A program made the translations under genes and the position numbers. 41,219 nt of DNA, from NCBI GenBank assembly GCA_021160245.1, contig JAGHCW010000069.1:1-41219 (forward strand), written 5' to 3'. Below the pieces are notes generated by a model that ran no database searches, was not told the origin of the DNA, and saw only the letters and a program-made list of their open reading frames with translations. Positions 1 to 41,219 of this stretch are shown in pieces; the stretch's first letter is position 1; each line of letters begins with the position of its first letter. This DNA comes from a bacterium (GTDB lineage: Bacteria; B130-G9).

Positions 1-302
1 GTGTCCACGAATTCTAGTATTGGCTCAAGGCGGGCGGGTGGTCTTAGTCAGTTAGAATCGCTCACTATTCCCAGCACTGCCGCCCAGAGGCTGTTCTGCA
101 TACTATCAACAAGATGAGGCGTGTCAACTACTCGCCAAACCGCAAGACCAGAAAAATCAGATCTAAAGTGTGGGAGGGTGTCTGGGCTGCTATAGACGCC
201 CACATTCAACACCGAAGAACAGTCTCACAAAGTCCGTCCTACACCACGATCAAATCACCCATCGGGTTGAGTAGCGAATGTCTATCCGCTGCACCGGATT
301 GG
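1..302. other. No recognisable gene
   Basis: These 302 bases precede the stop codon of the minus-strand guanylyltransferase gene. The only open frame, 114-308 on the plus strand (64 codons), has low-complexity content, no convincing ribosome binding site and no recognisable domain. I see no tRNA, repeat or terminator. Confidence 0.5.
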
Positions 303-1397
303 CTATAGATGCTTGACGAGGCGTCTCTCCGAGAGCTCTTGGACTATCTGCCGAACATCCTGAGCACGGTCGCGGCGGCAGACCAGAATGGCATCATCAG
401 AATCCACAATTACTACATCGTCAATCCCGATTACTGCTACAACTCTCCCGTGCGAGAATGCCACGGTGTTCTTGGAATCAATGGCGATAAGCTCGCAGTT
501 CGAGGCGCAGCCCTGGTCGTCACAGGGCCAGATGTCCGCGAGGGATGCCCAGCTTCCGACGTCATCCCAACCGATGTCCGCCTCGATTACGAGTACCGCG
601 TCTGATTTCTGCATCACACCATTGTCGATTGAGAGCGGCGTGATCTTCTCGTACACCTCGGTCAGAATATTGCCGAAATCTGGACTATGGATATGATTTT
701 TGAGAAAGCCAATTGCCGATCCAAGATCTGGGATGTGCTTTTCAATTTCTCGAAGAATCGTGTCCGCTCGGAAGAAGAATATTCCAGCATTCCATAGGTA
801 ATCGCCGGCTGCGAGCATCGCCTTCGCAGTTTCAAGAGGCGGTTTCTCTACAAAGCGATCGACCTCGGAGCATCGGATGGCGTCCGTAGAATTGGGCACA
901 TCGCACAGCTTGCCCCGCCTTATGTAACCGTAGCCCGTGGCGGGTTGTCTGGGTGGTATCCCGATGGTTATCAGCGCATTGGGCCTTCTTGTGAGAATGG
1001 CGCCGGCGAGGCGCAGGATTTCCTGAAACTTGCCCGTCTCTGCGATAGTATGGTCTGCCGGCATGACGGCCATCAAGGCGTCCGGACATCGTTCGCTAAG
1101 GACTAGGGCGGCAAGCCCAATGCACGGGGCAGTATTCCTCCCAACCGGCTCAAGTATCAGGTTGTCCGGTCTAAGCGTGGGCAAGACCTCTCTGATTTCT
1201 CTCTGCTGTTCGGCGAGAGTAACCACGGCGATGTTGGATTCATCTATAGCGCCCAGAATTCGATTGTGTGTCATTTCAAGCAGAGAGCTTTCGCCGATAA
1301 GCTGCAAGAGATGTTTTGGCGTGTTTCTTCGACTCTGAGGCCAAAGCCTCGAGCCGACGCCGCCGGCCAGTATCACGCCAAACGTCGTTGTGCTCAT
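303..1397 (-). CDS. manC: Mannose-1-phosphate guanylyltransferase
   Basis: This enzyme makes GDP-mannose from mannose 1-phosphate and GTP in the cytoplasm, feeding polysaccharide and glycan synthesis. The 364-aa protein starts with the sugar-nucleotide pyrophosphorylase signature GGVGSRLWPQSRRNTPK near residues 12-28, whose Lys and Arg contact the nucleotide. It has the FVEKP motif near residue 183 that typifies the NTP-transferase fold. The length matches the single-domain form without the C-terminal isomerase domain of bifunctional enzymes. It is the last gene of a minus-strand operon and overlaps the preceding glycosyltransferase by 4 bases (ATGA), implying translational coupling. That neighbour uses activated sugars on a lipid carrier, so a shared role in cell-envelope glycan assembly is likely. 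Substrate specificity is inferred from the motif and length. A related hexose-1-phosphate nucleotidyltransferase remains possible. Confidence 0.93.
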   Translation of the reverse strand: MSTTTFGVILAGGVGSRLWPQSRRNTPKHLLQLIGESSLLEMTHNRILGAIDESNIAVVTLAEQQREIREVLPTLRPDNLILEPVGRNTAPCIGLAALVLSERCPDALMAVMPADHTIAETGKFQEILRLAGAILTRRPNALITIGIPPRQPATGYGYIRRGKLCDVPNSTDAIRCSEVDRFVEKPPLETAKAMLAAGDYLWNAGIFFFRADTILREIEKHIPDLGSAIGFLKNHIHSPDFGNILTEVYEKITPLSIDNGVMQKSDAVLVIEADIGWDDVGSWASLADIWPCDDQGCASNCELIAIDSKNTVAFSHGRVVAVIGIDDVVIVDSDDAILVCRRDRAQDVRQIVQELSERRLVKHL

Positions 1398-2149
1398 ATA
1401 GTTCGGTCCTTATCCAAATTCGTATGAATTATTCTGATCTTCATCAGTCCAATCGCCATTTTGAATGGGTCGGCGAGAACACGGACCTTCGTCTCCCTAT
1501 CGTCGGCCCAGAATACAGGCGCTTCCAGCACTTTGAGGCCCAGCTTTCGGGCAATGAAGAGCTGTTCAACGTCGAAAACGAAGCCGGGGCTCATCTGGAG
1601 TTTAGCGATTGCCTTGCCAGCTTCACGTGTGTACATCTTGAAGCCGCACTGAGTGTCCTTGAAGCCTCTCACCACCAATAGTGAGGTTAGGAGTCTGAAG
1701 CAAAGGCCCATGAAACGCCGATGAAACGGCTGGGGATCAACCTTGGAATCGGGCAAGCGCCTCGAACCGATGACCATATCGAATCCCTTGTCGATCCAGA
1801 GCAGCAGCTCATCGGCCTGACCTATGGGTGCTGAAAGGTCAGCGTCGGTGAATAAAATCCGCTCACCTCGAGCAAGTTCGATACCTCGGGCAACGGAGAA
1901 TCCCTTGCCGACGTTTCTGGGATTACTCACCGCCTCGTAGCCTGTCCGGTCGGAGCGTTTCTTAACCTCATCACCGAACGCCTCGGCTATCTTGCGTGTC
2001 CTATCGACGCTGCCATCATCAACGACGATGAGCTCACTTCGGAAGTCCTTAGATTCAAAGTAAGAGAGAATCGACATGAGTCCTTTCCTCAAGCGCTTCT
2101 CCTCGTTATAGGCTGGGACGACTACTGATAAATATACAGGCTCACTCAT
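1394..2149 (-). CDS. Family 2 glycosyltransferase, dolichyl/polyprenyl-phosphate glucosyltransferase-like
   Basis: The 251-aa protein is a GT-A fold glycosyltransferase. It opens with SVVVPAYNEEKRL and has VVDDGSVDRT near residues 41-50, which bind the nucleotide sugar. FTDADLSAP near residues 98-106 carries the metal-binding DxD-like acidic pair. This DADLSAP form is typical of enzymes resembling ALG5/DPM1, which transfer a hexose from UDP- or GDP-sugar to a polyprenyl phosphate at the membrane. No membrane segment is obvious, so it is probably a peripheral cytoplasmic enzyme. Eleven bases separate it from the RNase G gene upstream, and its stop overlaps the manC start. GDP-mannose made by ManC is a plausible donor, but that is inference from gene order. 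Confidence 0.87.
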   Translation of the reverse strand: MSEPVYLSVVVPAYNEEKRLRKGLMSILSYFESKDFRSELIVVDDGSVDRTRKIAEAFGDEVKKRSDRTGYEAVSNPRNVGKGFSVARGIELARGERILFTDADLSAPIGQADELLLWIDKGFDMVIGSRRLPDSKVDPQPFHRRFMGLCFRLLTSLLVVRGFKDTQCGFKMYTREAGKAIAKLQMSPGFVFDVEQLFIARKLGLKVLEAPVFWADDRETKVRVLADPFKMAIGLMKIRIIHTNLDKDRTI

Positions 2150-2160
2150 GCTTTTTCCTC

Positions 2161-3681
2161 TTAGATGCCCACGACATCAAAACGCTCTGGGTGAAGCGCG
2201 GGGTCTGCCTTTATTAACACCCGTCTGTGAAACGTCTTCTCCAGTTCGACGATTATGTCCTTCATCTTCGTCTGGAGCGTCTGCGCTACGGAGGGATGAG
2301 CCCTGACGAGTAACTCCTTGTGAGCCGAGTACTCTGCGACGCGACGTATCTCCCGCTGAACATCGTAGCAGACCGTAACTCTCGACTTAATTCGCCCAAC
2401 GCCATCACATAGCGGACATTTCTCGCAAAGCATCCTCTCAAGGCTCTCACGAACCCTTTTTCTGGTCATTTCCACCAGGCCGAGGCTTGAAATCTCATTG
2501 ATAGTCGTCTTGCTTCGGTCTTTCTTAAGCTCCGTCGCAAGTGCCTCCAGTACCCGTTCCTTGTTCTCCTCGATCTCCATATCTATGAAATCGATTATGA
2601 TGATGCCACCGAGATCGCGAAGTCTAAGCTGGCGCGTAAGCTCCCGGGTCGCCTCGAGGTTGATTTCCAAGAGGGTCTTCTCCAGACTATCTTGACCGAC
2701 GTATTTCCCCGTGTTGACGTCAATCGTTACAAGCGCCTCCGTCTGGTCAACCACAAGGAAGCCTCCCGAGCGGAGCCACACTTTGGGGCGCAGCGCCCTT
2801 TGCGTCTCGCTCTCGATGCCGTATTCGTCGAAAATAGGAGTGTCCTTAACGAAGAGCTTTATTCTGTGTGCAAGTCCGGGGAGCATATTATCGACATACT
2901 CAACGCATTGCTGGTAGGCCTCCTCCGAGTCGATGACCATCCGTTCAACGTCCGGCGTGAAGAAGTCTCGTATCGTCCTTAGTATAGGGTCCGGTTCCTT
3001 ATATAAAAGGCTTGGTGCTGGGGTGGTCTCGCTTTTTAAGAGTATATTGCGCCACAGATTAGTCAAGAACTGAACGTCAGAGCGAAATTCCTCCTCACCC
3101 TTGCCGACAGCAAGTGTCCGGATGATCAGCCCCATACCGCCGAGTTCCAGCAGGCTGACCACTTTCTTTAATCGCTCTCGCTCATTTTCATCCTCGATAC
3201 GCCGGGAGATGGCCAGGTGAGGGACCGATGGTTGTAGCACCAAATGCCGACCCGCGAGCGATATAAAGGACGTGACTCGAGCGCCTTTTGCCCCGATGGG
3301 GTCCTTCGATACTTGAACCACAATCGTCTGACCGAGAGCGAGAAGCTGCTCTATTGGCAGCGGATGCTTGGGTCTAGATTTATGAACAACGCCGTCTCTT
3401 AACTGCTCCTTGGAGACCTCGCCGGTCAACAAACGCTCATATTCGTCCATCGTGTCATAGACATCCGAGACATAGAGAAAAGCATCTCGCTCAAGGCCAA
3501 TGTCCACAAAAGCGGCTTGCATACCAGGGAGAACTCGCGTTACCCGACTCTTGTACACATTGCCAACCAAGGTCTCGTTCTCACGCCGCGCAACGTAAAG
3601 CTCGACCAGAACATCATCTTCCATTATTGCTATTCGAGTCTCGCCGAGCTCCGCGTTGATGATGATCTTTTTGCTGGTCAT
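2161..3681 (-). CDS. rng: Ribonuclease G (Rne/Rng family endoribonuclease)
   Basis: This single-strand-specific endoribonuclease acts in rRNA 5' maturation and mRNA decay. The 506 residues match RNase G rather than the longer RNase E, because there is no C-terminal degradosome scaffold. An S1 RNA-binding region lies near residues 37-125. The catalytic metal-binding acidic residues appear in VTIDVNTGKYVG and DFIDM, the family counterparts of E. coli D303 and D346. The Zn-link cysteines are in CPLCDGVG. Its ATG shares one base with the TAA stop of the upstream TPR gene (TAATG), so the two are translationally coupled. It is followed after 11 bases by a glycosyltransferase gene. The link to envelope genes is unusual, but the family assignment is firm. 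Confidence 0.95.
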   Translation of the reverse strand: MTSKKIIINAELGETRIAIMEDDVLVELYVARRENETLVGNVYKSRVTRVLPGMQAAFVDIGLERDAFLYVSDVYDTMDEYERLLTGEVSKEQLRDGVVHKSRPKHPLPIEQLLALGQTIVVQVSKDPIGAKGARVTSFISLAGRHLVLQPSVPHLAISRRIEDENERERLKKVVSLLELGGMGLIIRTLAVGKGEEEFRSDVQFLTNLWRNILLKSETTPAPSLLYKEPDPILRTIRDFFTPDVERMVIDSEEAYQQCVEYVDNMLPGLAHRIKLFVKDTPIFDEYGIESETQRALRPKVWLRSGGFLVVDQTEALVTIDVNTGKYVGQDSLEKTLLEINLEATRELTRQLRLRDLGGIIIIDFIDMEIEENKERVLEALATELKKDRSKTTINEISSLGLVEMTRKRVRESLERMLCEKCPLCDGVGRIKSRVTVCYDVQREIRRVAEYSAHKELLVRAHPSVAQTLQTKMKDIIVELEKTFHRRVLIKADPALHPERFDVVGI

Positions 3682-6644
3682 TATTCCCCGCCCGCTTCTT
3701 GCTTGATAGCGCTGGTTTCCTCAATGCGCTCGATCCGCTTCTGCGCCTGTTTGCTCCAAAGCGAATCCGGAAACCTCTTCATGATCTTCTTGTACGTTCT
3801 CATTGCGTTCGCAAACTCGCCCTTGGCTTCGTAGCAGAGGCCGACGCTGGCCGAGGCGCTTGCTATCCAAGGAGCGGATGTCTCGTTCCCCGTATATGAC
3901 ATGTCAAGTCGCATGTATTCAACGATCGCAGCTTGGTAGTTTCCCTGCTCTTGCAACACGTGAGCGAACCAGAACTGCGCCTCAACCTGCCAACGCGGCT
4001 CGCAAGTACTGTCATTTATGACGTCCAATAGAGCCTCATTCGCAAGTTCATATTTTTTCATCTTCCGGAGGCTATCCCCGGCCACCACCGTTTCTTTGCA
4101 CAGGCCGTCAAGACCATGCTGTTGTTTGAGGAACATTGCATAAAACTGCAACGCGCTATCCAATTCTCCCACAATTCTATAAGCCTGCGCGACCCTAAAC
4201 AAAAGCTGAGCCTCATCCAAAGGCGCAGAGAACACCGGGTGGTTCAAATCCCGATAGTTTTTTAGCGCTCTACGATAGTCCTGCCGGCGATACCAGACGT
4301 CGCCCGAGAGGCTTAGCGCAAATTGCCTTATCTGAGGGTCTGCGCTCTTATCGTTGATAATGGCCGCAATAGCGTCCCGCGCGCCACTAAGCCGGTTCCT
4401 CGCCATCAGCGCCCTTGCTAAAAGGAGCCTCGACTTCCCGAGTAACTTGCTCCCCGGATTCGCCTCGATCTGTTTCCTCAGTATCCGAATGACCTTCCGA
4501 TACTTTTGCTCATCAAAGAAGCCCAGAGCGCGCCGATAGGTTCGGTCCACCGATAAGAAAACACCCGGCTCGTAGTCCTGCAAATTGGTGATGCACGCGA
4601 CTGACTGCTCGAAATCACCCTTTCGAATCAGCGTCTTGTGGAGCATCTCTTGCGCAACCGACTCGAAAGGCCAGCCCGGCTCCTCAGTGAGCGACTCGGT
4701 CAGAGCTTCGATTACATCGTCCAATCTATCCGATTTGACGCCGCTTTTCGCAGCTTCGACGAAACAGAGCGCCGAAAGCTCGCTATCTGCGGATTCTCTT
4801 GCCATTTTTGCGAATTGCTCGGAAGCAGCTCGCTCATCTCCGCGTTCTCTTCTCAAGTAGCATTCCCAGAATTTGAGCGTTCTCAAGAACTCCGCAGAGA
4901 AGTCATACTTGCCGCGGACTTCTGAGAGATATGATAGACATGCTTTCAGCTTCCCTGTGGACCTCTGTGCGAATAAGGCGCCCAAAACGACACCATCCTC
5001 GGGCGGCCTCCTTCGGAAGTCCTTATCGTAAGCCTCAAACTGCCTCAACGCGCCTTTTGCGCTCGCCAGATTGTAGAGCGCTTGCGCCCTTAAGGCCTGA
5101 ACCTCAAGACGGTAGTCTGAGCTCCTATAGTCCTTCAAGAATCCCTCCGCAAAAGCCTCACAGTTCTCGAACGCCTTAATCTCAGCAAAGCATTTGCAGA
5201 GCAAAAATCGTGCGAGTTCCTTAGTATCACCTTCGATCTCGGAGCTCCCAAGAGCTGAGTTCAAGAGGCCAATTGCCTCCATCGGCTCGCCGGTCTCAAG
5301 CATCATCTCCCCAAGCTCCACCGAGGCCACAGAGGCGCTCACACTCTTGGGAAATGTGCTGATGACAGCCTTGAACCGCTTTCTCGCCTCAGCAAAATCC
5401 ATCCGCATACGACTGGCCCTGGCAAGCAATAGGTAGCATTCCTGAATACGAGCGCCAAATGAGTCCTCCTCAATCAGCTCATTCAGCATCTTCTCGGCTA
5501 TATTGAGCCTCATTGCCAATAGAAGGCATCTCGCCAAACGAAACCGAATCTCGTATCGAGACTCGTTTCCCAAATCGCCCTTGAGCATCTCTCGGCAAGT
5601 CGTTGCGGCGGATAGATAATCGCCGTTTGCCTCCTGCCATTCTGAGAGTTTTCGCATGATCAAGAACCTGGGGCGCGTTCTTCGCCCGGCAGCTCTCTCG
5701 AGCATCTCCGCTAGTTTATAAATCGCGCGATCTCGATCTCCAAGGGCCCACAACTCATGGGCGTCGATAACATCGCCGGCCAACTCGATGTCGCCAACTC
5801 CTCGGGCACGGAACTCCTTGATGCGCGAGGCGGCGCGCTCAAACTTCTTCTGCCTGTAAGCAGACCATACAAGCCCGAGAGTCGCTGATGTCGAGGCGTC
5901 GCTCTCCGGGAAATTTTTGAGAACCTTGCTGTAGAGCTTCTCCGAGTGCTCATAGTCGCCGGCGAGATAATCGACCTCCGCCAAACTCGAGAGATACCGG
6001 GCCTTGTCTTCAGGCTTTTTGGCCCTCTTATGTAGCGCTTTGAACGCTTTGCGCGCCTCGTCAAATCTGGACACAGCGAGGTTCGATTGTGCGAAGTGCT
6101 CAAGGATCTGCTGATTCCGGGCAGCATCTTTACTTGCAGAGAAAAGAGCCTGATAGCGCGCAATCGCCTCCTCATACCGCTCTTGGACGAATAGTAGCTC
6201 GGCCAGGTTGCCCAAGCCCTCCTCGAGCTGCTTATCGCATTTTGCATTCGCAAGTAGCACCTTGAGCGTCTCTTCAGATTTTGAATAGTGCCCCATGCGC
6301 CGTTGATTCGTCGCAAGCAGAACCAGAGCCCTGCAGTGCCTATTGCCGCCCTCAAACTCCGAAACGTATCGCAAAAGGCATCTGGCAGCGTCTTTGTAGT
6401 TGCCGAGGTTGTCGTGAGCATAGCCCATCAGAAAGACCGCGTCAGAGAGCATTTCGCCCGACGGATATTGCGAGATAAGCTCCTCAAGCTGCGTTATAGT
6501 GAGCTGATATTCTCCGTTCTCAAAGAGTCGCAGCGCAAAATGATACATCGCCGCCTCGTCACGAGCTAAGGCGACCGGGGCTGTCAAGCACAGAGATAGC
6601 AGGCCGATCAGCAGCAATTTGCTGGGACAGCGGAGGCTTTGCAT
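3681..6644 (-). CDS. Large exported tetratricopeptide-repeat protein
   Basis: The 987-aa protein begins with a signal peptide (MQSLRCPSKLLLIGLLSLC, cleavage likely after VALA), so it is exported. The rest is almost entirely helical repeats of the TPR class. Typical segments are YHFALRLFENGEYQLTITQL near residues 34-53 and repeated tetrads such as G-Y-A and A-x-x-x-Y-x-x-x-L. The C-terminal units (AMRTYKKIMKRFPDSLWSKQ) resemble the YbgF/BamD type that ends each helix pair with a P-D/E-S turn. Such proteins scaffold envelope or outer-membrane complexes, but nothing identifies the partner. It is the first gene of an operon with rng, a glycosyltransferase and manC, and its stop overlaps the rng start by one base. 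No catalytic domain is visible. Confidence 0.85.
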   Translation of the reverse strand: MQSLRCPSKLLLIGLLSLCLTAPVALARDEAAMYHFALRLFENGEYQLTITQLEELISQYPSGEMLSDAVFLMGYAHDNLGNYKDAARCLLRYVSEFEGGNRHCRALVLLATNQRRMGHYSKSEETLKVLLANAKCDKQLEEGLGNLAELLFVQERYEEAIARYQALFSASKDAARNQQILEHFAQSNLAVSRFDEARKAFKALHKRAKKPEDKARYLSSLAEVDYLAGDYEHSEKLYSKVLKNFPESDASTSATLGLVWSAYRQKKFERAASRIKEFRARGVGDIELAGDVIDAHELWALGDRDRAIYKLAEMLERAAGRRTRPRFLIMRKLSEWQEANGDYLSAATTCREMLKGDLGNESRYEIRFRLARCLLLAMRLNIAEKMLNELIEEDSFGARIQECYLLLARASRMRMDFAEARKRFKAVISTFPKSVSASVASVELGEMMLETGEPMEAIGLLNSALGSSEIEGDTKELARFLLCKCFAEIKAFENCEAFAEGFLKDYRSSDYRLEVQALRAQALYNLASAKGALRQFEAYDKDFRRRPPEDGVVLGALFAQRSTGKLKACLSYLSEVRGKYDFSAEFLRTLKFWECYLRRERGDERAASEQFAKMARESADSELSALCFVEAAKSGVKSDRLDDVIEALTESLTEEPGWPFESVAQEMLHKTLIRKGDFEQSVACITNLQDYEPGVFLSVDRTYRRALGFFDEQKYRKVIRILRKQIEANPGSKLLGKSRLLLARALMARNRLSGARDAIAAIINDKSADPQIRQFALSLSGDVWYRRQDYRRALKNYRDLNHPVFSAPLDEAQLLFRVAQAYRIVGELDSALQFYAMFLKQQHGLDGLCKETVVAGDSLRKMKKYELANEALLDVINDSTCEPRWQVEAQFWFAHVLQEQGNYQAAIVEYMRLDMSYTGNETSAPWIASASASVGLCYEAKGEFANAMRTYKKIMKRFPDSLWSKQAQKRIERIEETSAIKQEAGGE

Positions 6645-6723
6645 TGACGTTCTATCCTTGCTCTTAGTGGGCTTCCAGATGTTTTGTGGTCATTCTGTCA
6701 AAAACCCTCTGATACCACGGTCC

Positions 6724-6751
6724 AATCTACATTGTCAGAAGTTGCAGTCAA
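6724..6751 (-). promoter_or_regulatory. Possible sigma70-type promoter of the TPR-rng-GT-manC operon
   Basis: On the minus strand TTGACT (6751-6746) is followed after 16 bases by TAGATT (6729-6724), about 80 bases upstream of the TPR gene ATG. The -35 box matches consensus at 5 of 6 positions; the -10 is weak. It is the only reasonable pair I found in the gap. Confidence 0.3.
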
Positions 6752-6868
6752 GAGAGACGCCGCAAATGTAATACACTTGTGAAACCAGCAGTCCTCTCAG
6801 TTTATCCCCTATTCGCTCTTCTCTTTCATTTTCCGACACCGCATTGCCAAAAAACTCCCCACTGGAGC

Positions 6869-6898
6869 TTGACAACATCGCGCCTCGAAACTTACTAT
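6869..6898 (+). promoter_or_regulatory. Likely promoter of tRNA-Gly
   Basis: A consensus -35 box TTGACA (6869-6874) lies 18 bases before TACTAT (6893-6898). An overlapping TATACT (6896-6901) is the alternative -10 but gives a long 21-base spacer. Either places transcription start a few bases ahead of the mature tRNA 5' end at 6915. Confidence 0.55.
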
Positions 6899-6914
6899 AC
6901 TACAATACTTGCGA

Positions 6915-6989
6915 GCGGGAATAGCTCAGAGGTAGAGCATCGCCTTGCCAAGGCGAGGGTCGCGGGTTCAAATCCCGTTTCCCGCTCCA
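6915..6989 (+). tRNA. tRNA-Gly (anticodon GCC)
   Basis: A complete cloverleaf can be folded by eye. The acceptor GCGGGAA pairs with TTCCCGC. The anticodon stem TCGCC pairs with GGCGA around loop TTGCCAA, with anticodon GCC at 6947-6949. The T-arm is GCGGG-TTCAAAT-CCCGT. The discriminator is T and the CCA end is encoded (6987-6989). It stands alone, with its own promoter-like sequence upstream. Confidence 0.96.
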
Positions 6990-7189
6990 GCGATATAGCC
7001 CATTTCCCGGTGCAATTCAGCTCCACCGATGGTGAACACGCTGATCTGGTGCCAAAGGCATGACATCCTTGAATCTGTTGACAGCAGAGCCTGCTTCTGA
7101 AAGCATATTGGTTAGGTATCCCAATGCTCTGGTGTTGTGGTCTAGCAGAAGTGTAAATAACCCAGAATAAGCCACCGTTTGATTTTGAT

Positions 7190-8035
7190 ATGAACCAACG
7201 AGCTGCATACAAGAACTTCACGAAGAGGCTGAAGCTTCTGATTAGCAAGAACCCGGCGCTTATCAAGACAACGCTGAGCAATATCTTCACGATGCGCTTA
7301 ATTGGCAATAAAACGCACGGAGACCTTGCTGAGATTGCGATCTCCGAGTTCATCAACCAATACATGTATGATTTCCGCTCCACACATGTTGGCAAGGATC
7401 TTTACAGGGCAAAACAGCGGGAAGAAGACATTCAGATAATCGATGAAATTCACAACATCGATTTTCCTGTTAGCTTGAAGGCGTACGGCGTCGGACCATT
7501 ACAGCTGTCAACGGACAAGAACTTTCGGATGTTTCCGTTCCTGCGGGACCATGGGGAGGAGATTCGCGGGAGAGACGCTACTCTCGCGATTCTAGATGAT
7601 CCGGTGTTTAGTGACTTTGCGAATATCAACGTCTTGCCTTTGATATATGATGAGAAGGAAATGCGCTGCAACATCCTGGTCTTCGACTCCGAACGAGCCA
7701 AGCAATCAATGACGGATATGCGTCTTGAAACGGAAGGACGCGGAAGAAAGCATCCGGTATATCGGTTCTATGACGAGGCGGGCGATTATATTTGTGAGGT
7801 TCGTTACGGCGGCACCGCGGCCAATGCACTCCAGCGGGGTCTTTGGACACACACTAAGAATGCGCTGAAATACTTCGAAAGCCTGACGAGTGGATGGATT
7901 GACTATTCAGACAATCATGTTCTTGTCGAGCTCTTTTCTCACGCGCTCGTGGCAACTGCGGCGGGGCACAAGTCCGCTCTAGATATAATCAAGAAGGACA
8001 TTGAGGAACAGAAGCGGCTGTTCGCTTTGAGGTAA
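7190..8035 (+). CDS. Putative type II restriction endonuclease
   Basis: I do not recognise this 281-aa protein by overall similarity. Its position 3 bases before a D12-class DNA methyltransferase, in the same direction, strongly suggests the cognate restriction enzyme of a type II system. A PD-(D/E)XK-like core is plausible: acidic residues in HGDLAEIAISEF near residues 39-50 and REEDIQIIDEIHNIDFPVSLKAYG near residues 76-99, where the S-L-K follows a beta strand as in many restriction nucleases. The charged C-terminal helix DIIKKDIEEQKRLF has no known role. The start at 7190 has a weak ribosome binding site; an ATG at 7292 is possible but would remove the first helices. Recognition sequence and cleavage pattern cannot be read from the sequence. 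Confidence 0.68.
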   Translation: MNQRAAYKNFTKRLKLLISKNPALIKTTLSNIFTMRLIGNKTHGDLAEIAISEFINQYMYDFRSTHVGKDLYRAKQREEDIQIIDEIHNIDFPVSLKAYGVGPLQLSTDKNFRMFPFLRDHGEEIRGRDATLAILDDPVFSDFANINVLPLIYDEKEMRCNILVFDSERAKQSMTDMRLETEGRGRKHPVYRFYDEAGDYICEVRYGGTAANALQRGLWTHTKNALKYFESLTSGWIDYSDNHVLVELFSHALVATAAGHKSALDIIKKDIEEQKRLFALR

Positions 8036-8038
8036 GAA

Positions 8039-9175
8039 ATGCAGACGTTGAGCTTGTTTGAGGACATCATCGTTGATGCACCTCCAACGCAAGGCATCAA
8101 ATTCGCAGGCTCAAAGCTCAAACTTCTACCCTATATCCTCCAACTAATCCGAAAGGCCAATCCCAGGACTATACTTGACGGTTTCTCCGGGACAACGAGA
8201 GTTGCTCAGGCTCTGGCCTGTTCAGGGCGTCAGGTTATCGCTAATGACACTGCTGTATGGTCAAGGGTGTTCGCAACCTGCTACCTGCTAAACAGACACA
8301 CAAGGAAACACTATGGGGAACTTATTGAATACCTCAACTCTCTGCCGGGGAGGGATGGCTGGTTCACCGAGAATTATGGAGGCGCGCCCAATGGGGGGCT
8401 CGCCAGGCAACCGGACAATCTCAAGAAGCCCTGGCAAAGACATAATACACGTAAGCTCGATGCAATTCGTGAGGAGATAGATAATCTCGACCTGGACGAG
8501 AGCGAACGATCTGCAGCATTAGTAAGCTTGATGCTTGCCCTTGATTCCGTTGACAGCACAATAGGCCACTATGCTGCATACCTCAACATGTGGTCAGCTC
8601 GATCATACAATGAAATGCAGCTGAAAATCCCCAACTTCACTATTCAAGAAAACGAGCATCAGGTCTTGCAGGAAGATATCTTCGACGTTCTTGAAAGAAC
8701 GGAAGTTGACCTCGCTTATTTTGACCCACCGTATGGATCGAATAACGAGAAGATGCCACCTTCGCGAGTAAGATATGCTGCATACTATCACATCTGGACG
8801 ACCGTCTGTTTGAATGACAAGCCACAGCTCTTCGGGAAAGTGCGAAGACGAATCGATAGCTCTGACGTGATCGCCGCCTCGATCTTCGAGGAGTTTCGCC
8901 GTGACCCGAGGACCAACAGGTTCATAGCAGTAGAGGCAATCGAACGTCTTCTGCAGAATGCCCGCGCACGATACATAATCTTGTCATATAGCTCAGGTGG
9001 GAGAGCCACAGCAGCGGAACTGAATGAATCTATTCGCAAATGCGGGAAGATCATAGAAGTGATCGAAATGGACTACAGAAGAAACGTCATGGCCGATATG
9101 CGATGGACATCCGAATGGGTGCGGGACGCAGAATCGCCCAACAAAGAATTTCTATTTCTAATAGAGAAGAACTAA
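8039..9175 (+). CDS. D12-class adenine-specific DNA methyltransferase (type II modification)
   Basis: The enzyme transfers a methyl group from S-adenosylmethionine to N6 of adenine in a specific DNA sequence, protecting the host from the adjacent nuclease. The 378-aa protein has the Dam/D12 order. KFAGSKLKLLPYI near residues 21-33 corresponds to the family's FxGxK motif. ILDGFSGTTRVAQAL near residues 46-60 is the AdoMet-binding loop. LAYFDPPYGSNN near residues 225-236 carries the catalytic DPPY motif. The start ATG follows GAGG with 6 bases between, 3 bases after the nuclease stop, so the pair is one operon. The long insert between motifs (residues 95-215) probably holds the target-recognition region. 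Phage or plasmid origin is possible but not shown. Confidence 0.88.
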   Translation: MQTLSLFEDIIVDAPPTQGIKFAGSKLKLLPYILQLIRKANPRTILDGFSGTTRVAQALACSGRQVIANDTAVWSRVFATCYLLNRHTRKHYGELIEYLNSLPGRDGWFTENYGGAPNGGLARQPDNLKKPWQRHNTRKLDAIREEIDNLDLDESERSAALVSLMLALDSVDSTIGHYAAYLNMWSARSYNEMQLKIPNFTIQENEHQVLQEDIFDVLERTEVDLAYFDPPYGSNNEKMPPSRVRYAAYYHIWTTVCLNDKPQLFGKVRRRIDSSDVIAASIFEEFRRDPRTNRFIAVEAIERLLQNARARYIILSYSSGGRATAAELNESIRKCGKIIEVIEMDYRRNVMADMRWTSEWVRDAESPNKEFLFLIEKN

Positions 9176-9373
9176 ACGTCAGATCGGTCGAGTCTGTCAC
9201 TCTCACAGCCTTTGGCAGCGGGCCACGAGTTCATCCCACCATGTCCGTCAACATCGATCTGATTTTTGCACGCATAGCCCGGCGCGCTTGACTCTCAGAA
9301 GCTTAGATTGCATTCTATGCATCCTTTTGGTAAACAGTCTTAGTGTGGAATTGACGCGAGCTCTTGGCGGCGG

Positions 9374-9571
9374 GTGTTTGGAGGCGCGGGCGATTTGGCT
9401 TTGCACATAATTGGGATAGTCGTGGGGCTTATTGGCCTTTTTTGGGGGGTCTGGGCGTCACAGATTAAGAAGTTCCCCTTGAATCTTGTCGGTGGCATCG
9501 TATCGATTGCATGTTTACTGCTTGCGATTGTAAGCGTCGTGCTGCTTTGCGTGCCGGAGTTTTTTGGTTAG
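9374..9571 (+). CDS. Small two-helix membrane protein
   Basis: This 65-aa open frame starts with GTG behind a GGCGG stretch. It encodes two hydrophobic segments, ALHIIGIVVGLIGLFWGVW (about residues 9-27) and a longer segment (about 38-60), separated by a short loop with QIKKFP. The basic loop probably faces the cytoplasm. I do not recognise a family. Its stop overlaps the ribosome binding site of the next gene (GGAG at 9571-9574), so the two are probably co-transcribed and coupled. Confidence 0.6.
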   Translation: MFGGAGDLALHIIGIVVGLIGLFWGVWASQIKKFPLNLVGGIVSIACLLLAIVSVVLLCVPEFFG

Positions 9572-9584
9572 GAGATCATTTACG

Positions 9585-10427
9585 GTGAATAAGTGTGTAA
9601 TATGCGAACAGAGAAGGGGCAAGCGGCTCTGCCCGCTGAAGAACTCGATGATCTGCTCTCAGTGTTGTGGGCTGGTGCAGACAGAGGGCAACTGCCCCGA
9701 TGATTGCCCATTCCTGACAGAGAGCAAGGTTTTCGCCTCGGAGAAGCAGGATGAGCGGGAGCAGCAGCTTGGCGAGCGCTTCAAGCGCAGTTTTGATGGT
9801 GAGAACCCCGATGCGATAGCGACATTCGAGGCGGTGTCAAAGCCTCTGAACGACCTGCTCATTGAGCGATCGAAGGAGGATGAGCATCTAGAGGACAAGG
9901 ACCTTGTTGAGGCCATGGATGACCTCATCAAGATTCTGAAGATGGGCAGCGGCGCCCTAGTGGTTGCACCGGATGATGTGAAGCTGAACAGAGCTGGCAA
10001 TCTTCTTCCGCTTATGAAGGAGAAGATCGATTCTCTGGACGCTGATCCGCCCGTGGAGGATTATCTGATTGTCCCCTGTCTAGAGATACTCCGGGGCCTG
10101 GTTTCGCTGTCTGCGAACAAAGATGATCCCAAGGCGTTTTTGAATATCCTGATCGAGCAGGCGAAGAAAGAAGAGTCGCCGGGGGGGGAAGATGAAGTGG
10201 CGCCGGTCGGCGATGTTGTCTCCGTTGACTTGGATGCCGCAGCGTCCGCAGCCGTTGCCGAGGTTTCCGAGGAGAAGCCGGCGGACGAGGCGCTTGATCT
10301 GTTTGAGGAGGGAGTAGCTGAGGAGGCAGAGAAGTTGCCTGATGCGGAGGCTAAAGCTGCTGCGGAGGATTCGCAGGAAGCACAGAAGGGTTCTGCGTCC
10401 GGTCTGTTTGAGGAAGAGCCGAGCTGA
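9585..10427 (+). CDS. Cys-rich zinc-finger-like protein with acidic tail
   Basis: The 280-aa protein begins with an N-terminal cysteine cluster. CVICEQRRGKRLCPL, MICSQCCG and NCPDDCPF supply about nine cysteines in the first 45 residues, which should bind one or two zinc ions. A helical middle follows (about residues 75-200), with a segment on residues 160-190 that could be HEAT-like. The final 75 residues are rich in Glu, Asp and Ala and look disordered. I chose GTG at 9585 because GGAG lies 10 bases upstream; the open frame extends to a TTG at 9564. Function unknown. It precedes the glycolytic operon by 67 bases and may share its transcription. Confidence 0.72.
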   Translation: MNKCVICEQRRGKRLCPLKNSMICSQCCGLVQTEGNCPDDCPFLTESKVFASEKQDEREQQLGERFKRSFDGENPDAIATFEAVSKPLNDLLIERSKEDEHLEDKDLVEAMDDLIKILKMGSGALVVAPDDVKLNRAGNLLPLMKEKIDSLDADPPVEDYLIVPCLEILRGLVSLSANKDDPKAFLNILIEQAKKEESPGGEDEVAPVGDVVSVDLDAAASAAVAEVSEEKPADEALDLFEEGVAEEAEKLPDAEAKAAAEDSQEAQKGSASGLFEEEPS

Positions 10428-10494
10428 TTTTAAGGCAGGATGCATAACGTGATTTTGCAATTAATGTGAACCATTTTACGCGAAGAGGTGTGTG

Positions 10495-11499
10495 ATGGCT
10501 TTGAGAGTGGCAATTAACGGTTTTGGTAGGATTGGAAGGCTCTTCTTCAGGGCTGCATATCGAAACTCTGACATCGAATTCGTCCAGATCAATGATTTGA
10601 CGGATGCAAAGACGCTCGCCCACCTGTTGAAGTGGGATTCGGCGCATGGGCCATTCCCCGGGGATGTCTCTTATGGCAAGGACTCGATCTTGATAGGCGA
10701 TAGGATGATCAAGATATCGGCCGAGCGGGACCCAGCGAAACTGCCCTGGGCGGACGAGAGAATCGACGTCGTCATAGAATCTACGGGATTTTTCAGGGAC
10801 AGAGCCGGCGCCACCAAGCACTTGGACGCGGGCGCAAAGAAGGTCATCATCAGCGCCCCGGCAAAGGAGCCGGACGTAACGATCGTTCTGGGCGTAAACC
10901 ACAATGACTACGATCCCCGCCGTCATAACATCATCTCCTGCGCGTCATGCACGACGAACTGCCTCGCGCCAGTGGCGAAGGTACTACTGGAGACCTACGG
11001 CATCGAGTGCGGATATATGACAACGATACACTCGTACACCAATGACCAACGAACGCTCGATTACCCCCATTCTGACCTGAGGCGCTCGAGGACGGCGGCA
11101 GTAAGCATGATCCCGACTACGACGGGCGCTGCAAAGGCGACGGCATTAGTTATTCCAGAGCTTCGAGGGAAGGTGGACGGCATGTCGATACGCGTGCCGA
11201 CTCCAAACGTGTCGCTGGTTGATTTCTCTTGCGTAGTCGAAAAGGACACGACCTCAGATGATGTCAATAAGGCGCTGGAGAATGCCGCAGCGAACGAGCT
11301 GAAGGGGATTATGGATGTCTCCTACTTGCCGCTGGTCTCCGTTGACTACAATGGCAACCCGCTCTCATCCATCGTTGACGGATTAAGCACAGCAGTCATT
11401 GGCGGCAAACTGGTCAAGGTCTTGTCTTGGTATGACAACGAGTGGGGCTATTCCAATCGGCTTGTTGATGTTACCAAGCTTATAGGAGAGAGCATCTAA
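10495..11499 (+). CDS. gap: Glyceraldehyde-3-phosphate dehydrogenase, type I
   Basis: This glycolytic enzyme oxidises glyceraldehyde 3-phosphate to 1,3-bisphosphoglycerate with NAD+. The 334-aa protein has the NAD-binding start VAINGFGRIGR, the catalytic cysteine in ASCTTNCLAP near residue 150, and the C-terminal motif WYDNEWGYSNR. Its length is typical. I chose ATG at 10495 (GAGG 6 bases upstream) over the GTG at 10492, which is too close to the ribosome binding site. It is first in a gap-pgk-tpiA-secG run. Its TAA stop shares one base with the pgk ATG. Confidence 0.97.
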   Translation: MALRVAINGFGRIGRLFFRAAYRNSDIEFVQINDLTDAKTLAHLLKWDSAHGPFPGDVSYGKDSILIGDRMIKISAERDPAKLPWADERIDVVIESTGFFRDRAGATKHLDAGAKKVIISAPAKEPDVTIVLGVNHNDYDPRRHNIISCASCTTNCLAPVAKVLLETYGIECGYMTTIHSYTNDQRTLDYPHSDLRRSRTAAVSMIPTTTGAAKATALVIPELRGKVDGMSIRVPTPNVSLVDFSCVVEKDTTSDDVNKALENAAANELKGIMDVSYLPLVSVDYNGNPLSSIVDGLSTAVIGGKLVKVLSWYDNEWGYSNRLVDVTKLIGESI

Positions 11500-12698
11500 T
11501 GGGTCTCGGACGTGCGAAGAAGGGCGTCAGCGATGTGAATCTCGCTGGCAAGAGAGTCTTTCTTCGTGTCGATTTCAACGTGCCGCTTGGCGCAAATGGC
11601 GAGATTCTCGACGATACAAGGATTGAGGCGCACCTTCCGACGGTCAAGTATATCTTGGATGAAGGGGCGAAGTTGATCGTTGCTTCCCATTTTGGGCGGC
11701 CGAAGGGCAAGGTCGTGCCCGAGATGAGTCTTGCGCCGGTTGCGAGGCGTTTCGAGGAGCTTCTAGGCAAGAGCGTTAGGTTCTTAACCGATTGTGTCGG
11801 GCCGGAGGTCGAGGCAGCCGTATCTTTCCTTTCTGATGGCGATGTGTTGCTACTTGAGAACACCAGGTTTAAGGCGGAGGAGGAGGCGAATTCCCCGGAG
11901 TTCGCCAAGCAACTCGCGCTCTTCTGCGATGTGTTTGTGAACGATGCCTTTTCCGCCTCGCATCGGGCTCACGCCTCGGTTTCGGGAATTGCCAAGTTCG
12001 TGCCTGTAGCGGTTGAGGGCCTATTGATGGAGAGCGAGGTGTTTCACCTAGGGGCGCTGATGCAATCGCCTAAGAGACCCTTCGTCGTTGTCTTAGGAGG
12101 CGCGAAGGTCAAGGACAAGATCGGGCTCATCAGGAACCTGCTCGGCAAGGTTGACACGATGGCTATTGGCGGCGGCATGTGCTATACATTTCTCTCGGCG
12201 AAGGGGTATTCGATTGGCGAATCGCTTTTTGAGGAGGAGCATCTGAAGATGGTTGGCGATATTCTGGAGGATGCGGAATCCGAGGGGACCGGAATCATTC
12301 TTCCGGTGGATGTGGTGGTGGCCCATGAGGTGGCCGATGATGCAAAGACCACGGTTGTTTCTATGGATGCAATACCCCTTGACCAAAAGGGGCTTGACAT
12401 CGGCCCGGAAACGGCCACACTCTTCGCTTCCGCCATAGAGGGCGCGGCCACAGTCTTTTGGAATGGCCCAATGGGCGTATTCGAAAAGGCGCCGTTTGCG
12501 CAAGGGACAATGGCTCTGGCGAAGTCGCTGGCAGAGTCCGAAGCAATGACTGTCATCGGTGGCGGAGAGACTGTATCGGCGGTAAAAAAGGCCGGCGTTG
12601 CGGATAGTATTACGCATATATCGACCGGCGGAGGCGCTTCGCTTGAGTTCCTGGGAGGCGAGGAGCTTCCGGGAATAGCCGCGCTTGACGACAAATGA
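11499..12698 (+). CDS. pgk: Phosphoglycerate kinase
   Basis: The enzyme transfers a phosphate from 1,3-bisphosphoglycerate to ADP, the first ATP-forming step of glycolysis. The 399-aa sequence contains the substrate-binding RVDFNVPL near residues 25-32 and the N-domain arginine motif LLENTRF near residue 115. The hinge and nucleotide-binding region has VVVLGGAKVKDKI near residue 190. The C-terminal GGGETV and STGGGASLEFLGGEELPG complete the family pattern. The start codon overlaps the gap stop by one base (TAATG), so translation is coupled, and tpiA follows after 11 bases. Confidence 0.97.
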   Translation: MGLGRAKKGVSDVNLAGKRVFLRVDFNVPLGANGEILDDTRIEAHLPTVKYILDEGAKLIVASHFGRPKGKVVPEMSLAPVARRFEELLGKSVRFLTDCVGPEVEAAVSFLSDGDVLLLENTRFKAEEEANSPEFAKQLALFCDVFVNDAFSASHRAHASVSGIAKFVPVAVEGLLMESEVFHLGALMQSPKRPFVVVLGGAKVKDKIGLIRNLLGKVDTMAIGGGMCYTFLSAKGYSIGESLFEEEHLKMVGDILEDAESEGTGIILPVDVVVAHEVADDAKTTVVSMDAIPLDQKGLDIGPETATLFASAIEGAATVFWNGPMGVFEKAPFAQGTMALAKSLAESEAMTVIGGGETVSAVKKAGVADSITHISTGGGASLEFLGGEELPGIAALDDK

Positions 12699-12709
12699 GG
12701 ATTTTGTAG

Positions 12710-13486
12710 ATGACGACTAGCAGGAAGCCGCTCATAGCTGGCAACTGGAAGATGAACAGGACGATACCGGAGTCAGTTGAGCTCATTGATGCTATTGTTG
12801 CGGGCCTACCGGACAGGATCGAGAACGATGTGGACGTTCTGGTGTGCCCTCCATTCACAGCGCTTCAGAGCGCATCAGAGCGACTGGCCTCGTCCATCGT
12901 GGCCCTTGGCGCACAGAACTGTGCTTGGGGAAAAGATGGGGCATATACCGGGGAGATTTCGGTATCAATGCTCCTGGATGTGGGCTGCGCATTCGTCATC
13001 TTGGGACACTCTGAGCGCCGTAAGTTCTTCAGTGAAACAGACCAGACCATAAGCCGCCGGCTGAATGCTGTCCTCGCTACTTCCTTGTCTCCTATTGTAT
13101 GTGTTGGCGAGACGCTCAATCAGCGGGAGAGTGGAGAGACTATGCGGGTCCTTGAGACTCAAGTGCGCGGATGCCTTTCTGGTCTCTCGAAGGAGGATAT
13201 GGGCAGGATTACTTTGGCATACGAGCCCGTTTGGGCGATTGGCACTGGGAAAACCGCGACGCCTGAAATCGCAATGAAGGCTCATGAGTTTATAAGAGGA
13301 ATAGTTGAGAAACTTTCAGGCAATGAGGTCGCGGAGTCGATGCGAATACTCTACGGTGGCAGCGTGAAGCCGGGAAATGCCGGCCCGCTGTTCGAGCAGC
13401 CTGATATTGATGGCGCCCTGGTTGGTGGGGCAAGCCTTGACGCGAGTTCTTTTCTTGGCATTATCTCAAAGGCGAGGTCCATATAG
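12710..13486 (+). CDS. tpiA: Triosephosphate isomerase
   Basis: This enzyme interconverts dihydroxyacetone phosphate and glyceraldehyde 3-phosphate. The 258-aa TIM-barrel has all key motifs: the catalytic lysine in AGNWKMN near residue 12, the catalytic histidine in ILGHSERR near residue 98, the catalytic glutamate in AYEPVWAIGTGK near residues 167-178, and the phosphate-binding YGGSVKPGNA near residue 212. It follows pgk by 11 bases and precedes secG by 3 bases. The gap-pgk-tpiA-secG order is seen in many bacteria. Confidence 0.97.
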   Translation: MTTSRKPLIAGNWKMNRTIPESVELIDAIVAGLPDRIENDVDVLVCPPFTALQSASERLASSIVALGAQNCAWGKDGAYTGEISVSMLLDVGCAFVILGHSERRKFFSETDQTISRRLNAVLATSLSPIVCVGETLNQRESGETMRVLETQVRGCLSGLSKEDMGRITLAYEPVWAIGTGKTATPEIAMKAHEFIRGIVEKLSGNEVAESMRILYGGSVKPGNAGPLFEQPDIDGALVGGASLDASSFLGIISKARSI

Positions 13487-13489
13487 AGA

Positions 13490-13879
13490 ATGATCACATT
13501 ACTCATTGTTATTCACGTTTTATTCTGCATAGCTCTTGTGGCGATCATTCTGCTGCAAGGGGGAAAGGGAGCCGATCTGGCCAGTGTCTTTGGCGGCGGC
13601 TCCTCGGGAACTGCTTTTGGCGTAACGGGTGGAGCGACATTCATCTCGAAACTGACCACCGCGATTGCGATCGGTTTTCTCGTGATGTCAATCGTCCTCT
13701 CTTACGTTTACACGCCGGCTGGCGCCTCGTCCGTAATTCAACAGGGAGCGACCCAAAGCTCTGGCACTCAGCAGGGCCCCGGGCAGAAGCCGGGAGATTC
13801 CCCATCGCCAGCCTCAGGCGGAACGTTGGGGACCCTGGGTGAAGCCGCCACGCAGACTGGGATTGTCCCGGGCAACTGA
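13490..13879 (+). CDS. secG: Preprotein translocase subunit SecG
   Basis: SecG is the small accessory subunit of the SecYEG channel in the inner membrane. The 129-aa protein has two membrane helices, about residues 2-21 and 52-73. The conserved linker LLQGGKGADLASVFGGGSS sits between them, as expected. The Gly/Pro/Gln/Ser-rich tail from residue 77 to the end is longer than in E. coli and is probably a disordered extension. It is 3 bases after tpiA, and tRNA-Leu begins 40 bases downstream, so the tRNA could be processed from the same transcript. Confidence 0.93.
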   Translation: MITLLIVIHVLFCIALVAIILLQGGKGADLASVFGGGSSGTAFGVTGGATFISKLTTAIAIGFLVMSIVLSYVYTPAGASSVIQQGATQSSGTQQGPGQKPGDSPSPASGGTLGTLGEAATQTGIVPGN

Positions 13880-13919
13880 CCTGCAGGCGGGGGAGAATAG
13901 CGCAATAGATTCTGAAGAT

Positions 13920-14003
13920 GCCGAGATGGTGGAACTGGTAGACACGCTGTCTTGAGGGGGCAGTGGGCGAGAGCTCATGGGGGTTCGAGTCCCCCTCTCG
14001 GCA
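13920..14003 (+). tRNA. tRNA-Leu (anticodon GAG)
   Basis: This is a class II tRNA with a long variable arm. The acceptor GCCGAGA pairs with TCTCGGC. The anticodon stem CTGTC pairs with GGCAG around loop TTGAGGG, with anticodon GAG at 13954-13956. The variable stem is TGGGC-GAGA-GCTCA. The T-arm GGGGG-TTCGAGT-CCCCC follows. The CCA end is not encoded, unlike tRNA-Gly in this window, so CCA must be added after transcription. Confidence 0.96.
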
Positions 14004-14238
14004 TTACCCTTATAGCCGCATTCCCAACGATATCACCACCCTATCTGTCAGACGCCCCTCTTCTATGTAATAGGCTCTATTACGGTCTCTTCATTCCTCG
14101 TGTGCGCATTTACGGGCACAAATGGGGCACGCCCTGCAAATGTGAATAGTATGGCCCAAAGGATTGTATCTTTGCTGGAAAGGTGAAGAAATCGGTTCGG
14201 GGCGTGAATGGAGCGGCGAAAGCGAGTCGGCCTTCAGG

Positions 14239-14589
14239 CTACTTTAGGACCCACCAATAGCTCTCGCCCTCCTCAAAATAGAAGGACTCCTTCTTGACCA
14301 CCGCATCATCTGACTGGCGCCTCGCCTCAGCCTCGTAATCGCCCTCGTCCAGGTCGCTGATCTTGGCCACTTCCCCGCTTTCAACACTGCATTGATAGAC
14401 AGTGTTCAGGTAGATATGAAGGTCTTCATCCGTGTCATTTGATATGCGGAACTTCGCGCCCACATAGACATGGACATCCTTGTCACAGCCGCCTGTTGGA
14501 AGAACCAGCGCTAGGGCGATAAACGCTAGAACGAAATATGCTAAGCGAGTCCGGATCAATCTCAATTTGCCAAAGTAATTCATCTGCAA
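14239..14589 (-). CDS. Small exported or lipoprotein-like protein
   Basis: The 116-aa protein has a basic N-terminus (KLRLIRTR) and a hydrophobic stretch, LAYFVLAFIALALVLPTGG, followed by Cys35. This resembles a lipoprotein signal, although the -3 Thr is not the usual Leu. The mature part is short and acidic. It has a beta-strand pattern (HVYVGAKFRISNDTDEDLHI near residues 40-59) and an aromatic end SYWWVLK, suggesting a single small beta-sandwich. No family recognised. It lies alone between tRNA-Leu and the end of the eight-gene membrane operon, with about 235 bases free of genes on each side. Confidence 0.6.
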   Translation of the reverse strand: MQMNYFGKLRLIRTRLAYFVLAFIALALVLPTGGCDKDVHVYVGAKFRISNDTDEDLHIYLNTVYQCSVESGEVAKISDLDEGDYEAEARRQSDDAVVKKESFYFEEGESYWWVLK

Positions 14590-14826
14590 CGCGTGCGCTC
14601 CCGGCGTGAAAGGCGAAGATTCATAAAATTTGTCTGCCAGTCTAACGGTGCGCAGATACTACACCAGAGTGGACTGTTCAATCAAGCGTAGCTTGCTAAA
14701 GCGCGCGGGCGGTTAGATTGTGGCGTGCAGGAGTGGATATGCAGCATGTCTAATGGTTGAAGTTGAGAAAAGACCGATTGACTAGATTGAATGGAGAGCA
14801 TGGCCTAAAGACGGAAGTCGGCGTAC

Positions 14827-15483
14827 TTAACCCGCAATAAAATTCCAGGTGCCAATTACCCAATCGTTGATGAGGAAGTTGAGGCGGCCGATGAGAAGCG
14901 ATATACGGGCCATGACGGTGTAGCCGAAGGAAGCGCCGAAGCCGACCATGAGGAAGACTATGCCAAGCCTGGCGGTGCCGCCGAGGATGCCCTTATGCTC
15001 CTTTGAGAAGAAGAAATAGATGAGTGTGGAGATTGTGCCCACGAGAATCGTAACAGCACAGAAGCCGGCCCATAAGCTCGGCTGGTCGATGATGTTTATC
15101 ATTGAGGCCTTAGTCTGCTGGATGATCCTGGTCTCAATTGTGGGAGGGATCGCCGTGCCGCAGCCGATCCCCATGACAAGGGCAATCGTGAATCGGCTCA
15201 GCCAATTGTATTTACGGCTGATTCTAAGCAGGAATAGCAGACCCAGAATAAGGGGAATAACTCGGAGCAAGTTGTATGGGTGTTCCCAGGACGCTGCCAG
15301 CGGGTTGAACAGGTAGGGGTGAAGTCCCTGGTGCCAGTTGATTGTGAAGATGTAACCGACTGATACGCCAACCACAAGGTGCTCGGCAAACTTATAGAAA
15401 GGATTGTCCTTATATAGGAAGGAGTAAATACTCAGAGTGAGAAAAGCCGCGACCCAGGTCCAGAAGAGCTCCATTCCTGTCAT
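14827..15483 (-). CDS. Module copy A, protein 4: multi-spanning membrane protein
   Basis: The 218-aa protein has about six hydrophobic helices. Its N-terminal region carries the motif SFLYKDNPFYKFAEHL near residues 21-36, between helices 1 and 2. The final third has ARLGIVFLMVGFGASFGYTV and ARISLLIGRL. Both motifs recur almost unchanged in the gene at 18326-18949, so the two are paralogues. The KDNPFYK stretch is the most conserved part and probably marks a functional loop. It is the last gene of the operon and starts one base after the preceding gene's stop. I do not know the function; a subunit of a membrane complex with the other three module proteins is my inference. Confidence 0.75.
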   Translation of the reverse strand: MTGMELFWTWVAAFLTLSIYSFLYKDNPFYKFAEHLVVGVSVGYIFTINWHQGLHPYLFNPLAASWEHPYNLLRVIPLILGLLFLLRISRKYNWLSRFTIALVMGIGCGTAIPPTIETRIIQQTKASMINIIDQPSLWAGFCAVTILVGTISTLIYFFFSKEHKGILGGTARLGIVFLMVGFGASFGYTVMARISLLIGRLNFLINDWVIGTWNFIAG

Positions 15484-15484
15484 G

Positions 15485-16351
15485 TTATGCGCTGCCTCCT
15501 TGTTGCGGAGTGGCAGTCTGCGCTGGCTCCCGGTGGCGCCTCGTGGCGAAGTAGGCGACGTTGCCGAGAATGATCAGGACGATGATGAGAATATGCGCAA
15601 TGGACTGGGCGTCCATCCCGATCGTGGCTGTCCCTGGCGCCCCGATGAGCTTCTCGTATTCGGCCGCCCCGCTGAGCCCACCAAGCAAGCCTTCTAGTTG
15701 TCCCGAGTTCAAGTATGGATAAGCGTCGCTTGCCATAACCGCTGTGACCCCGGCCCCAACCTTGCATCCATACTTCTGATGCGCAAACATGATCCAGACC
15801 TCATAAGCCGCAGAGGCGGTGAAATCAACCATTATGGCTATATCATCATAGTTCTTCACGTTCTTAAGGATAGGCAGCTTCGAGCTAGGAGTCCCATACC
15901 CGTCCGAGGGATACGTCGCTTGGAAGTTCTCACCAATTCCGAGAATGACCAGCGAATAGCCCGGCTTGTAGCCCATATATGCGTAATCCGTCCCGTAAGA
16001 CAGATTGGGATATTCCTTCGCAACGGTCTCCATGGCGTCTCTTGCAAGCCCGGCGCCGGTGGGAAACATGGTCGTTACGATAACCGGTATCTCCTTGCTG
16101 AAGCAGTGCCTGAGGACCGCAAGCGTCATTGGTTGAAGCTCCGGCACGGTCGATGGGTCATAATCCACGGAGACAAGGACAGGACGGCTCCTGGCGGGAA
16201 GCTGGTCTATGGCGTCATACAATCGACGCACCTTGTCGCCAACCACAATCGGGAGATTGAGCGGCATTATCAACGGCGCTACAACAGCAAGCGCCACGAG
16301 GACGAAAACGATCCGCCTATCCATCTGCAACAAAAAGAATAAAAACTTCAT
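15485..16351 (-). CDS. Module copy A, protein 3: two-anchor membrane protein with soluble alpha/beta domain
   Basis: The 288-aa protein has an N-terminal membrane helix (about residues 13-33), a soluble domain of about 200 residues and a C-terminal helix near residues 252-271. The soluble part shows an alternating strand/helix pattern: VLVSVDYDPSTVPEL near residues 58-72, CFSKEIPVIVTTMFPTGAGLAR near 88-109 and SLVILGIG near 134-141. It is followed by GQLEGLLGGLSGAAEYE and GMDAQSIAH just before the last helix. These match the gene at 18946-19803 position for position. The domain probably faces outside the cytoplasm, but topology is not proven. No known catalytic motif is visible. It is spaced 13 bases from the preceding and 1 base from the following gene. 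Confidence 0.75.
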   Translation of the reverse strand: MKFLFFLLQMDRRIVFVLVALAVVAPLIMPLNLPIVVGDKVRRLYDAIDQLPARSRPVLVSVDYDPSTVPELQPMTLAVLRHCFSKEIPVIVTTMFPTGAGLARDAMETVAKEYPNLSYGTDYAYMGYKPGYSLVILGIGENFQATYPSDGYGTPSSKLPILKNVKNYDDIAIMVDFTASAAYEVWIMFAHQKYGCKVGAGVTAVMASDAYPYLNSGQLEGLLGGLSGAAEYEKLIGAPGTATIGMDAQSIAHILIIVLIILGNVAYFATRRHREPAQTATPQQGGSA

Positions 16352-16364
16352 GCTATGACCTTTG

Positions 16365-17051
16365 TTAGTCCTTCATGCCGAGATACGTCCGTTCAATACC
16401 GAGCATGATCTTCAATGATGTAGAGGCCATCCCCAGGCCAACGCCTATCATAATGCCACGCTTTGCGGCCGTATTCGGGACATCGAGAATCCAGACAGTT
16501 ATCTCCTTCACGCCCGGTATCATCTGGCCAAGCGGCACACGACCGAGCATGACAATCATTGCCGCGATCAGGAGCAGCGTCGCCTCGAACGTTCTTGCCT
16601 TGAAAGCGCGGAATGCGGCCGAGGCGATATAGAAGGCGAGTAGAGAGAACATCGTCGCCTGTATGGGAATCTGAACATTCAGGAAAATCTCTTGGAAATT
16701 GAGCGCTTTCTCGAGGGCAGTTACAATCCATTCCCATGCGGAGCCCGTATCACATCCTGCATGGAGCTTGACGAAAAGGCCATATTTCGTCAGGAACCCG
16801 GCTATTATCATGTAGCATAGAGCGAAAAGCGTTACATAGCTATACCGATAGTTAGCAGCCTTTCGCTTCAATTTCATTGTGTGAACACGAACCAAACTGA
16901 TCAAACCGATGAAGAGCGCAATGGCCGAGATGATTCGTGCCCATTCAAGGGCTTGCTGATATACCCACGTCAGGGGAGGGATGAAGTTCTGCGACAGCAT
17001 CACTATGCCGGCAACGAAGCAGATTAGGAGAGGAACCTGTCTTCTCATCAT
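16365..17051 (-). CDS. Module copy A, protein 2: multi-spanning membrane protein
   Basis: The 228-aa protein has about six hydrophobic segments, starting directly after MMRRQ (PLLICFVAGIVMLSQNFIPP). The most conserved stretch, IPIQATMFSLLAFYIASAA near residues 128-146, is followed by a basic FKART and a helix ending IVMLGRVPLG. The C-terminus reads GVGLGMASTSLKIMLGIERT. The same pattern is found in the gene at 19805-20446. The positive FKART loop should be cytoplasmic. It has no recognisable transporter or enzyme motif. It lies 46 bases after the Fn3 gene, the widest gap within copy A, and 13 bases before protein 3. Confidence 0.75.
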   Translation of the reverse strand: MMRRQVPLLICFVAGIVMLSQNFIPPLTWVYQQALEWARIISAIALFIGLISLVRVHTMKLKRKAANYRYSYVTLFALCYMIIAGFLTKYGLFVKLHAGCDTGSAWEWIVTALEKALNFQEIFLNVQIPIQATMFSLLAFYIASAAFRAFKARTFEATLLLIAAMIVMLGRVPLGQMIPGVKEITVWILDVPNTAAKRGIMIGVGLGMASTSLKIMLGIERTYLGMKD

Positions 17052-17097
17052 GTCAAATCTGAAGTCCTATACAATTCATGAGTCCGGTGAAACAACG

Positions 17098-18315
17098 CTA
17101 CTGCCTAAAAATCATCAATGGTGTCTCAAAGAAATCCCGAAAGCTCTCGATGCCGAACAGAAGCGTAACAACACCAACTGCTATACAGCCAATAAGACAT
17201 ATCTTCATCCAGTCCTGTCCCTTGAGGCTGCCCAGAAGCAACGGAGCGCGGCTAAGGTATGCGCTCGCCGCGTAGAGCTCCTCGCCGATAAGAGTATAAT
17301 CGCAGGCCGCAATGAAGAAGGGTATCTGGGCCACCGCATCGGTGCCGGCTATCTGGATTGCGCCAGTCGATGCGCCGGTCTCAGCTAGAATCAGTGATTC
17401 TGCGAAGAACATGCCAATGAATAGGTTGGTTGCAGGCTTCTCCCGGACCATGATTCCATCGACCGCAGCTACGAACGCGAACTGGTTGGTCGTAACATAG
17501 AATACATCGTGCTCGTCGTAGGCGTCCGGTTTCCCGGCTGCGAGGAAGCCCTCTCGGACAACTTCCTGGGCCACGGTCATTACGATTGGATCGTAGTTGG
17601 GCACGATCACCCTAGTATTGTATTCGGCCACGGTCCTCGCAACGCCCGACAGAATGTTGATCGACGCGATTGTGGCAACATCGCTAATCTGGCTGATACC
17701 AGGAACGTATAAAATCGGCTTGCCCATTTCAGTTGCACGGCCGACCGCCTCGTCAAGCGCGTCGAGCCCGGCCAGTCTGCGAATGAAGAGTTTCTTTCCC
17801 TTTTTGGCGTGGAAGATGAAATAAAGGAGAAGAGTAATATAAATGATAGTCGCAATGAGAGTGTTAAGGCGACCAAGATTGAACCACTGGACCTTTGCCT
17901 GGACCGGCCCTGCTACAACGGAGGGCGCCTCACCCTTAGCGTCCTTGACGACAACCCGGTAAAAGTAGTTTACGTCGCTATCGAGGTCCGTCTCATCCGC
18001 AGCTTCAGACGAGCCCCTTGGCACTGACTTAACCGTCTGGAATGGGCCGTCGGGCGATGTTGAGCGACGGACATCGTAGCCGATAACATCCATTGCGCCG
18101 CCAGCGTCATCCGGCGAAAGTGTCCAGGAAATCGTTATCGCGCCACCAGCGTCGTCGGGCGCGTCCTTTAGCGCTACATTCGTAACTGGGGCGGGTGGCC
18201 GGTCGAAGGCGCTTGATTGAGCGTGGCCAGTTGCGACTAGCAAGACAAAGAGCAGCATGGGTAACGCTAGCGACAAAACTGCGCGGCGCAAAAAGCGATG
18301 AGGCCTTCTCGTCAT
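17098..18315 (-). CDS. Module copy A, protein 1: Fn3 and DUF6754-like membrane protein
   Basis: The 405-aa protein starts with a basic region and signal-type helix (MTRRPHRFLRRAVLSLALP). A fibronectin type III-like domain follows (about residues 30-130; NVALKDAPDDAGGAITISW). A membrane helix lies near residues 147-167 and a roughly 200-residue domain after it contains AVGRATEMGKPILYVPGI, ESLILAETG and CDYTLIGEELYAASAYL. A final helix closes the protein. The last domain resembles what I recall as Pfam DUF6754; a profile search would confirm it. I chose ATG at 18315 because it follows GCGAG and begins at the conserved signal region; the frame continues to a TTG at 18339 inside the previous gene. 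It is a paralogue of 20460-21656. Function unknown. Confidence 0.75.
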   Translation of the reverse strand: MTRRPHRFLRRAVLSLALPMLLFVLLVATGHAQSSAFDRPPAPVTNVALKDAPDDAGGAITISWTLSPDDAGGAMDVIGYDVRRSTSPDGPFQTVKSVPRGSSEAADETDLDSDVNYFYRVVVKDAKGEAPSVVAGPVQAKVQWFNLGRLNTLIATIIYITLLLYFIFHAKKGKKLFIRRLAGLDALDEAVGRATEMGKPILYVPGISQISDVATIASINILSGVARTVAEYNTRVIVPNYDPIVMTVAQEVVREGFLAAGKPDAYDEHDVFYVTTNQFAFVAAVDGIMVREKPATNLFIGMFFAESLILAETGASTGAIQIAGTDAVAQIPFFIAACDYTLIGEELYAASAYLSRAPLLLGSLKGQDWMKICLIGCIAVGVVTLLFGIESFRDFFETPLMIFRQ

Positions 18316-18325
18316 ATCCAACTCG

Positions 18326-18949
18326 CTATACCAACCCAAGCCAATCGTGGAGCAAGAAATACATCCTACCTATTAAAAGAGAGATACGCGCCATGACGGT
18401 GTATCCGAACGAGGCGCCAAAGCAAACCATGAGAAACACGACGCCGACTCTTGCGACTCCGCCGGTAACTCCCGTATGTGCCTTTGAGAAGAAGAAATAA
18501 ACAAGTCCAGATACCACGCCTACAAAAATTAGAAAACTATTAAGCACTACATACCAGGGCAATCCGGTCGGGTCAAGCGAAACTAGCGTGCTTTTTATCT
18601 GTTCGAGGAAGTTTGACTGCAAATATGTGATGATCATGAGGCCGGCGCCGGAGCCTATCATGAACGCAATCGCCCACCGGGAGAGCCATCCCACCTTCGG
18701 GATGAGCCTCATGAGCATGAATGCACTTAAAATCAGAGGCAGTAGATATTCCCAATTATGCGCCTCGAGGTTGTCAATTAGGTTCGGCTTGACCATATTC
18801 CAGTAGTTGTAACAGAGCCAGTAGCCGGCGGAGACGCCGACAAAGAGGTGTTCGGCGAACTTATAGAACGGATTGTCCTTGTAAAGAAAACTGAATATGC
18901 AGAGCGTCAGTAGCGCCGCCAACCATGTGCCGAAGAGTTCGAGGCTCAT
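18326..18949 (-). CDS. Module copy B, protein 4: multi-spanning membrane protein
   Basis: This 207-aa protein is the copy B partner of the gene at 14827-15483. It shares SFLYKDNPFYKFAEHL near residues 20-35 and ARVGVVFLMVCFGASFGYTV near the C-terminus, plus the same run of about six hydrophobic helices. The region between is more diverged, which suggests the two terminal parts carry the conserved role. Its ATG overlaps the preceding gene's TGA (ATGA, 4 bases), so translation is coupled. Copy A begins 10 bases after its stop, so both copies probably lie on one transcript. Function unknown. Confidence 0.75.
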   Translation of the reverse strand: MSLELFGTWLAALLTLCIFSFLYKDNPFYKFAEHLFVGVSAGYWLCYNYWNMVKPNLIDNLEAHNWEYLLPLILSAFMLMRLIPKVGWLSRWAIAFMIGSGAGLMIITYLQSNFLEQIKSTLVSLDPTGLPWYVVLNSFLIFVGVVSGLVYFFFSKAHTGVTGGVARVGVVFLMVCFGASFGYTVMARISLLIGRMYFLLHDWLGLV

Positions 18950-19803
18950 ATCACACCGCCTCCTCGTTTTGCGCGGCGCTTGCCCACGAAGTAGAATATG
19001 TTGCCTATGATGACGAAGAGCACGATGAGGGCGTGGGCGATTGACTGTGCGTCCATGCCCTTTGTCGCGGCGCCCTTTTCGCCAACCAGCAGTTCATATT
19101 CCGCGGCGCCCTTCATACCGCCCAAGAGACCCACCAGCTGGTTCGGGTAGTATGGATAGAGCATGGGGGCAGAAACTGCGGTGCATCCACCGCCGACCTT
19201 CTTGCCGTAGCGGCCTTGCGCCATCATGATCCAGAAGGGCAGGCCCGGATCGCCGGCCGACATACTCATCACGAAGTCGATGTCGGCGTAAGTGTTGATG
19301 TTTTTCATTAGGGGCAGGTCTTCTAGCGGCGTCCCGTCAACGTCTTTTGGGAAGCTCTCGTGGAAACTTTTGCCCAGGGAATCAATGACTACGAGGCCTC
19401 CGGCTTTGAAGCCTAGGTTCACGTAATCGACTCCGTATTTAACGTTGTAATCCGATCCTGCTTCCGAGAAGGTCGCCCTAGCAAGGCCGGCGCCTTGCGG
19501 CCAGAGCGCGAGGCCTACGACTTTGTGGCCTTTCCGAAAGCAGTGCTTCAGTATCGCCAGGCTCATAGGTCCAAGCTCGACTTCTGTTGCGGGATCGTAA
19601 TCGAAAGCCATCAGCACCACAGAGCCTCGCTGCAAACTCTCAATCTCCTGGAATAACGCTCTTGACGGCGGGCTCGATTTGAGAGGCAGACCAAGTGGGA
19701 ACATTAACGGAATGACCACGCTCGCCGCGACGAAGATGAATATAATCCGCCGGTCAATGTTCCTGAGTCTATCGACAATGCCGCTTTTTGCTTCGGGCGC
19801 CAT
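18946..19803 (-). CDS. Module copy B, protein 3: two-anchor membrane protein with soluble alpha/beta domain
   Basis: The 285-aa protein parallels 15485-16351 throughout. It has an N-terminal anchor (RRIIFIFVAASVVIPLMFPL), VVLMAFDYDPATEVELGPM near residues 52-70, and the matching CFRKGHKVVGLALWPQGAGL. GGMKGAAEYELLVG and GMDAQSIAHALI precede the C-terminal anchor, and the tail is basic (KRRAKRGG). The paired KN...Y.DI and YG.K.GGGCTAV positions are also kept. I chose ATG at 19803 because AGGCGG lies 8 bases upstream; a GTG at 19812 is open but overlaps the previous gene. The basic tail after the last helix suggests a cytoplasmic C-terminus. No function known. Confidence 0.75.
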   Translation of the reverse strand: MAPEAKSGIVDRLRNIDRRIIFIFVAASVVIPLMFPLGLPLKSSPPSRALFQEIESLQRGSVVLMAFDYDPATEVELGPMSLAILKHCFRKGHKVVGLALWPQGAGLARATFSEAGSDYNVKYGVDYVNLGFKAGGLVVIDSLGKSFHESFPKDVDGTPLEDLPLMKNINTYADIDFVMSMSAGDPGLPFWIMMAQGRYGKKVGGGCTAVSAPMLYPYYPNQLVGLLGGMKGAAEYELLVGEKGAATKGMDAQSIAHALIVLFVIIGNIFYFVGKRRAKRGGGVI

Positions 19804-19804
19804 G

Positions 19805-20446
19805 CTAGTCACCGCCTAGATAACTCCTCTCTATTCCGAGGATGACGCGCAGCGATGTGGCGACGACGCCGAGGCCGGCGCCCATCATAATCGCTCGTTG
19901 GCCGGCAGTGTTTGGGACAGCCATTATCCAATTCGCAACATCCGACATCTGTCCGCCTTCCGGCAAGAAACTTGTCATGGCGTCGCCAATCGGCGCCCTA
20001 CCTAGCATGACGATGAATCCTGCGACGAGGAGAAGAGCTGCATCCAGTGTGCGTGCCCGGAAAGCGCGATACGAGGCCGAGGCAACGAAGAATGCTAGAA
20101 GTGAGAACATCGTGGATTGCATCGGCACATGGACATTCTTGAAGAGGAAATCAAAAATTCCCCCCTCCTTAATTGCGCCAACAAAAAGACCCGGAATTGT
20201 CATGCCGGCCAGCCCGGCCAAGAGAACGATGCTGTATCCCCAGTGCGGACGCTTGTAGCGGATTTTATTGACGTGGAGCTTTGTGAGGTTGCAGATACCG
20301 AGGATCATCGCGAATGCGGCGATGATCATATAAGATTGCTGGAAATAGGACTTCATGCTGCCGAATGGCTCGTGAGGGATGAAGAACTGAACGATCATCG
20401 TGATGCCGCAGACGAATGTGATAATTAGCGGTATCTCGCGCCTCAT
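19805..20446 (-). CDS. Module copy B, protein 2: multi-spanning membrane protein
   Basis: The 213-aa protein is the paralogue of 16365-17051. Both start MRR followed directly by a helix (EIPLIITFVCGITMIVQFF here). Both carry VPMQSTMFSLLAFFVASAS near residues 111-129, a basic FRART loop and FIVMLGRAPIGD. Both end with GLGVVATSLRVILGIERSYL. About six hydrophobic segments are predicted by eye. The ATG has GGAG 8 bases upstream. It follows the Fn3 gene by 13 bases. It has no transporter or enzyme signature that I can name. Confidence 0.75.
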   Translation of the reverse strand: MRREIPLIITFVCGITMIVQFFIPHEPFGSMKSYFQQSYMIIAAFAMILGICNLTKLHVNKIRYKRPHWGYSIVLLAGLAGMTIPGLFVGAIKEGGIFDFLFKNVHVPMQSTMFSLLAFFVASASYRAFRARTLDAALLLVAGFIVMLGRAPIGDAMTSFLPEGGQMSDVANWIMAVPNTAGQRAIMMGAGLGVVATSLRVILGIERSYLGGD

Positions 20447-20459
20447 GCGTCAGTCTCCA

Positions 20460-21656
20460 TCAATTCACTTTGAGGAAATTAGTCAGCCAGTGATAGCCGG
20501 CCGTTTCAAGTATGATCCCGATCACTATGAAGGCGATCGCAAGTCCTTTGGCGACGTCTTGCCCTTTGAGGCTTCCGACGAGGCGCGGGTCCTCGGTTAA
20601 GTAGGCCCCGGCCGCAAAGAGCTCCTCGCCGATGAGCGTGTAATCACAAGCTGTTACGAAAAAGGGCAGCTGCGATGTCATTGCCGTGCCCGCTATTTGC
20701 ACCGCTCCAATCGAGTGGCCTGTCTCAGCAAGTATCAGCGATTCTGCGTAAAATGCCCCCTGGAAGAAGACCGTTGCAGGCTTCTCACGAAGCATGATGC
20801 CATCAACACCGGCCGCAAAGCCAAACTGATCGTCCGTAATATAGCGAACCATGTCTGGATGATAGGCGTCGGCCTTGCCCATATCCCAGTAGGCTTCCTT
20901 TACCGTCTCTTGCGCTGCCGACATGACGACGGAGCGCGACACGGGAACCAGAAGCGACGTCTCATATTCCGCTGTTTTCCTGGCGACACGGCCGAGAATA
21001 GCCACGCCCGCTATCGTCTGAACGTCGTCCATATCTAGAATGCCGGGAACGTAGAGAACTGGCCGGCCCATCTCAGTCGCGCGGCCGACCGCCTCGTCAA
21101 CGGCCTGAAGGCCGGCGATTGGTCTGATGTATAGGTCCTTGCCCTTGCGAGCCAATGTTATGAACGTCAGGACGGACGCGGATACGATCAGCAAGGCAAT
21201 TAGCATGTTCCATCGGTCAGAGTGAAACCACTGGGGGGATGCTGTGACCGGACCAACGACGCCGGAATCTGAAAAGGCGTCGCTGCTTGTCTCCGCGGTA
21301 ACTCTGTAGTAATAGCGCTTATCGTTCTCGACCTCTTCGTCATTGTATCGATATTCTTCCTTGCCGGAACTGACAGTCTTGATCTTGACGAAGCCGCTCT
21401 GGGGCTGTTCAGAGCGGTAAATGCTGTAGGAATTGACTGTCCCACGCCCTCTTGAGTCGTCTTTTGAGGCCTCCCACGTTATCTCTATCGCGCCACCCGC
21501 GTCATTGGGTCTATCTTGAAGCGCAATACCAATCGGAGGCCTTGGAGGCGCATTTGATGAGGAGGACCCGACGGGAAAGACGGTGGTGGCGCCAAGAATA
21601 ACAAGGACTACAACGACAACTGGCAATAGAACCCGGAGTGCTCTGATGCGTATCAC
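20460..21656 (-). CDS. Module copy B, protein 1: Fn3 and DUF6754-like membrane protein
   Basis: This is the first gene of the eight-gene operon. Its architecture equals that of 17098-18315: basic start and signal-type helix (IRIRALRVLLPVVVVVLVIL), Fn3-like domain (ALQDRPNDAGGAIEITW), membrane helix (ALLIVSASVLTFITL), then a domain with AVGRATEMGRPVLYVPGI, ESLILAETGHSIGAVQIAG and CDYTLIGEELFAAGAYL, and a last helix. I place the start at GTG 21656, giving 398 aa, because the N-terminus then aligns with copy A. The frame remains open to ATG 21800, which would add 48 residues ahead of the signal helix. A short coupled open frame lies directly upstream. Function unknown; the role of a ligand-binding or assembly subunit is only a guess. 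Confidence 0.72.
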   Translation of the reverse strand: MIRIRALRVLLPVVVVVLVILGATTVFPVGSSSSNAPPRPPIGIALQDRPNDAGGAIEITWEASKDDSRGRGTVNSYSIYRSEQPQSGFVKIKTVSSGKEEYRYNDEEVENDKRYYYRVTAETSSDAFSDSGVVGPVTASPQWFHSDRWNMLIALLIVSASVLTFITLARKGKDLYIRPIAGLQAVDEAVGRATEMGRPVLYVPGILDMDDVQTIAGVAILGRVARKTAEYETSLLVPVSRSVVMSAAQETVKEAYWDMGKADAYHPDMVRYITDDQFGFAAGVDGIMLREKPATVFFQGAFYAESLILAETGHSIGAVQIAGTAMTSQLPFFVTACDYTLIGEELFAAGAYLTEDPRLVGSLKGQDVAKGLAIAFIVIGIILETAGYHWLTNFLKVN

Positions 21657-21658
21657 GC

Positions 21659-21706
21659 TCAAGTTAAAACCCAATCGCTGCCGTGCGCAAATGCCGAAAA
21701 TGACAT
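21659..21706 (-). CDS. Possible 15-codon leader peptide ahead of the membrane operon
   Basis: An ATG at 21706 has an ideal ribosome binding site (AAGGAG at 21720-21715, 8 bases away). It opens a 15-codon frame ending TGA at 21659. The likely GTG start of the first module gene lies two bases later, in a different frame, so reinitiation or coupling is possible. The alternative is that AAGGAG serves an in-frame TTG at 21710 of the longer open frame. Confidence 0.3.
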   Translation of the reverse strand: MSFSAFAHGSDWVLT

Positions 21707-21888
21707 GCAATTCTCTCCTTAACAAGCGCTGCTCTTTCGTGTCCTTGTATCGGACGGACACAAAGGTCACAGCTTCTAAAATACTATCCAACATTGTCAT
21801 CTGTCAAGAATGGCGGGAGAGCTAAGATGCAGATTGGCGCCGCGGTCTATATTGTGGGATAGACAGAAAGCCCGCCTACATAATCACT

Positions 21889-22043
21889 CTGATTTCACGG
21901 GGAATTGCCGCCAACTTGACTTATGACGGCAAGCTGGTGATCATTCTGCTGATGTCTGTGGGCAGATTGGGGCCGCTGACGCTTGCGACGGTGGTCGCGA
22001 CTAGAGCGAGGCGATCAGGCGCATCCTGCCCGAAGAGAACGTG
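21889..22043 (+). pseudogene. Decayed C-terminal fragment of a TrkH/KtrB potassium transporter
   Basis: Reading forward from 21889 gives a stretch with GIAANLTYDGKLVIILLM and SVGRLGPLTLA, the conserved last helix region of Trk/Ktr potassium channel subunits. The typical family ending RYPEENV- appears as ILPEENV only in another frame (22023-22043), so at least one frameshift lies between about 21990 and 22020. The upstream part of the gene is missing: no matching sequence or start codon precedes it, and the divergent operon begins at about 21.7-21.8 kb. The remnant runs straight into the start region of the methyltransferase, which suggests that an insertion or deletion removed the rest. The identification is by eye, from family memory. 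Confidence 0.7.
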
Positions 22044-22073
22044 GAAGATTCGCTGGATGAGGGTCAGTTGACG

Positions 22074-23039
22074 ATGTCGAACGCGGGAGGGTTTTACAAT
22101 GAGGATTGCATCGAGGGCTGCAAGAGGCACGTCCCGGACAACTCGGTTGATCTGATAATCACAGACCCGCCTTATGGCATTCAGGGGGATACGCTTCATC
22201 AGCATTACAACCGCAAAGAGGGCTTCGTGCTTGATGGCTACATCGAGGTCCCGGCCGAGGAATACGCTGACTTCAGCACGGCGTGGATTGCGCAGGCGGC
22301 CCGGATACTCAAGCCCGGTGGTTCTATCTATATAGTATCCGGCTATACGAATTTGGCGCATATACTAAACGCGCTGCGCACGACGAGTCTAAAGGAGATC
22401 AATCACATCATTTGGAAGTATAATTTTGGAGTCCATACGAGGCGCAAATACGTCTCCTCGCATTATCATATTTTGTATTATGTTAAGCCCGGCGGCAGAG
22501 CGACGTTCAATGCCTATTGCCGATTTGGCGCGGATGAGAAGGACGACAAGGGCTCGCTCAACTACCGAGACCGTGAAGACGTTTGGATAATCAAACGCGA
22601 ATACAAGCCCGGCCAGCGCAAGAACAAGAACGAGCTGCCGACCAAATTGCTGACCAAACTCATTCAATACAGCAGCAACGAGGGCGATTTGGTCTGCGAC
22701 CTCTTCCTCGGCAGTTTCTCGACCGCGAAGGTCGCCATCGGCCTGAATAGACGTGCGATGGGCTTCGAGAAGAGCAAGATAGCGTTCGATTATCAGATTG
22801 GCGAGGTCAGGAAGGTCGCGCCGGGTTGCTTGCTTCCGAGCTTGAGGATCCCTGAACAAGCCGAATTGGCCAACCAGGGCAACCCCTGGACAGAAGAGGA
22901 AAGAGAGCGTCTGTGGTTGCGCTACGAAAGCCTCATCCGCATTCACGGAACGAAAAAGAGGGCCATCGAGATTCTATCGGGTGAGTTCGGGCGCGGCCGG
23001 TTTGCAGTAGCGAAAGTGGTTCAGGAGATAGGGAAGTAG
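22074..23039 (+). CDS. Orphan beta-class DNA methyltransferase (N4/N6)
   Basis: The enzyme methylates an exocyclic amino group of adenine or cytosine in DNA. The 321-aa protein has the beta-type order. Motif IV comes first: VDLIITDPPYGIQG near residues 25-38. The AdoMet-binding motif is at the C-terminal side: GDLVCDLFLGSFSTAKVAIG near residues 204-223. QAARILKPGGSIYIVSGY near residues 74-91 is the usual strand after motif IV. I chose ATG 22074 (GAGGG 10 bases upstream); the frame is open to GTG 22041, but that part belongs to the potassium-transporter remnant. No restriction gene adjoins it. Its stop codon lies within a 29-base repeat. A C-terminal basic helical tail may bind DNA. Confidence 0.88.
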   Translation: MSNAGGFYNEDCIEGCKRHVPDNSVDLIITDPPYGIQGDTLHQHYNRKEGFVLDGYIEVPAEEYADFSTAWIAQAARILKPGGSIYIVSGYTNLAHILNALRTTSLKEINHIIWKYNFGVHTRRKYVSSHYHILYYVKPGGRATFNAYCRFGADEKDDKGSLNYRDREDVWIIKREYKPGQRKNKNELPTKLLTKLIQYSSNEGDLVCDLFLGSFSTAKVAIGLNRRAMGFEKSKIAFDYQIGEVRKVAPGCLLPSLRIPEQAELANQGNPWTEEERERLWLRYESLIRIHGTKKRAIEILSGEFGRGRFAVAKVVQEIGK

Positions 23040-23063
23040 GTTTGTCCACAGATTACGCAGATT
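23035..23063 (+). repeat. 29-base direct repeat, copy 1
   Basis: This stretch begins AGTAGGTTTGTCCACAGATT and continues ACGCAGATT. It is identical to 23455-23483 exactly 420 bases downstream, and related in inverted orientation to 23582-23623. It contains the stop codon of the methyltransferase gene. Confidence 0.92.
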
Positions 23064-23070
23064 TCGCAGA

Positions 23071-23454
23071 TTAAGTGTGAATGAGGCGCCGGTATTGGAG
23101 CGATTTCTGGCCGAAGTTGATAATTAGGCCGACAGCGAGGCCAGAGGCTTTGAGATAATTGATTATCTGCGACTCATGCACACCTGTTATTCTATCTAGA
23201 GCCTTCAGCTCGACGATTATCGAATCAAAGCAAACGAAATCTGCCCTATACTGCGTGCCAAGCTGCTTTCCTTTGTAGAAAACCGGTAGCCCGATTTCTC
23301 GCTCGAATGGGATTTTGCGCGCAGTGAGCTCCAATGCCAGTGCCTCTTGGTAAACAGCCTCCAAAAATCCGCAACCGAGCTCGCGGTGCACATCCATCGC
23401 GGCACCGATAATTGCGTAGGTTTTCGGGTCCCTTTGGCCCGTCGATTCATTCAT
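23071..23454 (-). CDS. GxxExxY family protein (PD-(D/E)XK-like)
   Basis: The 127-aa protein matches the GxxExxY family. It has the signature GCGFLEAVYQEALALEL near residues 28-44, then LPVFYKGKQLGTQYRADFVC near 56-75, IIVELKAL near 78-85, and the closing SQIINYLKASGLAVGLIINF. The family has a PD-(D/E)XK nuclease-like core: RADFV and VELKA supply the Asp and Glu-x-Lys. No activity has been firmly assigned to it, to my knowledge. I chose ATG 23454; a GTG at 23469 lies inside the upstream repeat. The gene sits precisely between two identical 29-base repeats, which suggests it moves or is duplicated together with them. Confidence 0.88.
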   Translation of the reverse strand: MNESTGQRDPKTYAIIGAAMDVHRELGCGFLEAVYQEALALELTARKIPFEREIGLPVFYKGKQLGTQYRADFVCFDSIIVELKALDRITGVHESQIINYLKASGLAVGLIINFGQKSLQYRRLIHT

Positions 23455-23483
23455 AGTAGGTTTGTCCACAGATTACGCAGATT
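23455..23483 (+). repeat. 29-base direct repeat, copy 2
   Basis: This is identical to 23035-23063 and lies directly against the start codon of the GxxExxY gene. The following bases (AGGCAGATT) look like a diverged extra unit of an ACGCAGATT tandem. Confidence 0.92.
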
Positions 23484-23581
23484 AGGCAGATTTTGGAGGG
23501 GAGGCGCAGAGAGAACTGAATGCATGAAGAGTGCTGTTAGGTCGAATCTAACAACGAAATCCTTCATTCTTGGAAATACCT

Positions 23582-23623
23582 CCTAATCTGCGTAATCTGC
23601 GTAATCTGTGGACAGAAACCTAC
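23582..23623 (-). repeat. Inverted, extended copy of the same repeat
   Basis: The complementary strand reads GTAGGTTTCTGTCCACAGAT followed by TACGCAGATTACGCAGATTAGG. It has the same core as the two direct copies but one more ACGCAGATT unit. It faces the others, so copies 1 and 3 form imperfect terminal inverted repeats of a 589-base unit. Confidence 0.88.
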
Positions 23624-23629
23624 AATAAA

Positions 23630-24790
23630 TCACCCCGGGAAAAGCGGGCTCATCTTCCTCAGCTCCTCGATAATCGGCGGAAGCACTTCGAGCACATAAT
23701 CCACGTCCTCCTCGGTATTCATGCGGCCGAGGCTGAACCTTATGGCCCCGTGCGCGTGCTGCGGAGGGATACCCATCGCGATTAGAACGGGCGAGGCCTC
23801 AAGCGACGCGGACGAACAGGCTGAGCCTGTTGAGACGCAGATGCCGTTTGCGCTTAAGCGCAGCAATATCGATTCGCCCTCGAGATATTCAAAGCGAATG
23901 TTCGTCGTCGAGCAGAGCCGCATCTTAGGATGCCCATTCAGCGTTGTGTGAGAGATTCTCTCCAAAATGCCCGCCTCCAGCCGGTTGCGCAGGTCGAAGA
24001 TATGCTGAGGTTCGGTCCCGATCTCTTCTGCGGCGAGCTTGCAGGCCGCGCCCAGGGCGACGATGCCGACCACGTTCTCGGTCCCCGCTCGTCTGCCTCG
24101 TTCTTGGTGACCACCGTGGATTAGGCGCCTCACAAGTAAGCCAGACCTAATATAGAGCGCTCCGCAGCCCTTCAGCGCGTAGAGCTTGTGACCTGAAAGG
24201 GCCATTGTGTCCACAGGGAGCTGTCCGACATCTAATGGCATCTTTCCGGCGCTCTGCACGGCGTCAGTATGCATGGCAACGCCCGCCTCTTTCGCTATAC
24301 TGACTATTTCGTCAATCGGCTGAATCGTTCCGACCTCGTTATTTGAGTGCATGATCGTTATCAGAACTGTCTCAGGCCTTATCGCACGCCTCACGTCGTC
24401 CGGATCGACCATCCCATACTGGTCAACCGGCAGAAACGTTACGTCTATCCCCAGATGCGTCAGGTACTTGCAGGTGTTGCGGACCGCCTCGTGCTCAACG
24501 CTGGACGTTATGACGTGCTTCTTCTCATTTCTGGATGCTGCGACAATCCCCTTAATCGCCCAGTTATCCGCCTCAGTTCCGCTGGCCGTGAAGAAAATCT
24601 CGTGCTTTTCAGCGCCGATCAGGTCGGCAACGTGCTGCCTGGCCTCGATCATCGCCTGCTTGACGGGTTTTGCGACCGCGTGCAAAGATGACGGATTGCC
24701 ATAGAGCTCCCCGAGAAACGGAAGCACCGCCTCCTTCACGCGGGGATCGATTGGTGTTGTGGCGTTGTTATCCATATATACAGTCTTCAT
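23630..24790 (-). CDS. iscS: Cysteine desulfurase (IscS/NifS class)
   Basis: This PLP enzyme takes sulfur from cysteine and supplies it for iron-sulfur clusters and thiolation. The 386-aa sequence has the N-terminal VYMDNNATTP motif. The PLP lysine is in ALSGHKLYALKG near residue 204. The active-site loop cysteine is in STGSACSSAS near residue 327, the long-loop class I type. TSSVEHEAVRNTC near residues 95-107 holds the catalytic His. I chose ATG 24790 (GGAGG 7 bases upstream) over GTG 24793. No iscU, nifU or mnmA gene adjoins it, so the acceptor is unknown. It ends 7 bases after the repeat at 23582-23623. Confidence 0.95.
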   Translation of the reverse strand: MKTVYMDNNATTPIDPRVKEAVLPFLGELYGNPSSLHAVAKPVKQAMIEARQHVADLIGAEKHEIFFTASGTEADNWAIKGIVAASRNEKKHVITSSVEHEAVRNTCKYLTHLGIDVTFLPVDQYGMVDPDDVRRAIRPETVLITIMHSNNEVGTIQPIDEIVSIAKEAGVAMHTDAVQSAGKMPLDVGQLPVDTMALSGHKLYALKGCGALYIRSGLLVRRLIHGGHQERGRRAGTENVVGIVALGAACKLAAEEIGTEPQHIFDLRNRLEAGILERISHTTLNGHPKMRLCSTTNIRFEYLEGESILLRLSANGICVSTGSACSSASLEASPVLIAMGIPPQHAHGAIRFSLGRMNTEEDVDYVLEVLPPIIEELRKMSPLFPG

Positions 24791-24909
24791 CACTCGCCTC
24801 CTTGAACGACGAATTGACTTTCGTCAGAGTATAATTCAAAAATGGTCTTCAAACGCTTTACACTAACACGATAAAGGTAATTCGCAATCTCAAGCTGGAG
24901 GACTTTGAA

Positions 24910-26283
24910 ATGACCAGAACCGTGAGTAAGCTAGTTGTGATTGGGGCCTCCGCGGCGGGGCTCTCAGCGGCGGCACGGGCTCGGCGCCTCGACCCGGGCC
25001 TTGAGATTGTCGTCTTGGAGAAGACCAAAGATGTCTCCGTTGGATTATGCCAGCTGCCCTACCTCATCGCGGGGGACATCAAGGACAGGGCCGATGTCAT
25101 CGAAGTTCCGCTTGATGATCTCCGCGAGAGTCGGCGCCTCGATGTTCGCGTCCTGCACGAGGCGCTGGGCATCAATCCCACTGCGAGAACGGTTGCGTTC
25201 AGGGACCTCGAATCGGGCACGGAGCAGGAGACGCAATACGACCGGCTCGTTCTGGGTATGGGCGCAGTGCCTATTCACCCGCCGATTCCGGGGCTTGAGG
25301 CGCCGAATGTGTTTGTGCTGCACTCGCTTTCGGATGCTATTGCGATAATGGATTACATCAGGGATCGCGGGCCGAAGAACGCCGTCATCGTTGGTGGGGG
25401 CTATATCGGACTTGAGATGACCGAGGCGCTTGCGCGGAATGGGTTGAGTATCACGATTGTTGAGATGTTGCCGAACGTCTTGGGCACGATGGACGATGAG
25501 CTGACGAGCGTTGTTGAGGGTCATCTGAAGGAGCAGGGCGTGAACCTGCTGCTCTCATCGCCGCTTGATAGTGTTAAACTCGGCGCGGACGGCTATGCGA
25601 ATGGTGTTGTGGCCGGTGGCAAGGAGTATCCGGCGGATTTGGTTCTTTTGTCGCTCGGCGTTCGCCCGAATGTCAACCTGGCGAAGGACGCGGGTTTGAC
25701 TATTGGGGCGACTGGGGCAATCTCAGCCGACTGGAAGCAGAAGACGTCTGATGGGAACATCTTCGCGGCTGGCGATTGCTGCGAATCGCTCGACGTCGTA
25801 ATGGACAGGAAGGTCTGGGTGGCGCTCGGCACGACGGCTAACAAGCAAGGCCGCGTCGCTGGGGACAATGCTGCCGGTGGATACTCGACGTTTAAGGGGA
25901 TCACGACCACTGCGATTTCAAAGGTCTTTGAGCTTGGCGTCGGCCGCGTCGGCGTGACCGAAGAGGAAGCGAAGAAACTCGACCTCGATTACGAGACAGT
26001 CGTCGTCTCGCCCAGATCGCGTGCCGGCCATTGCCCCGGCGCCCGGATGATTCGAGTGAAAATCGTCTTCGAGCGCCTCGGCGGACGGCTGCTCGGCGGC
26101 CAGGTCGTTGTCGAAGATGGCGTGCTTGCCAGAACGAACGTTCTTGCCTGCGCGCTTTTCAACCGCCTTACCGTTGAGGAGGTTGCGCGGCTTGACCTTG
26201 CCTACGCCCCGCCCTTCGCGCCCGCCTGGGATCCCGTGCTCGTGGCGTGCAATGTCGCGATGAAGAAGGTGAAGGGGAACTAG
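24910..26283 (+). CDS. FAD/NAD(P)-dependent disulfide oxidoreductase, CoA-disulfide reductase-like
   Basis: The 457-aa flavoprotein belongs to the peroxide/oxygen/disulfide reductase group with a single active-site cysteine. It has VVIGASAAGLSAAARARR near residues 9-26 for FAD, then Cys47 in GLCQLPYLIAGD, which corresponds to the CoA-disulfide reductase/NADH oxidase cysteine. The second dinucleotide fold is VIVGGGYIGLEMTEAL near 159-174, and FAAGDCCES near residue 286 binds FAD. The C-terminal dimerisation domain has RAGHCPGARMIRVKI. It may reduce CoA disulfide, polysulfide or oxygen; the sequence alone does not decide. It diverges from the cysteine desulfurase gene, and a sulfur-related role is plausible but unproven. 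Confidence 0.85.
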   Translation: MTRTVSKLVVIGASAAGLSAAARARRLDPGLEIVVLEKTKDVSVGLCQLPYLIAGDIKDRADVIEVPLDDLRESRRLDVRVLHEALGINPTARTVAFRDLESGTEQETQYDRLVLGMGAVPIHPPIPGLEAPNVFVLHSLSDAIAIMDYIRDRGPKNAVIVGGGYIGLEMTEALARNGLSITIVEMLPNVLGTMDDELTSVVEGHLKEQGVNLLLSSPLDSVKLGADGYANGVVAGGKEYPADLVLLSLGVRPNVNLAKDAGLTIGATGAISADWKQKTSDGNIFAAGDCCESLDVVMDRKVWVALGTTANKQGRVAGDNAAGGYSTFKGITTTAISKVFELGVGRVGVTEEEAKKLDLDYETVVVSPRSRAGHCPGARMIRVKIVFERLGGRLLGGQVVVEDGVLARTNVLACALFNRLTVEEVARLDLAYAPPFAPAWDPVLVACNVAMKKVKGN

Positions 26284-26372
26284 GAGTTTCCGCTATCCTT
26301 ATGGCCGGCGTTGCTGTTAGAGTGTGTTGGAATTGTGAAGGATTGGCCTGATACTCAAAGAAGGGCTGTGCC

Positions 26373-28121
26373 ATGCTTACAAAGCTGATCATCAGAAACT
26401 TCAAGCGATTCAAAGAAGTCGAGATAGAGCTCGGCAATCCCGTCGTCTTCATCGGACCCAACAACTCGGGGAAGACCTCGGCGCTCCAAGCCCTGTCGCT
26501 GTGGGAGCTGGGCATGAGGCGCTGGACGGAGAAGCGCAAGGGGCAGAAAGGCCCAAGGAAGCAAAGGGGCATTACGATCAACCGGCGCGACCTGATTATG
26601 CTTCCGGCGCCAAATGCGAAACTCCTGTGGCTTGATCTTCATATAAGGAACGTCCAGAGAATCGATGGCAAGCAGCAGATAGACAACGTGTTCATGGACA
26701 TTATCGCTGAGGGTATTTCCGACAGAGCTGAGTGGCAATGTGGGTTTGAGTTCTACTATGCTAACGAGGAATCCCTCTATTGCCGCCCGCTGCGTCTGAG
26801 CGAGGACAAGAACCCAGACAGGCTGCCAGTGCCGGAGGAGGCTCAGAATGTGAGACTGGCGTTCCTCCCTCCCATGTCCGGCCTTGCCTCCAATGAAACT
26901 AGGATCGACGAGGGGGCGATCAACGTCCGAATCGGTGAGGGCAGGACGGCGGAGGTTCTTCGTAATCTCTGTCTTAGAATCCATATCCATCGACAGAGGG
27001 ATGTCTGGAAGAAGCTGGTTGGACAAATCGATCGGCTTTTCGCGTGCCAGCTCGACGCGCCCGAATATATTGCTGAACGTGGAGAGGTTAGAATGAGTTA
27101 TACGGAGCGCGGAACTCAGCTTGACCTATCATCATCCGGTCGAGGCTTTCAACAGACACTTCTTGTTCTCGCCTATATGTATGCGAATCCTGGAGCGGTT
27201 CTGTTGCTTGATGAGCCGGCGGCTCATCTTGAGATACTCCGGCAGAGACAGACATATCAGCTTCTGACCGATGTGGCACGCGAGAATGGGAACCAGATTA
27301 TTGCGGCGAGCCATTCCGAGGTGCTGCTCGATGAGGCTACGCAAACGGATGTAGTAGTGGCCTTTGTTGGCAAACCGCATAGGATTGATGACAGAGGGAG
27401 CCAAGTCAGGAAAGCGCTTACAGGGATCGGCTTCGAGCATTACTACCAGGCTGAGCTGAAGGGCTGGGTTCTCTATCTGGAAGGCTCTACTGACCTTGGC
27501 ATTCTCCGCACATTCGCAGAGAGGTTGAGTCATGCTAAGGCTTCTGAATGCCTGGAGCGACCATTTGTACATTACTGCGGGAATGATACGGGACAAGTCT
27601 CCAGCCACTATCACGGGCTTCATGAGGCGGTTCCTCAGCTTGTGGGGCTGGCGATATTCGATAGGCTGGACAAGACAGAGCTTCCAGGCGGAGGCGGTTT
27701 GCGGAGTGTTGAATGGCGCAGACGGGAGATCGAGAACTATCTTTGCTATCGGGAGACGCTGATCGCTTATGCTGAAGGAACGGCAAAGGATGACTCCGAT
27801 GGCCCCATATTCGCTCAGCCCATCATCGAAAGACGCGTTAGAGCCATGCAAAAATCGATTGAGGAAATTGAGCAGGCAAAGAAGACTCTTGGCGAGGGCT
27901 CTCCTTGGGACAATGACACGAAGGTTAGCAACGAATTTCTGAAACCGCTATTCAACAGGTATTACGAGAAGCTTAACCTCCCTAATGCAATGGAGAAGAA
28001 GAACTTCCACGTCCTCGCCCGCTACGTGCCCATCGACAAGATCGATCCGGAGATCACAGAAAAGCTTGATGCCATTGTCAAGGTGGCGAATGAAAGTCGG
28101 CCTATGCTGGATGAATACTGA
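26373..28121 (+). CDS. OLD-like ATPase with TOPRIM-type C-terminus
   Basis: The 582-aa protein has an SMC/ABC-type ATPase split by a long insert. It starts LIIRNFKRFKEVEIELG with Walker A GPNNSGKTSAL near residues 28-38. The signature LSSSGRGFQQTLLVLAY lies near residue 253, Walker B VLLLDEPAAHLE near 276-287, and the H-loop ASHSEVLLDE near 310. The C-terminal half has VLYLEGSTDLGILRTFAERL and later LAIFDRLDK, which fit the Glu and Asp motifs of a TOPRIM nuclease. OLD-family proteins of this design occur in anti-phage systems such as OLD itself and GajA. No partner gene adjoins it: the upstream gene is a flavoenzyme 89 bases away and the downstream gene is convergent. A defence role is therefore inference. 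Confidence 0.82.
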   Translation: MLTKLIIRNFKRFKEVEIELGNPVVFIGPNNSGKTSALQALSLWELGMRRWTEKRKGQKGPRKQRGITINRRDLIMLPAPNAKLLWLDLHIRNVQRIDGKQQIDNVFMDIIAEGISDRAEWQCGFEFYYANEESLYCRPLRLSEDKNPDRLPVPEEAQNVRLAFLPPMSGLASNETRIDEGAINVRIGEGRTAEVLRNLCLRIHIHRQRDVWKKLVGQIDRLFACQLDAPEYIAERGEVRMSYTERGTQLDLSSSGRGFQQTLLVLAYMYANPGAVLLLDEPAAHLEILRQRQTYQLLTDVARENGNQIIAASHSEVLLDEATQTDVVVAFVGKPHRIDDRGSQVRKALTGIGFEHYYQAELKGWVLYLEGSTDLGILRTFAERLSHAKASECLERPFVHYCGNDTGQVSSHYHGLHEAVPQLVGLAIFDRLDKTELPGGGGLRSVEWRRREIENYLCYRETLIAYAEGTAKDDSDGPIFAQPIIERRVRAMQKSIEEIEQAKKTLGEGSPWDNDTKVSNEFLKPLFNRYYEKLNLPNAMEKKNFHVLARYVPIDKIDPEITEKLDAIVKVANESRPMLDEY

Positions 28122-28140
28122 GCCGTGGTGCGATCGAGCG

Positions 28141-29238
28141 TCAGGCTTGAGGACTTGAGGTCTCTTCCTCCCTCTCCTCCTCCCCAATATCCTTCAGCAG
28201 CGTTGAGGCGATGATGCCGACGATGACGGCGAACCAGAGCGTGCAGAGGCGGATGATGATCGTCGCTGCGGCGGCCATGCTCTTGTCAACCTGACTGTCG
28301 CAGGGGAGCTTCACCAAGAGACCGGTCAGACTGACCTCAGTTAGGCCAATTCCCCCGGGCATCATCGTTATCGCACCAGCAAGCGTGGAGAAGGCATAAA
28401 TGCACACCGCGTCAACGAAACCAGCGCACCGCGTGATCCCGAGCGAATGCAGGACAAGGTAGAAGGCTAAACACTCACAGAACCAAGACACAACGCTCAA
28501 AGCGACCGCCGGCACGAGCCTGCGGAGCTTGATCAGCTGGTACATCGATTCGTACGCCTCAACCGCCTTGTGCGCAAACCTCCTCAGGAGTGGCAGCTTG
28601 CCAATCAATTCAAGTAGCGGTTCGGCGAGCCGCCTCGAGCCAACGACAACGATGACGATAATCGTCACGGCGGTGCTAATGAGAAGGACTTTGCCACCTG
28701 ATGCGAATGCTGCCGCGCCGAACGCGGAGAGTATTAGGAAAGCGATGAAGTCGGTGAATCGCTCTGCAACCACAATTGGGGCGGTCTTGGCGATGGCCGA
28801 ACCATCGACCATTTTAACAAATAGCGATTTTATTACCTCGCCGAATCTACCGGGGCTTATCGACATTGTGAGGCCAGCGAGGAATATCTTGAAGCTCTTT
28901 GTCCACTTGATCCTGACGTCAAGAAGACGAAGATAGTAGTGCCATTTGAGGAACCTAAGGACATAATTTGTGAATGCCAGCCCAAGCACTAGAGGTAAGT
29001 ACCAGAGCTTAAACTTGGCTAGCGATGAGGCGACCTTGTCGAAGTCTGAATATATGGAGATGGCAAGGAAAATACATGCCGCAAACGCGATCGAGAATAT
29101 GAGCTTTTTTCGAATACGATGTAATAGACCCATAGAGGGCGAGTGGACCTCTGCCTTGCTGTCGCTTTGGTGACTCGCGTCCGACGACTCACCACTCAAA
29201 TATGCATCCTCCGGAGCATCGCCTCGTTTTCGGTCCAT
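28141..29238 (-). CDS. Flippase-like integral membrane protein (lysylphosphatidylglycerol synthase TM family)
   Basis: The 365-aa protein has about eight membrane helices after a charged N-terminal 45 residues. SISPGRFGEVIKSLFVK near residues 114-130 and VVAERFTDFIAFLIL near 144-158 are the hallmark motifs of the UPF0104/AglD-like family. GAITMMPGGIGLTEVSLTGLL near residues 290-310 is the third conserved patch. Family members include lysylphosphatidylglycerol flippases and putative lipid-linked sugar flippases. No synthase domain is attached. The start overlaps era by 43 bases; an internal ATG at 29133 would remove the overlap and begin just before the first helix. Its neighbourhood suggests envelope lipid or glycan work. 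Confidence 0.88.
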   Translation of the reverse strand: MDRKRGDAPEDAYLSGESSDASHQSDSKAEVHSPSMGLLHRIRKKLIFSIAFAACIFLAISIYSDFDKVASSLAKFKLWYLPLVLGLAFTNYVLRFLKWHYYLRLLDVRIKWTKSFKIFLAGLTMSISPGRFGEVIKSLFVKMVDGSAIAKTAPIVVAERFTDFIAFLILSAFGAAAFASGGKVLLISTAVTIIVIVVVGSRRLAEPLLELIGKLPLLRRFAHKAVEAYESMYQLIKLRRLVPAVALSVVSWFCECLAFYLVLHSLGITRCAGFVDAVCIYAFSTLAGAITMMPGGIGLTEVSLTGLLVKLPCDSQVDKSMAAAATIIIRLCTLWFAVIVGIIASTLLKDIGEEEREEETSSPQA

Positions 29239-30104
29239 TTCTCCTTCACTTTGACGAAGAGGTCGAGGAAGACTTTGATGCCAAGCATGGCCTCCATCTC
29301 TTTCCTCGCGAGCGTTCCGATCTCTTTCAGCATCTTTCCGCCTTTGCCGATCACCATCATTTTGTGGGACTTGCGCTCGACGTAGATCGTCGCGTGGATG
29401 CGTACGTGCTTTTTCTCGTCATCACCTACTTCTTTGATCTGTTCAACGATGACGCCGGTTGAATACGGAAGCTCCTGACGCGTGAGTATCATTGCTTTCT
29501 CGCGAACGATTTCGGAGAGCACAAACTCCTCCGACAGGTCCGTTGTCATGCCGTCCGGGAAGTACTGCGGGCCTTCCGGAAGCATCTCGACCAATGACGT
29601 CACCATGTCATCCACGCTTGTTCCAAGCAAGGCGGAAATCCAGAACGTCTTGGTGAATTCAAGAAGCGATTGATACCGCTGAGTCAGTTCCTTGATGTCT
29701 ATATCCGAATGCTTTGGCAAGATGTCACATTTGTTCATGACGAGGACAACGGGCGCCTTCACGCGGCCGAGGTTCTTCAAAATGAAGAGGTCCTCTGGAT
29801 GTATTTTCTTTCTGACCTCTGCCATGAAGACGACAATATCCATGTCAGATGTAGCATTAAGGGCAGTTTTGACCATGATCTTATTCATCATCTTGGACGG
29901 TTTGTGGATGCCAGGCGTGTCGAGGAAGATCATCTGAGCGCTCGGGAGATTCTTCACGCCCAGAATCCGATTGCGCGTTGTCTGAGGCTTCTCGGTGATT
30001 ATCGCGATCTTCTTGCCGACGAGTAGGTTTAGGAGTGTGGATTTGCCGACATTCGGCCTGCCAATAATGGATATATAGCCAGACCTGAACGTTTCATCTG
30101 CCAT
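29196..30104 (-). CDS. era: GTPase Era
   Basis: Era binds the 3' end of 16S rRNA and acts in 30S ribosome assembly. The 302-aa protein has the full set of G motifs: GRPNVGKST near residues 16-24, switch region QTTRNRILGV, DTPGIHKPSKMMN near residue 61, and NKCD near 125. The C-terminal KH domain carries VIGKGGKMLKEIG near residue 250. Length is normal. It begins 3 bases after the FAD oxidoreductase stop and overlaps the flippase gene, so these three are one transcription unit. Confidence 0.97.
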   Translation of the reverse strand: MADETFRSGYISIIGRPNVGKSTLLNLLVGKKIAIITEKPQTTRNRILGVKNLPSAQMIFLDTPGIHKPSKMMNKIMVKTALNATSDMDIVVFMAEVRKKIHPEDLFILKNLGRVKAPVVLVMNKCDILPKHSDIDIKELTQRYQSLLEFTKTFWISALLGTSVDDMVTSLVEMLPEGPQYFPDGMTTDLSEEFVLSEIVREKAMILTRQELPYSTGVIVEQIKEVGDDEKKHVRIHATIYVERKSHKMMVIGKGGKMLKEIGTLARKEMEAMLGIKVFLDLFVKVKEKWTENEAMLRRMHI

Positions 30105-30107
30105 TCG

Positions 30108-31430
30108 CTAAGTTCTCCGCTCCCCGTTCGATACGAGCTCGTCCGCGAGCTGAAGGCCCTGCTCAATGGAATTGTCCATGTTGTTGTACCAGAACATTCC
30201 CGTGCGGCCACCAAGATGAATATTCGGAAAAGCCCTTAGCGCCTCGTGCATCCGCTCTTTTTCGTGAATGTACCCGAGCTCATATAGGGGATAGGTGTTA
30301 TCTACGAGCTCTTTATGGACATTAAGGATTGCGCCTTTCTTGCACATCCCAACCTTCTCAAGATCGGCTATGATATTATCTAAGTTGGATTCTGCATATT
30401 TCAGATCCGCCGGTCCGAGGGAGGTTATCTCTGCACAGACACTGCCTTTGCCTTCCGGAACCATGTGAGGGCTAAAATTATCCGGGAAAGACGCTCGACT
30501 TATGGTCAAGTCCTTGCTCGGGAAGTATATCCACTGGTCATTGAGGTCTATCTTGTGATCGATCTCAATGTTGAACGCGACAAGCGATAGATAGCGCAGA
30601 TTGAGCTTTGGAAGCCCCAGCCTATCCGCAAGCAGCGTTAAAGGCGCCGTCCAGACCAAGACGTCCACATCGTCCCTCTGCCCGTCGGCCGTTATCGTAT
30701 CAACTCGACCTTTTTTCGAACTAAGCTCTAGCTCTTGGACTTCTGTCCTGACGCGCCCACCGAGCGCCTCGATCTTTCTAGCTAGATTGCGAGAGAAGAT
30801 GTCCACACCATGCTTGGGATAGACGAATTTGGTCGTCACCGGATGAGGCATTAAAGTAACCTTCAGCGTATCCCAGAGCGAGTTCATGCTCGCCTTCTTA
30901 TCGATGATCGCCCTGTCTATGCTGGCCGAGGCCCACGTTGCGTGCAGTTTGGACGGATGCACCCAGTTGTATTTCATGGTGTAATCGTGAAAAAATATCC
31001 TGTATAGCGTCTCGCCGTACTTGCTCTTTATGTAGTCGTCGAACCTCTCTGTCGTGAATTTGCGGCGATTGAAAAGGTCAAGAGCACAATGAAAAAGAAC
31101 GCCAAATGGCAATCTGAGGAGCGACGACGGCCGAAGCGGCCACTTGTGATACTTGTCAAAAAGATAAACGCTCGAATATCGATCGATTGTTATGCTCTCA
31201 TCGCCTAGAGCGTCCTTTATAAATTCACTGACTCGCGGGATGTCTGTATGAAACCTATGCGGGCCAATATCAAAACTGAAATCGCCATATCTGAACGTCC
31301 GCGCAAGTCCGCCGACCTCCGCCAACTTCTCAAGAAGGATGACCTCGAATCCCTGTCTAGCGAGCTCATAACCAATAGTGAGGCCGTTGATTCCCGCGCC
31401 GACTATGTGTGCTCGTCTCTTCTTGCTCAT
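30108..31430 (-). CDS. FAD-dependent amine-oxidase/mutase-like oxidoreductase
   Basis: The 440-aa protein has the N-terminal Rossmann motif AHIVGAGINGLTIGYEL near residues 7-23, with VILLEKLAEVGGLARTF downstream. This is the GG-doublet pattern of UDP-galactopyranose mutase, protoporphyrinogen oxidase and phytoene desaturase relatives. FDIGPHRFHTD near residues 53-63 matches a histidine-containing FAD contact in this group. The C-terminus has LGGRTGMFWYNNMDNSIEQG, the second FAD-binding patch. Many such genes sit in polysaccharide loci, and this one is upstream of era and a flippase-like gene, so a glycan role is plausible. The substrate cannot be named. Confidence 0.82.
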   Translation of the reverse strand: MSKKRRAHIVGAGINGLTIGYELARQGFEVILLEKLAEVGGLARTFRYGDFSFDIGPHRFHTDIPRVSEFIKDALGDESITIDRYSSVYLFDKYHKWPLRPSSLLRLPFGVLFHCALDLFNRRKFTTERFDDYIKSKYGETLYRIFFHDYTMKYNWVHPSKLHATWASASIDRAIIDKKASMNSLWDTLKVTLMPHPVTTKFVYPKHGVDIFSRNLARKIEALGGRVRTEVQELELSSKKGRVDTITADGQRDDVDVLVWTAPLTLLADRLGLPKLNLRYLSLVAFNIEIDHKIDLNDQWIYFPSKDLTISRASFPDNFSPHMVPEGKGSVCAEITSLGPADLKYAESNLDNIIADLEKVGMCKKGAILNVHKELVDNTYPLYELGYIHEKERMHEALRAFPNIHLGGRTGMFWYNNMDNSIEQGLQLADELVSNGERRT

Positions 31431-31615
31431 ACAAAACTCCTGAAAACCATAACGCCTCTTCCGATCACAAGACGGGCCTTGCCATGCGAATATCTTATCA
31501 ATTGATATAATGCCATGTCGAAATCATTTGACCAGACCTAACCTTCAGTCGCCGGGGCCGGCCGTTTTCACTGCCGTGCTAAGCCGGACCACCCCCCAAT
31601 TAGCCTTCTGGCCCA

Positions 31616-33085
31616 TCAATTCGCCTTGTCTAAGTACTTCTGCGATATCCGCATTTCAGGCATAAATCCGAAGAAGAAATGCTTCATCCTGAACCTGGCG
31701 ATCGGCATATAGAGCGAGGCCAGAAACCCGAGCAGATTTGAGCACACGAAATCTTTTGCCTTCGAATCAATGAAGAAGGAGAGAAAATAGAGGCTCTCCA
31801 AAACTCGCTTATCGCTCTTAGAAAGCCAACGCTGGGAACTCTTCTCCATCTTCAACTCACCCCACTCGGCAAGCGTCCCCGGCTCCTCAAAACCATAGCG
31901 TCGAGCGTCTTCATAAAGATCGGAGCCCGGATACGGAATGTACGTCGCAAGCGCTGTAATCGTTGCCCGGGGGTTCTCTCTCATGACGCGCATTATGAGC
32001 TCAACCGTCTTTTTAAGATCAGAACGACTCTCATAAGGAAGCCCGGTTATGAAGCTGTACCTGGGAATTATGTCAACGTTGGCGAGGCGCCGGTTTACGT
32101 CGAAGAGCTGATCAAATGTCAACTTCTTGCCAACCAGCTCCAGTATTCGCTCCGAGCCAGACTCGACGCCGAAATAAAGCCTCCGACAGCCGCTTTTCTC
32201 CAGCAGTTTGAAGTCGGCGTCGCTCATTCCGGACATCTCAGGGATATGTCCACCGGTAGTCGTCCATGTGATGCCAGCTCCAACGAGCAGCTCGGCTATT
32301 TTAAGCACTCGCTTGATGTCAACTGAATAGTTCTCATCGACGATATAGAAATGCTTGGCATCGAACTTATCGGCCGCGGAGAGCATCCGCTCAACGAATA
32401 ACTCTGCGGAGAACGCCCGCCATCTACGGCGGTGAAAGACCTTGTTGTAGCAGAAGGAGCAATTGTTGGGGCAGCCCCTTGAGCTCTCCATGTAAAACGT
32501 CGGCTTGCCAAACTCAAGTGGTAAGTAGTCGTGGAAATTAACGAGATCGTAAGGCATCTCAGGCAGGGAGTTCATATCCAAAAAGCCCCGATGCCCGGTG
32601 TTCGTCGGCTCACCGTCTTTCAGATACCACAAGCCCTTGACCTTAGCCAAATCGCCGCCCTTCTTGAGCGTTCTGACGAGCTCCAGAAAAGTCTCCTCAC
32701 CCTCGCTCTCGACGATTATATCGACATAAGGGTCCGCAATCGACTGCTCCGGGAGCAGCGTAGTATGTGCGCCTCCCCAAACGACTGGAACATCCGAGTG
32801 TTTTTTTATGAACGAGGCGACCTCGAGCGAGTGTTTGATCTGATTACCCGTCAGGCTGTGAATGCCAACGCAAAGCGGTGACGTGTTCAGCTCTTTGAGT
32901 AATCTCTCCTGCCAGTCATCGTGGATTCTCTGATCGATCAGGACGGTATCGAATTCGCAAGAGACATATCTCGCTGCAGCCAGAAGCCCGAGTGGCGGGG
33001 TCGGCTTCGAGCGAAGCGCGTCCCAATGCCCGAATATAGGCTCAACCAGAACCACCTCAGCCATAACCTTTTGCCTGACCTTCAT
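31616..33085 (-). CDS. B12-binding-domain radical SAM protein
   Basis: The 489-aa protein has an N-terminal cobalamin-binding-like fold (VVLVEPIFGHWDALRSKPTP, then VDIIVESEGEETFLEL near residues 124-139). A radical SAM core follows with the iron-sulfur motif CPNNCSFC near residue 206, and GVESGSERILELVGKK near 295. The C-terminal part has several hydrophobic and basic residues and no known domain. This architecture is shared by methyltransferases and ring-forming enzymes, including lipid-modifying types. Start ATG 33085 is chosen, but ATG 33064 fits equally. The gene is separated from its downstream neighbour by 185 bases without features. Its product is unknown. Confidence 0.85.
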   Translation of the reverse strand: MKVRQKVMAEVVLVEPIFGHWDALRSKPTPPLGLLAAARYVSCEFDTVLIDQRIHDDWQERLLKELNTSPLCVGIHSLTGNQIKHSLEVASFIKKHSDVPVVWGGAHTTLLPEQSIADPYVDIIVESEGEETFLELVRTLKKGGDLAKVKGLWYLKDGEPTNTGHRGFLDMNSLPEMPYDLVNFHDYLPLEFGKPTFYMESSRGCPNNCSFCYNKVFHRRRWRAFSAELFVERMLSAADKFDAKHFYIVDENYSVDIKRVLKIAELLVGAGITWTTTGGHIPEMSGMSDADFKLLEKSGCRRLYFGVESGSERILELVGKKLTFDQLFDVNRRLANVDIIPRYSFITGLPYESRSDLKKTVELIMRVMRENPRATITALATYIPYPGSDLYEDARRYGFEEPGTLAEWGELKMEKSSQRWLSKSDKRVLESLYFLSFFIDSKAKDFVCSNLLGFLASLYMPIARFRMKHFFFGFMPEMRISQKYLDKAN

Positions 33086-33116
33086 TCATTTAATTGGAGT
33101 AATCTAAAGACATAAG

Positions 33117-33328
33117 ATGGCCGAGCGCGGGCATCCCAATCTTGGCGAATATAGCCGTCAGCTGATGCTCAAGTCAAGCAATGCCGGCGAGAGATCTGCC
33201 ATCGGTCATTTGCGCTATCTACTCGAAGAGAAGGGGTTGAAATGCGCATCGGAACCCAATACAGTTGAGTCAGAAAGTATGATAGCGAGAATGGACTCTG
33301 TAACACAGGGAGTTGACCATGAGAACTA

Positions 33329-33329
<1 letters not shown>
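33117..33329 (+). CDS. Short open frame overlapping the phase-variable gene
   Basis: This 70-codon frame starts ATG at 33117, divergent from the radical SAM gene, and ends TAG at 33327-33329. The ATG of the next gene (33319) lies inside its last codons, so translation could be coupled. No ribosome binding site is close to its ATG, the composition is mostly polar, and I recognise no domain. It may be a leader or spurious. Confidence 0.3.
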
Positions 33330-33853
<524 letters not shown>

Positions 33854-33972
33854 ATCGCTTGTGTGCGTTTCCCTGTTGCTCATAGGTTATGAGCTCGACA
33901 GCAGTCAGTTTTTGAGCTGAACCTGTTTAGTGATTATGCCGTCTGAAAGGTCAAGAAGGCTATCTGTGAGAG

Positions 33973-34014
33973 GGTGGTGTCAAGCCACCACAGAAGAAAG
34001 CGGCGTCGAGCCGC
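33973..34014. repeat. Two tandem REP-like palindromes
   Basis: GGTGG-TGTCAAG-CCACC (33973-33989) and GCGGC-GTCGA-GCCGC (34000-34014) are adjacent palindromes, about 27 bases apart, with similar trailing sequence (ACAGAAGAAA and CGCACTCCAAA). They sit in a 281-base gap without genes between the STN-like gene and the tRNA-Gln-like element. Their form is that of repeated extragenic palindromes. Confidence 0.6.
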
Positions 34015-34134
34015 CGCACTCCAAAAAGCCAGTGCCGCCTGCGTCAATCTGATTCTTGGGCATGAGAGCAAGCTTGTTGACACCGGAGAATCTGTGTTAT
34101 GGTTCTGCTCCTGATTTATGAGAATCGTGTGGAC

Positions 34135-34209
34135 TGGGGCGTGGTCAAAATGGAACGACGCATGGCTTTACGCCTTGAAATGGGGGTTCAAATCCTTCCG
34201 CCCCAGCCA
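34135..34209 (+). tRNA. tRNA-Gln-like gene with UUA anticodon (possible suppressor or decayed tRNA)
   Basis: The acceptor TGGGGCG pairs fully with CGCCCCA, and the U1-A72 pair is the one typical of tRNA-Gln. The D-arm is GTC-AAAATGGAAC-GAC. The T-arm GGGGG-TTCAAAT-CCTTC pairs with two G-U wobbles, and CCA is encoded (34207-34209). The anticodon stem is CATGG/CCTTG, with one U-U mismatch, around loop CTTTACG. That places TTA at 34168-34170, complementary to the UAA stop codon. Position 37 is C where a purine is expected. The element is either a decayed tRNA-Gln or a suppressor. A TTGACA lies upstream at 34077-34082, but with only a weak -10. Confidence 0.7.
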
Positions 34210-34229
34210 ATCTTCGGTTTATAGATTGG
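34207..34229 (+). other. Hairpin overlapping the tRNA-like CCA end
   Basis: CCAATCT (34207-34213) pairs perfectly with AGATTGG (34223-34229) around a 9-base loop. It begins with the encoded CCA of the tRNA-like gene. No T-run follows, so it may be a processing or weak termination structure rather than an intrinsic terminator. Confidence 0.4.
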
Positions 34230-34299
34230 CAGTTGGCTTGCAGCACGGCAACGACGTGGCAGTATCATGTCCTGAAGTCATATCCGCGAGGGCAGAGAT

Positions 34300-36246
34300 T
34301 TGGTGGCAGTCAATTACTTGAGCGATGAAGAATACGAGGCGCTTGGACTGACGTCCGGCATTGAGATACATCAGCAGATAAAGACCGAGAAGAAGCTCTT
34401 CTGTCGATGCCCTGTGAAGATGCACCGTGACAACGATTATGACGCGATAGTCGTCCGGCACATGCGTCCTACGCTCTCTGAGCTCGGCGAGTATGACGGC
34501 ACTGCGCTGATGGAGTTCAAGACGAAGAAGGATATTGTTTATCAGCTCTATCACGACTGCGTTTGCACGTACGAGATGGACGACACGCCTCCATTTTTGA
34601 TCAATCAGAATGCGGTCGAGATAGCGCTTCAAATAGCGATATTGTTGGGCTGCACCACGATTGACGAGGTCTTCATTACGCGCAAGCAGTATTTGGATGG
34701 GAGCATTCCGACCGGCTTCCAGCGCACCTCAATTATTGGAATAGACGGTGAGATTGGATATAGGGGCAAGCGCATTCACATTCGCCAGCTCGGGCTTGAG
34801 GAGGATGCTTGCCGCGAGGTCTCGGACATCCGGCACTGCGTAACATTCAAAGCCGACAGGCTTGGGACGCCGCTTATCGAGGTTGTAACGGAGCGCGACA
34901 TGGTTACGCCTCTAGAGGTTCAGGGCGTGGCCGAGCAGATCAGCATGGCCCTAAAGGGAACGGGTCTCGTCAATCGGGGCATGGGCAGCGTTCGAGAGGA
35001 CGTAAACGTCAGCATCAGCGGCTCAACCAGAGTCGAGATCAAGGGCGTAGATAAACTCTCGCTCATAGGCCCGCTCGTTCATTATGAGGCGCTCAGGCAG
35101 AAGCACTTGCTTGAGTTGAAAGATGAGCTTAAGAATCGGGGCGTAGCTAAAGAGACGCTTGCGATTTGGGATGTTGATATCAGTAAGCTAGCCGATCAGC
35201 TGGATTCTACGATCATTCAAGACGCTCTTGAGGCGGAGCCCGGCTCCATCGTCCGCGCGATAGGCCTTCGGAACATGGCCGGAATGCTGGGGCATGAACT
35301 TCAGCCCAATAAGCCCTTTGCTTATGAAATCTCGCAGCGCATCAAGGTCATCGCGTGCCTCGATGGCGAGCCGAACATATTGTTCAACGACGGTGAGGCA
35401 CGGACGGGCGATCTCAGCGACGATGCGTGGGCGGATGTTTTCTCCGAGTTGGATGCTTCAAAGACGGACGCGGTGATTCTCGTTTGGGGTCCTCTTGCGG
35501 ACGTTGAGCTGGCCGTTTCCGAGGTCCGCCTTAGGGTGGAGGATGCGATCTCCGGTGTGCCGAATGAGACGAGGCAGGCTTCCGACGACGGGACAACGGG
35601 ATTCGAGCGGATACTGCCCGGGCCTGACCGGATGTATCCGGACACCGACCTTCCGCCGTTTGCTATTTCGGCAGAACGGCTTGAGAATATCAAAAATAAG
35701 ATGGCCGCGAATCCATTTGAGACTTACGAGCGATTTAGAGCTCTCGGCATCTCGAACCACGCAATCAGGCAGCTAATGCGGAATCGTCGATGGCGTCTCT
35801 TTGACCGAGTGGTCAAGGGATTGGGCATTGACCTGCATTTTGCAGTAACGTTGTTGGCGGAGCGTCTTCGAGCCTTTGATCGAGAGGGGCTTAACACGTC
35901 GAAGCTCACGGACGATGATCTCTTCAAGGTCTTTGACAAGTTCAAGCAGGGCAAATTGTCCTGCGAGGGCGCCGGCTGGGTGATTCGGGACATGCTCCAA
36001 AATGACGATAGCCAGGATCTTGCGATCGAGCGTTTTTTGTTGGGGCAACTCGACGAGAAGAAGATCAAGGAACTCGTCTCCACGCAACTTGCAGCCAAGC
36101 GCACGCTCATCGCCCGATTGCCCGCTGATAAGGCGTTCAACTTGCTCATGGGCGACTTAATGCATGGCGCCTCGGGCAAGCTTGAGCCCAGGGCCGTGGC
36201 GACCGCCCTGCGAGCGGCACTAAGTGCAATCGATGAACAAGGTTGA
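34300..36246 (+). CDS. gatE: Glutamyl-tRNA(Gln) amidotransferase subunit E (archaeal type)
   Basis: GatE with its partner GatD converts Glu-tRNA(Gln) to Gln-tRNA(Gln). The 648-aa length and domain order fit GatE and not bacterial GatB (about 480 aa). The kinase-type core has GLTSGIEIHQQIKTEKKLFC near residues 16-35, MRPTLSELGEYDGTALMEFK and MDDTPPFLINQNAVE. A GAD-type insertion lies near residues 300-435 (VRAIGLRNMAGMLGHELQ), followed by GVPNETRQASDDGTTGFER and PGPDRMYPDTDLPP. The C-terminal helical/YqeY-like part ends with LMHGASGKLEPRAV. No gatD is visible in this window. TTG 34300 or GTG 34303 follows GAGGG. It lies 90 bases downstream of the tRNA-Gln-like element. Confidence 0.88.
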   Translation: MVAVNYLSDEEYEALGLTSGIEIHQQIKTEKKLFCRCPVKMHRDNDYDAIVVRHMRPTLSELGEYDGTALMEFKTKKDIVYQLYHDCVCTYEMDDTPPFLINQNAVEIALQIAILLGCTTIDEVFITRKQYLDGSIPTGFQRTSIIGIDGEIGYRGKRIHIRQLGLEEDACREVSDIRHCVTFKADRLGTPLIEVVTERDMVTPLEVQGVAEQISMALKGTGLVNRGMGSVREDVNVSISGSTRVEIKGVDKLSLIGPLVHYEALRQKHLLELKDELKNRGVAKETLAIWDVDISKLADQLDSTIIQDALEAEPGSIVRAIGLRNMAGMLGHELQPNKPFAYEISQRIKVIACLDGEPNILFNDGEARTGDLSDDAWADVFSELDASKTDAVILVWGPLADVELAVSEVRLRVEDAISGVPNETRQASDDGTTGFERILPGPDRMYPDTDLPPFAISAERLENIKNKMAANPFETYERFRALGISNHAIRQLMRNRRWRLFDRVVKGLGIDLHFAVTLLAERLRAFDREGLNTSKLTDDDLFKVFDKFKQGKLSCEGAGWVIRDMLQNDDSQDLAIERFLLGQLDEKKIKELVSTQLAAKRTLIARLPADKAFNLLMGDLMHGASGKLEPRAVATALRAALSAIDEQG

Positions 36247-37228
36247 GGCAGCTCTTCACTCTCTAGCTCGGCTTGCCGCCTCAAAAGTCGCCAGAAACCG
36301 GCAGGTTGCAGATGTGGTTTTCGACCGCTGTCCGAGCATGACCGATCTTGCACGCTCCGCTCTGAATCATGCCGCTTTCATTCTAAAACTCCCCAAGACG
36401 TTCTTTCTGACGAGCGTTATGCTAGAGGTGACCAACACCTGCAACCTGAAATGCCGCTTCTGCCCCGCCGTCAACTTGAAGCGGAAGAAGGGCTTTATGG
36501 ACGTTGGCCTCGCGGGAAAGGTTCTAAAGCAGTGCAAGAATCTTCAATATGTTTACCTTTATGATTGGGGCGAGCCGCTGCTGCACCCGGAACTCGACCG
36601 AATCATCGAAACCGCGACGCGCCTCGGCCACAGGACGTTCATGGTTACAAACGGCACGCTGCTTGTCCCTGAACTCTCCGAAAAAATCATTGCCGCGGGG
36701 CTCTCGACTATCTGTTTCTCCATTGACGGCATTGACGAGACTTATGAGTACTTCCGCGGGGTTGAATATGACCTTGTGCGAGAGAATGTTGAGCGGTTTC
36801 TGAAAGTTAAAGAGAGATTGAATCCCGATCTCCGCGTTGAGATCAATTACGTCGTCTCCGAGCTGTCCGAGGGCGCCGTTGAGCGTTTTCGGGAGATTTG
36901 GGGGCCAAAGGTTGATCACATAACGTTCCAGCCAATGTTGACATATCAGAACGTCCCGAGGCGCCGGCCTTGTCGGGAGCTCTGGAAAGGCACGCTCGTT
37001 GTGTTCTGGGACGGGACGGTGGTGGCGTGCTGTGTTGATTACGAAGGCCTGCTTGCGGTCGGCGACGCTAAGAAGGACAGCATGAACGCCCTCCTAAACT
37101 CGCAGGCCATGGTCCGCCTCCGTCGAGGCCACGCCAAAGGCAACTTCTGTTCGCTTTGCAGCTATTGTTCCGAATACGAGACCTCCGAGATCGACGGCCG
37201 TTTCGATGGCCGCCTCGCCAAAGAATGA
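36233..37228 (+). CDS. Radical SAM/SPASM protein
   Basis: The 331-aa protein has the radical SAM iron-sulfur motif in TCNLKCRFCPAVN near residues 65-77, preceded by FFLTSVMLEVTN. It continues with YLYDWGEPLLHPEL near residue 107 and MVTNGTLLVPELSEKIIAAG, the usual SAM-binding strands. The C-terminus has a SPASM-type set of cysteines: RPCRELW, VVACCVDYEG and GNFCSLCSYC, expected to bind one or two extra iron-sulfur clusters. Such proteins modify peptides or proteins; no precursor peptide gene is obvious nearby. It overlaps gatE by 14 bases. I chose ATG 36233, with GTG 36224 the alternative. Confidence 0.88.
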   Translation: MNKVEAALHSLARLAASKVARNRQVADVVFDRCPSMTDLARSALNHAAFILKLPKTFFLTSVMLEVTNTCNLKCRFCPAVNLKRKKGFMDVGLAGKVLKQCKNLQYVYLYDWGEPLLHPELDRIIETATRLGHRTFMVTNGTLLVPELSEKIIAAGLSTICFSIDGIDETYEYFRGVEYDLVRENVERFLKVKERLNPDLRVEINYVVSELSEGAVERFREIWGPKVDHITFQPMLTYQNVPRRRPCRELWKGTLVVFWDGTVVACCVDYEGLLAVGDAKKDSMNALLNSQAMVRLRRGHAKGNFCSLCSYCSEYETSEIDGRFDGRLAKE

Positions 37229-37261
37229 ATCAATTGTCTGCCACGAGCTCGCAGGTCAGTA

Positions 37262-37288
37262 CCGGAAAGCCCTGCACGAGGGTTCCGG
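37262..37288. terminator. Hairpin between convergent genes
   Basis: CCGGAA (37262-37267) pairs with TTCCGG (37283-37288), and inside it CCCT pairs with AGGG around loop GCACG, with AG unpaired. It lies between the ends of the convergent radical SAM and DUF2283 genes, so a bidirectional terminator is plausible. No T-run follows on either strand. Confidence 0.35.
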
Positions 37289-37316
37289 GGCGCAGCGAAG
37301 TACTTCGACCGAAGCC

Positions 37317-37529
37317 TCAACCGGCAACCGCCTGTTCTTTGACTTCGTATGCAAATGACAGAGGCTCGGATACATTCCGAGATGCGTCGAGTATTTCGAC
37401 GGAGACAACCGCGCCGTCTGCGTCATAGTCGAATATGATGCCGGGGCGAACCTCGTCGCTTTCCTCGATCCTCGCCTCTCGTAAGATCAGGGTAAGAGTG
37501 TCCGTTTCCCGGTCGTAAATTCCCTTCAC
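37317..37529 (-). CDS. DUF2283 family protein (antitoxin-like)
   Basis: The 70-aa protein matches the DUF2283 pattern: YDRETDTLTLIL near residues 5-16, EESDEVRPGIIFDYDADGAV near residues 22-41 and VSVEILDASR at about 42-51. The family is short and single-domain. Its genes are often found beside DUF4258-type toxin-like genes, which is the case here: the start GTG at 37529 is four bases after the stop of 37534-37810, with AAAAGGA upstream. Function as an antitoxin is inference from context. The partner is frameshifted, so the pair may now be inactive. Confidence 0.8.
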   Translation of the reverse strand: MKGIYDRETDTLTLILREARIEESDEVRPGIIFDYDADGAVVSVEILDASRNVSEPLSFAYEVKEQAVAG

Positions 37530-37533
37530 GCAA

Positions 37534-37810
37534 TCATTCCTTTTCCCAGTATTTCTCTATCTTCGATGTTCTATAGACGGTTACGATAACTTGACACATT
37601 CCTTGTTCTTCCACAACCACTCTGAGCAACAGTGCCTTTCCTGAAATCTCATCCTTATCGCGCGACTGGCATACTCTGCGCTTGCCTCCTGGACAATACT
37701 ACTTGCTCCGGAAATCGGACCACATCGCGCACCTTGTCGGCTGCAATGCCCCTCCTGCGCATTTGGAACAATGCATGATCGCTTATGATAATTTGCCTGT
37801 CGATCTTCAT
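37534..37810 (-). pseudogene. DUF4258-like toxin gene, broken by a single-base frameshift
   Basis: Reading the minus strand from ATG 37810 gives MKIDRQIIISDHALFQMRRR, then GIAADKVRDVVRFPEQVVLS and RRQ, after which this frame ends at a stop. The expected continuation, RRVCQSRDKDEISGKALLLR followed by VVVEEQGMCQVIVTVYRTSK and IEKYWEKE, is present in the next frame and ends TGA at 37534. The 277-base interval is one base more than a multiple of three, as a single inserted base near 37680 would give. The protein would be about 91 aa, as expected for DUF4258 proteins. A sequencing error would look the same. Confidence 0.72.
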
Positions 37811-38053
37811 ACGCTTCTACTTGCCGGCGTTATGCACTCCATTAATCTTCCGCCTCACATCCTCTTTCCGCATCCTGCTGACCACCATTTTGATTCGATT
37901 GAGATTCATTGTAGTAGCCTATGGTTGTCATTTCAAGCGGCGTCCCTGCAGATGAGGTATGCCACAAGGTGCTTCTCTATGACTTGCTGAGCGTGAAAAC
38001 CGGCAACGTCGAGTGCCTTGCGGGACGAAATGCACAACTCCCCAATTGGCATG

Positions 38054-40222
38054 TTACTCAAAGCGCCACGAGGCGCTTGAGAGTTCGCCTATCATGGTCA
38101 TTGTGCCCATCTCGAAGAATGCGGCCAGCCAGGTGTAGTCGCCGGTTGGGAAATCGGCGGTGAAATCGTGGATCAAGACGGGAAAGCCGGGGATGAATGT
38201 CCCGGAGGGCAAGAGGCCGCTTATGTATGGTTCCGGCATATCCCCTCCCTCGTAGTAATAGAGCGAGCCGTCCGGCAGAACGCAAGCGATTTGAATGTCG
38301 ATTTCTATGTCCGGCCCCGGGTTTTCATAGGTCAGCGCAACGAGCATCGTGTCGCCGGCGTGATACGTTTCAGCATCGGTCGAGATCGTGATACTCGGCC
38401 CTGGCTGCGCCATGCCAGACTCGAGGCACAAGAGGCCGGAGGGGGTTGCGAACCAGATATCGCCGTTCGGCGCGGTCGAGATGTCGCGTATTGCGTTCAC
38501 CGGGAGCCCGCTGTCGATGTCCCACTTCGTCCACTCGGTCCGATCGAATCGAGCGAGCCCATCGTTCGTCCCCACCCAGATGTTGTTTGAGGCATCGCAC
38601 TTGAGGCAGTTGATCCGGTCGCTCGGGAGGCCATCATCCATTGTGTACCAAGCGATCTCGTTCTCACCATCAAATTGAAGCACGCCTCGCTCTGAGCCCC
38701 CGAAGCCGAACCAGAGAGCTCCGTCATTGTCGCACTCGATCGCTTCGACATGGGTGTACTCGGGCAGAAACTGCTCCAGCTGGTCGTCCTTGATCGCCGC
38801 GACGCCGATGTCCGTCCCAACCCAAATACGGCCCTCGTGGTCGCACGCGATGCAGTCAGGCCTTATCTCCATTGGAGGAGTTTGATTGTCGTAGGCCTGG
38901 AATGTCAGCCATGACTGGCCATCGTATTTGGCTAGGCCTGCACCCGCGCAGACCCAGAGATTCTGGTCCAGGTCAAAACAGATGTCGGTTGCCGAGGAGA
39001 GAGACATCCCTCCCGGGCCTGTGCGCTCATAGTTGGCCATCATCCCTTTCCAGGCTTTGAGATTGGTATTACAGGCAAGCCAGACGGTGCTGTCTGCGCC
39101 GAAGACAATGTCGTTAACGCAATCCAAAGCGACGATGCCCGGTTCGTGAAGGGCCTTCCATCGCAACCCATCGAAGTAGCCTACTTGACCGAAGGCCGTC
39201 CCATAGAAGACCCGGCCTAGCTCGTTCACGGCCACTGACCGGACGTCGTTGTTCATGACGGTGCTCTCGCCGCCCGTGTAGCAATTCCAAAGGCCATTAT
39301 TGTATCTGGCCAGGCCTCCCGCTGTCGTAAAGAACAGAGAGCCGTCAGGCGTCTCCGCCACTTTGCTCACGCTATTTGAAGGCAGACCACTATTCAGAGA
39401 GTTGAAGACCGTCCACTGATTGCGGTCGAACATCGAGACGCCGCTTTGATAATGCGTCACCCAGACCCGGTCCTGATCGTCCACCAGCACGTCGGTTGGG
39501 GAACCCGCCAGGCCATCCTCCCCACTGTAGGTCTGCACGATGCTCCCGTCCTGAACCTGCACGATTCTTACTCCCTCGTTAATCCACACCTCACCGGGCC
39601 GACCCGCGGCCATATCCCGGACACCATCAACGTCATCTCCACTAAACGTAAACGTATCCCAGCCGCCGTCTTTGTATCTGGCAAGCTGGAGGGGGGCGCC
39701 CCAAGAATAGCCGAACCAGCCCGTGCCGTCCTCCTCGAAACAGATTGATATCGCCCGCCGATCTGTTGGGCCCTCTACCTCCTCCCAGGCGCCGTCTTGG
39801 AAGCGGGCAAGGACGTGTCTCGACGATGCATTATCGATGCTGTAGCTGGCCCAGACGCTTCCGTCAGGCGAGGACACAATCACGTCACCATCCATGTCCT
39901 TGCCAGCAAATGTAAAGGGTTGCACAAAACCTCCGCTAACTCTACATATCGAGCTGCCACAATGAATCCAGGCAGCGCCGGACGTATCGACCGTTACCCC
40001 GGAACCGGACGAGGGCAGGCGGAACATCTCCATGTCATCCTGCGCGGGATGGAAATGGCACAAGTAGCTGCCAGAGCCGAACCAGACCGAGCTATCGGTC
40101 GCCGCGGCAATGTTGTATCCGTTGGAGAACGGATTCATGTAGTGCGTGAATTCCTGGGCCAAGCCGACCTGGGAAAAAGAGAATATCAGTGTGAGAACAG
40201 TCACAAAAACTACTAGTTTCAT
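38054..40222 (-). CDS. Secreted two-component-type beta-propeller protein
   Basis: The 722-aa protein starts with a signal peptide, KLVVFVTVLTLIFSFSQVGLAQ. About 14 short repeats follow, with the pattern D-x-x-x-x-x-W-x-G-(T/S)-x-x-G-(L/V). Clear examples are SSVWFGSGSYLCHF, DGSLFFTTAGGLARYN, EGRIWVGTDIGVA and NNIWVGTNDGLARFD. These are the 'regulator propeller' repeats that make two seven-bladed propellers in sensor proteins; here no kinase or membrane segment follows. The last ~100 residues (TISTDAETYHAGDTMLVALT onward) form a separate beta-sandwich-like domain. The protein is probably extracellular or periplasmic. It lies downstream of a strong hairpin and the small Cys-rich gene. Confidence 0.82.
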   Translation of the reverse strand: MKLVVFVTVLTLIFSFSQVGLAQEFTHYMNPFSNGYNIAAATDSSVWFGSGSYLCHFHPAQDDMEMFRLPSSGSGVTVDTSGAAWIHCGSSICRVSGGFVQPFTFAGKDMDGDVIVSSPDGSVWASYSIDNASSRHVLARFQDGAWEEVEGPTDRRAISICFEEDGTGWFGYSWGAPLQLARYKDGGWDTFTFSGDDVDGVRDMAAGRPGEVWINEGVRIVQVQDGSIVQTYSGEDGLAGSPTDVLVDDQDRVWVTHYQSGVSMFDRNQWTVFNSLNSGLPSNSVSKVAETPDGSLFFTTAGGLARYNNGLWNCYTGGESTVMNNDVRSVAVNELGRVFYGTAFGQVGYFDGLRWKALHEPGIVALDCVNDIVFGADSTVWLACNTNLKAWKGMMANYERTGPGGMSLSSATDICFDLDQNLWVCAGAGLAKYDGQSWLTFQAYDNQTPPMEIRPDCIACDHEGRIWVGTDIGVAAIKDDQLEQFLPEYTHVEAIECDNDGALWFGFGGSERGVLQFDGENEIAWYTMDDGLPSDRINCLKCDASNNIWVGTNDGLARFDRTEWTKWDIDSGLPVNAIRDISTAPNGDIWFATPSGLLCLESGMAQPGPSITISTDAETYHAGDTMLVALTYENPGPDIEIDIQIACVLPDGSLYYYEGGDMPEPYISGLLPSGTFIPGFPVLIHDFTADFPTGDYTWLAAFFEMGTMTMIGELSSASWRFE

Positions 40223-40244
40223 CTTGCTATCTCCTATTATATAT

Positions 40245-40274
40245 GCCTGGAGCCCGGAGTGCCGGGCCCCAGGC
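40245..40274 (-). other. Strong GC-rich hairpin before the propeller gene
   Basis: GCCTGG (40245-40250) pairs with CCAGGC (40269-40274), and GCCCGG (40252-40257) with CCGGGC (40262-40267), with loop AGTG and a one-base mismatch. It lies between two minus-strand genes, just ahead of the propeller gene's ribosome binding site. No T-run follows, so it could be an attenuator or an mRNA stabiliser. Confidence 0.55.
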
Positions 40275-40287
40275 GATGTTCAGACTG

Positions 40288-40701
40288 CTATTCGCACTTG
40301 GTTTGCAGAAGATGTTTTGCAGCATCTTCAGGGTCCCGGTCAGTACATTCGCCGGTGCTCTCAAACCAGTACAGATAGTCCACCGGATCAAGCTCCACTG
40401 TCTGCCTGTAAAGCACACACAAATTGTAGGGGGGAAGGTCAACCCTTGTCAACATCGTGTTGTGGGTGGGCCCGCCTGCCTCCTTCTCATAATAGACCCT
40501 CACCGATGTGCCCGTGACTTTAGTAGAGTCAAGGTAAACGTTGAAATCGTACTCGCAGTCCTCCTCGTCGTTACAGGAGCACCAGCCGTTGCAGAGGCAG
40601 CCCTCCACCTCGCCACAGCAAGCGCTTGCCCAGACATAAGCCGCAAATCCAGCACCAAGCAATAGACAGATTGACATTATCACGAGAGATTTTCTCGTCA
40701 T
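40288..40701 (-). CDS. Small exported Cys-rich protein
   Basis: The 137-aa protein starts at ATG 40701, with AAGGAG seven bases upstream. It has a signal peptide, MTRKSLVIMSICLLLGAG, with cleavage probably after VWASA. A dense cysteine cluster follows: CCGEVEGCLCNGWCSCNDEE with seven cysteines within about 24 residues, likely forming disulfides or binding metal. The remaining ~85 residues have strand-like pattern with YDFNVYLDS and NLCVLYRQTVELDPVDY and three more cysteines. No family recognised. It is the first gene of a pair with the propeller protein 65 bases downstream. Confidence 0.65.
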   Translation of the reverse strand: MTRKSLVIMSICLLLGAGFAAYVWASACCGEVEGCLCNGWCSCNDEEDCEYDFNVYLDSTKVTGTSVRVYYEKEAGGPTHNTMLTRVDLPPYNLCVLYRQTVELDPVDYLYWFESTGECTDRDPEDAAKHLLQTKCE

Positions 40702-40734
40702 TTGACTTCTCCTTATCTTTTCACGCATTGTTAT

Positions 40735-40772
40735 CCAACAATTTGCTTGGTAAATGGTTGGCAAATTGTTGG
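40735..40772. promoter_or_regulatory. Perfect 12-base inverted repeat upstream of the Cys-rich gene
   Basis: CCAACAATTTGC (40735-40746) and GCAAATTGTTGG (40761-40772) are exact reverse complements with a 14-base loop. They lie 34-71 bases upstream of the start codon of the Cys-rich gene. This could be a dimeric-regulator operator or an RNA hairpin in its leader. Confidence 0.6.
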
Positions 40773-40796
40773 TTCACTGTGTGGGCGCGTTACTAC

Positions 40797-40842
40797 GCCG
40801 ACTGCGGCCGGCCGAGGGGCTAACGTCTCTTAGTCGGCTTTT
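40797..40842 (+). terminator. Possible intrinsic terminator or structured RNA
   Basis: GCCGACT (40797-40803) pairs with AGTCGGC (40832-40838), with TTTT directly after. The 28-base loop contains the palindrome GGCCGGCC. A second hairpin, TTCCCA-AAAC-TGGGAA (40841-40856), follows at once. No plus-strand gene ends upstream, so what it would terminate is unclear. Confidence 0.35.
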
Positions 40843-40856
40843 CCCAAAACTGGGAA

Positions 40857-41219
40857 CAGTGAAGGTGAACTTATGGTGATGCGCGCACGGGCGGGCCTTG
40901 TCCGGTTGGGTCCACCGTCGCCGGATTGCCCTGCGCAGCTGGTGCGAAGGAGGAGGCTATGGCGGACAAGAAAAGATAGCGCTGCGCTACCCCCCCGCAA
41001 CATCTTGTAGCATTCGAGAATACCAACGCAATATCTGCTAAGAACATGCCAGACCCCCTGTTGCCTATTGTAATCGAGTACTTATATGATAGCCGCTCGA
41101 CATGCGATGTCAAGCTGTTTTATCGCTCTTTATGACTCGTAATCCCCTTCAGACGACATTCTATCTACATAATTCGGCATATATCGCAACGCATCTCCCA
41201 ATTCGCTCAGTTACTCAAA
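40857..41219. other. No recognisable gene
   Basis: These last 363 bases contain one open frame on the minus strand (40871-41113, 80 codons) with no ribosome binding site, low-complexity content and no domain. It has Pro/Ala/Gly-rich ends typical of a shadow frame. I see no RNA gene or repeat here. Confidence 0.5.

Follow-up and report, generated by a model that had tools for sequence, protein, structure and literature searches.

Two four-gene modules on one strand

The minus strand of the window, that is the 41,219-nucleotide stretch of DNA analysed, carries eight adjoining genes, which make up two modules of identical order, A-B-C-D. A proteins combine an fn3 part with a DUF6754 domain, B and D are multi-spanning membrane proteins, and C is a two-anchor protein with an alpha/beta domain. 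Features are given from the highest coordinates downwards.

21778-21807, minus: sigma-70-like promoter match, TTGACA-18-TATTTT, 10/12 matches (consensus match only)
20460-21656, minus: A1; N-terminal membrane helix, fn3 (about 21231-21557), membrane helix, DUF6754 (Pfam match 20475-21239), C-terminal membrane helix; Pfam PF20539, 406 bits; AlphaFold2 pLDDT 92.6; fn3 structural match Z 13.2
19805-20446, minus: B1; multi-spanning, about 6 helices, without known family
18946-19812, minus: C1; membrane helix, Rossmann-like alpha/beta domain (predicted periplasmic), membrane helix; AlphaFold2 pLDDT 94.9
18326-18949, minus: D1; multi-spanning, signatures SFLYKDNPFYKFAEH and FGASFGYTVMARISLLIGR
17098-18315, minus: A2; fn3 and DUF6754, second copy, 49% identity to A1; PF20539, 398.5 bits
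16365-17051, minus: B2; multi-spanning, 47% identity to B1
15485-16351, minus: C2; two-anchor alpha/beta protein, 45% identity to C1
14827-15483, minus: D2; multi-spanning, 50% identity to D1

All eight open reading frames are present, and the duplicated four-gene order proposed in the original prediction is thus borne out. The motifs said to be common to the two copies were also recovered, SFLYKDNPFYKFAEHL in D1 and D2, and GMDAQSIAH, DYDP, PxGAGLAR and YGxKVG in C1 and C2, and the identities, confined to the 45-50% range in all four pairs, agree with the similar divergence that had been claimed. No DUF6754 sequence other than those of A1 and A2 was found in the 3.43-Mb source genome. A small lipoprotein-like gene at 14239-14589 was considered as an additional module member, and discarded because it has no relative in sister loci.

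Gaps along the transcript, from A1 to D2, measure +13, -8, -4, +10, +46, +13 and +1 nucleotides. The promoter-like site at 21807-21778 is the best on its strand and lies directly upstream of A1, and terminator-like sites in the region, fewer than in shuffled sequences, are reduced to a single weak one located inside A2. Together, the two observations are consistent with the notion that the eight genes may be transcribed as one unit. The mechanical start of the A1 reading frame, at 21800, falls within the promoter-like site; a start near 21656, as originally placed, fits better.

Protein families and predicted folds

A1 and A2 are members of the DUF6754 family (PF20539), which they match with 406 and 398.5 bits, respectively, against a cut-off of 27, over positions 2-256 of the 257 in the profile. 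Pfam states no function for this family, and the name takes no account of the fn3 part, the arrangement as a four-gene module, the arrays of paralogues or the link to the partners described below. When A was searched by structure (Foldseek/VIA), the match list was filled by the fn3 part of the whole-protein model. Many A frames of Neomarinimicrobiota measure about 290-300 residues and leave no room for an fn3 part, and this part is thus dispensable. In the models of both A and C, an alternating six-strand order precedes the last membrane helix; profile comparison finds nothing, and the hypothesis that the two are paralogues was dropped.

No family in Pfam or NCBIfam is matched by B, C or D, and only scattered weak matches were obtained when all the members of their alignments were compared to Pfam, and the profiles to the PDB. 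Among B proteins, 17/42 match TMD0_ABC (best E 2e-6), but B1 in the window does not, nothing else supports the assignment, and it was rejected.

The C domain is modelled by AlphaFold2 as a Rossmann-like fold, which charge bias places in the periplasm. Loosely similar folds are found in the Rossmann-like domains of CODH epsilon (VIA Z 9.1, 147 residues, rmsd 3.3) and TrkA/RCK (Z 8.9, 139 residues, rmsd 4.0), but these Z values are near background, many unrelated proteins score within 1 Z of the best, identity is about 10%, C is predicted to be periplasmic, and no relation is claimed. Neither an enzyme family nor a clear structural relative of the C domain emerged from profile and structure searches, and the suggestion that this domain may be catalytic is so far unsupported.

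Distribution, conserved order and partner genes

About 12 candidate phyla contributed the loci in which 106 complete A-B-C-D runs were identified. The order is the same in all, median gaps measure 11, -1 and 3 nucleotides, and no foreign gene is found between the four. Carriers belong mostly to phyla with few or no cultured members, and may host up to seven copies of the module per genome. The module was found in 132/132 of the Zixibacteria searched and in 45/47 genomes of the Eisenbacteria phylum, and a Neomarinimicrobiota genome of about 0.9 Mb retains the whole operon. Nearly all the genomes surveyed are metagenome bins, and single absences therefore weigh little. Retention in these groups indicates that the module is probably important to its carriers, and its conservation as a block across about a dozen mostly uncultured phyla that it probably fulfils a basic task in the cell envelope.

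The co-occurrence check proposed with the original prediction was carried out, and sustains the linkage of the four genes. Besides the order conserved in the 106 modules, D is found in 38/38 A-positive and in 1/23 A-negative Neomarinimicrobiota genomes (p = 1e-15). Distance matrices of A, B, C and D correlate (r 0.83-0.87). Within tandem arrays, 78-86% of comparisons show the four genes agreeing on which foreign copy they choose. In the tree, modules standing last in their arrays group, across phyla, in a single clade with full support, to which A2 belongs. Judged from sequence, paralogy between the tandem copies is ancient, follows position in the array and is common to several phyla; the window is best explained as encoding a pair of paralogous complexes, each of its own ancient type. 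Co-divergence, this old paralogy and the joint occurrence of A and D all favour a single complex per module, and the early view of two related four-protein membrane modules is supported. That reading was correct in taking the modules as two sets each kept as a unit, but incomplete, as it missed both the ancient cross-phylum duplication and the partners F0, F1 and F2. The composition of the complex is well supported, and the four proteins are very likely to assemble physically.

The partners of the module are F0, a homologue of GlmL/MutL-type (ASKHA) ATPases, F1, a very conserved, barrel-sandwich-like protein, and F2, a small protein of the cluster. F0 and F1 are usually encoded next to A-B-C-D, and are fused to each other in one operon as well as in paralogues; genes flanking the fused paralogues are mixed, and gave no lead to function. 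F7-F2-F0-F1-ABCD recurs as a cluster, complete or for the most part, in at least nine named phyla. In the source genome F0, F1 and F2 reside on other contigs, away from A-B-C-D. Among Neomarinimicrobiota, F1 is present in 38/38 A-positive and in 2/23 A-negative genomes (p = 2e-14), and PF13941 was found in 39/40 A-positive genomes. The divergent genome G202 features F2-A-B-C-D and lacks F1, which indicates that F0/F1 are not always required. It is nonetheless likely that F0 and F1 act on A-B-C-D.

Like GlmL/MutL proteins, F0 matches the entire PF13941 profile (423.5 bits, positions 1-450 of 450), and retains motifs of the nucleotide-binding type (ATDCGSTTTK, GVDIGGATTD, GSGG). It differs in being longer (about 617 residues, versus a profile of 450 positions), in scoring below the NCBIfam GlmL equivalog cut-off (229.6 versus 475 bits), and in being paired or fused with F1 and tied to membrane proteins in genomes lacking glutamate mutase, on which MutL proteins usually act. 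The F0 (MutL) gene looked split or invertible in G000, G005, G009 and G017. The break falls in one shared conserved stretch in G000, G005 and G017, with an overlap of 23 nucleotides in G000, and runs of N occur at the break in the 'complete' chromosomes of G009 and G017; the interruptions were thus judged to be assembly breaks.

A putative ATP-switched envelope complex

The data taken as a whole are best explained by an ATP-switched inner-membrane complex serving the envelope of diderm bacteria, a reading to which we assign a probability of about 0.5. Each A-B-C-D module would give rise to one hetero-oligomeric inner-membrane complex, in which B and D may form the multi-spanning core. According to charge bias, soluble domains are predicted at both sides of the membrane: A would expose its fn3 domain on the periplasmic face and its DUF6754 alpha/beta domain on the cytoplasmic one, and C would project its Rossmann-like domain into the periplasm. 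At the cytoplasmic side the complex would cooperate with F0, F1 and F2. ATP would be bound and hydrolysed by F0, and F1 would pass the effect on to DUF6754; the complex would thereby be switched, and the change carried to C and the fn3 domain on the other side of the membrane. Switching may serve envelope assembly, transport or maintenance. The envelope role is proposed tentatively, and the switching by ATP more tentatively still.

Alternatively, B and D could form the path of an ion or a small molecule, with C and fn3 handling the substrate outside, and DUF6754 with F0/F1 gating inside. Two multi-spanning subunits in each module, conserved polar residues located within membrane helices or close to them (in C, His260 and Asn271 of the last helix; in D, the charged signatures), and multiple paralogous modules per genome, which could suit several substrates, would all agree with a transporter or channel. 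B also matches, very weakly, the small Mrp antiporter subunits F and G, but the matches are far below cut-off (E 0.41 for Mrp F in the PDB; 15.7 bits versus a cut-off of 122, E 0.01, for the Mrp-type Na+/H+ antiporter in NCBIfam). The remaining B matches are weak and scattered, no transporter family is found among those of D, and this explanation is considered unlikely. Predicted soluble domains on each membrane side, and paralogues able to respond to different cues, would also fit a transmembrane sensor, in which periplasmic C and fn3 perceive the envelope state and DUF6754 signals to F0/F1; in WOR-3, ABCD is adjoined by a DUF4388 protein and other small proteins. Yet the genes found to recur with the module include no kinase, receiver, cyclase or transcription factor, a sensor can usually do with fewer than two multi-spanning subunits, and such a role is rather improbable.

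GlmL/MutL has been described as a chaperone reactivating glutamate mutase (PMC4682846), and the full-length PF13941 match makes it conceivable that F0 similarly reactivates a B12-dependent mutase, while ABCD serves to import or handle either cobalamin or its substrate. This is quite improbable, since glutamate mutase E (PF06368), the only B12 mutase sought, was above cut-off in 0/42 carrier genomes, the scanned neighbours include no mutase, and the GlmL equivalog cut-off is missed. Operons may contain unrelated genes, and the four could be linked and form no complex at all; unbroken order, matched choice of array copies and joint presence or absence make this highly improbable.

The ATP-switched complex corresponds to no described system found in Pfam, NCBIfam or the open-access literature searched, and no paper in that literature was found to treat DUF6754 or a comparable module, in line with the early remark that no function had been described. 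Very probably the module product is a membrane complex without earlier description. The odds fall somewhat short of even for the full picture of an undescribed diderm envelope machine, with paralogous four-protein inner-membrane complexes and a GlmL-like ATPase switch acting via a barrel-sandwich adaptor, inherited phylum-wide and kept in streamlined genomes. If true, a MutL/GlmL-type ATPase homologue would serve apart from glutamate mutase. None of B, C and D falls into a named family, and A is placed only by a domain whose function is unknown; the gene set F2-F0-F1-A-B-C-D is now sufficiently defined for expression and testing.

Tol-Pal and ExbB/ExbD/TonB are likewise multi-protein inner-membrane systems of diderms with soluble parts, encoded by neighbouring genes. 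Pfam detects no TolQ/ExbB, TolR/ExbD, TolA/TonB or Pal among A-D, for which no sequence relation to these proteins was found, and the module has an ATPase-type partner where Tol-Pal and Ton have proton channel families. The proximity of tol-pal or ExbB/ExbD/TonB genes to the module cluster, seen in Zixibacteria, WOR-3 and Fermentibacteria, counts towards the ATP-switched envelope reading, but may be chance synteny in a few lineages.

The A-B-C-D genes as one unit

The eight minus-strand genes read in the original prediction as a tandemly duplicated four-gene membrane module were found in that arrangement, A1-B1-C1-D1-A2-B2-C2-D2, separated by gaps of +13, -8, -4, +10, +46, +13 and +1, and preceded upstream of A1 by a promoter-like site (10 of 12 consensus matches). 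The window is contig 103 of a 3.43-Mb metagenome-assembled genome in 244 contigs. Protein A joins a fibronectin type III (fn3)-like domain to Pfam DUF6754; B, C and D matched no Pfam or NCBIfam family. Copies 1 and 2 are 49% (A), 47% (B), 45% (C) and 50% (D) identical. Two DUF6754 genes reside also in all three other genomes of the host phylum, and since each copy has its own orthologues there, at 71–83% identity, the duplication predates the family. A small putative lipoprotein gene (14239-14589, minus strand, 116 aa, TTG start) lies 3' of D2; it has no relatives among the sister loci.

Profile searches of 85 loci identified 106 complete A-B-C-D runs, none with an intervening gene; modules commonly stood in arrays of two or three. 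Pairwise inter-module distances correlate at 0.83–0.87 for all pairs of the four proteins, values that contain species relatedness as a component. A sharper test was therefore run, in which the nearest copy in another multi-copy locus was sought for each module of a multi-module locus: two genes of one module picked the same copy in 78–86% of 1071 comparisons. In the midpoint-rooted tree of concatenated module proteins, the last array modules from the window's phylum, Zixibacteria, GN15 and unnamed bacteria, window copy 2 included, form one clade (support 1.0), and window copy 1 clusters with the sister genomes, adjoining WOR-3 and Latescibacterota. This grouping by array position across phyla marks the tandem copies as ancient paralogues, preserved in position. 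In Neomarinimicrobiota, D is present in 38/38 genomes with DUF6754 versus 1/23 without it (p = 1e-15). The lone exception also carries a partial F1, the barrel-sandwich-like partner described below, so that its A gene may merely be missing from the bin. The inheritance pattern thus lends good support to a predicted A-B-C-D complex.

Distribution across phyla

An alignment-based scan of GTDB genomes confirmed at least 577 DUF6754 relatives. The 80 most similar loci, in which distant forms are under-sampled, come from Coatesbacteria, WOR-3/Stahlbacteria, Zixibacteria, GN15, Fermentibacteria, Latescibacterota, Cloacimonadota, Eisenbacteria, Neomarinimicrobiota, Riflebacteria, Muiribacteriota and one deltaproteobacterium. 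Almost all sampled genomes are metagenome bins, and phylum labels, which follow record titles, may err in places, as two 'Zixibacteria' loci (L034, L047) cluster with Coatesbacteria loci in the tree. DUF6754 was found in 132/132 Zixibacteria genomes (mostly 4–6 copies), 45/47 Eisenbacteria (1–7 copies), 38/61 Neomarinimicrobiota (single copy, carriers including genomes near 0.9–1 Mb) and 3/58 genomes of the phylum of the deltaproteobacterial carrier. It was absent from all 14 control genomes.

Partner genes and the MutL-type ATPase homologue

Clustering of neighbours singled out four recurrent genes. Their products, F7 (weakly PH-like), F2, F0 and F1, are about 150, 115, 617 and 375 aa long, respectively, and the genes follow the order F7-F2-F0-F1-(ABCD)n, wholly or partially, in nine or more named phyla. 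Over its full length, F0 matches Pfam MutL/GlmL (PF13941; 423.5 bits); it scores far under the GlmL equivalog cut-off and carries the almost invariant motifs ATDCGSTTTK, GVDIGGATTD and GSGG. The sole match of F1 is a sub-threshold one to biotinyl/lipoyl or RnfC-type barrel-sandwich domains; its mean column identity across phyla is 63%. PF13941 is present in 39 of 40 genomes with DUF6754, and F1 in 38/38 Neomarinimicrobiota with versus 2/23 without it (p = 2e-14). The operon of genome G271 encodes an F0-F1 fusion of 1006 aa. Gene linkage and co-occurrence make a functional tie of F0 to ABCD well supported as a prediction. Stand-alone MutL/GlmL-type paralogues (930–993 aa), with an F1-like C-terminal part fused, were also seen away from ABCD:

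L116:5047-7953, fused MutL/GlmL-F1-like paralogue
L117:3923-6898, fused MutL/GlmL-F1-like paralogue
L119:9844-12825, fused MutL/GlmL-F1-like paralogue
L115:738-3530, fused MutL/GlmL-F1-like paralogue

In the host genome, contig 231 ends in F2-F0 and contig 67 in the remainder of F0 with F1, the two ends overlapping by 23 nt; neither part is adjacent to ABCD. The assembly breaks at the same conserved stretch of F0 in the host, G005 and G017; in G017 and G009 the break is marked by runs of N, and the gene appears inverted or split. Because the break site recurs and runs of N mark it, a biologically split or inverted F0 in these four genomes was rejected as an assembly effect.

A very divergent F2-A-B-C-D operon (L127:1186-6878) resides in genome G202, its A protein measuring 1055 aa owing to a long extra N-terminal region. 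As F1 is absent from this genome, the minimal core is probably F2-A-B-C-D.

Topology, cellular role and a tRNA gene

AlphaFold2 gave confident models for both C (pLDDT 94.9) and A (pLDDT 92.6). C folds as helix, Rossmann-like domain, helix, with structural matches near background (best Z 9.1, CODH epsilon; TrkA 8.9). In A, the fn3 domain (Z 13.2) is followed by a membrane helix, then by the DUF6754 alpha/beta domain and a final helix; a search with full-length A gave no separate match for the DUF6754 part. B and D each feature about six hydrophobic segments and striking signatures, and no PDB or Pfam relatives of B, C or D were found. Averaged over 101 modules, the charge flanking the helices predicts that the fn3 and C domains face outside and that DUF6754 and both ends of C lie inside.

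MutL usually reactivates glutamate mutase (PMC4682846). This role does not fit F0, because the E subunit of glutamate mutase, the B12 enzyme searched for, was not above cut-off in any of 42 carrier genomes. A tol-pal operon (TolQ, TolR, TonB/TolA, TolB, OmpA-type, TPR) adjoins the F1-F0 side of Zixibacteria locus L064; ExbB, ExbD and TonB lie about 3 kb beyond ABCD in WOR-3, and, by neighbour clustering, the same families flank the Fermentibacteria loci. Judging from neighbours, topology and protein class, the ABCD system would be an envelope complex carrying an ATP-driven switch. The module appears novel, no described relative being found in Pfam, NCBIfam, the PDB or non-subscription papers. 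Five WOR-3 loci (L016:3037-6119 and similar) share a conserved run of five small genes after ABCD; gene 1 has DUF4388, the other four no Pfam match.

The window also holds a tRNA gene:

34135-34209, plus strand, tRNA gene (Rfam 43.8 bits, CCA encoded)

With its UUA anticodon it would decode UAA, a stop codon. A single relative, 77–80% identical, occurs in each of the phylum's three other genomes, with anticodon UUA, CUA or CUG (Gln). The gene is perhaps a Gln tRNA turned suppressor; however, TAA still terminates B2, C2 and D2.
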